Positions 1 through 64,000 of a stretch of DNA of 64,000 nt are shown one piece after another (positions within the stretch are counted from its first letter, which is position 1; each line of letters begins with the position of its first letter). Source of the stretch: Gordius sp. MW1 (taxonomy: Eukaryota > Nematomorpha > Gordioida > Gordea > Gordiidae). The DNA lies in NCBI GenBank assembly GCA_964036665.1, contig OZ038529.1, positions 22,330,060-22,394,059 of the forward strand. The letters run 5' to 3'. Below the pieces are notes generated by a model that saw only the letters and a program-made list of their open reading frames with translations, had not been told where the DNA came from and did no database searches. A program made the translations under genes and the position numbers.

Positions 1-36
1 TACTTTTAGTGTTTTGACTCCACTTAAGAATCACTT

Positions 37-328
37 AGGGCTTGTCTTAATATCGGATTTTGCTGTGCAGCAAAAATCGTTGTACGGCTGGCTTATAACA
101 TAGCCGTGTCTTAACTTCGAATTCACAGCAGACTTACATTTCAGACGCATAACATAACAGCGATTAATCTCGAGAGTTGAAATAAACAAAAAAACGTTTT
201 TAACTATCAAAAAACAAACTATTAATAATTACAACCGAGTTTGACACATGAAATTGAATCGGATATTTGATAAAGATAAATTCGCGCCATTTGAATCTGA
301 ATCCTATATTAATATTAAGACAAGCCCT
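37..328. repeat. Harbinger-type MITE, copy 1
   Basis: A roughly 290-bp non-coding element with inverted ends: GGGCTTGTCTTAATAT at the left and its complement ATTAAGACAAGCCC at the right, flanked by TTA and TAA. The same element lies in opposite orientation at 53838-54097, where both flanks are TAA. A three-base TWA target duplication and GGG-starting ends are typical of PIF/Harbinger elements. No transposase is encoded. Confidence 0.7.
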
Positions 329-372
329 AATAGGGTCTTTTAAACGCCCCTTGCACCTTCCCAAACGCAACA

Positions 373-470
373 ATCGATTAAAGTAGTATCGTGGGCGGAA
401 ACATGCGAAGGCAGGGGAGGGGCAATTGCCCCTTTTCCTAAATTTGCCATAATAATTTCCAAATCTACGG
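373..470. repeat. Degraded copy of the CATGGGCGTAGCCAG MITE family
   Basis: The stretch holds the family's diagnostic core (GGCAGGGGAGGGGCAATTGCCCC followed by an AAATTTGCCATAAT-like segment, the mirror of AATTATGGC in other copies), but the terminal inverted repeats are eroded. Confidence 0.4.
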
Positions 471-528
471 TAATTTAAAAAACGTTATTTGCTTTAGTAA
501 AATTTAGAGTAAAACAGTATATACCTAC

Positions 529-928
529 CATTAGAGGATGTGGCACGGTGGGATAATTTAGGACTTATATCGCTGGCTACTGTCTTGCAAGGTTTTACTA
601 AGTTATGGTAATAATAAGCCAAATTTAAAAATGCATCAGCAGGGCGTTGGACAGGTTCGATACCAGGATAACTTGATAACATAGGTATGGTATGGTGCCC
701 AAATCCATATAAAGCTTGATAAGATAAATAACTGTTTAAATACCATAATGATGAAGGGTCGACTGGGGGAAAATGAAAATTTTTATAATAATTTTCGCAC
801 AATTTAGCTTTGAATTCTCCCTTCTCATCTTTAGTCCAGTCTTCTCTCTTAGGTTTTATATTGTGACAAGGTTTGCTTCCAAGTAATTGCCTAACTGTAA
901 ATGTGGAATTTAAGCCGTCGCTGGACAT
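529..928 (-). CDS. First coding exon of an unrecognised protein with an eh1-like motif
   Basis: An ATG at 928 opens a frame of 133 complete codons that runs to a good splice donor (AATG|GTAGGT, donor GT at 528-527), so this is probably a first coding exon whose remaining exons lie to the left of the window. After the donor the frame reads into AT-rich sequence and soon stops. Residues 9-16 read TFTVRQLL, close to the eh1/octapeptide repression motif (F-x-I/V-x-x-L-L) found near the N-terminus of many homeodomain proteins. The rest is rich in Tyr, Pro and His with a run of aromatic residues around 62-75 and no recognised domain. A transcription factor N-terminus is an inference from the short motif only; no homeodomain is present here. 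Codon use is clearly more coding-like than the surrounding AT-rich DNA. Confidence 0.6.
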
Positions 929-1708
929 TGATTATAGTAGTCAAATTTATTTTGAAATATTGGTAATAAATTTATGATAGGAATTGATTGATTATTAAAA
1001 AAAAAATTAATAAAACTTAATCGGTAATTAATGATTGGGAAATTAGTCAATATTTTCACTCATTAATTCCAAGCATCTCCCCCGGTGTTATGTTAATTGT
1101 CGATATCAAACCCACTAATTAACGTTATATGTAACTTTTTACACAATTATCGGAAGCTTAGCATTCTAATCTCCAACCGAGCTCCTATTTAAAATATCCT
1201 TTCTAAGTGGAAAAGTATTTAAAATAAAATTTGTAATATACTAACAGCCTTTTTAACAATAATTATAAAATAAATGAATCCAGCTTAGCCAGGGGGGGGG
1301 GGGTAAAAAATTGAAAATAATTTAGTGTGAGTCAAAATGATAATTTTAAAAAGTTTTGACCCATTTATAATTACAGAAAAAATTTGGATTCGAGGGGGGG
1401 GGGGAGCTATTTACCCATACCCATCTGGCTAGGTCCTTAGGTGAGATAATCACTCGTAGGTAGCAATGAATTGTCACTTTTCTGGTTCAATTTTTATGTA
1501 GCTAAATGAGAGAGAGAGTTAAGTCGGCAAATAAGTCATAAAACTTAATATAGTTAGCGCGGGGATTAAAAGGATTTTGGAGGTGGAGGGGGGGGTATAT
1601 ATTTGTCTAAGAACCATTTAGAATACCCCTAACCTCCACTATGAAAAAAATAGAGGACCATTAATAGGTCGATAAAATAAAATTAAAAGTTTTATTTATG
1701 GTAAAACT
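929..1708. other. Intergenic, no gene seen
   Basis: AT-rich sequence with G-runs at 1290-1300, 1395-1405 and 1588-1594. The segment 1284-1430 has the pattern GCTTAGCCAGGGGG ... CTGGCTAGG and looks like an eroded relative of the CATGGGCGTAGCCAG MITE family. No open frame with coding character. Confidence 0.5.
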
Positions 1709-2194
1709 CAGGGGTTTGTCCCGAACCCGAACCCCTGAACCCAAACCTGGTAAAACCCGATGTTTTACAGAACCCGAACCCAAACCCGAACCCATTTTTT
1801 AAAATACCCTTTAAACCCGAACCCAAACCCGATGAATACAAAAAAGGGTTCGGGTTCGGGTTTTTAATTTAAAAATATATTGTGAATTGAATATCTCAGT
1901 TTTCTCCATCATGACAATGTAACAAAAACCATGCGATTGTAATTTCAATATTTTTATGTTTCCGGCATTAATCAATACTAATTAACTCAAGAATTATTTG
2001 TAAGTATTATATATATAATTGATATATATTAGTTATGGTATGGTTTAAAAATGTATTATTAGTATAATATAATTTCTCGAACCCGAACCTGTACCCGAAC
2101 ACAATTCCTTAAACCCGAACACGAACCCGATTTCCAAATTTATGCCAAACCCGAACACGAACCCGATTTTATTTTGGGCGGGTTCAAACCCCTG
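1709..2194. repeat. MITE with CAGGGGTTTG ends and GAACCC repeats
   Basis: The element starts CAGGGGTTTG and ends CAAACCCCTG. Inside both ends are runs of CGAACCCGAACC-type repeats, and 1750-1865 is itself internally palindromic. The CAGGGG start is typical of hAT elements. Flanking octamers (GTAAAACT and AAAACCAC) do not match, so the target duplication is lost or the ends are slightly misplaced. Confidence 0.6.
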
Positions 2195-2307
2195 AAAACC
2201 ACAGACTAATATAACCAAAGACTAGCGAACAGCTGTTTTTTGCTTTAAAATTTTTCAAGCAACTTAGCATGACCATTTTATGTGGATTTTTTAAATATGC
2301 TCATTTG

Positions 2308-2445
2308 CATGGGCGTTGCCAGACCGAGAGGGGGGGGGGCAGGAAGGGGCGGCTGTCTCCCTCTAAACGCAAAAAATTTGTTGAAATTTATCAAAATTAT
2401 GGCTAAACCTAATTCCTATTGCCCCCCTCTAATTCAAATTTATAC
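2308..2445. repeat. MITE family A copy (right end missing)
   Basis: Starts CATGGGCGTTGCCAG and contains the family core (AGGGGCGGCTG, then an A-rich segment with AATTATGGCTAAA, then TTGCCCCCCTCTAA). The right terminal repeat is absent. Family A is described in the findings. Confidence 0.65.
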
Positions 2446-2699
2446 CGGTGTAATAATGGATCCAGCGATCGTTAAATTTAACGTAACGTCATTCAAACAT
2501 ATCAATCAAGTGTCATTTATTATTTTGATTAAGATTGTTGAAATAGAATGGTTCTTTTTGGCGAGTAAAAAGTCAATCATCAATAATATTATGTTATTTT
2601 TATAATTTACGAAATGATTAATAAATTTAATATTTAGTAAATTTTTAATTAACCTACTTTTTTAAATACAGCTTGAAGTAGCTAAGTTCCCCTTGATTT

Positions 2700-2870
2700 T
2701 TACCCTCTTCCCCCCCCCCCCCCGATTCTTACCCTCTTTCTCTCCAGACGGATGGGGGTGATTTGCCCTCCACCCCCCCCCCCCCCCCCTTATTTTTTAC
2801 CCTCTATCTCACCCTTGGGGGGGGGGGGGTAATTTGCCCCCCCCCCTTGATTTTTACCCTCTTTTTCACA
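2700..2870. repeat. Cluster of poly-C and poly-G tracts
   Basis: Homopolymer runs of about 10-17 C or G (2711-2723, 2771-2788, 2818-2830, 2839-2846) alternate with TGATTTTTACCCTC units. The repeated TTTTTACCCTC motif suggests tandem or slipped copies of one short segment. Confidence 0.6.
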
Positions 2871-3109
2871 ATGCCGGCTAGGCTCATATTTGATTTCATT
2901 TCATCGATTTTATTATGTCATAAAAGTACTTAATTGTTAACTTAGACGTGATACACTAGGGGCTAAATGTTCAACTTTAATTGTCTTTATTAATTTCTAA
3001 AAGTCAATCCAATTGGGACAAAGAACAAAGTATGTATATCCCATCATGCGCATATCAAGGCCTTAGGCAAGGAAATGTCTTGAAATTTAAGCGAGTTAAT
3101 TTATCAGGT

Positions 3110-3281
3110 CATGGCTGCGTTAGCGTAACCAGGATTGGAACTAGAGGGGGCAATAATTATTTAGAGAGGGGCAAAACAACAGTTTTCTGAAATTTTAGCC
3201 ATAATTATAACAAATTTAAAAGAATTTGTGGATTTAGAGGGGGCAGCCGCCCCTTTCTGTTTCCCCCTGACCATGCCCATG
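3110..3281. repeat. MITE family A copy
   Basis: CATGG...GCGTAACCAGGATTGG at the left and CCTGACCATGCCCATG at the right enclose the usual core (GGGGGCAATAAT...GAGGGGCAAAA...AGGGGGCAGCCGCCCC). About 170 bp, non-coding. Confidence 0.65.
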
Positions 3282-3531
3282 CAAGGATGCCAGCTGAGAG
3301 TAGCTAATGATACTAGCCATTGATTTTAAAACAAGATGAGATGGCCCATCTTGCATGACATTGACAATTTCCTTTTCGCGTACATTGATGAGATTGGCAC
3401 CTTTGATTTATATACGCAGATGCACGCCCCTCTACGGCTTGACTATTTATCTTAAACCATTTAGTCTTGGTAGAAAAAATTAGAGGTAGTAATATACACC
3501 TCCTAAACCATACGTCTCTAGTCATGGGAAA

Positions 3532-4094
3532 ACCTCAGGTTTTGTGAGGTCTTTTAAAAACGCTAACCTCTGCCTTGAGGTTAGAGGTCAAAATTAACCT
3601 AAAAACCTCGAGGTCAGTTAGAAGCTTAGAGCTTAGGTCAGAGCGCTTTATTAACCTAAACGCTTAGGTTAATAATAAATATTGACCTAGCCTAAGCTAA
3701 ACCTTTAGGTTAGTTGAATTAACCTAAGGTCAATATTTCTTTTTGATATACTGTAAAATTTCAACTAACTACGGTCTTTTAGCACTTTGTCTGCTTCATT
3801 TTGATCATATATAATATATAATCAAAATTAAGCAGACAAAGTTCTAAAAGACAGTAGTTGAGTGGAAATTTTACAGTATATAAAACATTATTGACCTTAG
3901 GTAATGAACCTAATGCTTAATTAACCTAAAGGTTTAGGCTACGTCTATATATTAACCTAAGCGTTTAGGTTAATAAAGCGCTCTAACCTAAGCTCTAAGC
4001 TTCTAATTTACCTCGAGGTTTTTAGGTTAATTTTGACCTCTAACCTCGAGGCAGAGGTTAGCGTTTTTAAAAGACCTCAAGGTTTTCAATGAAC
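3532..4094. repeat. Foldback element with near-perfect 280-bp arms
   Basis: The left arm from about 3532 and the right arm ending about 4094 are inverted copies with high identity almost to the centre at about 3812, where the loop is TGATCATATATAATATATAATCA. Arms are dense in AACCTAA/TTAGGTT and GAGGTTAGAGGT motifs; the inner part includes ACTGTAAAATTTC and CTTTGTCTGCTT blocks in inverted orientation. No coding capacity. It could be a foldback transposon or a MITE with very long terminal inverted repeats. Confidence 0.8.
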
Positions 4095-4365
4095 CTCTAA
4101 CCTAGCCTAAGGTTGACCTGGGCGTCAACCCCACCTAACTTCTTCCCATCACTATACGTCTCTATTCCCAGTAGGACTTGCTTCAATAAGGGATGCATTT
4201 TTGGTGTGGTGACACGGGTATTATGTTTGTACTTAAAAAAAGCATTAACAGTTAAATTATTCAGATCTTGTGACCCAATTACACCTGTGGTTTATTTTCC
4301 TAGACCGCAATTTGTAAGATCTTTGAATAAGCCAACCAGGACCAATGTCTGAACTAGAGATATAC

Positions 4366-4975
4366 ATGGGCCTTTTTAATTGACCCACCAGTATGAAAAA
4401 TTTAAAAATCCGGACCGGATTGGGCCCGTTAGGAATTATTAGAGTGCCAAGCCCGGCCCGCTAATTTTTTGCAAATCACGGGTCCTGGGCCCTTTCTGAA
4501 ATTTGCTCTTTTTAAATGCAAATTTTTTGTCAATATTAAGAATTATGTATAAGATGAAAGTGTTCAATAATAAGCATGTTAAAAAATCAACATTTTCAAA
4601 CCTGTTTTTATTTCTTCCGACAATATGTCAAATATAATTTTAAACTATATGCAAGGTTAATTTAATCTAACATAAACAACCTAGTTTTGTTAGTTCTAAA
4701 TCATATTTCAAAATATAAACTTTCGGGATCCTATTTTTTAAAAATTGCAAGTTTTATGAATAAATGACGAGTGAAAATTATTAACTGATAAAATCATTAT
4801 AGCAAAAATAAAAATTGAATAAACCTGGTAAAAATGCACCATTTTTACACATTAAAATACAAAAATAAAAACCGTAGATAAATTATAGCTGGCCGGAGCC
4901 TGTCTAGGTACCTTAAAGCCCGTCCAAGCCCGACCCCTAATTTTTTTAAGAGGCCCTTCCTTGCCAGACATGTTT
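4366..4975. repeat. Probable degraded hAT-like MITE with GGCCCG blocks
   Basis: GC-rich blocks (GGACCGGATTGGGCCCG, AAGCCCGGCCCGC) near 4408-4465 face inverted-like blocks (AAGCCCGTCCAAGCCCGACCCC, AGGCCC) near 4914-4955 across 450 bp of AT-rich DNA. This is the layout of other MITEs here, but the ends (TAGAGATATACATGGGCC at the left) do not pair well. Confidence 0.35.
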
Positions 4976-4980
4976 ATAGT

Positions 4981-5128
4981 AGTGTTGTAAAAGGACCTGG
5001 GTTTTGTTTAGTCGAAGTTTGAATCAACAATAAAATCCTCTGGTCGGTCGACAATAAAAACAGACACATTATGTCAAGGACTAGCACCAAAATATGACTG
5101 AACCAAACCCATGTGATTTTACAACACT
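4981..5128. repeat. MITE family B copy
   Basis: Starts AGTGTTGTAAAAGGACCTGG and ends GATTTTACAACACT, with the GTCGA-rich interior typical of the family. It is shorter than most copies and has an internal deletion. Confidence 0.7.
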
Positions 5129-5499
5129 AATTTATAAGCTACCCGCAGGCCGAAATTTCACATATTTAAGTTTGTTGATGCCAACTACGTTTTTAATTTT
5201 TGTTGGCTATATAATGATCATTAAGTAATAAAATATCAATTTACTAAACCATGAGGATTATTAAGTCTTAGTTAAATTTGATCACAAATTTCTATTGTGG
5301 AACTAGCACACTCATTTCCAAAGAAAGGAGATTTTAAAGTATTAAAAATGAAGCATATATCCGAATAAAGCATAAAAAACGCTTTATCAAAAAAGCTTTT
5401 TCGACAGATTAAAAAAATAAATATTTTTTTAGACCTAGATATCTTTATTAAATGGTATACAAAAAATTACATGCACGACTAAAAAAATATAAAAACGCG

Positions 5500-5790
5500 C
5501 TATAACCAAACGGATGGCATTGATCCGTGTATGGTAATCGTGTTGGATTTAACGATTTCCATTGTGATCTTTTGCTTGATAAAAAAGTACTCTTTCAAAT
5601 CTAATGAGACGCTGGAGATCGCTTTTCCAATTTGTTTCAGGAGAGCCAGAGCTTCAACGCCTAAATTTCCATTTCTGGTTGCCACTACGGGAATGAATAT
5701 TGTGTCCGCGAGAGAAGAATATTTTACTGTCTTCCTATTCTCTGCACTAAGGTCAATTACTCAACTTTCCACCTTAAAAACTTCATACAT
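5500..5790 (-). pseudogene. RLE-LINE C-terminal fragment, left palindrome arm
   Basis: Read on the minus strand, the frame gives an isoleucine/valine-rich segment with ATRNGNLGVEALALLKQIG followed by a KQKITMEIVKSN segment and a stop near 5500. This lines up with the C-terminal 60 residues of the intact LINE protein at 48857-51390 (which has SGIFGKQALAFFKEVG and LLKQRLGILIAKYN at the same places). It is a separate, diverged family. Only the tail of the protein is present, so it is a remnant. Confidence 0.7.
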
Positions 5791-6035
5791 CTTAAGGTAG
5801 CGAATTATTGCATCAGCCTAGCCAGCATTATAGGTGGGCAATAGACCCGACCCGAAAAAATTAAAAACTTTAAATTCTACCCGACCCGACCCAAAATTTC
5901 AAAATTTTCAACCCAAATTCCGGTAGACCCGAGGTCGGGTGGGGTTTGTCAAGGGTTGTGCAGCCTATGGGGCAAAGTACCATGGATCGTCTTACATATA
6001 TAAAAAATCCCTCCTTCCCCCTGGCACTCTGTTTT

Positions 6036-6154
6036 TCATTTCGACTAAGCCTGGAGGTCGACTAAGAAATATAGATCAAAAAACCTTGGTCTGTTTATGT
6101 TTAGTCGACTAAAATCAAAGGTCGACCAAGCAACCGAGCCGTTTTTACAACACT
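6036..6154. repeat. MITE family B fragment inside the palindrome spacer
   Basis: TTCGACTAAGCCTGGAGGTCGACTAAG through GAGCCGTTTTTACAACACT matches the right half of family B. The left half is missing. Confidence 0.55.
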
Positions 6155-6659
6155 ACTACTATATTTTAAATAATTTCAAAGATTTGTAATTAAATTAAAC
6201 TTCTTTTGGACCCTGCATTTAATTTAATAAATCTAACGATGCTCAAAACTAATTATTAATATTTTAAAAGCAGTCAATGCAATAATTCTATAAAAATCTA
6301 AATATATACGATATAAAAAAATAAAATTTTTAGATAAAGGAAAACCATTTAAGGCATATTTAAATCAATAAACATTTCCTTTATGATACCCTTCGGTCAT
6401 AAGCGTACCAGGGGGAAGGAGGAATTTTTTATATATGTAAGACGATCCATGGTACTTTGCCCTATAGGCCTGCACAACCCTTGACAAACCCCACCCGACC
6501 TCGGGTCAACCCGAGTTTGGGTTGAATATTTTGAAATTTTGGGTCGGGTCGGGTAGGGTTTAAAATTTTTAATTTTTTGGGTCGGGTCGGGTCGGGTCTA
6601 TTGCCCACCTATAATGCTGGCTAGGCTGATGCATTCGCTACCTTAAGATGTATAAAGTT

Positions 6660-6940
6660 TTTAACGGAAAGTTGAGTAATTGACCTTATAGTCAGTGCAG
6701 AGAATAGGAAGAAGTAAAATATTCTTCCCTCGCGGACACAATATTCATTCCGGTAGTGGCAACCACAATTGGAAATTTAGGCTTTGAAGCTCTGGCTCTC
6801 CTGAAACAAATTGGAAAAGCGATCTTCAGCGTCTCTTTATATTTGAAAGAGTACTTTTGTATCAGGCGAAAGATCACAATGGAAATCGTTAAATCCAACA
6901 CGATTTCCATACACGGATCAATGCCATCCGTTTAGTTATA
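6660..6940 (+). pseudogene. RLE-LINE C-terminal fragment, right palindrome arm
   Basis: Inverted copy of the fragment at 5500-5790, now on the plus strand: GNLGFEALALLKQIG then an RRKITMEIVKSN segment and a stop near 6933, followed by a 3' segment containing AATAAAG at about 6990. The two fragments therefore end toward the outside of the palindrome. Several residues differ between arms, so the duplication is not very recent. Confidence 0.65.
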
Positions 6941-7663
6941 GCGCGTTTTTGTATTTTTTAGTCGTGTTTGTAATTTTTTGTATACCATTTAATAAAGATT
7001 CTAGGTCTAAAAAAATTTATTTTTTTAATCTGTCGAAAAAGCTTTTTGGGTCCGAAGTTTAAGAGGTAAACCAGTGATTAAATGCATGAGGGGTCATTAC
7101 GAGCTAAAGGATTTAGGCGGATAAACAAAATATAAATAGATCAGCAAACCTTGTATACTATGTTTTTAAAATTTAATTATAAATTATTGACCTTGGAACA
7201 AAAATTTATTTATAGACATTTGCAATCTTTATATTTTAATTAACACACAATAAATTAGAGACCTTAAAAAAATTTGCTATCTATGTATTTTAATTAACAC
7301 ACACTCAAGATGAACAACAATCATACACCTTTTAAAGATTAAATATGAAAATAAAATGATGTCAACTTATGCGTTAATATTGTGTCCTAATATTCTTAAA
7401 CATTTTGCCCCCTTTATGACAATTAGATTACAAATATTAAATGTAGAGAGGTAATAAGAGTGCGTAGTACCACGGGCGACACGTAAATTACAGAATTGTA
7501 GAGTGTTAGTTGTAATTCCTCGATGGATCTTTCTAACGTATATCTTTGTTTCTGTATAAACGATTATCATTCTTTTGGTTCTATCTAGACCCCTCCCTTA
7601 AGTTGATTATAAAATTATACCGCGCTCAACATTAAATATATAATGAAGCAAAAGGAACCTAAG

Positions 7664-7804
7664 CATGAGCGTAGCCCGCATTGGGATTAGAGGCAATAAT
7701 GATTTAGGGAGGGGCAGAATAATCATTTTTTGTATTTAATCCAAAATTTTGATAAATTTCATCAAATTCTTGGATTCCCTGTCTTCTCCTTGGATACGCC
7801 CATG
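7664..7804. repeat. MITE family A copy
   Basis: CATGAGCGTAGCCCGCATTGG at the left and CTTGGATACGCCCATG at the right enclose the usual core. Confidence 0.65.
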
Positions 7805-7918
7805 GGCCTAGGATACTATGTGCTTATATCAGTTGTATTTTTGTACCTTTAAAAATATGTAATGAACATTCTTTTTTAAAATGCAGCTGATTAGAATAAT
7901 AATGCGCAAAACTTTAAA

Positions 7919-10900
7919 ATGGAAAATTGCATAGCCGAATTAAATCATGTTTATAGGGCTAAAATTATTGATTTAAAACGCCTAAATTATTTAAAACAGC
8001 AACGGCTATCTAGCTTTGATAATTTAAAAAATGAAACCGCTGCTAAAGGTTATTATAAAAAGCACACATGACCATGATTATCCATTAACCACTTAGCTTA
8101 TTACCCAAATTATTTGCATTAAAAATATTTTTATTTTGATATAATTTTTAGGTGTAAATGTCTTGGCAAATTTATATGTTAAAGAAATCTGCAGCAAAAT
8201 TATGATGATTGGGGATATAAATCAAGGAAGAGAGACAATTGATTTTTTTAAGTTTTTTGAAAAATACAAAACCTTGAGTGATATCACTTATGAGACTAAT
8301 GACAGTGTAGATTATATAAAAATCCCTGTAGATCCATGTTCCTTAGAAGCAACTTTAAAACAAATAGCACTAATATACTCCAAATTAAAAAGACCTGCTA
8401 GTTCTACTACATCATTGAAAGGTATTTAGCCAATATTATAAATAAATATGTTTTATAGATTCAAAAAAATTGGGCACTATAATTAACTTACCAAAGGAAA
8501 AACCCCATTTAACAAAATTTTCAGGTATGTTATAGTTTACCAAATTTTTTACTGATATTTAATTAGAGAACAAATTTTTCATCCATAAAGTTTTACAAGA
8601 TGGTATTGAAATGAGGAATGATGAAAATTGTATAAATACTAATGACGTTAGAAAAAGTTTTTGTAATTTGTTTCATTAAATTAATTGCGCTTTAGGTAGT
8701 AGGTCTTTTAAACCATCCAGAATTGTTAGAGATATTTTAGAAGATATAACTTTTGAAGACAATTTAAAGAAACCTACAAAATGCAATAATATACCACATG
8801 GAGGTAAACATAATTATATAATACAATATATTCATATCATTATTAAGATCGTCCAACAACAGACACTTTGGACCATTCATTTAATACTAATGATCATATG
8901 CTAACACCTAATGGGTATCACAAATGCAATGATACAACCAAAATAAATGGCACATGCTCAAAACAACCAAATAGTCAATTTTTAAAAGGGAGGTTAAAAA
9001 TGCTGGATGGAACTTATAATTGTCCATATGAACCTTGTATATTTCAATCACCTTTTATATCATCGATACTGAGACATATAACATTCAAACACAAAGATCA
9101 GGCTGCAATCATACCACAAGATACAGGTTTATTTCTATAACATCAATCAATTTTTTATTTTTATCAAAGTAGTTATAGTTTAAATTAGTGGTTTTGTAAT
9201 AAAATACACAATTGTATAATACAATGAAGATTTTATGAAACAAAACACAAATATTATCTATTATATTTTAGCCTAATTCATATTTATTTATCTATCATTT
9301 AGACCTATATAGATTTTACATATTTTTTTGGTAAGAGTGATATATATCAAATCTATGATAATTACAATGAAATGCAATTTGTTTATCAAAATAAACATTT
9401 TTATTTTTCTAGAAATTGGGCAATACTGTCAAAGACATCCCTCAGGATATTTTGTATGTACTCTACCAGATTGTTATTTTGTTTCCAACATTAAAATCCG
9501 AGTTATGAAGCATTTAACGGAATTTCACGATGGAGCAGCACGTAAGGCAAGAAGCACCTTAACTTTAAATGGAGAACCACTATCTACACCTCACAATCAT
9601 AAAGCTTCAGGTATGGGTTTTAATGTTTTTTTCTCTATAAATATTTAATAAAAAATTGTTTTTTAAGTGACAATTTTTTCTCTCGGGTTGTAATTTTCAT
9701 TGTGTAGAGTTATTAAATTTGGATTTCTAAATACATGAGCTTAGCCAGGATTGGACTTAGAAGGGGGCAATTATGATTTAGGGAGGGCAAAATGAAAGTT
9801 TTTCAAAATTTTAGCCACAATTTTATGATATTTTAAGGAATTTATGGATTTAGAGGGGGGCACCATCCCTCCCTGGTTTTCCTGGCTACGCCTATGTCTA
9901 TATATATTTATCAATTTATGATTGAAAGGATTTTTATCCTTTTTAAGGATCATTTGATTAATTTACTTTATAACAATTAAGTGTTCCACATATCCATTGA
10001 AAAATAACCTATTGCGTCAAAGTTGGGAAATTTCCCTATTTCATGACACGACTGTGGCCATTTAGTTTTAGAATAAATAAAAAAATAGTAATTGGATATA
10101 ATTTTTGGTAACACAGAGTTAGATGTACCACAAACCTAGCTACATATCCAACCTTTCTAATTATTTCACAAAAACGTGGTCAAAATTGCAAAAACTATCT
10201 TTTTGCCCCCTCCCCCCCGCCCCATCTCCCCTCATTTCAGATCTTGATTGAGCCCATACTATCTTCAAGTTACTAATCCATTCTAGTGTTGTAAAAACGG
10301 CTGGGTTTTGTTTGGTCGACATTTGCTCCAACTAAGACTAATTGAACCAGGTCGACCAAACTAAACCCAGCCGTTTTTAAGACACTAATCCATTCTTTGA
10401 GAAACCTAGGAGTCATTTTTATAAAAGTAATCTGGAATAAAATACATTCACCAATACTTTAATTTTTAAAACTATTAGATTCGATAAGTTAACACAATGC
10501 CTCGCAACTACTTCATAGTATTTAGTGTTGTGAAAGCGGCTGGGTTTTGTCTGTTTTTCAAATTTCGACTAAGCTTTAGTCGACTAAAGCCAAAGGTCCA
10601 CCAAAACCCATTCGTTTTATGACACTAACCCATTCTTTAAAAAACGTTGGGAGTCATGGTTTATTGATTTTGAATGTAAACTACATTCACCACCACTTTA
10701 ATTTTAGAAACTATTAGCTTCGATATAATATTAATGCAAAGCCTTCCTTGATTTCATAATATTTTTTATACCTTAGACAAGGGTAAGGTTGACAATGATA
10801 ATAGTCAGCGGGTGGAAGAAAGTTTACCAACCCCGGGTCAATTTGACCCCAAACGGCCTAGGAAGGTGCGTCGTAAGTTGGGGCCACGTGTTAAATACGT

Positions 10901-13783
10901 GTCTCGCAGGCGTGAAACTGTTTACCCCCTAGCCCGGTTCCCTAACCCCTCAGAAGGCTCGCCCTTGTGTGCTTTGCCCCCCGAGGAAAAAGAAAGACTT
11001 TTTAACGAATGGACCGTGCAAAATGGTAGTATAATTTTATCATATAGTAATCCTGTTTTTAGTTTAGGTTATAAAAGTATAAATCAAGCATTTTGTAAGG
11101 ATTTAGTTGTTTTTTTAGCAGGCATTTTTTATATAGATTTAATTGTATATACTATAATTTTTGTTTATTTTTGTGTTTTTAAATAGAAAAACTGCCTTAT
11201 TTACTGGGTATACTTATAATTTGCACATTTTTGGGCTACTCTAGAGTAATGATTTTTAGTAATTTATTGAGATTGATTTTTATAAATGATAATACGACAG
11301 CTTAGGACCCGAGGGTAGCAAATTTCTTAAACACATATCAAAATTTATCACCGGATTTACAGATGACTCCAACGAATTGTTTACATTAAGCAGAAAATTA
11401 CTATGGAGATTGTGAAATCCAATACAACTTCGACCCATAACTCTAGAACTGCTCATTAATTTATCTATCTATATTAGCATGTCTTTTTATAAAAATTTGG
11501 AAATAAATAAGTTGTCTTCACTCAAAAAACAAGACTGATTTGTTATTTTAGCCCATATACTATTTTTGAGGTTGAAAGAAAATAAGTTATATATAGTGTT
11601 AGGAAAGGTGTCAGCTGTCTTTGACGCCCCAAAATTGTTTTTAAGTCCGAATTTTGTTGACAATTTAAAAAAAAATACTATAAATTTCGTAATATTTTTT
11701 TTCTTCAAATATTTCCATTACCCTAGATTTGCTAGAATTGGACGAGATGCCAACATACCATAAACACAACGGAGACATTCATCATCATCACAGTGGTAAT
11801 ATTATTGGATTTAGAGGGCGGGGGGCAATAAATATTTAGGGAGGGGCAAAATGTTATTTTTTATTAATTTTAGTTATTATTATATTAAATTTTTAAAATA
11901 TTTGGATTTAGAGGGGGGCAGCCGCCACTCCATGCCATCCCCTGGCTACGTCCATGTTTTTATGCATTCATTTGTTGCTCCAAGATCATTACTGAACCGC
12001 TCAGCCAGCGATTTTAATAATATATAAACCATCAGGGGGGCGATGAAGCCTGGGGTTCAAATCAATGGCATGTAAATTTATATTTAACAACGGTCAAAAT
12101 TAATTTTCTAGGGAATTATTTAGCCAGTTTCGCAATTATCCGATATAAACAACAACCTCTAGATAAGTTGCCAAAAGAAATTCATAAATATAGGTAATCA
12201 GAGTCGTGCGTAAAAACTATAAAGGAATTAGGGCTCGGTCGAGGTCGAAAAATTTAAAGCCAACCAGCGGTCATTAGCTAGTCTATTTGCGAAAGCGTAA
12301 TAATAGTCTTTTGCAGAAGCATACCATTAAAAACACGTATAAGTTTCCACGGCAATTATTGAAAAATTACAAGTTGGACAGGACGGACGGAAAACCAAAA
12401 ACGAGCCCATAAATTGCATAGCAATTAATAGTGAATAGCATTTTATGGTAAAACATGACTTTTGCTTTAACGGCTCTAAATATGATAGATTCCTATGGGA
12501 TTTACTATTAAGCGCATAGTTACATCTTCCACGAGATCATTCAAATCCATTAAAGGCAAATTCGTTATAACGACGGCTTTGCAACAACTACAATTAATGT
12601 GTAGAAAAGAATATTATACAGGGGAATTACACGAATTTCTAATCTCATAAATCTTATTGTGATCAGTGATCCACCCCATTAAAATCTTTTTATACCGTGG
12701 AAATTTGAATGCTTTGCATCAAGACCTTAAAGCAAAGAATCTAGCTAGAACATTCCTATTGCCAAAATAGGGGGATTTGGTTGTTCAACCCATCTTGAAA
12801 ATCGGAGGATTTGATAGACATGTTCGCCCCGTCCAACCAAAATTACAATGCTCTGACCCCCGCCGAAGCCCGTAAAACGGCCAAATACCAGGCCCTCCTA
12901 CCTTCAAATATTTTTACCCATAATGTTGCCTCATGCTCTGGGACTTTTTCTAAATATTCCACCAACTTTTTACTTAAACAAAAATAGCTGCATTTTAATC
13001 GCAAAGTATAATTTTAAATCCCTGGCCGACTGCTGGCCGCTTTTAACGGATGATACATGCGACGCTTTCGGATCATGATTTAATTATCCTTTATTCCTTA
13101 CCCCAGCTTTTATATTTCATAATGTTTCCCTTTTTTATACTTCGCCTTTATAAGGTTTCTACATCGAATAAACCAAATTTTAGCCATAAAAAAATGAAAT
13201 GGGTAAATCACAATTAACTTATTCCCTGAATATCTCATCTTAATGGGCTTTTATTAAAACCCTTTTTAGCATTTTCGTCTTCATGCCTGGCTAAAAAAAG
13301 CTAAAGCGTCGTTGGATATTAACCAAAAATGCAAAAAAATTGGACAACCTACTGCGAGGCAATTTAAGGCTAAAACTTACATTTATTCTCGCATCCTATT
13401 TATATACATAGGCGTAGCCAGGGGACGGCAGGGAGGGGCGGCTGCCCCCTCCAAATCCAAAAAAATCTTCAAAAATATGGCTAAAATTATTAAAAATTAT
13501 AATTTTCCCCTCTCTAAATCATTAGTGCCCCCCCTCTAAATCCAATCCTGGCTACCCCCATGTTTATATATAATTATAATACTATATTTGATTCAATTAA
13601 TATGTTAAGAACACGATGCGGATTTATAAATATTTGGCTTTTCTAGCCCCAATCGTTACCAGCAGGTTGCACACCTTTTACAAAGAGGGCATGGCGTGGC
13701 GGACGGGCGCGGTTGATTCAGGAGCGGTTTTGGCTTATAAAATTAATTTACTCGTTGTTTTTAGAATCACATATTTCTATTGA
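7919..13783 (+). CDS. Two-C2H2-zinc-finger protein, eight exons, function unknown
   Basis: Inferred exons: 7919-8048, 8152-8421, 8567-8662, 8696-8803, 8848-9126, 9413-9610, 10777-11025 and 13647-13783, giving 488 residues. Every intron is phase 1 and has GT...AG ends, and all exon lengths keep the frame, which is strong internal support. Exon 1 starts MENCIAELNHVYRAKIIDLK and is coiled-coil-like. Exon 5 has a C2H2 finger (C-x4-C-x12-H-x4-H, from CPYEPC to HITFKH, about residues 257-280). Exon 6 has a second with the same spacing (CTLPDC to HLTEFH). Exon 7 is GC-richer and very basic (KRPRKVRRKLGPRVKYVSRRR), probably a nuclear localisation or nucleic-acid-binding segment. The long last intron (11026-13646) holds LINE fragments and MITEs. 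Weak points: the 33-nt intron 3, without which a TAA interrupts the frame, and the last exon, which rests on phase and coding look alone. I do not recognise the family; nuclear DNA- or RNA-binding is inferred. Confidence 0.65.
9734..9896. repeat. MITE family A copy in intron 6 of the zinc-finger gene
   Basis: CATGAGCTTAGCCAGGATTGG at the left, CCTGGCTACGCCTATG at the right, usual core. It lies between exons 9413-9610 and 10777-11025. Confidence 0.7.
10284..10386. repeat. MITE family B, short copy with perfect target duplication
   Basis: TAGTGTTGTAAAAACGGCTGG at the left, CCAGCCGTTTTTAAGACACTA at the right. The flanks both read ATCCATTC, a perfect 8-bp duplication. This fixes the family ends as TAGTGTTGT/ACAACACTA and points to the hAT superfamily. 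Confidence 0.8.
10523..10626. repeat. MITE family B, short copy
   Basis: TAGTGTTGTGAAAGCGGCTGG at the left and CCATTCGTTTTATGACACTA at the right. About 240 bp from a sister copy; the stretches after both copies are also alike (CCATTCTTTRARAAACSTRGGAGTCAT), so the pair plus flank looks like a local duplication. Confidence 0.7.
11325..11465 (+). pseudogene. RLE-LINE C-terminal fragment
   Basis: Contains an AGAAAATTACTATGGAGATTG stretch translating to KITMEIVKSNT, the same tail seen in the palindrome arms at 5.5 and 6.8 kb. It lies in the last intron of the zinc-finger gene. Too short to code. Confidence 0.6.
11806..11956. repeat. MITE family A copy (left end eroded)
   Basis: GGATTTAGAGGGCGGGGGGCAATAAAT core with the right end CCCCTGGCTACGTCCATG. 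Confidence 0.6.
12229..12430 (-). repeat. Dispersed repeat family C copy
   Basis: Minus-orientation copy: from AGGGCTCGGTCGAGGTCGAAAA through AGTCTTTTGCAGAAGC and ACAAGTTGGACAGGACGG to GCCCATAAATTGCATAGCAATTAA. Other copies are at 20.1, 24.6, 25.0, 28.1 and 55.5 kb. No coding capacity and no clear terminal inverted repeats. Confidence 0.7.
12790..13075 (+). pseudogene. RLE-LINE C-terminal fragment, close relative of the intact LINE
   Basis: Reading across frames gives DMFAPSNQNYNAL, AEARKTAKYQALLPSNIF, VASCSGTFSK and LLKQK, then a KSLADCWPLL-like segment. These match, in order, the C-terminal 110 residues of the protein at 48857-51390. Relative to that copy there is an internal deletion after SGTFSK and a stop after LLKQK, so this is a dead 5'-truncated copy. 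Confidence 0.8.
13407..13562. repeat. MITE family A copy
   Basis: CATAGGCGTAGCCAGGGGACGG at the left, ATCCTGGCTACCCCCATG at the right, with the usual core. It lies 85 bp before the proposed last exon of the zinc-finger gene. Confidence 0.7.
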
Positions 13784-13979
13784 TGTTTGTGAAGGGGAGG
13801 GGCGGCGTTTTAAAAAGTTTGAATACCCCTAAAGCCCATTAAAATGAGTTTTATGCACATGCTTCCTTTGAATTTGCAAAATTTTACCGGGTAAAGCTTA
13901 GCTAAATCCCTGTCCTTTATTGCTTTATGTTGCTTTTTAAAAACTTTTAAGTTAATGTAGATTTATATATTACTTCGTT

Positions 13980-14309
13980 CGTGTAGAGGGTGGCTGCGAC
14001 AAGGCTAAATATTTCGCAAATACCGATTGGACGCGCCCGTCGACTAATCACTTCCACTCTTCCTCTCGCCTCTCCTCCAATCCCGTCCTCCACAATCACG
14101 TGATCAAGGTTCGTTCGCGTCGATATTTTGGCGGGGCCGCGCGGTTGCGAGCCAATCGCGACGCTATAAATAAAATATTCACGCCACTTTTGGACGTGGT
14201 CGGGTCGAAAGAATTGGTGCCATTCGAACAATTTTCCTCCATCTTGCCTGAAGTCATCTCGTCAAAAAATGGAGACACCGTGGAGCAACCAAGCTTCAAG
14301 TGTCCCGTG
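13980..14309 (+). promoter_or_regulatory. CpG-rich TATA promoter with CCAAT, E-box and E2F-like sites
   Basis: A sharp GC and CpG peak in an AT-rich background. Visible elements: inverted CCAAT (ATTGG, 14026-14030), palindromic E-box CACGTG (14097-14102), E2F-like TTTTGGCGGG (14126-14135), CCAAT (14152-14156) and TATAAA (14165-14170). Their order and spacing fit a plus-strand start site around 14195-14200. CCAAT plus E2F-like sites are common in cell-cycle gene promoters; that reading is an inference. A short upstream frame (14269-14310, 13 codons) ends in TGATG, overlapping the start codon of the downstream gene. Confidence 0.65.
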
Positions 14310-17300
14310 ATGTCCCAACCCCCGAGGAGACCTTCTTTAAAACTGACGAAGTGAGTTATAGTTTTGCGTTGTTGTTTTTAATTTTGTTTTGCTCCCAATT
14401 TTGTTGTTTTAGCTATATTTTTGCGTTTGGCTCTTTTAAATTTAGTTTTGCTTACTATTGGATTGAAGCAGCCATAGACTTATAGACAGATAACCTCTTT
14501 CAAAAAGTGTTTTAAATTTGGACAGCCATATTGATCATCTTAACTTAATGGTTAGGGAAACACTTATGATGATGGTATTGATTACGCTTTAAATATTAAT
14601 ATATCAACTTGAGCCTTTTAAAACTAAATCACAGAGATCACATAATTTTTGTGCACACTCCAATTCAATTCATATTTTTTAAAAAGAATTCTGCCTTATT
14701 AATAAGGTTCAAAGAATTTATAAAACCGCCTTATGTTTAAAATGGTTTTCTTCACATTATAAGATTCAATAATTATTGACCATTGCAAACCATCGCAATA
14801 TATGTGTGTATGTATTTTTGCCCCGAAGCCGCAGAGTTTAGGAAGTACAATCTAAGGTTGAGCCACTTCTTACGCCAAATGGCGCATAAGGGCACGTTAT
14901 TACTAGAATCTAAGGATGATTAAGATCCGGGTCGTTTTGAGCATCTTTTTTGATGCGTGATTATATAGGGGAAGAGCAGTCTATTAGTCTAGAGATGCAG
15001 CTCGTCTAAATGTAGGTTTTCTGATTCAGTTGTCCGAAACTATAAATTGCCAACGGTCGGTTTGTACTCTTGACCCAAAAATATAAAATATTCTGACTTG
15101 GTTGTTGTTTTAAAAGATTTATTCTCGCAATTTGTAAGCCTAATATATTAGGTGTAAATTGCCGTGTAAATATAGCCGTTATTTAATTTGGACGTTATAT
15201 TTATCAATTAATGACCCCTTGAATTCTCTACTAGTTTTTGTTATAATTTAGGGTTTTTTAAATCTTATTTGAAGGACTGCCCTTTAAAACTAAAATTTCT
15301 TGAATATTTATAAAAATTATTGATAAACTTCAAAATTTTCATTTTTTCCCTCTGTTAATTATAGCAAATATTTTTTGCCCCTTTTGATTCCTCATCTTAA
15401 CTAAGCCCACTGTCAATATTATGGGTGCGAAACTATCGTCCAAATGGTGAATGACACTTTTCAATAGGTTTATTAACGCTTTTTTACGAGTAGTTATGTT
15501 TTTCCAGTTTATCAATATAAACAGTAATTGCCATGCCTAGGATCAAAATATTTTTCAAATATTTATACCACTTAACTTTATTTACTTATTACGTTCATCT
15601 TCACAAAACCTGTATTCTTCAACGAATAATAAATTTATCTATATATAATAAATTTCCAACAGCTGTTTGTCATCCCCGTAAGGTGACCAGCTTCTTTAGA
15701 TAATTAAATGAGGGGTGACGCTCGGCTATCCAGGCCCGACAGCCGTGTTGACGATGTGATGTATTTTATATCTTTCGAAAGGAAGTGCCGAAAGCCGGAT
15801 TTGAACCCTCGAGTTCCTTCTATATATATACTAGTGTTATAAAAACAGACCAAAGATTTTTTGGTCTAATTTTCTTAGTCGCATAAACCGTTTTTACAAC
15901 ACTACTATATATATTGCACATTATTCCTCGATAATATATATTTTTAAGGATTAATGGGGTTTCTCTGTCAAAAGCTGATGTCGAAAAATCGTCGCGGATC
16001 TCTAATAAACAAGCACAGTTGCCAGTTCCAAATAACAAAAATCCGAGCCCACAGCTAAGCAAAGAGCTACCCTTTGGGCTACTCTTCAAATTCATATCTA
16101 GGCAGAATTGCGCTCACGCCCTAAAAGCTTTTTATCACTCTTCTCACCACGGCAGAGTATGAAAATTCAATTTAATTCTAAAAATATTCAATTTTAGTCA
16201 TAAATGCTCCGTTTTTATCGGTGATTTAATTTTTAAAATAAGGTCGGACTTTGATTACACTGGTAAACGGTTCATGGGCGTACGCAGGGGGGGGGCAGGG
16301 GGGGGGGGCGGCTGCCCCCCCCCTAATTTATGAAAAAAAAAATTTTCAATGCAAAAACATTGAAAAATTAAAAAAAATTATATTTTGCCCCCCTCTAAAT
16401 GAACTTTTGAACGTTTTGCCCCCCCCCCCCTAATTCAAAACCTGCGTACGCCCATGAAACGGTTATTGGACTCTTCAAATTAGCCGGCAAACTGTTTGCA
16501 GATTTTGGGAGAGTTTTTTATGGTGAACACAAATATGTTTTAGTTTTATTCCTACTCGTCAAGTTTTTAAAATATTTGCTGTTAAAGTTGCTAAAAACAA
16601 TAAAAGCGACGATTTTGGCGTCTTTGACCAATAACATGCAAATTAATCGGTAAAATTTTAGTTTAATAAATTTGAAAGGAATGGTTTATATCAGTCTTGT
16701 TAACGCTCCTTTTTAAAAGTAGCGATTCCCGCTCCCGCTCCTACCCTCTCAAAAGTAGCGATTCCCGCTCCCGCTCCTACCTTCTCAAAAGGAGCGCTCC
16801 CGCTCCAACTAATGGAGCGGCGCTCCATCACCGCTCCTTTGATTTTTATTTTTTTAGTAGGTACACGAAACAAAATTTTTTTTTTTTATCAAAACGTTTT
16901 ATTTATATTATATGATATATCAAAATATTTATAATATTTTATTAGCTTTTAAAAGTAATAAATGTTCTAAATGAGAATCTAACAAACACCCACCTCTCTC
17001 CTAAGACCTGTTTTGCGATACTAAATAGGCGCTCCACAGGAGCACTAGAGGGAAGCGCGGTATTGTATTTAATATAAATATTTTTTAATTTATGGAATTG
17101 TTCAAAAATAGTAATTTTGCTATCATTATCTAAAAAATATCTAGCCAATATATTATTTTCATGGTAATCGATTTCATGGAATCCAAAGAAATCTTCCAAT
17201 TCATTACAAGGCTTCCGTGAACTAGTTGTAGCTATTTTTCCGCCGGGTATTTGTTTCCTTATGAAATTAATTAATCTGGCTTTTTGTTCCATATTTTTTG

Positions 17301-20006
17301 GATCTTTTATCCATTCCCAATTCAATTTAAATGCAGGATGGACAATCGTTGCAATTATATTATCATCATTATAAATATTTGGAAATCTGTAATAAAGTTA
17401 TTTAAATAGATATAATTTACGTTATTATAATATAAACCTTTTATTAATACCGCTGATGAGAGACTTTACAAGAGGTTGGCAAAACTCTAAATCTGATAAT
17501 TCATTTAATTTTGAAATGAGTTTAAAAATGGTAGGACTTAGGAAACCCATGTCCATATGAAGCTCCCCTTCAAGAATTTTCAGAGATTTTTTAATAGGTT
17601 CCATAACCTAAATTTATTTATATCACTAAGATAACGATTATATTTGAATATTTACTTGACTATACTCTTTAATAAATTTAAGTTCTTGGGAGTTAAAACG
17701 CATAAGCCCAAGGTTATCACACAACTCATCAAGGTCCTTTTGTTTTTCATCTAACATTTTATCTAGCAAAATCATGGACTCATAATACGAATTCCACCTA
17801 GTGGAATTTGGGCATATTAGATACCTACCCAACTTTCTGATAATTTCGTCTGCCATATTTGTAGACATATTTTGTTTATTCCACAAAGATTGACACTTTT
17901 AAAATAAACTTTGAGATACTATTTTAAAGCTTCTATCCCCTAAAGCTTTCTCTGCATCAACTGTTGCCACCAAATTAAGACTGTGACAAGCACATCTTGA
18001 ATGTTGAGGGAGATAATCACAGCTTTCTGCCCTATTATTTAGGATATCATCAATATCCACAAATTGCAAATCATCATCAATCTCATAACTTTTATCTTAC
18101 AACTTTCTAAAAAATAAAAGGAAAGTTATAATTTTAAAATATATATTTGAGATTACCTGAATGCCTTCACAAAGTTCCTACCATTATCAATAATGGTTTT
18201 TATTACTTTATTTTGAATTTTAAAACTTTTGTGTATATCAATTATCATCTTGGCCAAAACATCAAAAGTATGCTGGCCTTGAACACGTCTTAGGGCTAAA
18301 GCTGATTTTCTTTGCAATGATTTTGTCAATCCAATGAGCAGTTACACCCAAAAAAGACCTTTATAAGTTAAATTAATCAAGCACATTTAAAAAAATTTAG
18401 ACACTACCTTCTAAATCCACTCCAGCAATCAGCTGTGGTACACACATAAGATACTCCAGAAAGCATTTCTATGATATCATCCATCATTTTATCATAACGC
18501 AAACCTATCTTTGCTATTAGTGTTTGGCGGCACATTACCTTTGCTGAAGGGGAAAACGTTTGTATCATTTTGACAAAGCTAGGATTATCTACAGTTGATA
18601 AAGGAACTAGTGTCTCAATGACATAATCAATGATTGCATTATCTCCTTCAGTTTTTGTAGGTTCATATCTTTTTTGACCAAAATTTAATATTGACTGTTT
18701 TTTCTCAGAAGAGGGAGATTTATTATATTTATAGGTATTGATATGATTTTCAATTTTTGAATATTGATTATCATGTCCTTTCTAAATGTAAATTAAATTT
18801 ATAAGCTCAACTAATGTATGTAATGAATTGCACAAATATAATTAAAACCATTTTAAAAAAATCATTATTAAATAAAGAAATATTGATTTTACCTTCAAGT
18901 GTTTTTTTTAAATTAAAGCTGCTAATTTTAGAGAAAGAAATAATTTTGTTATTAATGCACAATAGGCATTTCGCCTTTAATCTGACTTTATCATCTGTAG
19001 TATCAATCAGCTTGAAATATTTTTTAAATGGTGGAAATGGAAATTCCACTTCGGTTTCTTCTTCATCTTCTATAATCTCTATCTCTAGATCCATGGAAAA
19101 ACTATTTTTTATTATATAAAAAATTAATATGACTTACAGTTTTTTAAAAATTTTTAATATAAAACAGGAAAAACAGATGTTTAATGTTTCAAATGATTAG
19201 ATGAAAAATCAATATAAAATTCGGCTCAACATTTAATAATGAATAAATTAAATTTAAATAAAATTATATTTTCATTAAATTTTAATTAACAAACATTATT
19301 AATATTTAAAAAAAATAATATAATTTATATATTAAATTTAAAGCGCCGCTCCAGCCCTAAAAGGAGCGATTCCCGCTCCCGCTCCTCATTTTTAAATAGG
19401 AGTGGCGCTCCAGCTTTTTTTTAAAAAATGTAGCGGCGCTCAGGAGCGCCGCTACTGTAGCGCCGCTCCTTAACAAGACTGGTATATATATATAGAGAGG
19501 TATTTAATAGACGACATCAAGTTTTAGTAAAAATTTATGTTTGATGAAGAATATTTTAAAACATGAAGTTGACAACTGTAGTTGGTTTAAGTTGTTAGAA
19601 CTAGTGTTTCAAAAACGGCTGAGTCTTGTTTGGTCGACCTTTAGTTTTGGTCGACTAAACATTAACAGACTAAAGCTTTTTTTGGTCAATTTTTCTTATT
19701 CGACCTTTGAGCTTAGTCAAAATTTAAAAAACAGCCCAGAGTTGATCGTTAGTTTTGGAATTTTTGGTTTGTTTATGTTTAGTCGACTTCAACCCTAAAG
19801 GTCGGCCAAAAAAAATCGAGTCGTTTTTACAACACTACTTAGAACACTTAACATTGTTCAGGGTGGTGGACTCTAAAATTTGGGTAAAAATTGTTTGTTT
19901 TACGCACGCAATTTTTAAGCAATATTTTTGCAATGGAGTGCAGATAGATGGAGTGGAGAAGAGGCAAGTGAAGGAATGCCTAGAAGATTTGATCTCCAAG
20001 CTATGA
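14310..20006 (+). CDS. Three-exon gene for a 111-residue protein, function unknown
   Basis: Exons 14310-14350, 15949-16156 and 19920-20006. The donors are GAA|GTGAGT and AGA|GTATGA; the acceptors are TTTTTAAG in both cases. Frame is kept across both joins (phase 2, then phase 0), and the last exon ends in TGA. The start is the first ATG able to read into exon 2; it lies 140 bp after the TATA box and is entered by TGATG from a short upstream frame. The protein starts [14 protein letters not shown], basic and proline-rich, then has a Ser/Asn/Lys/Pro-rich middle, a hydrophobic patch (LPFGLLFKF), and an acidic helix-like end ([17 protein letters not shown]). No family is recognised. Intron 2 is 3.76 kb because of a 2.79-kb hAT insertion and MITEs. 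If the third exon is wrong, exon 2 reads to a TGA at 16160, giving 84 residues. Confidence 0.5.
14473..14992. repeat. MITE family E copy (about 520 bp)
   Basis: CATAGACTTATAGACAGATAA at the left; GAGCAGTCTATTAGTCTA at the right. The interior shares AAAAAGTGTT, CATATTGATCAT and TTTTTGATGCGTGATTATATA with the copy at 31.4 kb. In intron 1 of the 111-residue protein gene. Confidence 0.6.
15730..15815 (-). other. tRNA-like box motifs, possible SINE remnant
   Basis: On the minus strand GGGTTCAAATCCGGC resembles an RNA polymerase III B box and TAGCCGAGCGT resembles an A box, but the A-like box lies downstream of the B-like box, the wrong order for one tRNA unit. It could be remains of two tandem tRNA-derived units, or chance. 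Confidence 0.25.
15832..15904. repeat. MITE family B, minimal copy (73 bp)
   Basis: TAGTGTTATAAAAACAGACC and CATAAACCGTTTTTACAACACTA with only about 30 bp between the ends, a strongly deleted copy. Confidence 0.65.
16273..16456. repeat. MITE family A copy with perfect 8-bp target duplication
   Basis: CATGGGCGTACGCAGG at the left and CCTGCGTACGCCCATG at the right form perfect 16-bp inverted ends. Both flanks read AAACGGTT, a perfect 8-bp duplication (16265-16272 and 16457-16464). This is the best-preserved copy in the window and indicates hAT-type mobilisation. Confidence 0.85.
16692..19481 (-). mobile_element. hAT transposon, 2.79 kb, with terminal repeats and target duplication
   Basis: Ends are CAGTCTTGTTAA at the left and TTAACAAGACTG at the right. 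Flanks are GTTTATAT (16684-16691) and GTATATAT (19482-19489), 7 of 8 identical. Both ends carry subterminal repeats built on GGAGCG and AGCGATTCCCGCTCCCGCTCC, typical transposase-binding arrays. The transposase lies on the minus strand inside. The element sits in the second intron of the 111-residue protein gene, opposite in direction to that gene. Confidence 0.9.
16942..19094 (-). pseudogene. hAT transposase, intron-containing, with at least one frameshift
   Basis: Exon 1 (19094-18893) starts [13 protein letters not shown] and carries the first half of a BED-type finger (C-x2-C in KCLLCINN); the next exon (from about 18782) supplies the His side ([11 protein letters not shown]). Further segments match hAT landmarks in order: a [16 protein letters not shown]-like segment, [19 protein letters not shown], a [10 protein letters not shown]-like segment with a likely catalytic Asp, [13 protein letters not shown], and the C-terminal dimerisation domain at 17100-16942 ([15 protein letters not shown]). 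Near 18310-18340 the frame shifts between HWID and [10 protein letters not shown], so this copy is probably inactive. Donor/acceptor sites are visible between segments. Confidence 0.8.
19602..19837. repeat. MITE family B, full-length copy
   Basis: TAGTGTTTCAAAAACGGCTG at the left; TCGTTTTTACAACACTA at the right. Flanks GTTAGAAC and CTTAGAAC match at 7 of 8 positions. About 236 bp with several internal GTCGACC/GGTCGAC palindromes. Confidence 0.8.
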
Positions 20007-20133
20007 CCCACCTAAACAATCGGTTAATCCAAAGTTTGTTTTAATATATTAACGTACAATAATAATGCATTTTTTTAAATTAATTTGCATGGATTTAACG
20101 TTATTGATTTTGTGAAATTAAATACTAATCATT

Positions 20134-20450
20134 AATTGCTATGCAATTTATGGGCTCCCTATTGGTTATCCGGCCTGTTCAATGTGTTGCTGTGGAAACT
20201 TATACGGGTTGTTGAAGGCTGTAGACGTTTATATTTATATTGCAGCTTTTTGATTAATTTGTATTGTTTCTGTCAAATTCCTATTCAACTAGTAATTTTT
20301 CAATAATTGCTGTGGAAACTTATACGGGTTTTTAATAACTGTGGAAACTTGTGCTTCCGTAAAAGACTTTTCCGTTGCTTTCGCACATAGACTAGCTAAT
20401 GACCACTGGTTGGCTTTAATTTTTTCGACCTCGCCCGAGCCCTAATTTCA
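20134..20450 (+). repeat. Dispersed repeat family C copy with internal duplication
   Basis: From AATTGCTATGCAATTTATGGG to TCGACCTCGCCCGAGCCC. The GCTGTGGAAACTTATACGGG block occurs twice (about 20190 and 20309), separated by 100 bp, so this copy carries an internal tandem duplication. Confidence 0.7.
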
Positions 20451-21879
20451 TTTTTGATTTTGTGCCCGACTAATTATTAATAATCTTTATAATAGCAATT
20501 AATAATACATTTAAAAACATCGTTTTTTAGCATTATTTTTGTGATAGTAATTAATGCAAGACAGTTGTTTTAGAGGCGTTTATAATGGAGTTAATTTTAG
20601 AATTGCGACAGTTACAAATAGTTTATGAGAGTCTAAAAACTGGAACTATCATTTTTAACTTAAATTTATTTTTATTTTTAGGTTTGGGAGCCTAGATAGC
20701 AGGTGTGACAAGGAAAACAATCCTCAAGAATCTTTTAGCAGATACACCATCATCGCCTTATATGTTATTTATATCAAGTCACTAAATCGTTTTTTAATAG
20801 TATAAGAGAAATCTGGAATTTATATGGAAAATGTTATATTGGCAATTTACCTAACCAATAATTATAGTAACTCTTGGGTGGATAATACGCGTTTAACTGC
20901 TCTTTGAAAAGCTCAACTTTAAAGTTGCGTCAATTTTTTGTTAAAAACGCAATGCTAAGTTAATTGTTAAAAGTGCCAAGTATTTTTTTAATGAAAAGCC
21001 TTAAATGTTTTATGTTAAATTTTTAAGATAAAGCTTAAACAATTAAATACGCTAAGTTTTATTAATTAGAATTATCAAAAATTTAACCGTTCTATGATAT
21101 AAAATAACTTTTAAGATAGTTAAAATTAACCACTGCCATAAATTTTTATTCAGAATATATGTATAATATCAGAAAATTGCCATTGATTTTATCAACAAAC
21201 TCGTAAGTTAATTTCAAATAACCAAAATTTCAATTTAATCATAATTTTTTGCAAAATTAAAAAGCAAGCAAATGAAAAATTAGAAAAATGTTTAAAAAAC
21301 TTAACAATGATCTTAAAAAACTTTGCAGTAAGAATATCAAACTTAGCAAATTTTGTTCGGCAATTCATTTATGACAATCACTAAAATTGTAAAACATTTA
21401 TAACTGAACTCACTTTCAAAAATAACCACATAAATAATTGGGAAAAATTATTCTTAAAACTATTACATGAAATCACTTTAAATAATATCCATTATGAAAT
21501 AAAAAAAAATATTCTTCAAATTTAAAACAAGATAATTGTTAAAATGTGAAAGCTCACATTTAAAAACGCGCGGTAAAATACATTTTTTGCATGATATAAT
21601 ATAATATTCACATGTATATATTTTTTTCGTATGGTGTGACGTATATATAGTCGATAATAAATTAAAACAACTTATAACAATACTCTGATTTTGTGCGATT
21701 TTTTCATTAATTTCCAATTTAATATGTATAATAAATAAATTGGTTCAAAAACGTGGCTTTTTTTAATTATGCCTTAGTTGAAGTATATATTTTTGGCAAG
21801 GAATTTTCCAAAAATGAAACTTCTATGTTGAGAACGTGGTTTATGGCTTTGTGAGATTTTTCCGGATCGCTGATCCCAT
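20451..21879. other. Intergenic, AT-rich, no gene seen
   Basis: Very AT-rich. A short frame at 20585-20690 (MELILELRQLQIVYESLKTG) looks coding-like but has no usable donor or continuing exon. Nothing else supported. Confidence 0.5.
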
Positions 21880-22035
21880 ACCTAGTGCATGTTTAAAACG
21901 AAGAAAATTAAAAAACCAAAGGCTTTTTGGTGTGATATTATTAGTCGAAATTTGGAAAACAAACCAGAATCGACCGTTAGTCATAGTAAAAAGCAAAAGT
22001 CGACCAAACAAAACCCAGCCATCTTTACAACACTA
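21880..22035. repeat. MITE family B copy (left end unclear)
   Basis: The right end CCAGCCATCTTTACAACACTA is clear. The left start near TAGTGCATGTTTAAAACG is poorly preserved. Confidence 0.5.
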
Positions 22036-22099
22036 GTCAAGCCTATAAATCTGATTTTAGAATAATAACACAGGTCTACAAAAAAACATCCTGCAATCG

Positions 22100-22640
22100 G
22101 ACCCATAATTTTGATAGAGAATTTTGCGCTGAAAAATAATATGTTTTTAGTTTTTTTCCACAATTACCAGTTTTTTAGATAAACGAGGTTGAAGGTGCCA
22201 AAAATGCCCATTTTAAGCCTTTTTGAGGCTATATCCCCACGGCATTTTTAAGTAAAAAATAGTAATATATTCATATGGAGAATGGGAGAGAGAGATGTGT
22301 TAGTAAACAGCGCGTGGGTAGAATATGAACTCTAATGTACTCCTTTTTCCAGACATAGTGGGACGAATTTTGATAAGGGGAAGGGGTTCACAAAAACGAG
22401 AATAAATTTAAATATAGAGGTGTAACAAAAATAAATTAATGGACCTATAGATGAAACTTTAATCTACATGAATATATCCCTATTTTTCACTAAATATAAA
22501 AAATACCGTGGCAATATAGCCTCAAAAAGGCATAAAATGGGCATTTTTGGCACTCTCAACCTCTTATATCTAAAAAACTGTTACTTGTGGAAAACTAAAA
22601 ACATATTATTTTTCAGCGCAAAATTCTCTATCAGACCATA
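22100..22640. repeat. 540-bp inverted-repeat element
   Basis: Left arm 22111-22284 (TTGATAGAGAATTTTGCGCTGAA ... through TGCCAAAAATGCCCATTTTA ... GAGGCTATAT) is repeated inverted at about 22460-22631. Arms of about 170 bp flank about 180 bp of unrelated sequence. Non-coding MITE or foldback type; I see no other copy in the window. Confidence 0.75.
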
Positions 22641-22757
22641 ATTTGATAAAATATCTAAGATTTTTATTTCTCTCATAAATTCTGTAGGAACTCTTTTCCA
22701 TAGATGTACCGTTATTATGGTCATTCTATATATGTTAAGAAATCGTAATCGTCACGC

Positions 22758-22938
22758 TAGTGCTGTAGAAACGGCTGGCTTTTATTTGGTCGACCTTTGG
22801 TATTAGTCGACTAAAACCGGTGGTCTGTTTATGTTTAGTCGACCTCTAAGTTTTGTCGAAACTTAGAAAACGACTCGAGTCGACCGTTAGTTTTAGTTGA
22901 ACCAAAAGTCGACCAAACAAAACCCAGCCGATTGTTAA
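22758..22938. repeat. MITE family B copy (right tip lost)
   Basis: TAGTGCTGTAGAAACGGCTGG at the left; the right side reaches CAAAACCCAGCCG and then diverges. Confidence 0.65.
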
Positions 22939-23304
22939 AGTCAATATTATTCAATTTTATAACAAGCGCAATCAATAAGATAAAAACTAAAAATTGATGA
23001 AGACTCTCTACACTACAAGTTTTGGCGCTTATTTGATGTTATACGAACAAAACTGAGTCGAACATATTATTCATACTTTACAACTTAATAAAATGGGTAA
23101 ACGGATATTTAGTTTCGCTAATAACTCTATTAATTTTAGGACCCAGAGATATAACTGTAAAAGGAGAATTAGCTCCCCAACCCCGTTTAACTTCAAAATC
23201 TTGTATAAATTTAAGGAAATAACGATTAAAACTTCCAAAAATCTACCTTTGCCTCTCCCAAAACCAATTATTCACAAAAATTCCTGGCAAAGAAAAACAA
23301 ATTT

Positions 23305-26300
23305 TCAATAATAATACCAGAAAACGATCCAAGTTCCATTGCTCCAACAGCCTTCGGAATGCTTGAAATACCAAGGATTTATTTTGTTGGTGACTAGAGA
23401 CCGCCATATCAACATTTTGTACTGAGTCTTTATCAAATCCCACAGCGTATCGCTCAAACCTTGTCCCTTTCAAATCAAAAATCATATATAACTAAAATAT
23501 AACGACACAAATTAAGAAATATTCGGGAAAATACATCATAAAAATGATATTATTAATGCTAAATGATTGAAAACATGGGCGTAGCCATGATTGGATTTAC
23601 ATGGGGGCAATAATGATTTTTAAAGGGGAAAAATGATGTTTTTTTATATTTCTAACCATAACTATAATTTTTGGATTTAAAGGGGGGGGGGCAGCCGCCC
23701 CTCCTTGCCACCCCCTGACTACGCCCATGTTTTCAAAGACTATGGGTATTCAACCTATGGCGGACTTGATTAACGAAAATCGGCTAAGGTGGTATGGGTA
23801 TATACATGGACGTAGCCAGCATTGGAATTAGAGGGGGGCAAAATAATATTTTTGAAATTTTAGCCATAATTTTAATAAATTTCAACAAATTTTTAAATTT
23901 TGAGGGGGTAGCAGCCCCTCCTTGCCCCCTCCCTCACTTGGCTACGCCCAGGGTCATATACTAAGAAGGGAGACAAATGATGGAAATCGAAAAGTACTGA
24001 ACATGGAGGTACCGGGGAAGAGAGGCAAGGACGACCTCGTGTCACGTGGTAAGGGCAAGTGGACAAAGTTATGAAAGCTAAAAAGATAAATCAGGACATG
24101 CCCCCCCCCTTCCACGGCTGTGGGATCGAATGAATGATAAAAAAGAAGGTTACACTAAAATAGGAGCGACAAATTATCATGGTTAAACCATTGATAATAC
24201 TAAAATTTGACAACACATCAGTTGAAAAGGCAAACAAAAAAATATAGATTTATTAATTATCACACAAAAAAGTTAAACAAGACGACATGAAATGACATAA
24301 AATTGGTGACATTCTTATCTTCAGGTCGGACCATTTCCAAGAATCGTCCCTATTTTCAAATTTATCATAAAAGGAATATCATAAGCAAGATAAGAAGATG
24401 TTAAAAAAAAATATAGAATTTTTAAACTTAATAAACATCAGAAAATAAGAAATGTTGTAGCATAAAAAACAAAAGAAATCATTAGCTTCAAATGCAAAAA
24501 ACCGAGATATCTCGATGAGAAATATTGTTGCACAGTATGTTTCGAAATAACAATATGTCTGACAAGTTGTCAAAACAAATTTATATATAAAGGTAAATAG
24601 TAGGGCATAGACGCAAAATGGAATTTGAGCTCGGGCGAGGTCGAAAAAAGTGAAGCCAATCAGCAGTCATTGGCTAGTCTATATGCGAAAGCAAAATAAA
24701 AGTCTTTTACAAAAACACAGGTTTCCACAGCCATTAAAAACCCCTAGAAGTTTCCACAGCAATTATTGAAAAATTACTAGGTTGGATAGGACGGACGGAC
24801 GGACAACCAAAAGCGAGCCCATAAATTGCATAACAATCAATATGAATAAATTGAACATAAACTCGATCGCGATGCAATTCTGTGCAGTGAAAACACTATA
24901 ATCTCGTAAAATTATAAACATCGGACAAGACAAGACGACACAATTATTTTTAAAAGACGGGGGGGGGGATTGCTATGCAATTAATGGGTTCGCTTTGGGT
25001 TGTCCGTCCTGTCCAACTTGTAATTTTTGAATAGTTGTCGTGTAAACTTTTACGGGTTTTTAATGGCTATGGACTTATGCTTCTGTAAAAGACTTTTTTA
25101 TTTACTTGTATATCTGCTGATATGACAAACTTATCCAAGTAGTGTATGCCCAGACCCTCTTCGTTAGTTATTATAGCTGCCGCGGTGTAACTAAATAAAT
25201 TAAAAATCAATCGTTCTTTTGAAAAATACTATCAAGCTAGTGTTTTAAAAAGGGCTAGGTTTCGTTTAGTCGACCGTAAGACTGGTCGACTCTGATTTGT
25301 TTTTCAAATCTCGAATAAGCCTTGAGGTCGACCAAGTAAATCAGACTAAAAAATTTTTGGTTTGTTTATGTTCCGTCGACTAAAACCAAAGGTAGCCCAA
25401 ACAAAATCCAGCCGTTTGTACAACACTTACGCGCAAACCAGAACCCGACCACAATTTCTAGCTAAAAATAGTAATTTAAACCCTAAATTTAACAAACAAT
25501 ATCGTACTTATATGATTGATATTTTGCAAAATAAATGCAAGAAATTTAAAGTCTACATTTAATAGGTCGGGTACGGGTTCTGAATATTTTGTCAAGACAT
25601 AACAACTTATTTTGTAACAATCGGATTGAAATAAAAAAATAACACAAATTTTGAATTATAAAGCAAAATCTTATGTTTTTGGTAAAAATTTTAATTTTTT
25701 ATCTCATTTACCAAAATTCCTAAAAAATGTGGTCCACCACGACAACTAATAGTTATGTTTTGGTTCATAATGTGAAGATACAAAAAAATATTAATTTATT
25801 TCCAAAATAACTTAATAATATATAAGAGATTAAATGTACAAATAACTAATAAGAATTTACTTTTCGGAAACAAACATACGCTCGATTTTGTTTTGGATAT
25901 TATTGAAGTAGTTAGCTTTGAGATTTTTCTCGAAAGTTCTAACCCCAAAATAACAAAAAAAAATACATTCATCTATAAAAAGTCTTTTTCACTTTTTTTT
26001 AAATATAAATAAATTTAATATAAATAGATTAATAAAAATATCCTTTAAACCAACAAATATTTTAATTGGGGATATAAGAAACACTATCTATATATAAAAG
26101 TCAACATTTTTTAACATACATAATACAAAATAAAATTTACTTTAAATAAAATGTAAACATTTTTATAAAAAATCAAAAATATTAATTGATTAATTGAAAA
26201 TTAACAACTTATAAAATCGATAAAAAATTAAAAATCAATAAATATATATTAATCACTTACACATTTATTAAATTTACGAGTTTAACTTTATCGATATCCT

Positions 26301-29300
26301 CCAAATTATTCGTTTGTATAAATGTATCCACGTGCTTGAATAACGTCCCTGAACCTGTTCATAACAAACAAACCAACTATTTTAACAGCTATAAATATCG
26401 TTTTAATTATTAAAATTTAAAAATATCAAAACCATGCACTAATATCACGATACACTGACGAAAAGCTGATAAAATTATTGGTAAGAGATAAAGTATTATT
26501 AGTCTATGCTATGGTCATAACTGATATAAATTGAAAGCACACACAAAATGGATGATAAATAGGATGTTTTAAATTACTGAGCATTTGATTATTCTACTGA
26601 GCATTTAATGATTCTACTGAGCAAAAATTGAATAAATTACTGAGCACAATAACTTGTTATCGGATAAAAATCAAAGGAAGCAACTCAAAATTTTACCATA
26701 CCTCTATGTGTGAATAATTCTTTGAGCACTTGGTCGGCCGACGTTATAACTATGGAACTATGAGGCGATAGTTTGGTCAATATTTTGTTGATACACAAAA
26801 TCTAAAATAGTAACAAAAATACGATATAAATTTTTGCTCATTAAATAAATACGCAGCACAAAACATAAACTAATAATAGTCGATTTTGGGAATTAAAATT
26901 GATTAAGTAAAAACGACAGGGTTTTGTTTGGTCGATCTTTTGTTCTTTTGGTCTGTTTTTCAAATTTCGACTAAGCCTAGAGGTCGACTAAGAAAAACAG
27001 ACCAAAAAACTTTTGGTTCGTTTATGTTTAGTCGACTAAAACTAAAGATCGACCAAACAAAACCTAGCCGTTTTTACAACACTAGTACGAACTATAATTA
27101 TTGTCTAAAAGTATACTTTTCTAACGAGACCAGGATCCATGGTAGGCAATTTGAGAATGTTATCCAAATCGGTGGGTAAATTGACTTGTGGTAAAACCTA
27201 ATCGATATTTCAAAATTTTTACTAAAGTATTGAACTACTTTGTGTAAACCCAAATTTCAATTTCCGTAAATTTATTCTAAGTTTTCAAACATAGTTTTGC
27301 GAGACAAAAGTATATGTTTAAAGAAAAATCCACTTTTTTCTAAATATAGTGAAAAAAGTTTGTCTGAGTTACCACCTTTATTAATGATTTAAAAAGCACA
27401 AATATTAATAAATCAAAAAATATCCCATCTTTTAAATTAAGTCTCATACTGTTTGATCAAAAATCTTATATATAATCATCACGTTAAAGCTGAAAAAGAA
27501 GTTATTATATCTACATTTAACAAGAGGAAACAACAAAACTATCTATCTGCCTTAAATTTATTAAAAACCTACAGACACTCATTCGTAAACCTAACTTTTA
27601 TAGGGAAAAAATTAACAATAATCATGAATCTACCATGTATTTAATATAAAAAAAGCTTAGGCTAACCCCTAAATATCTTAATAACTTTAATTTTACCATA
27701 TTTTAAAATTTATTTTTATTTATATAATTAAATTCTAGGAAACATGGGCGTAGCCAGCAATGGAATTAGAGGGGGGCAATCATATTTTATGGAGGGGCAA
27801 AATGATCATTTTTTAAAATTTTAGCCACAATTTTAATAGATTTTAACCAATTTTTGGATTCCAAGGGCCCCTTGGCTACGCCCATGTAAGGAAATAATAA
27901 TTTTCGAGTTTAATAAACTAAACCCTATTAGTAGTTCCACCATTATGGATTCCCCCATGGGAATTCAGGTACAAAATCTTGAGAGGTTGAAAAACGTGGC
28001 TCAGTTTATCTAGTATTTCCGATACATCAACCATATACGTTTGCCCAGTGTCATTTTCTCCCACATTACCCAATATCGGAATGTGATTCGAACTAAAAAA
28101 ACATTTAAATTGTTAATTGTTATGCAATTTATGGGTCCGTTTTTGGTTGTCCGTCCATCCGTCCTGTCCAAATTGTAATTTTGCAATAATTGATGTAAAA
28201 ACTTATTATATATTAATTGCAATGCAATTTATGGCTCATTTTCGGTAAAAATGTCCTGTCCAATCCTATAGGGTCTTGTCCAACTTAGTTGTAAATTTTA
28301 ATTTTATTCATAAATCTATATTTTTGGTAACAAAATATAATTTGTAAATCGGAACTGCTCGGTATTGCTTAAAAATTATTTTTTACGATTTTTAAAAGTT
28401 TTAAAACAATCAATTTAGGCGAGAATGGGAAATAAATTTAATAATTTTTAAATTTTGCTAAGTTGACGAAATTTATAAAATTAAATTAAAATTTCGATAT
28501 AACAAAAAACTGAGAGGCTTACTGATAATACGTTTTAAGTATATATCGGCCATTCCATGACAAATCAAAACGTTTTCGACCGACCATCTCACATTTGGAA
28601 AGTTTCGGGTAAGTGTGTAGGCCTCATATATATTCGTGTTGTAAATAACGGCTCGGTTTTGTTTGGTCGACCTTTTTTTGGCCTGTTTATCTTAGTGAAC
28701 CTCAAGGCTTAGTCGAAATTTGTGATCAGAGTTGACCCTTATCTTTAGTTGAACCGAAGGTCGACCAAACAAAACCCAGCCGTTTTTTAAAAACACTATC
28801 ATATATTGTAGTAATTTTTACACATTTTAGCCATTTTGGGCGAAACTTTTTACGTTCGGGACGTAAAAATGTCCAAATCACGCTCAAGCGGGTTTTACTG
28901 ATTTCACTAATTTTGTCATATTTTTGTAAGGAATGCCACTATCTTCTTGCATTTTGGTGTATTTTGTTCTTCTTTATCGAAACAAATTAAACAAAAAAGC
29001 TCAAAATTCTGCGGTTAATTTATTTATATATATAAATGTGAAATATTCTCCACAAAATTTAATAAGGGCTCACTTGAGGCACCAATTGATGAGGTCGTAA
29101 TTGATACTTTCCAGCTCTCCGTAATAATTTTCGTACCTAAAACAATTTCAAAAATACAATTTAGAAAATTTTAGGTAAAACATATTGTAAAACCATGAAC
29201 ATAGCCAATATAATTTCGTTGAGTCCAACACAACTACGAATTCTCTACAATGAATTGTTAGTACTTTTTCTAATAACAAATTTATAATTTAACTAAGAAA

Positions 29301-32300
29301 TAAAACAAAATTAAGGGTATAAACAAGGATAAATTGAAAAAATTCGTACCCCTTACTAATTAGGTCGTTGGATGGAGGGCTGACTGTAAATAATAATCCG
29401 CTGCCCGAAAAGAAAAGATGACAGGGAGTCTTGTTGAAACCCAAATAATCCGCTAGTAATAGGCTGTTACGCAATTGATTTTTCTTAAAATTCTAACACA
29501 CACAAAAAAATATTTACATATATACATGCGTGTTGTAAAAACGGCTGGGTTTTGTTTGGTCGACTTTTGGTTTAACTAAGACTATCTGGTCGACTCTAGT
29601 CTGTTTTTCATATTTTGACTCAGCCTAGAGGTCGACTAAGAACAACAAACCAAAAAACCTGTCTGTTTATGTTTATGTTTAGTCGACTAAAACCATAGGT
29701 CGACCAAACAAAACACAAGAAGACTTATTATAAATACAATGTCATAATTGAGTGTTACTTAAAAATGAAGAAAATGTTATAAACGATTTGAGCTGGAAAT
29801 TCTTATATATTCCAGATACAAACTTCCTATAATTTATTTTTAAGTTTTAAGTGCAGACTTAGAGCATTAAAATTAATTTACTAACCCAAAACCCCGTTGA
29901 TTTTAAAGTCTAAAGCCAATGAAATCTTATTTTCGTAAACTAGCTAGACATGGGCGTAGCCAGGGGGAGGCAGAGAGGGGCGGCTACCCCCCTTTAAATC
30001 CAAAAAACCTTTCAAATTTAAAATAATTATGGCTAAAATTAAAAAAAAAAAATTTGCCCTCCTTAAACATTATTGCCCCCCCCCACCCTAATTTAAATTC
30101 TGGCTACGCCAATGTAACTAGTAATAAAACCTCACATTAACTTATCTTGCCATTGCTAGTGTAGTAGAATTAAAACTTTCCTTAAAGTAAATCTAATTTA
30201 AAAATTTAGCTGAAGTTGAGTAAGAACATAAGGTGAGAATATCCAGCATTAGCTAGTGATTTAGGTTTGCGACTCGTTCAAATTATGCTATTTTTGCTTA
30301 GGTGGTTTACAATTTTCTAAGCCAATATTTTGGATTAGGAGAAAGCAAATTGATAATCTCAAATTATTTTAACCTATTTACAGGAAAAAATACATTTGTA
30401 TCTAGATCAAGAAGGAGGGACTTTTGCTTTAGTTCAATTCGGGCCGGGCTCGGGTCGAGCCGCCTTAACAGGCCCGACCCGAGCCCGATTATTTTATTAA
30501 ATTCTGCCCGAGCCCGGCCCGAAACCCGATCGGGATGGGCCGGGTTCGGGCGGCCCGTGCAGGGCTCTAGCCTTCTATACATTTCGATTACAATTTTAAG
30601 GATAGTTCTTAATAGTATATTGATATCTAAAATTTTAAACCTAATATTTGAAAGTTTAAATTTGGATTTAAATACATGTTAGGGTTCAAACCTTAAATTC
30701 CGGCAGAGTTATTGGCTTGGCGGGGTCGACTTGGGTGCCGTGCAAAACGATGCATTTCATTCCGTTCCTTTGCAAAAAGCATAAACTCGAACTCAAACTC
30801 TTCAGCTGTAAAATGAGTTCGAAAAATAATTTTTTGTAATACCTACCGTTAATATTCGTATAAATCAACAATTTGGACAAGACAAGACCGGACATTTTTA
30901 TTCGAAACTAAGCCCGAATAGTGTTGTAAAAACGGCTGGGTTTTGTTTGGTCGACCTTCGGTTTTAGTCACAAAACATTAACAGACCATAGTTTTTTTGT
31001 AAGAAAAACAGACCAAAAATCGTTTGACCTGTTTGTGTTTAGTCGACTAAAACCAAAGGTGGACCAAACAAACCCAGCCGTTTTTACAACACTAAGCTCT
31101 AATACGCAAATGAAATTTTGAGGACGACTCTTAATGGAATTTAGATTAAAGATGGATGATTGGAGTTGCGAAAGGCTTTGTATATCCTTAAATGGGGGCA
31201 AAACTTTGTTGTAAATTTCAACCATAATTTATATATATATATAATTTAAATTTACGAGATAGGATGGCTTTTGCTATCCTTTATAGTATATGTGACCTAG
31301 TTAGTTCATAGGCGGTTATAATGTTTTACTGATATGATTAAGTTAGGACTGTCAATGGTATACAATAGACCTATAGTCTGAGAGAAGAGAACCATAGACT
31401 AATAGACTGCTCATTCCCTTTTAAAAAGTGTACCCCATTTTGTCAGCAATTTTGATAAGTGAAACATGAATTTTGGCCAATTTATATGGTTTGATAAATT
31501 TTTAAAATCGTTATAATAATTAAAATGGGTTGTTTCATGTTATAAGATCAATGATTATTGTCCAATGCAATCCATCGGTATATACAAACTCTACTTCACT
31601 TATCAAAATGGCGATCGTTTTTGGCAACACTTTTGATGCGTGAATATATAAGAGATGAGCAGTCTATTAGTCTATAAAGGGAACCGATAATACATAAAAT
31701 TTTAAATGCCCCCGACCATCGATTAGATATTAATCGTTATCGATTATCCCTAATAGGCGCCAAATTTTTTTAACTAATCCTAATTAGATAACAACAAAAA
31801 AATGGCGTGCTACTACAAATTGAAAGCATTAAAATGGCCTACATGGGCGTAGCCAGGTTTTGGATTAGGGGGGAGGGGCGAAACGTTTAAAATTTGAATT
31901 AGGGGGGGGGGAGCAAAACATATTTTTTTTTAATTTTTAAGGGTTTTTGCATTGAAAATTTTTTTTCGTCATTTAAGGGGGAGGGGTTGCTAAACTTGAA
32001 CACAACATCTAAGGAATTAAATTGTCGAGCTTTAAATAGCTATAAATTTTAACCTAAAGGCAATTTCTGGTCAAACATCACTTCTCCTGCAAGTTACATT
32101 TATAGACTGATAGACTGCTCGACCCCTTTAAAGTGTTCAAAATTTTGACATCCATCTTGATCATTGAATTAATAGTTAGGAAAATGTATACAATGAGTTG
32201 GATAAACCATTTAGAATATTATCAACTTAAGCCCTTAAAAATTAAAATAAAGGGCCATGGAAATTTATCGTCTGCTAAAATCGTATCAAATTACACGCTA

Positions 32301-33832
32301 GTTTAAAGCAAAAGTGGGCGACTTTCGCGAAAAGTAAGAGATTTATATCGTATTAATTTAATGAGTAAAAAATGTAGAATTTTACCAATTCCTCTTCTTC
32401 AAAAACTTCGTCGGATAGATGAGCTATGGCGAAAGGTCTTAGTGTGTTACTGAAATTTTTGAAATACTTTAACCAATACCTTCCTTCCTTGGGGTCGGCA
32501 TCAAACTATAAAAGTTTGAAAATTGCGTAATTTTTGGATTAAATTTGAAATAAGCTTTTAATGAAAAGCAACTCAATACAAGTATCATCAAAATATCAAC
32601 TTGGAGTTTTAGGTATTATTATGCTGATTAAATAACTATAAATAAATTAGTTCGTATGAGATTTCAAGATGGGAAATTGTTAAATAATAAATATTTTAAT
32701 AAATAATCAGTTTTTTTGCTAAGTGATAAAATTTCCACGTAAATAACAAATTTAAGAATCATTAAAATTATATATAGCATCTATATATATAAAGTAAAGT
32801 GTATGTATGTATGTAAGGGCTAAATTCTGAAACTACCGGCCCGATTCGCACGAAACTTTACCCGTAGGTTTCTAGGGCGGTCAGGGGTAAAATAGCTTTT
32901 GCAGAATCCTAAATTTTTATTTAATTTTAAAAAAGGACTAAATTCTGAAACTACCGGCCCGATTCGCGCGAAAATTTAGCCGTAGATGCCCAGGGCGGCC
33001 AGGGGTAAAATAGCTTTTTCAAATTCCTAAAATACCTTTTCGTTTTAAAATATCGGACATTTCCCGGCCGGCAGTTTCATTTATAATATCATATACAATA
33101 ATGACGTCATACATACAAGGCTGAAGTTTTCTCCAATTAGATATTTAAAAGTATAATAAAAATGTTACTATATACGGTCAAAATTATTGGGGTTTAACAA
33201 ACTAATATTTAAATTAAATAAATAAAATTTAAATTATGCAATTTTTGCCATTATTATCACGTGATCGATCATAGAAGCATATTTTTAATAATTATCCGTC
33301 CTTCAATTAATTATTTTATTATTCATAACCACCCATACATATATAGTATTTTCTAGAAATAAGCAAAACAACGTTTGCCGGGTCAGCTAGTATAATTATA
33401 AAAAAAACTTATTTATTCATTTAAAACTCTCTCATTTTATATAATTTAAGAAGTCATTAGACAGGGAATAATTACGGATTTTTTTCTGATAAAATCTTAA
33501 CCATTAACGAACCATTATTGAAGCAGACGATTTTAAAAAGCAAAATGACAACTTTAAATTTATTTTCAAAATTTATGCCATAATATTAATCAAAAAGCGA
33601 ACTATAACAATGTCTTAAAATTCTTAAATATTTATCGTTTTACCTCTAAAAGGAATCGTTTCAAGTCTGAATTGATTTCATTTCCATAACTCAATAAACG
33701 GTTTTCACAAATCACTGATAATGATTCAAGAGGCGGAATAAATTTAGTAAATCCTGAGTTACTACTTCTTAAGAATCTTCTGGAAGAATGTAACTTTAAG
33801 CATGATAAAAGATTTCTAGGAAAAGATTTCAT
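23305..33832 (-). CDS. NAGS: N-acetylglutamate synthase, mitochondrial; 12 exons, 462 residues
   Basis: Exons (minus strand): 33832-33644, 32505-32386, 30805-30692, 29483-29350, 29136-29074, 28092-27924, 27197-27117, 26801-26702, 26354-26261, 25938-25861, 25190-25106, 23466-23305. All have GT...AG ends, lengths keep frame, and the order matches animal NAGS. The enzyme makes N-acetylglutamate from acetyl-CoA and glutamate, the activator of carbamoyl phosphate synthetase I. The N-terminus (MKSFPRNLLSCLKLHSSRR) is a likely mitochondrial presequence. An amino-acid-kinase-like region follows: ADPKEGRYWLKYF, SLCFLQRNGMKCIVLHG, LRNSLLLADYLGF, YYGELESINYDLINWCL, SNHIPILG, LNSHGG. The GNAT acetyltransferase domain holds GSGTLFKHVDTF, YTAAAIITNEEG, YLDKFVISADIQ and the acetyl-CoA-binding QGQG (residues 409-412), then INPWYFKHSEGCWSNGTW and a stop soon after IVFW. 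Alternatively a 34-nt intron changes the last few residues. Human NAGS is longer (534 residues), mostly at the N-terminus. Introns hold many MITEs. No broken frame was found. Confidence 0.93.
23574..23729. repeat. MITE family A copy in NAGS intron 11
   Basis: CATGGGCGTAGCCATGATTGG at the left, CCTGACTACGCCCATG at the right, usual core with GGGGGGGGGCAGCCGCCCC. Confidence 0.75.
23735..24140 (+). pseudogene. RTE retrotransposon C-terminal fragment split by a MITE
   Basis: Before the insertion LRWYG can be read (23785-23800); after it ILRRETNDGNRKVLNMEVPG, then KRGKDD. These match the C-terminal region of the RTE element at 60.6 kb (LRWYGHVERRDD, then GKRRRGRPKLTW). A family A MITE (23805-23950) sits between them. 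It lies in NAGS intron 11, opposite in direction to the gene. Confidence 0.75.
23805..23950. repeat. MITE family A copy nested in an RTE fragment
   Basis: CATGGACGTAGCCAGCATTGG at the left, CTTGGCTACGCCCA at the right. Flanks GGGTATATA and GGGTCATATA look like an imperfect target duplication. Confidence 0.75.
24626..24838 (-). repeat. Dispersed repeat family C copy in NAGS intron 11
   Basis: From GAGCTCGGGCGAGGTCGAAAA through AGTCTTTTACAAAAACAC and GGATAGGACGGACGGACGG to AGCCCATAAATTGCATAAC. Minus orientation relative to the copy at 20.1 kb. Confidence 0.7.
24970..25095 (+). repeat. Dispersed repeat family C, truncated copy
   Basis: ATTGCTATGCAATTAATGGG to CTTCTGTAAAAGACTTTTT. It lies 130 bp from a copy in the opposite orientation and ends next to NAGS exon 11. 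Confidence 0.65.
25238..25428. repeat. MITE family B copy in NAGS intron 10
   Basis: TAGTGTTTTAAAAAGGGCTAGG at the left; CCAGCCGTTTGTACAACACT at the right. Confidence 0.75.
26574..26646. repeat. Short tandem repeat of ACTGAGCA units in NAGS intron 8
   Basis: Four units built on TTACTGAGCATTTGATTATTC / TACTGAGCATTTAATGATTC / TACTGAGCAAAAATTG / TTACTGAGCACA, with period about 20 bases and drifting length. Confidence 0.7.
26905..27084. repeat. MITE family B copy in NAGS intron 7
   Basis: Left end degraded (AAGTAAAAACGACAGGGTTTTG); right end CTAGCCGTTTTTACAACACTA is intact and stops 33 bp before NAGS exon 7. Confidence 0.7.
27743..27886. repeat. MITE family A copy in NAGS intron 6
   Basis: CATGGGCGTAGCCAGCAATGG at the left, CCTTGGCTACGCCCATG at the right. 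Flanks CTAGGAAA and TAAGGAAA match at 6 of 8. Confidence 0.75.
28112..28290 (+). repeat. Two head-to-tail partial copies of repeat family C in NAGS intron 5
   Basis: A first partial unit (TTGTTATGCAATTTATGGG through AATTGATGTAAAAACTTAT) is followed directly by a second (ATTGCAATGCAATTTATGGC through CTTGTCCAACTTAG). Both are truncated at their 3' sides. The first begins only 20 bp from NAGS exon 6. Confidence 0.65.
28635..28797. repeat. MITE family B copy in NAGS intron 5
   Basis: CGTGTTGTAAATAACGGCTCGG at the left; CAGCCGTTTTTTAAAAACACTA at the right. Confidence 0.7.
29528..29720. repeat. MITE family B copy next to NAGS exon 4
   Basis: GTGTTGTAAAAACGGCTGGG at the left; the right side reaches GGTCGACCAAACAAAACACA but lacks the terminal repeat. 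It lies about 45 bp upstream of NAGS exon 4. Confidence 0.7.
29949..30114. repeat. MITE family A copy in NAGS intron 3
   Basis: CATGGGCGTAGCCAGGGGGAGG at the left, CTGGCTACGCCAATG at the right. Flanks TAGCTAGA and TAACTAGT match at 6 of 8. Confidence 0.75.
30440..30571. repeat. GC-rich hAT-type MITE fragment
   Basis: Blocks of GGGCCGGGCTCGGGTCGAGCC, GCCCGAGCCCGGCCCG and, at the right end, GGCCCGTGCAGGGCTCTA. The last 15 bases match the end of the MITE at 39267-40302 in cyclin T intron 5. The left end is not visible. Confidence 0.6.
30919..31094. repeat. MITE family B copy in NAGS intron 2
   Basis: TAGTGTTGTAAAAACGGCTGG at the left; AGCCGTTTTTACAACACTA at the right. Flanks AGCCCGAA and AGCTCTAA match at 6 of 8. 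Confidence 0.8.
31394..31677. repeat. MITE family E copy in NAGS intron 2
   Basis: ATAGACTAATAGACTGCTCA at the left; TGAGCAGTCTATTAGTCTAT at the right. Flanks AGAGAACC and AGGGAACC match at 7 of 8, so this family too makes 8-bp duplications. Confidence 0.75.
31842..31990. repeat. MITE family A copy (right end missing)
   Basis: CATGGGCGTAGCCAGGTTTTGG at the left, then GGGGGGGGGAGCAAAACAT and GGGTTTTTGCATTGAAAATT. Same subtype as the copies at 16.3 and 56.5 kb. The right terminal repeat is absent. Confidence 0.65.
32101..32260. repeat. MITE family E, one-ended fragment in NAGS intron 2
   Basis: TATAGACTGATAGACTGCTCG then TTTAAAGTGTTCAAAATTTTGACATCCATCTTGATCAT, matching the left half of the copy at 14.5 kb. 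Confidence 0.5.
32780..33390 (+). mobile_element. Non-autonomous Helitron, 611 bp, in NAGS intron 1
   Basis: Starts TCTATATATATAAAG and ends GGGTCAGCTAG, inserted between A and T, with no terminal inverted repeats. A hairpin GCAAAA-CAAC-GTTTGC lies 12 bases before the CTAG end. The interior has two tandem units with CTGAAACTACCGGCCCGATTCG followed by CGAAA, 130 bp apart. The TC start, CTAG end, A/T target and 3' hairpin together are the Helitron signature. No Rep/helicase is encoded. Confidence 0.85.
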
Positions 33833-34504
33833 GGAAAAAAATTTCCCTTAGTTGTACAATATGTTCGAGGTTGTTAGCTATAGCCGATTTTGCACTTGGC
33901 AATTACATTTGACAAATTGACAAATGTTTTATCCCTTCATCGTATGTGATTGCTTTAATCCCCTACACCATTGTTATCGATGCTTAATAGGCTAGTGATG
34001 TGAACTAATAAATGTTGTTAGCTGTGTTAAATGTATTCGTCAAATATTTGATAGTGCAAAACTCTTCACAACAATAAAAATGTTAAAAATATGCATTTCT
34101 ATAATTATGCTGATAAAGCAAAAATGTGATAATGAATCTCATAAAAATCATAAACAAGGTTAAAAAGATGAAGGTGAAATGCATAAAAAATTAAAGCATT
34201 TTTTTGTTTAACTTATATCAACCATTGTGTAATAATTCTAGCTAACAGGTATTGATATAAAGAATAAACAATCCATTCCTAAACTAAAATTGCTTTCATA
34301 ATTTAACAAATTTAAACACTTTTTTTAAAAATTTCTCTATACTATCTTTTCAAACATAGTTGTCAGGGGAAAGTAGGAAGAAGCAACTTACCTCCTCTCC
34401 TTATAGATTAAATAATGTATTAGGGGTTTAAAGTTAAAAAATTGGAATATTACCCATCCTTAAATCTTAACTAGACTCCCCACCATATTGCTCTCTAATT
34501 AATG
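33833..34504. other. Upstream region of NAGS, no other gene seen
   Basis: AT-rich. The NAGS start codon is at 33832; no TATA box or CpG-rich stretch stands out in the 600 bp upstream. Confidence 0.4.
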
Positions 34505-34646
34505 CATGGGCGTAGCCAATATTCGAATTAAAGAGGGGCAATAATGATTTAGGAAGGGGAAAATGAACATTTTTAAAATTTTAGTCATAATTTTTAAAAA
34601 TTTCAACAAATTTTTGGCCTCCCTACCCCCCTTGGCTACATCCATA
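34505..34646. repeat. MITE family A copy
   Basis: CATGGGCGTAGCCAATATTCG at the left, CTTGGCTACATCCAT at the right, usual core. Confidence 0.65.
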
Positions 34647-35062
34647 AATGAATGTATATGGAGAAAATAAAGATACCTATTAAAAAAGAAAAAATAATAA
34701 ACTTTCATGGTGGTAAATGCAAGAAATGGCAGCTCCATCACAAATATAGATGTTTTTATATAAAATAAACTTATGACAAAAGTCTCAAAGAATCATCATA
34801 TTGCTTCTACTTAATCAACAAATATCTCATCCCCCTTTTTTATTCCTGGCTATACTCATGTATGCATTAATATTTTAATATAGGATTTATGGTAATTCAA
34901 AATATATAATGAATAGCTTAAAATTATTTGGTGCAAAGAACATAAATTCTTTTTTAAAAATTACTTGATCAGGTCAGAAATACTATATTTATATTAATCC
35001 ATAATTACTCAAACTTTAACAAAACATTTCCTTTTGAAAACAAACCGCAATTATCAGAACCA

Positions 35063-35340
35063 GGCTATGTATTCTCGATTTTGAGTGATAAATAACAAAA
35101 CGTAAAACGCATTTCTTAAACGTTCCATTCCCGAGCGCAATCATCGCGTTCGAATTTGTGTGTTATTGTTTAAAAATAATCCTTTCAAGACAAAATTATC
35201 TTTAAGGGACAGGGTTAAGGTTCGAGGTTAGGGTTTTAGGTCAGCGTTTTAGGTTAGGGTTAGGATTAGATGCAATGGAACGTTTAAAAAATGCGTTTTA
35301 CGTTTTGTTATTTATCACTCAAAATCGAGAATACATAGCC
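35063..35340. repeat. 278-bp element with 67-bp terminal inverted repeats and a TTAGGG-like core
   Basis: The left end GGCTATGTATTCTCGATTTT extends as an inverted repeat for about 67 bases (to AAACGTTCCATT) and is mirrored exactly at the right (AATGGAACGTTT ... AATACATAGCC). The centre holds a run of GGTTAGGGTTTTAGG-type motifs (35211-35268). No other copy in this window. Confidence 0.8.
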
Positions 35341-36587
35341 TAGGCCCAATTATCACGCCAAACACATGGTTAGGATTTTTAGAGGCTATTCATTACATTT
35401 TATTATTTTTTTTAGTATTACTTCTATGTACATATATACATGCAAAAACAAATATAGCATTAAGCAATGTTGATTATGAGAAATAACTATCTAATGACAG
35501 TTATTGTAATACTATATGAAAGGGTTGGTTTCTAATAACATCGCATGCATACCCTTTCCTATTAAAATTTTCTTCAAACTGCAATATATTTTAAGCAGGA
35601 AAATTGAGTAAAAACAATAATGGCCAGTGTTACCAGGTTATACGCCACTTTTTGGGAATTAGTGTCAATTAAAATTATTTATTCTAAGGGTCTAAATCTT
35701 CCTTATAATATATATCCATTTTTTGTGTGTAATAGTTGTTAATATCAACATTTTTTTAGGTAGTTAAATTTTTAATGTAGACGCATAATATTAGGTATTA
35801 ATTCATACCGTTTAAAAAATCCATCTCTATTGGCATAAGGGACTAGAGTTCTATCAGGGCAAGTAGGAAATTTACAATAAGGTCAGTCACGGATATAAAA
35901 AGATTTACTAAAATCCGGGTTAATATTAGAAAAACCTGAGCCATGAAACGCTTCAAAATTATATTTTTTCCATAAGAAAAAAGACTACATAAATTATTTC
36001 ACCCTGATTTAATTTATAGTTACACTGTTGATTGATGTGTCGAAGCCCTGTTGAACAATGCATTAATAAGACTATAGCTAGACCCAAATTTTACAAATTC
36101 TCATTTTAAATTTGAATGTTGCAGTAAGATGCATGCTTTGCTTGACCGTTAACATTATTTTGTTTATAATGCATAACTAAACTAATGTCTCTAATGGTGC
36201 ATATTGCCAAATTCTTTTAATAGTTATTATATGATACATGACTAAACATCAATAATAAACATAATTTATTATCCTATCGAGTTAAGGACTATGTGAGAGG
36301 CTAAACCAACCAATTAGCCTAGAAATCGTTCCAAAGGCTAATGAAAAATGCTAACTATAAAAAGGAATAGGAAAATATCACAATGTCAGGCACATATTGA
36401 TAACGATAAATAAATCTAAATCATTCGTTCTAACGCGGGTACACATAAGGAGATTAAGCTGCGACGTGAGGTATTTCAAAAGTCGTACAAATCTAATAAT
36501 GCCAAAAAATGCAGGAGGTTTCTAGAGCTAAGGGAGTGGACATTTGGGGAAAGGGTTAGGGTGAAGGAGATTAATACTTTAGTTATT
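35341..36587. other. Intergenic, no gene seen
   Basis: AT-rich sequence downstream of the cyclin T stop codon; it includes that gene's 3' untranslated region. No repeats of the families above were recognised. Confidence 0.5.
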
Positions 36588-39500
36588 CTACACATTAGTA
36601 GCCGGGGGTAAAGGAGGCAAGGGTGAGAGGGGTGGGGGTGGATTAATGGGCAAAGGTGGTGGAGGCTGTGGGCCCTCAACTTTGGGCATGTCTATGGGTT
36701 GAGCAACTTTAATATCATCCATGGGCGGCCGTGCCGCTCTATCACCACTACTGTCGCGGTGCCGCTTCTTATCCTTTTTCTTCTTTTTCTCCCCCTTTGA
36801 CGAAGAAGATGACGATTTGTGGTGTCTATGCTTGTGGTGGTGTAGATGTCCGCCGCTCGATGATATATCGAGGTGCGGATCGGGGGGTTCGTTTCCCAAG
36901 AGCTGATTTTGAATACTTTCCAGCGTTTGAGCCAAGTAATCATTTTCAGCTTCACCACCCGGCTTACTAACCTCGGCAGAGGTTTCCAGTGCAGGAGGAC
37001 TACCGGGAGTTGCTTGATGAGCGAGGAGCTGTTGCTTGATTTTAAGTTCGGACCGAGTTTCGTTAATCAAGTCGCTCATGGTTTTGGCCTTCTTCACCAC
37101 TCCAAAAGTGCTCTGTTGCTGATTAACATTGGAGTTAGAGGTGGTAACGATAGAGGAGGAAGAGGGAGGGCAAGTAGTCCTGAGTCTCTTGAGAGAAGAT
37201 GAATTGGGCGAAATTGGATATATCTTATTATCCAAAACAACGGTGGTCGAACTTTCCCCGTGACTGGCATTAAAGCTAGTATTAATCGATGTGTTAGTCG
37301 TTATAATGCCAGTGTTGAGGGTAGCGTGGTAATGCTGATGGTAAAGGTTTTTGGTATGTTGTTGAGCTTGGGGAGGGGGCAAGTGACCGTTGGACGCGGC
37401 AGGTTTAGGAAAGGAATTTTTGGCGTAATTCAATTTTTCTCTGTCACTCGAATTTTTGGGGTAAGTAGGCAGTCCAGCCCCACCCAACGACTGTTGTTTA
37501 GGGTGTGTTGGTATTGTATTTGCACTGGTAAGGGGTAAATTATTGAAAGAATTGCGAATGGATGCTTGACTAGTTGATGTGAGGGAAGGTATGGCTTTTT
37601 GACCGGCATTGTTTGCCGATGCGGCAATAGCAGCTGCGGCTTTGGCGTGGTCCGCGTGTTGCTGGTGATACATGTTCAAGAACTTTTGGTGAGCCGCGGG
37701 AAAGTCGGATAGGTCATCACCTAATAAGAGAAGGAACGTCGGCATGATATACAAAAAACTAAGTTCATTATGGGCTTAAATATAATGGCAAAAATGGCTT
37801 AAGCATATTTTGCTATTAACACTACAACTAAGTTCCTATCAAGGGTTACAGGATTACTCTAAAATTTTTATTGACTGTACTTTAGAGGTGGGCGCGGGCC
37901 GTGAAATTACGCGTGACCCACCGTGTCACGGTGGGTCACGGCGTGAATGTGAAGAAATTTTAAATTATTAGGCGTGACGGGCCTTTCCAAAATTTTCCCC
38001 GTGCGTGAGTGGGCGTGAATACAATTTTCCATAAATCACGGAAATTTTAATTTTTAAAATTGTTTTTTATTAATATAAATTTGCAGATTTATAATTTTAA
38101 AAAATATATATATTAATGATTATTTAATTTAATTTGGTTTTTAAAAAAAAAAGATTAGTTTTTGAAAACAAAAAATCTTTCGCATTTTATAAACAGCCGA
38201 GTGAACCTATTTTTACTTTTGCTAGCTTTTTCTTTTAAAATTTATATGTTCAAATTCAAAACGTATTTATCAACAAGCTTATTTACATGTATATAGTGAT
38301 CTTCTTTCAAGTATTTTATTATTATATATATTATTTTACAATGAAAATGTAATTCTTCGCATTAAATTATAAATTTTAGTAATTACAAATGTCATTGAAA
38401 GTTTTTACTTTTTATTATTTGTAATAAATGCTTTAATGTAATGTATGAGTAGTGAAGGAGTAGAATTTATAATATTATATTAATATATAATAATTATTTC
38501 TTTATTAACAATTAAACTCAAAAAACATGAATATTATTCTTTTTTTAAATAAAAATTTCGATTTATTGTATATATTTTTTGTTATGGAATTATAGAAATA
38601 AATAGAATAAATTTAAAAAGTGTATAATTATAGATTACCAATTTTGAAAAATTTAAAAACATCGTGAATTTTCGGGCGTGACGTGCGTGAATCAAAATAT
38701 TGCCTTTCGTGAGCGGGCGGGTCGGGTCAAAAAAATTTTAGTGGTAAGCGTGAGTGGGCGTGAATTTTTTTTAATACCACCGTGAGTGGGCGGGCCGTGA
38801 ATAAAAAATTAGGCCCGCGCCCACCTCTACTAAAATTTGCCCTGCTAAAATTAAAATGTCATGACTAACTTTATGGATGGCCAGAGCCAATTATAAAATG
38901 CTTTAGCTTGCCATCCCTACTAGCTAAATTAAAAAATGTTGTTTATACTGATAGCATCGGTTGAATTAGAATCGTCACTTTTGAGTCTCCTTTCAAATGG
39001 TTCATCCTGTGAAAATAAGTAAAATATTTAACACATAAAGTATTTATTTCAAAGGTTTATTGCAATTTTTATGTGATTTTACCTTTCTAAAAAGCTTCAT
39101 TTTGAGTTTGTGAGGACTCTTCACATAGATATTCATAAACTCTTCCATGGCCCCTGATATATTTGAATATCAATAATTAAACTTTTATGTAAATTCAATC
39201 AATCAAATGTCAGTGGGAGTTATAATAAAATCAATATTATTTACACATAACAATGGTACCCTAACCTAGAGCCCTACAAAGTCACTTTTTTTCAACTCAA
39301 ACCCGAAAGCTTTTTAAAATTTTCACCCCAAACCCGACCCTACCTGAAAGCTTTTTAAGCCAAACCCGACCCGAAAGTAAAAAAAAAGTTAATATTGTAA
39401 AATTGATTTTAATGGATTTAAATGGCAACAAAATATTATATCCCAAAAAGGGACAAAACGATATATGTCTATCATTTCCCGGTCACATGCTAAAAAGATA

Positions 39501-42123
39501 GGTTATATATATAAAATCAATTTAGTCTCTAATTAAAATTGCCTATAAATGGCCCATAAAGTATACTTTTAAGTTAATTGTGGCACTCCTAAATGTGGTT
39601 ATTATTATCTTCTTCAAAATATTAACGAACCCGCAATTTTTCACATATAAAATGCTTATATTCTAATTAAAATGAGTTTGTCTGTATTATCAGGCAATTT
39701 TGATTTTAAGGCCAATAACGGTTGTGGCAATATTGTGCAAAAATGAAAGGAGAAAATTTGATGATTTCAAAAACTCTTATTTTTTAAATCATGTTTGTAA
39801 AATATGATAAATTAATTTTATTCTAGTGTATAAGTTAGGCAATAAAACAAGTTAAGACATTAATATTTAAAAAAGAAAAATGGGAATTAAGAAAATCATA
39901 AGATTTGTTCCAATTACATGTCCAGTATAATTTAGCATCCATCAAGATATTTTACTTTTCTGAGTTTAAAAATGCGCAATTCCAAAATTCAGATATAACT
40001 TAAAAGAAATTTATTTAAATGAATGTATGAGATAAATTAATAATACATTTCGATATTAATTAAATATTATATAAAATAGCATTAATTTAAATGAAGATAT
40101 GTTTATTATTCAATATAAAATTTAACGTTCAACCCGACGCGGACCCAACTTTAAAATTTTTCAACCCGAACCCGAAAGCTTTTTAAAATTTTCAACCCGA
40201 ACCCGACCCAAAAGCATTTTAAAATTTTCAATCGGAACCCGGACCCAGCCTTGGGTGGAGTCAGGTTTGGGTCGGGTTTTGGGTCACCCGTGCAGGGCTC
40301 TACCCTAACCTATACTATCCGGATAAAATTAAGCCAAATAAAATAATTTTTAGATTTTTTTATAAAATTCTAAAATCCATTTATTTAATCATTTCTTCTA
40401 TCTAAAAAACATCTAATCAACTAAAATAAAAGATTAATTAATATGGAGCAAATATTTTACCATTAAACAAAATCTTCAAAAATATAAATAACTTAATGTT
40501 CATCAATAATAATATATACATAAAAGATTGATAAATCGTAAATTACCTTGTATAATGGGTAAATCGACATCTTTATCAATGTACCAGAACCAATCCTTGC
40601 CCTCGGTGGAACGAGGGATCTATCAAAAGACATACATACACTTAGAGTGTGACTAGCATATTGCTTAACTCTGTGTATGATGTATATGATGGCAATGCCT
40701 TGGAACAAAATGATGCTAAATGCATGATTATGGGCAAAAATAAGTCTTAGTAAGCCAGCAGCGTGTCTAGGAGAAGAAAAGCTTAGTAGATAAGAACTTA
40801 GAGTTCTGTTAAACATGAACATCATTTCACGACCTCTCTCACACTCTCTCCTGCAATCCATTCCACCTCCATAAAATCCAATCTAATTGCCTCTGTTAAG
40901 ACTATGAATGGTAGCTTATATTTTAGAGTTTATTTCATTTAAGGGCTAAAAATTTGTTAAAGGGAAGTTTAATTAGCATCAAAGGGAGGTGCATGAAAGA
41001 ATTTCACTCCTCACCAATGGAACTAATCAAACTTTTAAATGTTATTATAAATTGAGGTGAAAAGTAAAAGTTGGCTTGGTGATTGTAGACAGACCATCCT
41101 AGAAGTGAGCTTGAGCCCATAGAGGAAAACAAAGATTGAAATTGAGAGAAATAGATAGAAGAAATAAATTAAAGGAGATGCAAAAAGGGGGGTCTTATGG
41201 AGATTTTGATTAACATTTTCAAAAAAAAATAAACAAGGTTTTATATAGAAAAAAAGGAATAATTTTAAAAATTACTTCCCAACTGGACCATTTGCAGGCT
41301 ATGTATATGCACACACAAGCTACCACAGATGGTCGATATTCAAGGCTTAACAGGGTAAGATGGAGGCTGTTAGTTGCCATTATGTAGCTAACTTGGGCCA
41401 AGTCTTTAGGGGCCCGAATGAGTTGGCAACACTTAACGACATGTGAATGTGGATGATCAACGGTTATATCAAAACCTGCAAACAAAATTGATAAATAATA
41501 CTCCAGATATTAAAAAGTGTAAATGTATACATAAAATATCAATTACCTAGTGTTTGAAGCATTATACTTTCATTGTTAATCAATTCAGTTGCCATATTTT
41601 GAAATGTCTCAGAATTTGTATCGAGTGGTCCTAATTTTTCCTTATTTTGACAGGCATATGAAACCTTTACAACATGTTCTACTTTTCTAAATTGTTCTTC
41701 CACTTTAGCAGCCAAAAATAGTGAACAAGCTGCCATACTCTAGATAAAATGGATTTTACAAATCTTAACTTAAGGTCAATAAGAATGGGATATTTAATAT
41801 ATTTAGCAACCCTAAGGTTTGTTCGATTATATATAAATTAAACTCACATTTCTATTAAACTGGATGAAAGAGTGATGCATGTAAAAGCGATGCATATACA
41901 CAATGGCAGTGCTGATGCACAATTGATTTCTGAAAGCCAAATAAAATATTTATTTAGCAATAACTTACACTGAAAGTTTCTGTCCTATATCCTGAATAAG
42001 ATTGGCACATTGCTGCCTGTACATTAATTCCTTATCAAAAGTCATGCCTGCTTTAATGCTTGGGGTATTTTTGATTTCTTCCTTGGTAAAATACCACCTC
42101 TCATCAGGCATTTTGGCGGCCAT
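36588..42123 (-). CDS. CCNT1: Cyclin T, regulatory subunit of P-TEFb; eight exons, 654 residues
   Basis: Exons (minus strand): 42123-41969, 41929-41848, 41739-41547, 41475-41276, 40619-40547, 39153-39083, 39006-38949, 37720-36588; all GT...AG, frame kept, 655 codons with stop. Cyclin T binds CDK9, and the complex phosphorylates RNA polymerase II and elongation factors in the nucleus. The start is [24 protein letters not shown] is diagnostic. The first cyclin fold has [28 protein letters not shown]-like sequence (here [16 protein letters not shown]) and [19 protein letters not shown]; the second has [35 protein letters not shown] and [17 protein letters not shown]. Beyond about residue 278 the protein is low complexity: Ala/Gln/Ser-rich, a His-rich stretch [11 protein letters not shown] (569-579), a Ser run, a Lys run and a Pro-rich tail. 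In vertebrate cyclin T1 a His-rich segment promotes condensates with the polymerase tail. Introns 5 and 7 are mostly MITEs; intron 1 is 39 nt. Cyclin K is less likely, as it lacks the His-rich tail. Confidence 0.95.
37883..38829. repeat. hAT-type MITE filling cyclin T intron 7
   Basis: TAGAGGTGGGCGCGGGCC at the left and GGCCCGCGCCCACCTCTA at the right are perfect 18-bp inverted ends. Subterminal GTGGGTCACGGCGTGAATG and GTGAGTGGGCGTGAAT motifs repeat many times in both orientations. The middle 550 bp is AT-rich. Flanking octamers match at only 5 of 8. TAGAGGTGGGC ends are typical of hAT. Confidence 0.8.
39267..40302. repeat. hAT-type MITE, 1036 bp, with perfect 8-bp target duplication, in cyclin T intron 5
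   Basis: TAGAGCCCT at the left, AGGGCTCTA at the right. Both flanks read CCCTAACC (39259-39266 and 40303-40310). Subterminal regions carry AACCCGAAAGCTTTTTAAAA repeats in the direct orientation and GGGTCGGGTTTTGGGTCACCC near the right end. The element accounts for about three quarters of intron 5. Confidence 0.88.
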
Positions 42124-43420
42124 ATTCTTTTATCAAACGCTACACCGAAAGTGATATAAATTAATTTATTTAATTGTATAATAATTTAATTCGTCATTAA
42201 AATGATTAATAATAACATGAATAAAATTAATATATGTAACCTAAATATTTTTAATATTAAAGCGTCTTTGAATATTTTTCTCTATAATCTATGCTTGTTA
42301 ATAGGTGAAAATTTACGATGTACTAAATAAAAATCATCTTTTAAATGCATTTGATCATTATTAAATAAAAATAATAACAAAATAATATAGTAAGTTTTTA
42401 CTATTCTATATTTACGCAAATTATGTGTTTAGTATTGTCAGTATAAGTTTATAAAAAAAAATTATTTAAACATATTACAGAATGGGTGTAATTATTGCTA
42501 TTATTGTTAGAGACTGTCCAGCATTATTTACCATTTTTATTTTTTTTAATCAAATATTACAAACGTTAATTACTTAACGTAAGCATTTATTTAATACAGG
42601 CCCATAGCCGAGGGTATAGAATTATGTTAGTTTATGATAAGAGTATTTATTCATTAAATTTAAAAGTACAGATATATTATGACACTTTTGGATACCTACA
42701 AAATTCGTTGTTGTTTTTCTCAAACTTTACGAAAAGTGTTTTTTGTTTCTTTTTTAATCTCAGATTCTTTTCAGCTTGTTATGAAACTTTAATGAGCCTA
42801 CTGAATGTATCAAGATAAAAATTATTTCCATAATTGATCTCAAAGGATTATTACATGTTTATATAACCAAGATAATATGGTGTTTTGCTGAAAGTGATGT
42901 TACACATGGATTATGAATAGCTGTTAAATACAGATAGTTTCACGCGATATAGATAAGCTTAAATAATTAAAAATTAAAAAAAATAATTAGCAATTCATTT
43001 ATATAACTAAATCTAAAAAGGGTAAAATTACAAGCTACACATTGGCCCTACGCTGAATGCATTTGTTTAGGAAAATCACTACGAGGAATAAATTATTTTT
43101 ACAATAACATAAAGAGCAATATATACATTTTTTGTATTGGGAATAATTATACCTAAAAGTAATTTGCAAAAGATTTATTTAATTTCTTCATCTACAATTA
43201 AATGACACTTGACTATATATATATATTTAGCATAGGTCGAATTATACCCTTGTCAAAGCTTGTAAATTTTGAAACAGTTTTTTTTACATTTTCTTACTTA
43301 AAATTATATTTTTGAACAAAATAAAAAGTTACTTGATAGTTCCAAATTTTATGATTGCGTTTCTTAAATTTTTATAAATACTACTTAATATTAATTTTAA
43401 CCACTCAACTTATGTTTGGA
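42124..43420. other. Upstream of cyclin T; no gene or known repeat seen
   Basis: AT-rich throughout. Open frames here (for example 42624-42818) are low-complexity Phe/Leu/Ser strings without coding character. No TATA or CpG cluster is obvious near the cyclin T start. Confidence 0.45.
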
Positions 43421-43639
43421 TTCTCTTAAAGGGTAGGTTTTAAACTTTATTTCACACACACAATATACATAATACGAATGAATAGCGAGATTGAATGTGA
43501 AAGAAGATATTAAAGTTATGCCGAATGTGTAAAAGGTAATGCGGATGTTGATAATTCCAAATGCGATGGATAGATGAATAATGATAACTCTAATTCAACG
43601 TAAAAATCCAATTCGTTACTTAATGTCGCCGCCACAATA
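43421..43639 (-). repeat. Gypsy 3' LTR
   Basis: From about GGGTAGGTTTTAAAC to GCCGCCACAATA. Nearly identical to 47672-47896 (shared CACACACACAATATACATAA, GATTGAATGTGAA, ATGCCGAATGTGTAAAAGG). Its outer tip on the minus strand starts TATTGTGGC. Confidence 0.8.
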
Positions 43640-44459
43640 CTCCCCTTCCAGACATATTTAAGGTTTTAAATATGTCGATATAAATTGGCTAAAACTTATG
43701 TGATGTATTTACGAAGATTTTTCGGCCAATGGACTTTTCTACCCTTTCTAGTTACCTTGGCTGGTTCTTCCGCCTCTTGGGCCGTTGCTTCAGCTTGAGT
43801 TTCGTCGATCTGTAAGGATAGCTCCTCTCTACTTAGATGGCAGGGTTTTAATCTGTCTATTGAGACTGAATCTCTTTTACCATTTTTTCATGACGAAGTA
43901 TTTTGCGCGTTTGAACACTTTAAACGGCCCGTCGTACGGTGAGGTGAGTGGCCTACGAACTGCGTCGTTTCTGACAAAAACTTGAGAAGTTTCTAACAGA
44001 TCTTGACTAACCTGCTCTTTTGTTTTCCGGTGGTGTTGCGGTATGGGGTACGGTATTGCATCATTGCCTTTCTTAGTTTGTCTACAAAGTTATGCAGTTC
44101 CATTTCCGGTTGTTGGTTGGCCTCAGGTTGATGTAGAAATTAGTCGCCAGGTGTCTTATGTTGGTTACATATACGAGTTCGGTGGTGTTAGTCCAATGTC
44201 TTCCTTGATTGTGGCGCGGGTATTAAGAAACACGAGTGGAAGAACTTCACTCCATTTAATTTTTTCGGTGGCTTTTAAAGATGCCTTTAATTGTCTTCGG
44301 AAGCGTTCCACGAGTCTGTTGGCGGATGGGTGATAGGCAGTGGTTTTTATATGTCTGCATCGTAGTGTGTTGGATAGTTGTCTGAAAAGTCCTAACTAAA
44401 ACTGCGATCCTCTGTCGGTAGTAATTGTACTTGAGACACCATAATTGGCTATCCAACTT

Positions 44460-46800
44460 TCAATTAGCTTGGAAGCGATCTCTTCGGTAGATGTTTCTTT
44501 GAGAGGAACGGCCATGGGCCATCTCGAGAAACGATCGATTGCTGTCAAAATATGTGTAAAACCGTTTGAAGGTGGTAGTGGTCCAACTAAATCGACATGT
44601 ATGTGTGAGTCTTGCGTTTGGTTGTGCGAAAGTCCCGGGCGTCGTTATAGTGTGTTTATGAACTTTGTTTAATTGGCATTTTAGACAACACTTAGCCCAA
44701 TTTCTAACATCTTGGTTCATCGAAGGCCACTCATACACTCTTGAAATCAGTTTGCTTGTCGCTCGTATCTCAGGGTGAGAAAAAGCATGAAAGTGATCGA
44801 AAACCTTCCTTCTGAGTGTTTCAGGTAATACCGGTCGGGGTTTAGTGGTTGAAAGATCACAAAGAACTTTACACTCTGATCCTGGGATAGGAATTAGTTG
44901 TAACTTAAGGGATGATGAGTTTTTTAGTCCTTCTAAGGATTCATCAGTCCTCTGGTGCTTGCTAATTTCCTCCAAATCCGGAATTTTTGGTAATTTAATA
45001 GAATCTATTTCCATCCGGGAAAGAGTGTCCGCTACGGTGTCGCTTTCGCCTTTAATGAATCGTATGTTAATAAGTAGTATATTGCGAGATAATGTCCAAC
45101 TGTCTGGTTTCTCCTGGAGAATACTGGTCGGGTTTTGCGTTGAATGCTTAAGTGAGTGGTTTATGGTCGGTATAGATGGTGAAATTACGACATTCTAAGA
45201 TGTGGCGGAAATGCTTTATGGCCAAATATATTGCGAGAAGTTCGCGGCCAAAAGTGCTGTACCGGGTTTGAGTGGGTTGTAATTTCGCTGAGAAGAATGC
45301 TAGTGGGTATACCTTGTCCGAAATGGTTTGCTCCAAAACTGCTCCAACCGCTGTGTCTGATGCATCAGTGGTTAGTGTGATTTCTGTGAGGGGGTCCGTA
45401 TTCAAAAAGGTTAGTGTGGTAAAATTCAATAATGTTGCTTTTGCTTCTTCGAACGCCTTGACCTGAACGTCGTTGCAGGTTACGGACTTTTTGGACTTCT
45501 TCAGCAGATCGGTCAGAGGTTGAAGGGTTCGGGAGATTCCGGGTAGAAATTTATCATTCTTAGAAATATCCGGAGCTTTTTTAGTGAATCAGGCAGGGGA
45601 AACTCGTTGATGTCCCTGACTTTTTCCAGTAGCGGGGCAATACCGGTGCTTGATACCTGGTGTTCGAGAAATTCGAGTTTGTTAACTCCGAATTTGCACT
45701 TCGAAGGGTTGATTCTAAGATCGTACTCTTGCAATCCTTGAAAAACAATTCTCAAGTGCTGTTCGTGTTCCTGCTCCGATGCGCTAGCTATCAGGATATC
45801 ATCAGTACGCGTAAACGCAATCTAATCCTCTTAGGACTTTATCAATGAATCGTTTGAACGTCTGTGCTGCGTTTTTAGTCCAAACGGCATTCTTGCAAAT
45901 TCGTACAGGCGGAAAGGTGTTGTGACGGCTGTATTTCATACGTCATTTGGCGCAACGAGGATGTGATGGTACGCTCTTACGAGGTTCAGTTTGGAGAATA
46001 TGTTTTTGTTGCACAGATTGGCGGTAAAGTCGTGTATGTGTGGTATAGGATATCTGGCCGGTATTGTAACTTTATTCAGGCCTCTGTAGTCTCCACAAGG
46101 TCTCCAAACACCTGTCTTTTTGGCGGCTAAATGCAATGGGGCTGCCAGTTGCTTTCTGATTTCTGAATGATTCCTAATTCTAACATATATTCGAATTCTT
46201 TTTTCGCGACGTTCAACTTTTCCGCCGTTAGTCTTCTTGGACGTGCGTACTGAGCTGGTCCTTTCGTTAGAATGTGGTGGAGTACATCATGAGGTGGAAT
46301 CTGTCGGTTGAAGTTTAGAGGGGATATGAGTGACGGAAATTCGTGCAGATTTGCATCGAATTTTATGCTGTGATTGCTGAGTGCTACACGGATACCGAAT
46401 GTCTGGTGTGGTGAGGATGTTCCTCTCGACAAAAATTGTGAGGTGCTGTCTATAAGTCGTTTATTGTTAATGTCCACAACTAACTTATAGTGGTGCAGTA
46501 AGTCAGCTCCAAATAGAGGAGTGTGTACGTTTGCGACTAAAAATTCCCATTTAAATTCCCGTCTTAAGCTAAGGTCTAAACTCAATACGACTTGTCCGTA
46601 TGTGTGGATGTTGTTTGGTTAGCCGCTTGTAGAGTTGGGCCATATGGGATTAATGGATGTTTGGGAGGGGGTGGGATGACGCTAACTTCAGCGCCTGTGT
46701 CGACGAGGTATTTCCGTTGGGTGGACCGGTCGAATAAATAGAATAGGCGGCTGAAAGTACGGCCGTTTCCCATAGTCGCCCATATGGGACGGCCCGTCAT
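44460..46800 (-). pseudogene. Gypsy pol: protease, reverse transcriptase, RNase H, integrase
   Basis: Protease: YLVDTGAEVSVIPP at about 46700. Reverse transcriptase: GVWRPCGDYRGLNKVTIPARY, then IFSKLNLVRAYHHILVAP, where family members have an Asp instead of the Asn in KLNL; the second catalytic pair reads RTDDILIAS, keeping both Asp but not the usual Tyr-x before them. RNase H: TTDASDTAVGAVLEQ, GRELLAIYLAIKHFRH and YTDHKPL keep D-E-D. Integrase: the zinc-binding HAFSH ... CLKCQ and catalytic HVDLVGPLPP and TTDRGSQ are visible. Frames change at about 45.93, 45.5 and 45.1 kb. Domain order RT-RH-IN identifies Ty3/Gypsy rather than Copia. Confidence 0.88.
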
Positions 46801-46990
46801 TTTTTTTTGTTGAGAGGTGGTATTGAAGGAGCAATATTGAGTGCATTTTCTTGCTTTCTTGAACTTCTGATGGTACCGACATATCAGTTGGGCGTTGTCT
46901 GGATGATGACCTAGATCTGCTTGACCGTCTCCACGTCGTCCTACTGCCGTTGGGATTGCTTGTTAATTGATTTACTCTGAGTTTTAATTG

Positions 46991-47560
46991 TCACACAGCT
47001 TTGATAAGTTCCTGTACGTTTGTTTGAATATTGGGAATAGGAATATTGGGAATAAGAATATTGGGAGTAAGGTTATTGGAGGTAGCTACTGATGCTAATC
47101 TGCTGACTCTGAAAGTTTCATGAATCCTATCAGCAACGTCTGCTATACGATCCAGTGATTGATCATCTCCCATAGTAGCCATGCTTACCACATGTTGGGG
47201 TAGCTTGTCCATCCAGAGGCTTTTAAGGATCTTTTCGTCCATCACATTATTACCTAAACGAGATTTTAAATATCTTATCAACTTGGAAGGGGTGCAGTCT
47301 CCAAGGAATATCTCCTTAAATAAATTCCTTATTCTCTTCTAGTCGCTGTCTCCTAATGTTTTCACGATTGCCTCCTTCAGTTTGTCGTAAGGGGCAGATT
47401 CTGGAACCGGGAATATGAGGTCTGCCACCTCTTCCGCGACTTCTGGGGGTAGCGATTCGACTAGGTAGGAATACTTAGTCTTCTGCGAGGATATGTTGCG
47501 TGTATGAAACACGGCTTCTACCTGCGACAACCATATGTGTACATTTTTAAGATGGAATCA
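46991..47560 (-). pseudogene. Gypsy gag fragment
   Basis: SQVEAVFHTRNISSQKTKYS and LVESLPPEVAEEVADLI, then ILKSLWMDKLPQHVV with DQSLDRIADVADRI. This matches the retrotransposon Gag core of the Gypsy group common in arthropods. Broken near 47340 and 47300. No zinc knuckle is visible before the protease. Confidence 0.75.
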
Positions 47561-47624
47561 GGAATTCTCACATGAACTGCGCTTTCTCTTGGTTCATTGG
47601 ACTCTGGGGTTGTTGTGTTAGTTT

Positions 47625-47645
47625 CCATCACGTTTCAGGTCACCA
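47625..47645 (-). other. Likely primer-binding site of the Gypsy element
   Basis: On the minus strand TGGTGACCTGAAACGTGATGG lies just inside the 5' LTR. It begins with the TGG complementary to a tRNA 3' CCA. The tRNA was not identified. Confidence 0.45.
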
Positions 47646-47654
47646 ATATAATGT

Positions 47655-47896
47655 ATGATGGTTGTCTGGAAGTAAAGGTAGGTTATAAACTTAATTTCAC
47701 ACACACAATATACATAATACGAATGAATAGCGAGATTGAATGTGAACGAAGATATTAAAGTTATGCCGAATGTGTAAAAGGTAATGCGGATGTTGATAAT
47801 TCCAAATGCGATGGATAGAAGAATAATGGTAACTCCAATTCAACGTAAAAATCCAATTCGTTACTTGATGTCGTTAATGTCTAAAAAGCCACAACA
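47655..47896 (-). repeat. Gypsy 5' LTR
   Basis: Starts TGTTGTGGC on the minus strand (47896 inward) and runs to about 47655. It has about 14 extra bases after the start compared with the other LTR. Confidence 0.75.
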
Positions 47897-48742
47897 CTAC
47901 CTATTTTAATGGAGCATCATTTAAATCTAAGGCTAACATAAGGTGTCATTAACTATAGAGACGTCTAAATATTTTTCGTCATCTTCTTAGTGGCAACCTA
48001 CTAAAGATTATATACATATGTTACGTTATTTTTGAACAATAATAACTCCCTTTTTAGAAATATAATGAAATGATTGTAAGGGTCGCTAATGTATTTAAAC
48101 TATTTTTTTGTATTATTTTTTTGTATTATTTTTACTGCTTAATTCTTATTAGTCTGGCTAGGAACGGATAAAACAACTTACAACTTTAATTTAGACTATT
48201 GATAAAGGTTGCAAACTTTTTAAACAAATTTAGCTTGTTTGCAACGTTAACTATTTTACATTAGTTGTTGAAAAGATATTATAAAATTCACCACATTAGT
48301 GTCATTACAAATGTCTTATTTAAATGACAAATATGATTTTATCTCATTTTAAATGTTATTAACCTAATTACAGTTTATAATCAACTAAAAATGCGACCTT
48401 CCAATTAATCATTTTCCTAGAGTGTTATGTTTAAAATAGCTACTTTGTCACACCTTAAATTGGAAAAGCTCATTGCGAAAAACGCTGAAACAATTTAATT
48501 AACAACTTCAGTTGTATATTTGCCACAAATATTTAAGGATATCAAGCCAATGATATTTGATTCTTAAACTTGTAAATTGTTATACATTCGATTATAATTT
48601 ATCCATTGCCAATAAGACAAAGAAATATTGAAATATATGTATCTGTGCAAACTTTCCTATGTATTTTAATAAACATAAATCTTAACAAGTGTTGATCTTT
48701 AATTTCCTAACCTATCCTGAAATTAAGGCTTTTATTAATTGA
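47897..48742. other. Intergenic between Gypsy and RLE-LINE, no gene seen
   Basis: AT-rich, no repeats of the named families and no coding-like frame. TTTTTTTGTATTATT is tandemly duplicated at about 48103-48130. Confidence 0.45.
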
Positions 48743-48856
48743 TTTTTTTTTTTTTTTTTTTTTTTTTTAAAGTTTATTTGTTAAAAATCCGCTGACAGTA
48801 ATATAATATAAATACATGAAATATAAAGGGCAAAATGCGCCGAATAAAATATTACA

Positions 48857-51390
48857 CTATTCGGATATATCATCATCGAGGGGATCTTCCAAAATTGGCC
48901 AAGAATCCGCGAACGATTTAAAGTTGTACTTGGCTATAAGAATACCAAGTCTTTGTTTTAGTAAAAAGGGTACCGAATGTTTAGACGGGGGAGAACGTCT
49001 TCCAACCTCTTTAAAAAAAGCTAAGGCCTGTTTGCCAAAGATGCCTGAACACGAAGCAACCAATGGAATAAAAATATTTGAGGATAATAGGGCTTTGTAT
49101 TTATTGGTTTTTCGCCCCTCTGCAACAGCTAAAGAATCATTGTTGCAGTTAGAGGGGGCAAATAGGTCAATACATGTGAAGTCCCATTTAAGGTGAAAAC
49201 CATTGCTCCATGGGAGTAAAGAAGATCCATCAGGACGCATACGTCCCTCCAAGGCGGGGTCCGATGGCTCCAAGATGGATGGAATCTTTGCTCTCTTCAG
49301 GGCACTTTGAATTAAGGCGTTGGCCTTATTGTGTCTAGCATATTTGAATTTGTTTGCCAGGCAGTGTAAGGGATGCCTGGCTTGTTCGTCTACGAGTATG
49401 CTGCAATTTCGGCAAGTAAATGTCTTCGAAAATTTCACCCCTAGCCGGAGTGCTATGGAGTACGAAAGCTCCGAGTCCTCCAGCATCATCCCGGTGAGAC
49501 AGCTTGGGTAGGCCTCTAGCCATTCGTGACCTGAGCCATCAAACAAAAACGACCTTAAATTAGAACACTGACTTGCATCGCTACTCGAAATTAGATAATC
49601 AACGGAGTGCAACACAAGTCCGGCATCCCAATCTCTTTGTCGTGAGGTTTGTGGCAAATGTGTTTCTGGCTTGGTGTTGTTTTCCCAAGTAGCTAAAGCA
49701 ATGGGTAGAAGCGGGTCTTCTTTAACCGGATACAACTTAAAAATGGTATCTTGTACGGATTTATAAGATGAAATAAAGGACACTAGAGATATTGAGGCCG
49801 GTGAGCGAATCCCTAAACCACCCGATTTGGTTGGTAGGGAAGCTTGTAACCAGCTATGAGTATTGAATTTAATATTTAAAATAGATTGTAAAATAGATTT
49901 AATATTTTGTTCGAAGAGGTTTAAAATTTCCGAGTGTAAAAAAGCACTTGAAGAGCGAAAACAGTGCTGAATCTTTGAAATATTAAAATAGTTTTTTATT
50001 ATGTAAAAAGCGTGGTGTGAAGGCAGACACTTTAAGAGATCTAATTTTGACTTTAAAATAGAGAGATTTTTCTCCAAATAAGTAGCGAGTCCAACTCTAC
50101 CGCCTATGGGCGATCCAAGGTGGCACATAGCGTCTTTCTTGATTGCTAAAAAAGGGGTAACGTGGGGATATAATGTGTAGTCAGGGGGTTGAAAGATCTC
50201 ACATTTGGTCTCATTTAGTCTAAGTTTTAAAATTGGTTCGAATTCTTTTATAATTTTGATAGCTTTAAAAACTTCGCGAGGATGGCCACAAAGGGTGGCA
50301 TCGTCCAAGTACCATATATTTAATGATAGGTCGCATTCGTGCGATATTTTTTCTACTAAACTTTGAATACCTAAGCAAAATAATGGCGGACCCAATGGGT
50401 CACCCTGTTGAATACCTTCAGTTGATTTAACTGTAAAATCCCCAAATCTTAAAAAGGATGTTGAGCCATAACTTAATAGGATGTAGTTATGGAGCTCTGG
50501 AAAATCCTCGAGAAAATTTTTAATAAGGACGTCTCTACGAATGCAATTGAAAGCGTTAGCAAAGTCTAATTTGACCATGCAATGGTCCGATGGTATGAAT
50601 TCGAGGGCTAGCCTAGCGGCATGACTAGCAGCTTCGCAGCCTCCCTTTATTCCAAAACCTAATTGGTGTGGACTTAGGTTGATGGAAAAAATCGGTTTAA
50701 TTTTATTGCATATTATTTTCGAAATAATCCTCCTAAATACTCCGCCAATAGCGATAGGTCTTAGGGAATTATCTGGCTTCTTAATCGCTATCAATTTGGC
50801 GCCAAACAGAATAGGTATTATTTCATAAGGTATGTTCCCATTAACAATAAGGTTGCATAAAGATGTTATGGCCTTTAAGAGGCATGTTGAGTTAAGGTTA
50901 TTCATTTTAAGTAAATCTTGGAGATATATAGGGCGGATTCCGTCTAGGCCAGCTGCAGAATCTAGGGGAAATGAGTTAATGGCTTCGGCGACCTCAGCGG
51001 AATCTAAGGATATGTTGGATTTAGAGTGGGGATATTTATCTGAGGATGAAGAAGGAGGATGTTTTAGTATAAGCTGGTTGTAAGTTTCCTGTGTGCTTGG
51101 GGCGATTGTATCGTTGCCATAAAACACCCTCAGAGCTCCTTTTGGATTAAAGTGGTTAATTTTGTTAGATACTAGCTTTGCAGTATGTTTCAGTGATGAT
51201 GCAAAAGCAGGTTTTGTATGGGAAGAACATAAGGGTTTATTGATATCAAAAGTAACGATGGAGTCTTTTATCTGTTTAGATAGGTTTAAGTCTTCGGGAG
51301 GCCTGATAAAGAGAGTGTAGTATGAGAATTTAAGGATTTTGTCCCAATTAGCAAGGTTCATAGGATCATTAGTTATGGAGGTTATCAAAT
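48857..51390 (-). CDS. RLE-LINE reverse transcriptase/endonuclease, main frame
   Basis: A single uninterrupted frame of about 843 codons from 51388 (open farther upstream to about 51500, ending IPRGARQAVQQL just before). Reverse transcriptase landmarks: KPDNSLRPIAIGGVFRRIISK, catalytic Asp in VKLDFANAFN (about residue 275), GIQQGDPLGPPLF, and YLDDA (about 359-360), then KLRLNETKCEIF. After the thumb come GGLGIRSP, and a zinc knuckle C-x2-C ... H-x3-C (from about 659) followed by ARHNKAN. The endonuclease motif is RMRPDG (Asp about 720) and WDFT (Asp about 735). This R-PD...D arrangement after CCHC is diagnostic of RLE LINEs. The protein copies its own RNA at a nicked chromosomal site. All catalytic residues are present. 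Related C-terminal fragments occur at 5.5, 6.8, 11.3 and 12.8 kb. Confidence 0.9.
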
Positions 51391-51759
51391 TTATAATAAG
51401 TTGTTGAACAGCCTGTCTTGCCCCTCTAGGAATTCTAGATAACGTGTTAGGGAAGGAGAGAGTAAGGAAGGAATTACTCCATGAAAAATCTGGAGGTTAA
51501 ACATTGGTTGGCAAGCTGTAATCATTAAAATCAAGGACATAACTTCTGCTTGATCATCCTCTACATTTGCTATTAAAGGATAGGTTTGTTCTCCAATATC
51601 ACCTATAATCGTTATAGGGGGGATTGCACTTACTGGTGGTGCTTTTTGACCAGAATATTTACATCTTGCTGACATAGGGCCATGTAAAAAGAAGAAGAAA
51701 TTTTTATTTAGTCCAATGATTCTCTTGCAGGAGGGGCAAAGTGCTTTAAGGTTAACCAT
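51391..51759 (-). CDS. RLE-LINE N-terminal segment, split off by a frameshift
   Basis: Starts MVNLKALCPSCKR and contains a CCHC-like finger (C-x2-C, then LHGPMSARC). The frame to about IMITACQPMFN belongs to the LINE protein. Around 51495-51500 the reading shifts: the rest of this frame (ending LFNNLL) is out of phase, while the neighbouring frame gives PDFSWSNSFLTLSFPNTLSR and leads into the main reverse transcriptase frame. One base gained or lost explains the break. A finger at this place is usual for RLE LINEs, where it helps bind the DNA target. Confidence 0.8.
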   Translation of the reverse strand: MVNLKALCPSCKRIIGLNKNFFFFLHGPMSARCKYSGQKAPPVSAIPPITIIGDIGEQTYPLIANVEDDQAEVMSLILMITACQPMFNLQIFHGVIPSLLSPSLTRYLEFLEGQDRLFNNLL

Positions 51760-51790
51760 GAAAATATTTTAAAGCATAAGCTGCTTGGTG

Positions 51791-52903
51791 CAGACTCTTT
51801 TATGTGTACATCTTGTAATGGTTATGTAATGCTTTGGCATCAGATTGAATGAGTTGTATATGGAACTGCTTTATAACTCAAATATTATACAACCTGTACA
51901 CTATTGTTAAGAATTCAACATTGATATTTTATTTTTATTCACAAAAGTTCACAATTATTTAAGGAATTAACATGCAATATGTCCACAAAAAGAAAATTAG
52001 TTTTAAAACACTATCCCTATAGTATAATAAATCTAAGGTTTATATGCCTATAGTGTCCAAGAGGGTTAGAAGAATCATTATAATAGCAAGTTATTGAGGT
52101 GTTTGTAAGCAGATTTTCATGTTAAAACGAATTCAAGGTGATGATTAATACTTACTTTAGATTTGAGGAACAACAATGTTGAATATTTTAATTCGGGTTA
52201 TTTATAAACTAGGAGATTGAAACAATTTCTAAATGTAGTGTAATTTTTTAATCTTGTTGTAATTTAGGTTAAGTTTAAATGCTATTTAGGGTCGGATCAG
52301 GATGGTTCTTGGTATGATAATTATCTATGCAAAATCTGACATCATACAAAAATACCCAAATTAGAGGACAAAATGTTGCAAAAATGACACAAAAGAGCCA
52401 GAGCAATTCACTTACCATTTTGTGTTTAAAAATAAGACAAGGTCTATTATAATTCAATTATTAATTCCTAGGCAATCCTAAGACGAGTTGATCAGGAAAA
52501 ACATATGATGCCTTATTACTTGACTATAAACAGATATCGGAAAAGCGGCTTTCTTAGGGTAGGCAATAGGTGAAATAGATATCTTTAATGATGTTGTCAG
52601 ATTTTAGGTCGACTTTTTATTCCTAAATTTTAACGAAATAGCCTCATTAAACATGAAGTTTGGAAGTATTTAAAATTAACCTATATTATAGCAGAGTGAA
52701 TGATACACAACCTAGCAACTTTACATTTCCTAAATCTTTGCTGAGTCTTTAAGTCTCGTACTTTTATGATTTTATAATTAGTCTAATTTTCCTCGAAAGA
52801 ATAGCGACAAATTGATTAAACTGTACTTTTAAGCAAATATCTTTTCGTAATTCATTTGCGAGGAGATAAATAAATTTGTGCCTACCTTTCTTCGTAGACG
52901 GTA
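51791..52903. other. Intergenic, no gene seen
   Basis: AT-rich sequence with no recognised repeat or coding-like frame. Confidence 0.45.
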
Positions 52904-53109
52904 CTAAAGATTTAAAAACGGCTGGATTTTGTTTGGTCAACCTTCGGTTCAACTAAGACTAACGGTCGACTCTGATCTGTTTTTTAAATTTTGACTAAGC
53001 CTAGAGGTCGACTAAGAGAAACAGGCCAAAATTTTTTTTGGTTTGTTTATGTTTAGTCGACTAAAACTAAAGGTTGGCCAAACAAAACCCAGCCGTTTTT
53101 ACAAGACTA
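52904..53109. repeat. MITE family B copy
   Basis: Left end degraded (ACTAAAGATTTAAAAACGGC); right end CCAGCCGTTTTTACAAGACTA. Confidence 0.7.
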
Positions 53110-53278
53110 GGCGGTACGTCCATGAGTGTTCTTTAGGATAAACAGGAGGGCCAGCTGGCACACCCTGTTAACAAAATCTAGAATTTTTATTGAAAAACTC
53201 AAAATCGTTAATAAGTCCCTCGTAAAGTCATTCTAATATATTTTGTCATCCCTATATTATGATTAGATATGCCTATAG

Positions 53279-53402
53279 TTTCTGTTGACTAGAAAGAAAT
53301 CTATCAGAGTGGTACGGCTGCCGCTTTTGTACGTTATAAGATGTTCCTGTCTCTTTTCGAAAAAGGTATTTCCTATAGCTAGGTTGAAGTTAATCAGTAT
53401 TA
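53279..53402 (-). pseudogene. RTE endonuclease fragment
   Basis: The minus strand reads NLAIGN, FEKRQEHLITYKSGSRTTLI and DFFLVNR, matching the endonuclease part of the RTE element at 58.7 kb (KKRQEHLITYNGSRTTQID). Only about 40 codons remain. Confidence 0.75.
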
Positions 53403-53837
53403 TTTGTTAACAAGGCTGGAAAAAGGTTGTATAAATGAGCGTGGATTTAAAAGCTTTCGTTAAAAAAACCAATTCTAAATAAATTAGCACTAGGAAAGGG
53501 GGGGGGGGTTTCAGATTAGAACCCCACCCCCCCCCCCCCCTATGGACAAAAAAATTGAATTTTTTTCAATAAGAAAAAATTCAATGATATTAATAGGAGT
53601 CTTGTTAGTGTGGCACCGCCCCACAAACCTTTCAAGTAGATATTATGGGCCAGGGGTAAATTATACATGGTTATTGTGATAATTGGCTCAAAAATGGGTT
53701 CGTGATTTCAAAGTAATTCTGATTCTGATAAATTTTAACTTTTTGTCATTGAATTGACGTCTGAAATCGAAAAGTTTCATCAGGGGAATTATTAAAAGAA
53801 AAAAATTTGAAAAATTTTTAGGCCTTTCTTGTGTCTA

Positions 53838-54097
53838 AGGGTTTGTCTTAATATCGGATTCAGATTCAAATGGCGCGATTTATTTTTGATCAAATATCCG
53901 ATTCAATTTCATGTGTCAAACTCGGTTGTAATTATTAATATTTTGTTTTTTGACAGTTAAAAACGGTTTTTTGTTTATTTCAATGTTATGCGTCTGAAAT
54001 GTAAATCTGCTATGAATTCGAAGTTAAGACACGGCTATGTTATAACCCGTACAACAATTTTTGCTGCGCAGCAAAATCCGATATTAAGACAAACCCT
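53838..54097. repeat. Harbinger-type MITE, copy 2
   Basis: GGGTTTGTCTTAATATCGG at the left and CCGATATTAAGACAAACCC at the right, with TAA on both sides as target duplication. The interior is an inverted-orientation match to 37-328 along its whole length. Confidence 0.8.
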
Positions 54098-54551
54098 AAG
54101 TTTCGCACGTTAAAAATACTACCCGAAGATTAACGAAGTATCGTAAAAACTACGGTAACAGAATTTAGAAAGAAATCCATGATGCAAGAAGATTCTGTGT
54201 TGACAAATGATCCCAATTTGTATTTATTTAATGCATTAGTAGTTAGGCTATTAAACTCTATGAACCACACCGATCGTTTTACTGTAACTTTTTGTCATGG
54301 AATTGAGATCTAAGATAGAAAACTTTTATTGGAGGAATATGGTTGAAAGAAAAAAATTTGAAAAATTTTGAAGACGAATCTGATATTTTAGGTAAAGGAT
54401 CTTAAAAAAATATCTAAAAGTTAGTAAATTTGAGAATCATATTATTTTCAATTGACTTGCGATAACAATTTTTTAGCAGTGATCGATGATTTGTTAATTA
54501 AACTGGATAACGCATGTTGTTTCTCTAAGTTGGACCCATAGACTAATAAAA

Positions 54552-54827
54552 CCATAGACTGCCGAACAGCTGATTTTTACTATTAATATCATTCAGACAT
54601 CATTATCTGCCATCTTGAAGGAAAAACTCAGCTACAGGTATATTAATAATTCTCCGCCATATAATATTTAAGAAAATAAATAAGACTATTAGCTTAATTT
54701 ATAAATTAAAAAAAAGTAAGTAAAAAAAAACAATAAACTACGTTGACTTTTAATATATGGTTACAATTTCCCACAAAATAGCGATTCTATACATCCTCAA
54801 AAATCATCAGCTGTTCGGCAGTCTATG
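54552..54827. repeat. MITE with ATAGACTGCCGAACAGCTGA ends
   Basis: CATAGACTGCCGAACAGCTGAT at the left and ATCAGCTGTTCGGCAGTCTATG at the right: 22-bp perfect inverted ends. Interior AT-rich. The ends share ATAGACTG with family E. A one-ended relative (GACTAGCGAACAGCTGTTTT) lies at 2221-2242. Confidence 0.75.
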
Positions 54828-55242
54828 ACTATGGTTGAACCTAAAAAAAGCGTATTTACAGCTGGAGTTAGGTCCAGAGACAAGCCAACAATTGACGACC
54901 TGGCCCGACCCACTGGTTTCTAATCTATTTTGATTGCTCCTTCCTTAAATTTGTTCAAGTATCTAAAATTTATTATAGGTGATTGATTAAAAAACTTAGT
55001 TTTGAACTTTCAGCCTCCACATTCGAAAAGTAGTAGTTTAAACGAACCGAACATCTTCAACAGATTTCATTAAAATCTGACGGGGTCGTTCGAAAACGTG
55101 GCCAACCAATTTCTAATGTCAGCTGATATATGCGAATTGGACATCTGCATGGACTAGGCCGCCCGCGGCCCGCAGAGGTTTAAAATAGGGGTGAGTAAAA
55201 TAAAGCACCTTGAACTTAAGGAACGCAAGTAGTACTTTAAGA

Positions 55243-55440
55243 TAGAGACCTGCACAGGTGACCCGAAACTCGACCCGACCCGTACCCAACATCGGGTCGG
55301 ATTCGGGTTGAATACTTTGAATAAATCTTCGGGTCGGATTCAAGTTTAAAATTTAAAAATGCTTTCGGGTCGGGTTCGGGTTGAAAATTTTAAAATGCTT
55401 TAAGGTCGGGTCGGGTGGATTTAGAGTGTCAGGTCAAAGG
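55243..55440. repeat. hAT-type MITE fragment with GGGTCGGG repeats
   Basis: Starts TAGAGACCTGCACAGGTGACCC, like the ends of the cyclin T intron 5 MITE, followed by several GGGTCGGATTCGGGTTGAA units. The second end is not visible. Confidence 0.6.
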
Positions 55441-55510
55441 TTATGAATATTACATTGTAAAATCCACGGAACATTTCTTTTAAATTAACGCTATGTAGTA
55501 TAATATTTTT

Positions 55511-55740
55511 AATTGCTATGCAATTTATGGGCTCGCTTTTCGTTGTCTTGTCTTGAGTGAGTGTCGTGAGTGTCCTGTCCAACTTGTAATTTTCGCATAA
55601 TTGCCGTTAAAACTTATAAGGGTTTTTAATGGCTGTGGACTTATGCTTCTGCAGATGACTTTTATTTTGCTTTCGCAAATAACTAGCTTATGACCGCTGG
55701 TTAGCTTTAATTTTTTGACCTCGCCCGAGCCCAATTTTTA
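55511..55740 (+). repeat. Dispersed repeat family C copy
   Basis: AATTGCTATGCAATTTATGGG through CTTATGCTTCTGCAGATGACTTTT to TTGACCTCGCCCGAGCCC. Same orientation as the copy at 20.1 kb. Confidence 0.75.
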
Positions 55741-56454
55741 TTACTTATGGGCTCGACTGATTAGCTTTATACATAAATTTCTTTTTGCAACTTGTCTAGG
55801 TTGTTGCTATATATCGGACGTTTGCGGAACTGGCTAAATAATTCCCGGTAAATTAAGGATGAGCGTTGTTTACTTCGACTTTATCTGACCCCGACCAAAG
55901 GCCAAAATTATTACTTTGGTTAATTGCTATTTTTTTCACATTAACAAAGAATTTTTGGCATTGTAATATCCCTCAATATAGTTTATTGTTAAATAAGCAT
56001 ATAAAAGGCTATCGAAAAAAACACGGTTGCTTTTAGTGTGTATAGATTTTAAAAAGACAAGGAATTTTTTAATTGCCTAGCACTTTTGTAAAAGCTTATT
56101 AATAATTAACAATGTATGCAATTAAATTTGATAAAAGCTTTGGCTATCCCTTTTATTCTTTCCGTACATGCTAAAATTCATTTTACCTTAGTTTTGATAT
56201 CGCTTTTATATATTACTTAGTGAACAACAGTATGAAAAATCTAAATAGAAAATATTGCATTACGACTGAGAAGCTACTAATTTTAATATTTATATAAAAA
56301 AATTGTACAAAATTAGACACAGTATTTTTGCATCTGATATTCTTTTGGGTTAAAAGATTTAAATTTAAGAACGCACCACCATAACTAGCATTTTTAATTT
56401 TTTCTATTTCCCAGGTGTTTACTTTGTTTTAATATTAGCGATTTTTGTTGTACA
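55741..56454. other. Intergenic, no gene seen
   Basis: AT-rich, no recognised repeat and no coding-like frame. Confidence 0.45.
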
Positions 56455-56610
56455 CATGGGCGTAGCCAGGTTTTGGATAAAAGGGGGGGGGGGCGAAACG
56501 TTTAAAAGTTAAATTAGGGGGGGGGGGGCAAAACATAAATTTTTTTTAAATTTAAAGGGTTTTTGCATTTAAATTTTTTTTTGTCATTTAGGAGCTTGGC
56601 TATGCCCATG
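56455..56610. repeat. MITE family A copy
   Basis: CATGGGCGTAGCCAGGTTTTGG at the left, CTTGGCTATGCCCATG at the right. Carries two G-runs of 9-10 bases. Same subtype as the copy at 31.8 kb. Confidence 0.75.
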
Positions 56611-57081
56611 TATATACATTAATGCACCCATAAATATGTATCTCCAAGGATGGATAATAATTATTTATAAATTATACATTTGAATTTGGTTTAATAATAC
56701 TTTCATAATAGGCTGTGCTTTGGTAGATTTCTAAAATTAATAAAAGATGAACCACTCTCGAAGGCTTACTCGCCAAACATCTCATATTCTTCTGGAAAAT
56801 ATGTATTCACTGCAAGCTTTTATAATGTTAAATATTTCATGATTAAAGCTTTAACTGAGTAAATCTTTGGTCCTTGTATAAATTCGATGACTAGATTGTA
56901 TCTAATCTATAGTAAAAAGGGTTGGTAGTGTATTTTATTATATCGTGATTATAACAATAGTAAGTATTATATAAATCGCACATTTATATAACAGCAAGTG
57001 TTGTACTTGTAAGTAACGATAAACATTCAAATTCAAGTCAATTTTCCTCATGTATTCTTTCTTTTTAACCTTGTGCATGTC

Positions 57082-57250
57082 CATGGGCGTAACCAGCATT
57101 GGGATTAGAGAGGGGCATTAATATTTAGGGAGGAGCAAAATGATCATTTTTTGAAATTTTAACCATAATTTTACTAAATTTCAACAAATTTTTGGGTTTA
57201 GAGGGGGCAGACGCCCCTCCCTGCCCCCAACCTTCTTGGCTACGCCCATG
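57082..57250. repeat. MITE family A copy
   Basis: CATGGGCGTAACCAGCATTGG at the left, CTTGGCTACGCCCATG at the right. Flanks TGCATGTC and TGCGTATC match at 6 of 8. Confidence 0.75.
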
Positions 57251-57400
57251 TGCGTATCCCTACCAAATCTATTTGGAGATGGTCGATGGAGGTAAATGAA
57301 CTCAACATTTAATAGTTTCACTACATATCTCATTAAAATTCTCTCTATGGTTAAACATAAATGTTTTATAGGCTAAAGTACATTTAGAGTTTCTTTTTAT

Positions 57401-58525
57401 CAGAGTTGTTAAGGTGCGCGCACCGGATTTGCGGTGCGACGTGCTGGTGCGCGCACTTTTTTATAACGAAGAGCGAGTGCGGGTGCACGCACCTGATTAA
57501 GTCGGTGCGGGTGCGCAATTGCGCTCCTGTTTTGAGCACATTAAGAGTTTTACAATTTATTAATTTATTCGAAATTGTATTATATCGCATATTTCACAAA
57601 TCAAATTTCTACTGATTTACTATATATAACATACATCTATGTTCCTGGTGGGGAAGATAATAAGGCGGGAAATTGGTTACTATCGATAGACAATAAAAAT
57701 AATCTAACCGCGAAATTTCAAATTATTCACGTATTTACTTTATCAATCAACGATTAATCTTTATACTTTTGAACTCGTCGCTTACTATAGAAAAACACTA
57801 AAACGATTGAAGTTGAAGTTTAATAAGATTAGAAGATTAGAAACACAGAAAGGTAATTTGATTAAAGAAATACCATAAAATATTTTAATAATGATAATAT
57901 ATTTAATTCAGCGTTTTTTGGAATATTGTCATCTCCCGTTACTACGTGGAAGAAAAAGAAATCTATGAACGAAAAGACTTTGATGATTTTTTCGAAATAA
58001 ATAATAAAGAACATAAAACAACTTTTCAGGATTTTCTCAAATCCACTGATACTACTTTGGATTTCCAACAATTTACTTCACTCAAGAATTTGTTCATTAA
58101 ATACAATACTCCTATACCTTCAAGTGCTCCTATAGAACGTATGTTCAGCAAAGCCAAGGCAATATTAAGTGAAAGAATGGGTAACTTGACGGATAATCAC
58201 CTTGAAATGCTTTTACTCATGAATGTGAATAAAATGCTATGTTGATTATTTTATTGTATATCGATTATTTTTATAATTATAATAAATTTATTAGTTTTTT
58301 GCATTAGACAAAAGAAAGGTTACGCATTGAACTTTACTCTATATTTTGTTTTGTTATAGTGCAATCAAATTTTATATGCGGTTGCGAGTGCGCGCACCTT
58401 TAATACTGGTGCGAGTGCGCGCATCTTTGTTACAACTGGTGTGAGTGCGAGTGCGCGCACCGGATTTTCCTCAATGTGCGAGTGCGAGTGCGGCACCGGT
58501 TTTTGAAGTGCGTTTAACAACTCTG
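57401..58525 (+). mobile_element. Deletion-derivative hAT transposon, 1.13 kb
   Basis: Ends CAGAGTTGTTAAGGTGCG at the left and TTTAACAACTCTG at the right. Flanks CTTTTTAT (57393-57400) and CCTTTTAT (58526-58533) match at 7 of 8. Subterminal arrays of GTGCGCGCACC and GTGCGAGTGCG stand at both ends. Only the C-terminal part of the transposase remains. It sits at the 5' border of an RTE element. Confidence 0.88.
57946..58245 (+). pseudogene. hAT transposase C-terminal (dimerisation) fragment
   Basis: The frame holds the hAT dimerisation signature NTPIPSSAPIERMFSKAKAI followed by LTDNHLEMLLLMNVNK. It is similar to the end of the transposase at 17.0 kb ([20 protein letters not shown]) but clearly a different family. 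The BED finger and catalytic core are absent. Confidence 0.85.
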
Positions 58526-60882
58526 CCTTTTATGTGTCACATCTACTATCCCAATTCGGTAAACTGGGACTAATATTTATCGGAGCGGACCTCAATGGAC
58601 ACGTGGGCAAATCAAGGGAAGGATTTGAAAAAATCACGGTGGTCGGGGTTTCGGCCTAAGAAATGAAGGAGGTACGGAAATTCTTGAAATTGCTCAAGCT
58701 TTTGACCTAGCAATAGAAAATACCTTCTTCAAAAAGAGACAAGAACATCTTATAACGTACAACGGCAGCCGTACCACACAGATAGATTTCTTTGTAGTCA
58801 ACAGAGCGCACTTAAAGTATGTTCAAAATGTTAAGGTAACACCGAGTGAAATATTGACCTGCCAACACAAGCTGTTAGTGATGGACTTTATATTAAAGGG
58901 CAAAAGGTACAAAGAGTAGCGGCTATTATACAATGGAGGAAAATAAAGGATAATATCCAACATTTTCAGGAGCAAGTAATTAAACATGCTGAATTTAAGG
59001 AAAATACTTCATGTGAGGATCACTGGAATGGTATAGCTGCCACAACGCGAAAAGCGGGACGACAAATACTAGGTGAAAGCAAGCCCACTAAAAGAATACT
59101 CAGACGTGGTGGTGGAACGAAGAAGTGCAAAAATGTATCAAGGAAAGAGATTGTACAAAGTTTGGTATAAAAGCAAGGATAGTAATGATAAGCAAGCTTA
59201 CCAAGTAGCTAAAAGATCGGCTAAAAAACCTAGATTGCTGGCTAATCAAGGGTCAAAAGGGAGAAATACTAACACACGACAGCCATATACTACAAAGATG
59301 GTACGACTATTATAGCTATTTATCAATTGAAAAGGGGCCTGTAGTCGAAGACATTAACCAGGAAAATACAATAGGAGAATTAAACACAGCGGACTGGATC
59401 ACGGAAACGGAAGTCAAAGTTGCTATGGGTAAATTAAAGGCGGGAAAAGCTCTCCGGACAATATACCAATAGATGGCTTTAAAGCGTTAGGCAATACTGG
59501 TACAATTCCTCGCCAACCTTTTCAACAATATCTTGAAAACAGGTGTAATGCCCAACGAGTGGAGAGATAGCTACATGATCCCGATATACAATGTAAAAGG
59601 GGACATTCAGGATTGCAACAATTACAGAGGGATAAAGCTTAAGAGTCACACTTTCTAGGTGTGGGAAAAAGTGATCAAAAACGGCTTCGGAGTTTGGTCC
59701 AAATTCGAGATAACCAATTTGGATTCGTGCCGGAGAGGTCTAAAGCAGACGCTCTAAAGAGTGTTAGAAGATTAATGGAACAGTTTAAAGAAAGGGAAGA
59801 GGATTTGCACATGTGTTTCATCGATCTAAAAAGCGCTCGATAAGGTTCCTCGTACTTTAGTGTGGAATTGTCTAAAAGAAAACAACATGCTAGAATTATA
59901 CGTCAGAGCAATAAAAGATATGTACAAGGGAAATAGAACGTACGTTAGAACAACGGTGGGGACTACAGAGGGCTTTGCCATTAACACTGGAGTCCATCAA
60001 GGTTCAGCTCTTAGTCCCTTCCTATTCATAACCATAATGGATATTATTACCAAGGATATGGGCGAGGAAGCTCCTTGGCAATGATCTTTGCAGACGATAT
60101 AATCCTCTGTGCTAAAAATAAACAAGAATTGGCTAATATTGAAAATAGATGGGTAAATGCAATAGAAGAAAGTGGTCTCAGGGTAAATCGAAAGAAAACA
60201 GAATACATGAAGACAAAGTTTAAATCGGATGAAAACCAGCTAAATGCATCCCTTACTTAAGGCGATTAGCAACTTACAAGCGTGGATTCCTTCAAATACT
60301 TAGGATCAACACTTCAATCGGATGGTGGAATGGATAAAGAAATCCAAGCTAGGATAAATTCCGGATGGCTAAAGTGGAGGGACTTGACAGGCGTTCTGTG
60401 TGACAAAAACATTCCGAGAAGACTAAAAGGCGCACTGTATAAATCCATCATACAGCCAACAGTCCTGTATAGCTCGGAATCATGGGCTATACGTAAAAGA
60501 GAAGAGCAGCGTCTTGCGACCATGGAGATGAGAATGCTAAGATGGGTGCTAGGAGTAAGCAAAAAGAAACATAGATGAAGAAATAAGAAGAATTCTGGGT
60601 ACTACATCTATTACGACAAAGCTCCTAACAAATAGACTAAGATGGTATGGCCATGTCGAAAGAAGGGACGATAGCTACGTCGGGAAAGAAAATCGAGATG
60701 ATATATTTCGCAGGAAAACGAAGGAGAGGAAGACCCAAGCTTACCTGGATTAATAAAATACGGCACGATGTGAAAGTACACAAGATAAAGAAAGATCTAA
60801 GTAAACATAGAAACAAATGGAAACGAATGCTGAAAGGACTGACCACCAGCCTAGGTGACAAACAGTCATAGAAAGAAGAAGA
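58526..60882 (+). mobile_element. RTE-type non-LTR retrotransposon, 5'-truncated and decayed
   Basis: Endonuclease, reverse transcriptase and C-terminal segments follow in order on the plus strand and end, after a stop at 60869, in AAAGAAGAAGAAA. A short GAA-type tail in place of poly(A) is characteristic of RTE elements. The hAT element at 57401-58525 is inserted at or near its present 5' border. Other fragments of the family are at 23.7 and 53.3 kb. Confidence 0.85.
58560..60871 (+). pseudogene. RTE endonuclease/reverse transcriptase, many frameshifts
   Basis: Endonuclease: LIFIGADLNGHVGKSREGF, RGFGLRNEGGTEILEIAQAFD, KKRQEHLITYNGSRTTQIDF. Reverse transcriptase: MPNEWRDSYMIPIYN, GDIQDCNNYRGIKL, then VHQGSALSPFLFITIMD and MIFADDIILCAKN with the catalytic Asp pair (60088-60093). 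C-terminus: SFKYLGSTLQSDGG, NIPRRLKGALYKSIIQPTVLYSSE, RLRWYGHVERRDD, GKRRRGRPKLTWINKIRHD. At least six frame changes or stops (for example near 58918, 59650, 59840, 60255 and 60577). Confidence 0.88.
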
Positions 60883-61605
60883 AATACTAGAATCCATTAA
60901 AAACATTTTTATCCACGCCACTATTAGGGTTGCTATATCTATAAAGTTAAGGCATTCGCCGATAACAAAATAATATAGAATTCTTAGTTAAAAAATAGTT
61001 AAGGCAACTTTTATTAGTACCAATATACAGAATAATAAGGGGCAGAATATCAATTCATTTCTATTAATCCTTCTTCTTACATAACATTAAACTAAATAGG
61101 CAATGCTTTAGTTTAAAAATGATATTATATAATGGCTGAACGTTTCTATGAGCTAATATCAATTATATTATGCGGCATAGTCCTTTATTGCAAATGTTGC
61201 GGATAATTTCCAAGCAAAAGGAGAACACCTAACAAAAAAAATTTTTGACAAATTTTTTAGTCATATTTTAATTAATATAAAACAATAGAAACTACACTCC
61301 TATGTAAAGCAATAATGTTTTGAATTCTTACAATAAAATACGAACATTTACATTAATGCCGTGTAAATTAAAACAAAATCCGATAATGGAGTTAGCTCGG
61401 CTATATAACAATATTATTTATCAAATTTTTATGTATAATATGTGTGCAAACCAAAAGCTAGTTTTTCCAACAATCAAAATAATTTGTATAAGAGCAAACA
61501 TAAAGCCTCTAAAATTTAAATCTTGTACATAATTTATTTTTAAGTTGAGCGCACATAATCATAAGTCTTTCATATTTCTGAAATGTAAACAATTTGGCTT
61601 CTGTC
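60883..61605. other. Intergenic, no gene seen
   Basis: AT-rich, between the RTE tail and the end of the GPCR frame. No repeats recognised. Confidence 0.45.
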
Positions 61606-62733
61606 CTAAATAATTTTGTGAATGCAAAGGAGATCATGGAATTCATGGTAAATGTATAAAAAGAAATTAAAGATGAAATAGTAGGCATACTTTGCAGCCG
61701 TATTTTTAAAAATAATCTTATCCGAGGCTGTAAACGTTAACGTTACAAATAGAAAAACGGCAAAAATTGTTAGAAAGTACCAAGCTACATCTCTTTCTAG
61801 CGCTTTTTGATCCCTTCTCACCTGATCAACTCTTCTTTGCACTTAAGTATTTGTATTTCTATTTTCAGTGGCTAAATGACTAATGCGTTTATTAGATCCT
61901 GTAACTAAAAGGTTGGATAATTTTGTTAAGCGATTTTCAGTTTTCAACTCAGTTGGTATTATCTGGCTGGTCGGTGCAGCAGTGGTTACGGGGGTAATAT
62001 GATTAGTAAATGATTCAGTAGTGGTTACAGCGATTCTCTGATGCCTCATCGTTTTAAGTATGAGAAAGTACATAATAATAATGACACATATATTAATGTA
62101 TTGCCAATACATATGGATTAATAAGATCAATGCGGCATAAGCATTGTAACCCATTAGGCAGTTTCCCACGTTTGGTATAAACACTATGCCCGGACCCGCT
62201 TGTAGATGTCCTATTCTGACAAAAATTGAGATTAGCAAAATTGCTGAAATTCACCACTTAGTCAGGGTCGCTGTTACCCATTTATTAACTTTGAATGGGT
62301 GGCACACGTAAATGTACCTATTTAAGGCTAGGAAAAACATGTGAATCGAATGTGACAAAAACGCCGTTTCTGTTATCATTCCGAAAACTGAACAGAGAAG
62401 CCACTTGGTTGACAAACTTCGTTTAAAAATGAAGAGGAGATAATCGAGGCTAAATACTTGTCCACCAATCAAGTCGCAAATTGTTAGACTCGAAATGAGC
62501 ATCATTGTTGGATGGGGTCTCAGATTTTTGTTGCTCAGTATAATTGTCAACAAAAAAGCATTATCAAGAGTTCCCAACACTGAAAGGACGAATAAAACGG
62601 TAGAACCGACTCGTATTGTAAGGTATAACCCAGGACAGGGATCGGTCGTCATGTAGGCAAATGAATCGCTGCCTAACGTGTGTAACAAACTGAAATTAGA
62701 CATATTTAAAAGGGGAAAATAAAAATATGACAA
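61606..62733 (-). pseudogene. Rhodopsin-like GPCR frame, intronless, with two in-frame stops
   Basis: One reading frame of 376 codons from ATG 62733 to a TAG at 61606, interrupted only by TGA at codon 161 (62253-62251) and TAA at codon 297 (61845-61843); no frameshift. Segments in order: TM1 (about 38-64, VGSTVLFVLSVLGTLDNAFL), TM2 with the conserved Asp (LTICDLIGG), an extracellular Cys before TM3 (KWLLCSVFG), TM3 ending LNRYIYVCHPF (NRY in place of DRY), TM4 spanning the TGA (LTKW-stop-ISAILLISIF), TM5 (about 210-235), a Thr-rich third intracellular loop containing the TAA, TM6 (AWYFLTIFAVFLFVTLTF) and a weak TM7 (YYFIFNFFLYIYH) without NPxxY. Ligand unknown. The TGA follows a TGG, so a single G-to-A change could have made it. 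Most likely a young pseudogene; an unannotated intron or readthrough is less likely. Confidence 0.75.
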
Positions 62734-64000
62734 TAATTCGTCTTCTTGAAATAATTATAAAAGATTCGATAATTGATCCCATACAATAAACACATTTGTT
62801 GTTGTTAATCAACAGGAAAGGCCCGTAACTGGGTATAATAGACTAAATTAAATTTTATAGTAAATAAAAGAACGATACAACTTAATAAATAACAAATTAG
62901 TTAACAAAATTAAACTTATCACTTACTCAAAATTGAATGATTCCAAATGAAACTTGAAAGCTTATTAAATTGATATTAAAATCGTGCAAAATTTCTAAAT
63001 TTGGTTAATTTTAAAATTATGGATCTAACAAGATAAAAAAAAATTATGCTCTCTGTGCGCAACGCACAAGTCACTCTAGTCATTACTAGCAAAGTGATCT
63101 CGATTTCTTATTTAAAAAGAAATTGTTATATAATAGTAATTTAGATTTTGAAATTAAAAAACAGGGGATGTGTATATTATATAATGTTAAAAAAACTTTT
63201 CTTCTTATATATGTTGTTAAACTTAAATAACTTATAGGGATACAGAACATAATGTTTTAAATAATGTATTATTATAAAAGATATTAAAATAGCTAAATTC
63301 TCATTTTAGCGATTTCAAAAAAATGGAGAGAAAACTATTTTAAGTGAAATAGAAGTATTTTAAATAAACTATATATAATTTTAGCACAGAAAAATTTTAA
63401 GATAAAAAAGGAAAAAACTCTACAATTTTTTTTTTAAAAATATTGATTTTAAATCATATTAAAGTCTTTATTTTGTTAGACCTGAATAACAAAACAAATT
63501 TTTAAACCAATTTTAAAATGTTTGAAATTTCTTATGTTTCACTGCATCAAGGATAACTCATAACCCATTAATTTAATTAAAAATTATAGACTTAAGATGA
63601 AACATGACATGACTAACATATACATATCTCGCAACAATTCACCATTGATGATTTAAATTAGTGCTTAATTGATCACAGTATTAACCAAATTTGGCTACTA
63701 TGACTAGAGATTAATTGAGCAGCTCAGCTAGATCTCTGCTTTCTTCGCATTGAGAGCTTTGACAGAAGACATGACATGTAATATATTAAATTATAAGGCT
63801 ACTCGGGATTGTGCATAAATTAATGCGGCATGATACTAAAATTTTCAAATAATAAATCACCTTATGGCAATAATTAGTTTGGAATATGACATGGGGTCTC
63901 ATAATCAATATATATAAAAATTTAACTCCGTTTTCTTTGTCCTCTAATAACTCCTAAACTTCTCGACCGCCACCAAATTTGGCCAGGATGGTGTATATAT
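62734..64000. other. Region upstream of the GPCR; possible Helitron 5' end at the window edge
   Basis: AT-rich, no gene. From about 63907 the sequence TCAATATATATAAAAATTTAAC, then GACCGCCACCAAATTTGG, resembles the start of Helitron-type elements (TC start, TATATATAAAA), but the element runs out of the window. Confidence 0.35.

Follow-up and report, generated by a model that had tools for sequence, protein, structure and literature searches.

The window analysed here, a stretch of 64,000 nucleotides (contig C3, 22330060-22394059), raises the question of whether a series of short exons encodes an intact N-acetylglutamate synthase (NAGS) and, if so, which animal carries the gene and which pathway the enzyme would serve. 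The original prediction had joined twelve short exons with compatible splice phases into a complete NAGS of 462 residues. When the gene was rebuilt from the sequence, the same span and length were obtained, on the minus strand from 33832 to 23305. The exons measure 63 to 189 bp each and, once joined, give a 1389-nt open frame that codes for 462 residues followed by a stop codon, and the 11 introns, which range from 213 to 1639 bp, are all GT-AG, with compatible phases and no internal stop (Table 1). The start codon is the first in-frame ATG downstream of an in-frame stop. Exon 1 and the donor of exon 4 are predictions of the gene model. A stronger-looking exon 4 donor, GTAAGG, located 7 nt upstream, was ruled out as it breaks the frame, while GTACGA at 29350 keeps the frame open; this choice, and the join of exons 4 and 5, is supported by a conserved GE in the alignment with the NAGS/kinase chain 3S6K. 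A genome search with the PF04768 profile, in which the positive controls were silent, returned a single match, to exon 12 only, and by this match NAGS may be present as a single copy.

Table 1 Exons of the NAGS gene in window coordinates, with the features assigned to each and their support.
Feature	Position	Strand	Content	Support
NAGS exon 1	33644..33832	-	ATG start; probable mitochondrial leader, residues 1-63	No homology support
NAGS exon 2	32386..32505	-	Amino acid kinase-like domain begins	Joined model, 3S6K alignment
NAGS exon 3	30692..30805	-	SSLCFLQRNGMKCIVLHG aligned with SSLSFLQEVGLTPIVLHG of 3S6K	Joined model
NAGS exon 4	29350..29483	-	Donor GTACGA	Joined model, 3S6K alignment
NAGS exon 5	29074..29136	-		Joined model, 3S6K alignment
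NAGS exon 6	27924..28092	-		Joined model, 3S6K alignment
NAGS exon 7	27117..27197	-		Joined model, 3S6K alignment
NAGS exon 8	26702..26801	-	Kinase-like domain ends, acetyltransferase begins	Joined model, Pfam NAT, 3S6K
NAGS exon 9	26261..26354	-	Acetyltransferase domain	Joined model, Pfam NAT, human NAGS alignment
NAGS exon 10	25861..25938	-	Acetyltransferase domain	Joined model, Pfam NAT, human NAGS alignment
NAGS exon 11	25106..25190	-	Acetyltransferase domain, YLDKF motif	Joined model, Pfam NAT, human NAGS alignment
NAGS exon 12	23305..23466	-	Acetyltransferase core, stop codon; Leu433 where human NAGS has Arg476	

Comparison of the joined-exon translation with domain profiles and solved structures, the kind of check that had been proposed for the model, bears out its identity as NAGS. 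The protein matches Pfam NAT (PF04768) over residues 315-460 (7e-39; 133.7 bits against a cut-off of 27), and among solved structures the acetyltransferase domain is closest to the catalytic domain of human NAGS (4K30; 3.2e-36), with which it shares 58 of 125 aligned residues. A phmmer search aligned 3S6K over residues 66-460 (2e-55), touching exons 2 to 12, and a second NAGS/kinase chain, 3S6H, over residues 64-459. For the N-terminal half, the acetylglutamate kinase chain 3ZZF aligns over residues 181-330 (2.1e-23), and the argB model TIGR00761 matches at 1.1e-12, under its own cut-off. None of the 8 NCBIfam matches to the protein reaches its cut-off (the best scores 253 bits against 426), and Pfam AA_kinase (PF00696) gives no match on the protein at E values up to 1; a genome search with PF00696 left the NAGS exons unmatched and returned one match elsewhere, on C8. 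An N-terminal amino acid kinase-like domain and a C-terminal NAT domain are nevertheless found in one protein, in the domain order of 3S6K and 3S6H, two bifunctional NAGS/kinases from bacteria. Unlike these, the gene described here is a nuclear one with 11 introns. Furthermore, the VVKVGG kinase motif of 3S6K reads IAHLSD in our protein, and with the motif lost, kinase activity is not expected and the enzyme should be a synthase only. Loss of the kinase motif, leaving a synthase without a kinase, is a mark of vertebrate NAGS. Residues 1-35 contain R and K and neither D nor E, and exon 1 looks like a mitochondrial leader. Judged from its sequence, then, the protein is NAGS and the gene is intact and ordinary.

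Most of the active-site positions compared agree with the human enzyme. Thirteen human NAGS active-site positions were taken from passages of PMC3722096, with the numbering anchored on Lys444, and 12 of them are identical here, including Tyr485, Asn479, Lys401, Lys444, and Arg474. (At human position 473 the chain has Trp, though one sentence in those passages gives Arg.) At the thirteenth position Leu433 replaces human Arg476, and since this residue lies inside exon 12, the substitution is no matter of splicing. Both 3S6K and 3S6H carry Arg where our protein has Leu. According to PMC3722096, Arg476 anchors the side-chain carboxylate and is invariant in vertebrate-like NAGS. Another difference from human NAGS, in a comparison with 4K30 that covers the catalytic domain only, is a C-terminus that is about 30 residues longer in the human protein. 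The original prediction had described the C-terminus as ending very soon after the IVFW motif and as shorter than in vertebrates, and here two lines of evidence agree with it: just 2 residues of the model follow the end of the alignment with human NAGS, and the Pfam NAT profile, 168 positions long, is matched no further than position 150. When the sequence was scanned for a thirteenth exon, 13 candidates came up, and by eye none of them resembles a NAGS C-terminus. The segment around human Phe525, a residue that contacts NAG, has no counterpart in the model.

Partners for such an enzyme are present in the genome. A profile search with PF02787 found two carbamoyl phosphate synthetases. One lies on C3, the contig that also carries NAGS, at a distance of 13.4 Mb from it (roughly 8.948-8.972 Mb), and combines a fused glutaminase, both synthetase halves, and an N-acetylglutamate effector domain. 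This is the domain set of the CPS1 chains 5DOT and 6UEL, which however are without the GIC cysteine. The glutaminase region has 5DOT as its best match (1.2e-105), but its motif reads GICLGNQ against GISTGNL in CPS1, and this catalytic cysteine makes the synthetase on C3 one of the CPS III type. The effector domain is likewise closest to CPS1 (7.6e-64; 105 of 183 residues identical), and it keeps 10 of the 13 NAG-site and switch positions described in passages of PMC4655335, the differences being Gln1368 to Glu, Arg1371 to Leu, and Ala1393 to Gly. In the clinical CPS1 variant Arg1371Leu, the NAG activation constant rises by two orders of magnitude, according to the same passages; a lysine adjoins the leucine in the CPS III described here, so this effect may not carry over. 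The second of the two synthetases is CAD, a separate gene near 7.22-7.24 Mb of C5, where a profile match to aspartate transcarbamylase and, by eye, dihydroorotase exons are found.

The remaining enzymes of the cycle are found on other contigs. The second locus detected with PF02729, on C2, has two matches, one of them under the cut-off, and is OTC; its best match is 1C9Y (4.6e-97), and the motifs DTWISMG and HCLPRKPEE are intact. We take residues D263 and C303 to fall within DTWISMG and HCLP, respectively. Arthropod sequences filed as OTC are without both residues, as PMC12419136 reports. Arginase, also on C2, has two profile matches and contains GGDHS, DAHTD, and DIDSLDP, while argininosuccinate synthase (ASS) on C1 and argininosuccinate lyase (ASL) on C8 have two profile matches and one, respectively, these being domain matches rather than whole gene models. 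The genome therefore seems to hold a complete urea-cycle gene set of NAGS, CPS III, OTC, ASS, ASL, and arginase.

The loss of Arg476 and of the Phe525 segment, both substrate-side features of human NAGS, could be taken as signs of a decaying copy, or of one acquired horizontally. We consider this very improbable, given 12 open, in-phase exons with 0 internal stops, and given that, among solved structures, the NAT domain is matched best by mitochondrial NAGS, OTC by OTC, and CPS by mitochondrial CPS1. A dispersed repeat also speaks against it: the NAGS span has 9 matches to it, with 3 in the OTC stretch, 4 in the CPS stretch, and 6 in the CAD stretch; three shuffles of each of the OTC, CPS, and CAD stretches gave none. 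With this repeat in common, all of these genes would seem to belong to a single genome.

The likely identity of the animal is read from its mitochondrion and its telomeres. The assembly has 211.8 Mb in 12 contigs, eight of which measure 21 to 37 Mb. TTAGGG-type repeats occur at 6 of the 12 contig starts and at 3 of the 4 contig ends fetched; most arthropods have TTAGG telomeres. Contig C12 (14,798 bp) is mitochondrial, with ten pieces that have profile matches, to cox1, cox2, atp6, cox3, nad3, nad1, and cytochrome b and, three times, to the antiporter-type NADH subunit model. By eye, AGA codons occupy conserved serine positions, and AAA codes for lysine. One strand carries, in order, cox1, cox2, atp6, cox3, nad3, nad4L, nad4, nad5, nad6, and cob, and the other carries nad2, between nad5 and nad6, and nad1, before cox1. 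This order covers the protein genes without atp8, tRNAs, or rRNAs; nad4L and nad6 were recognized by eye only, and nad2, nad4, and nad5 were told apart by eye. ARAGORN, run with bacterial settings, found no tRNA in the C12 stretch (L039). The same protein-gene order is described for Parachordodes, Gordionus, and Gordius in passages of PMC10380579, which also call long inverted repeats within mitochondrial coding genes exclusive to Nematomorpha. Such hairpins abound on C12, where we count 33 pairs (12 + 21) with arms of 17 to 108 nt that are 90 to 100% complementary, located in nad1, nad2, nad4, nad5, nad6, atp6, cob, and the stretch before cox1. Exact 20-mers with their reverse complement within 200 nt number 842, in 26 regions, whereas no more than 1 turned up in any of 50 shuffles, and four nuclear slices matched to C12 in length gave 0, 3, 20, and 0. 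Additionally, cox1, cox2, and nad3 are free of hairpins, which matches the published hairworm pattern. The mitochondrial gene order and the hairpins in coding genes place the animal in Nematomorpha, probably in Gordioida.

Other sources fit less well. The eight large contigs fit the n = 8 of the bryozoan Cristatella, as stated in a passage of PMC11371463, but Bryozoa are out: the mitochondrial order of Bugula, the sole bryozoan order compared, differs from that of C12 (gene order as given in part of PMC2678162), and the hairpins point elsewhere. The centipede Strigamia is also out, with a different mitochondrial order according to a portion of PMC4368715. It is unlikely that hairworm mitochondria and insect chromosomes were mixed in one sample, since insect-type telomeres are missing from the nuclear contigs, which also carry genes unseen in the insect survey of PMC12419136.

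Reading the genome as that of a hairworm and not of an insect touches all other readings of the window. The original prediction reasoned from insects, and from it one could suppose an insect that has no urea cycle but has retained NAGS for a different purpose. The term NAGS does appear once in a tephritid fly paper (PMC5507520), and two reviews credit one insect, the honeybee, with OTC (PMC4581275, PMC8517447). CPS III and OTC occur in this same genome, however, the telomeres are of TTAGGG type, and C12 has the order and hairpins of a hairworm; the arthropod cuticle family PF00379 had 0 matches in a genome search whose controls were silent too. We regard an insect source as scarcely credible. 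As the honeybee is credited with OTC, which weakens the argument from CPS III and OTC, the insect setting is dropped mainly on the mitochondrion and the telomeres. The suggestion that NAGS could help to narrow down the lineage was nonetheless a useful hint.

In passages of PMC12419136, CPS III and OTC with intact motifs are reported in 0 of 150 insect genomes, and its authors dispute a previous claim that four Lepidoptera have every gene of the cycle; NAGS does not appear in the main text of that paper. The urea cycle is described as absent from arthropods or nematodes in the relevant passages of PMC2566978, PMC9079694, and PMC12419136. No paper that combines hairworm and urea-cycle terms was among the matches listed, and we do not claim priority. 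Nematomorpha are the sister phylum of nematodes. A complete set in this position suggests that the cycle was retained in ecdysozoans and lost separately, and we do not claim vertical descent as shown.

We consider it highly likely that the gene encodes an intact, nuclear, vertebrate-like mitochondrial NAGS of a hairworm, whose product would activate the CPS III of a urea cycle. The N-terminal leader would bring NAGS into mitochondria, where the kinase-like domain, having no kinase motif, would serve as the regulatory part as in human NAGS, and the acetyltransferase domain would form N-acetylglutamate from acetyl-CoA and glutamate. N-acetylglutamate would then activate the glutamine-dependent mitochondrial CPS III, and the carbamoyl phosphate produced would pass through OTC to citrulline, through ASS and ASL to arginine, and through arginase to urea, if the flux runs in this direction. 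It is possible, though in our view rather unlikely, that NAGS serves mainly to supply arginine, or to provide N-acetylglutamate for a different role in mitochondria, and not to dispose of urea as waste, with the same enzymes run anabolically. Genes for every step from ornithine to arginine are present, a parasite in host fluid may need to excrete little urea, and stramenopiles are thought to run the cycle in this manner (in a passage of PMC7542463). Against this, arginase is present and closes the cycle, and the chemistry of NAGS is identical either way.

NAGS itself is a further member of a known family, and it is the complete cycle set in an ecdysozoan parasite that is unexpected. Such a set in a hairworm would mean that ecdysozoans retained the cycle and lost it more than once. 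A parasite of arthropods would then own a route for nitrogen and arginine that is missing from its hosts. A more speculative proposal, which we consider improbable as a whole, is that hairworms kept a complete NAG-switched cycle lost separately by nematodes and arthropods, the cycle thus having still been present in early ecdysozoans, and that in the hairworm line Arg476 to Leu in NAGS together with Arg1371 to Leu and Gln1368 to Glu in CPS changed both maker and sensor, with the possible result of a weaker switch or of one that responds to a modified acyl-amino acid.

Several other features were observed in the window and the genome. C8 (37.4 Mb) is the largest contig yet stands eighth, after C1 to C7, which fall in size; this would fit a sex chromosome listed behind seven autosomes. 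Within the window, a 395-residue ORF at 36591-37775, on the minus strand, contains many Ser, His, Lys, and Pro residues and has no Pfam match at 0.01. Pieces of a Gypsy-like retroelement lie at 44460-46962 on the same strand, with an integrase zinc-binding domain (1.6e-16) and neighbouring ORFs assigned by eye, of which one has no match in Pfam. An open reverse transcriptase ORF of 879 residues (48860-51496, minus strand; RVT_1 8.5e-19) belongs to a non-LTR-like element, and an ORF that looks similar by eye is found near OTC on C2. At 61846-62754, again on the minus strand, two adjoining open pieces belong to a rhodopsin-type receptor gene, with 7tm_1 matches of 4.9e-11 and 0.0042, the latter under the cut-off. 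Finally, a short dispersed repeat around GGTTTTGTTTGGTCGAC occurs between 22740 and 31100 (for example near 28660, 29550, and 30940), with 18 matches in the window and others elsewhere in the genome; by eye it often forms inverted pairs, and it looks like a MITE.
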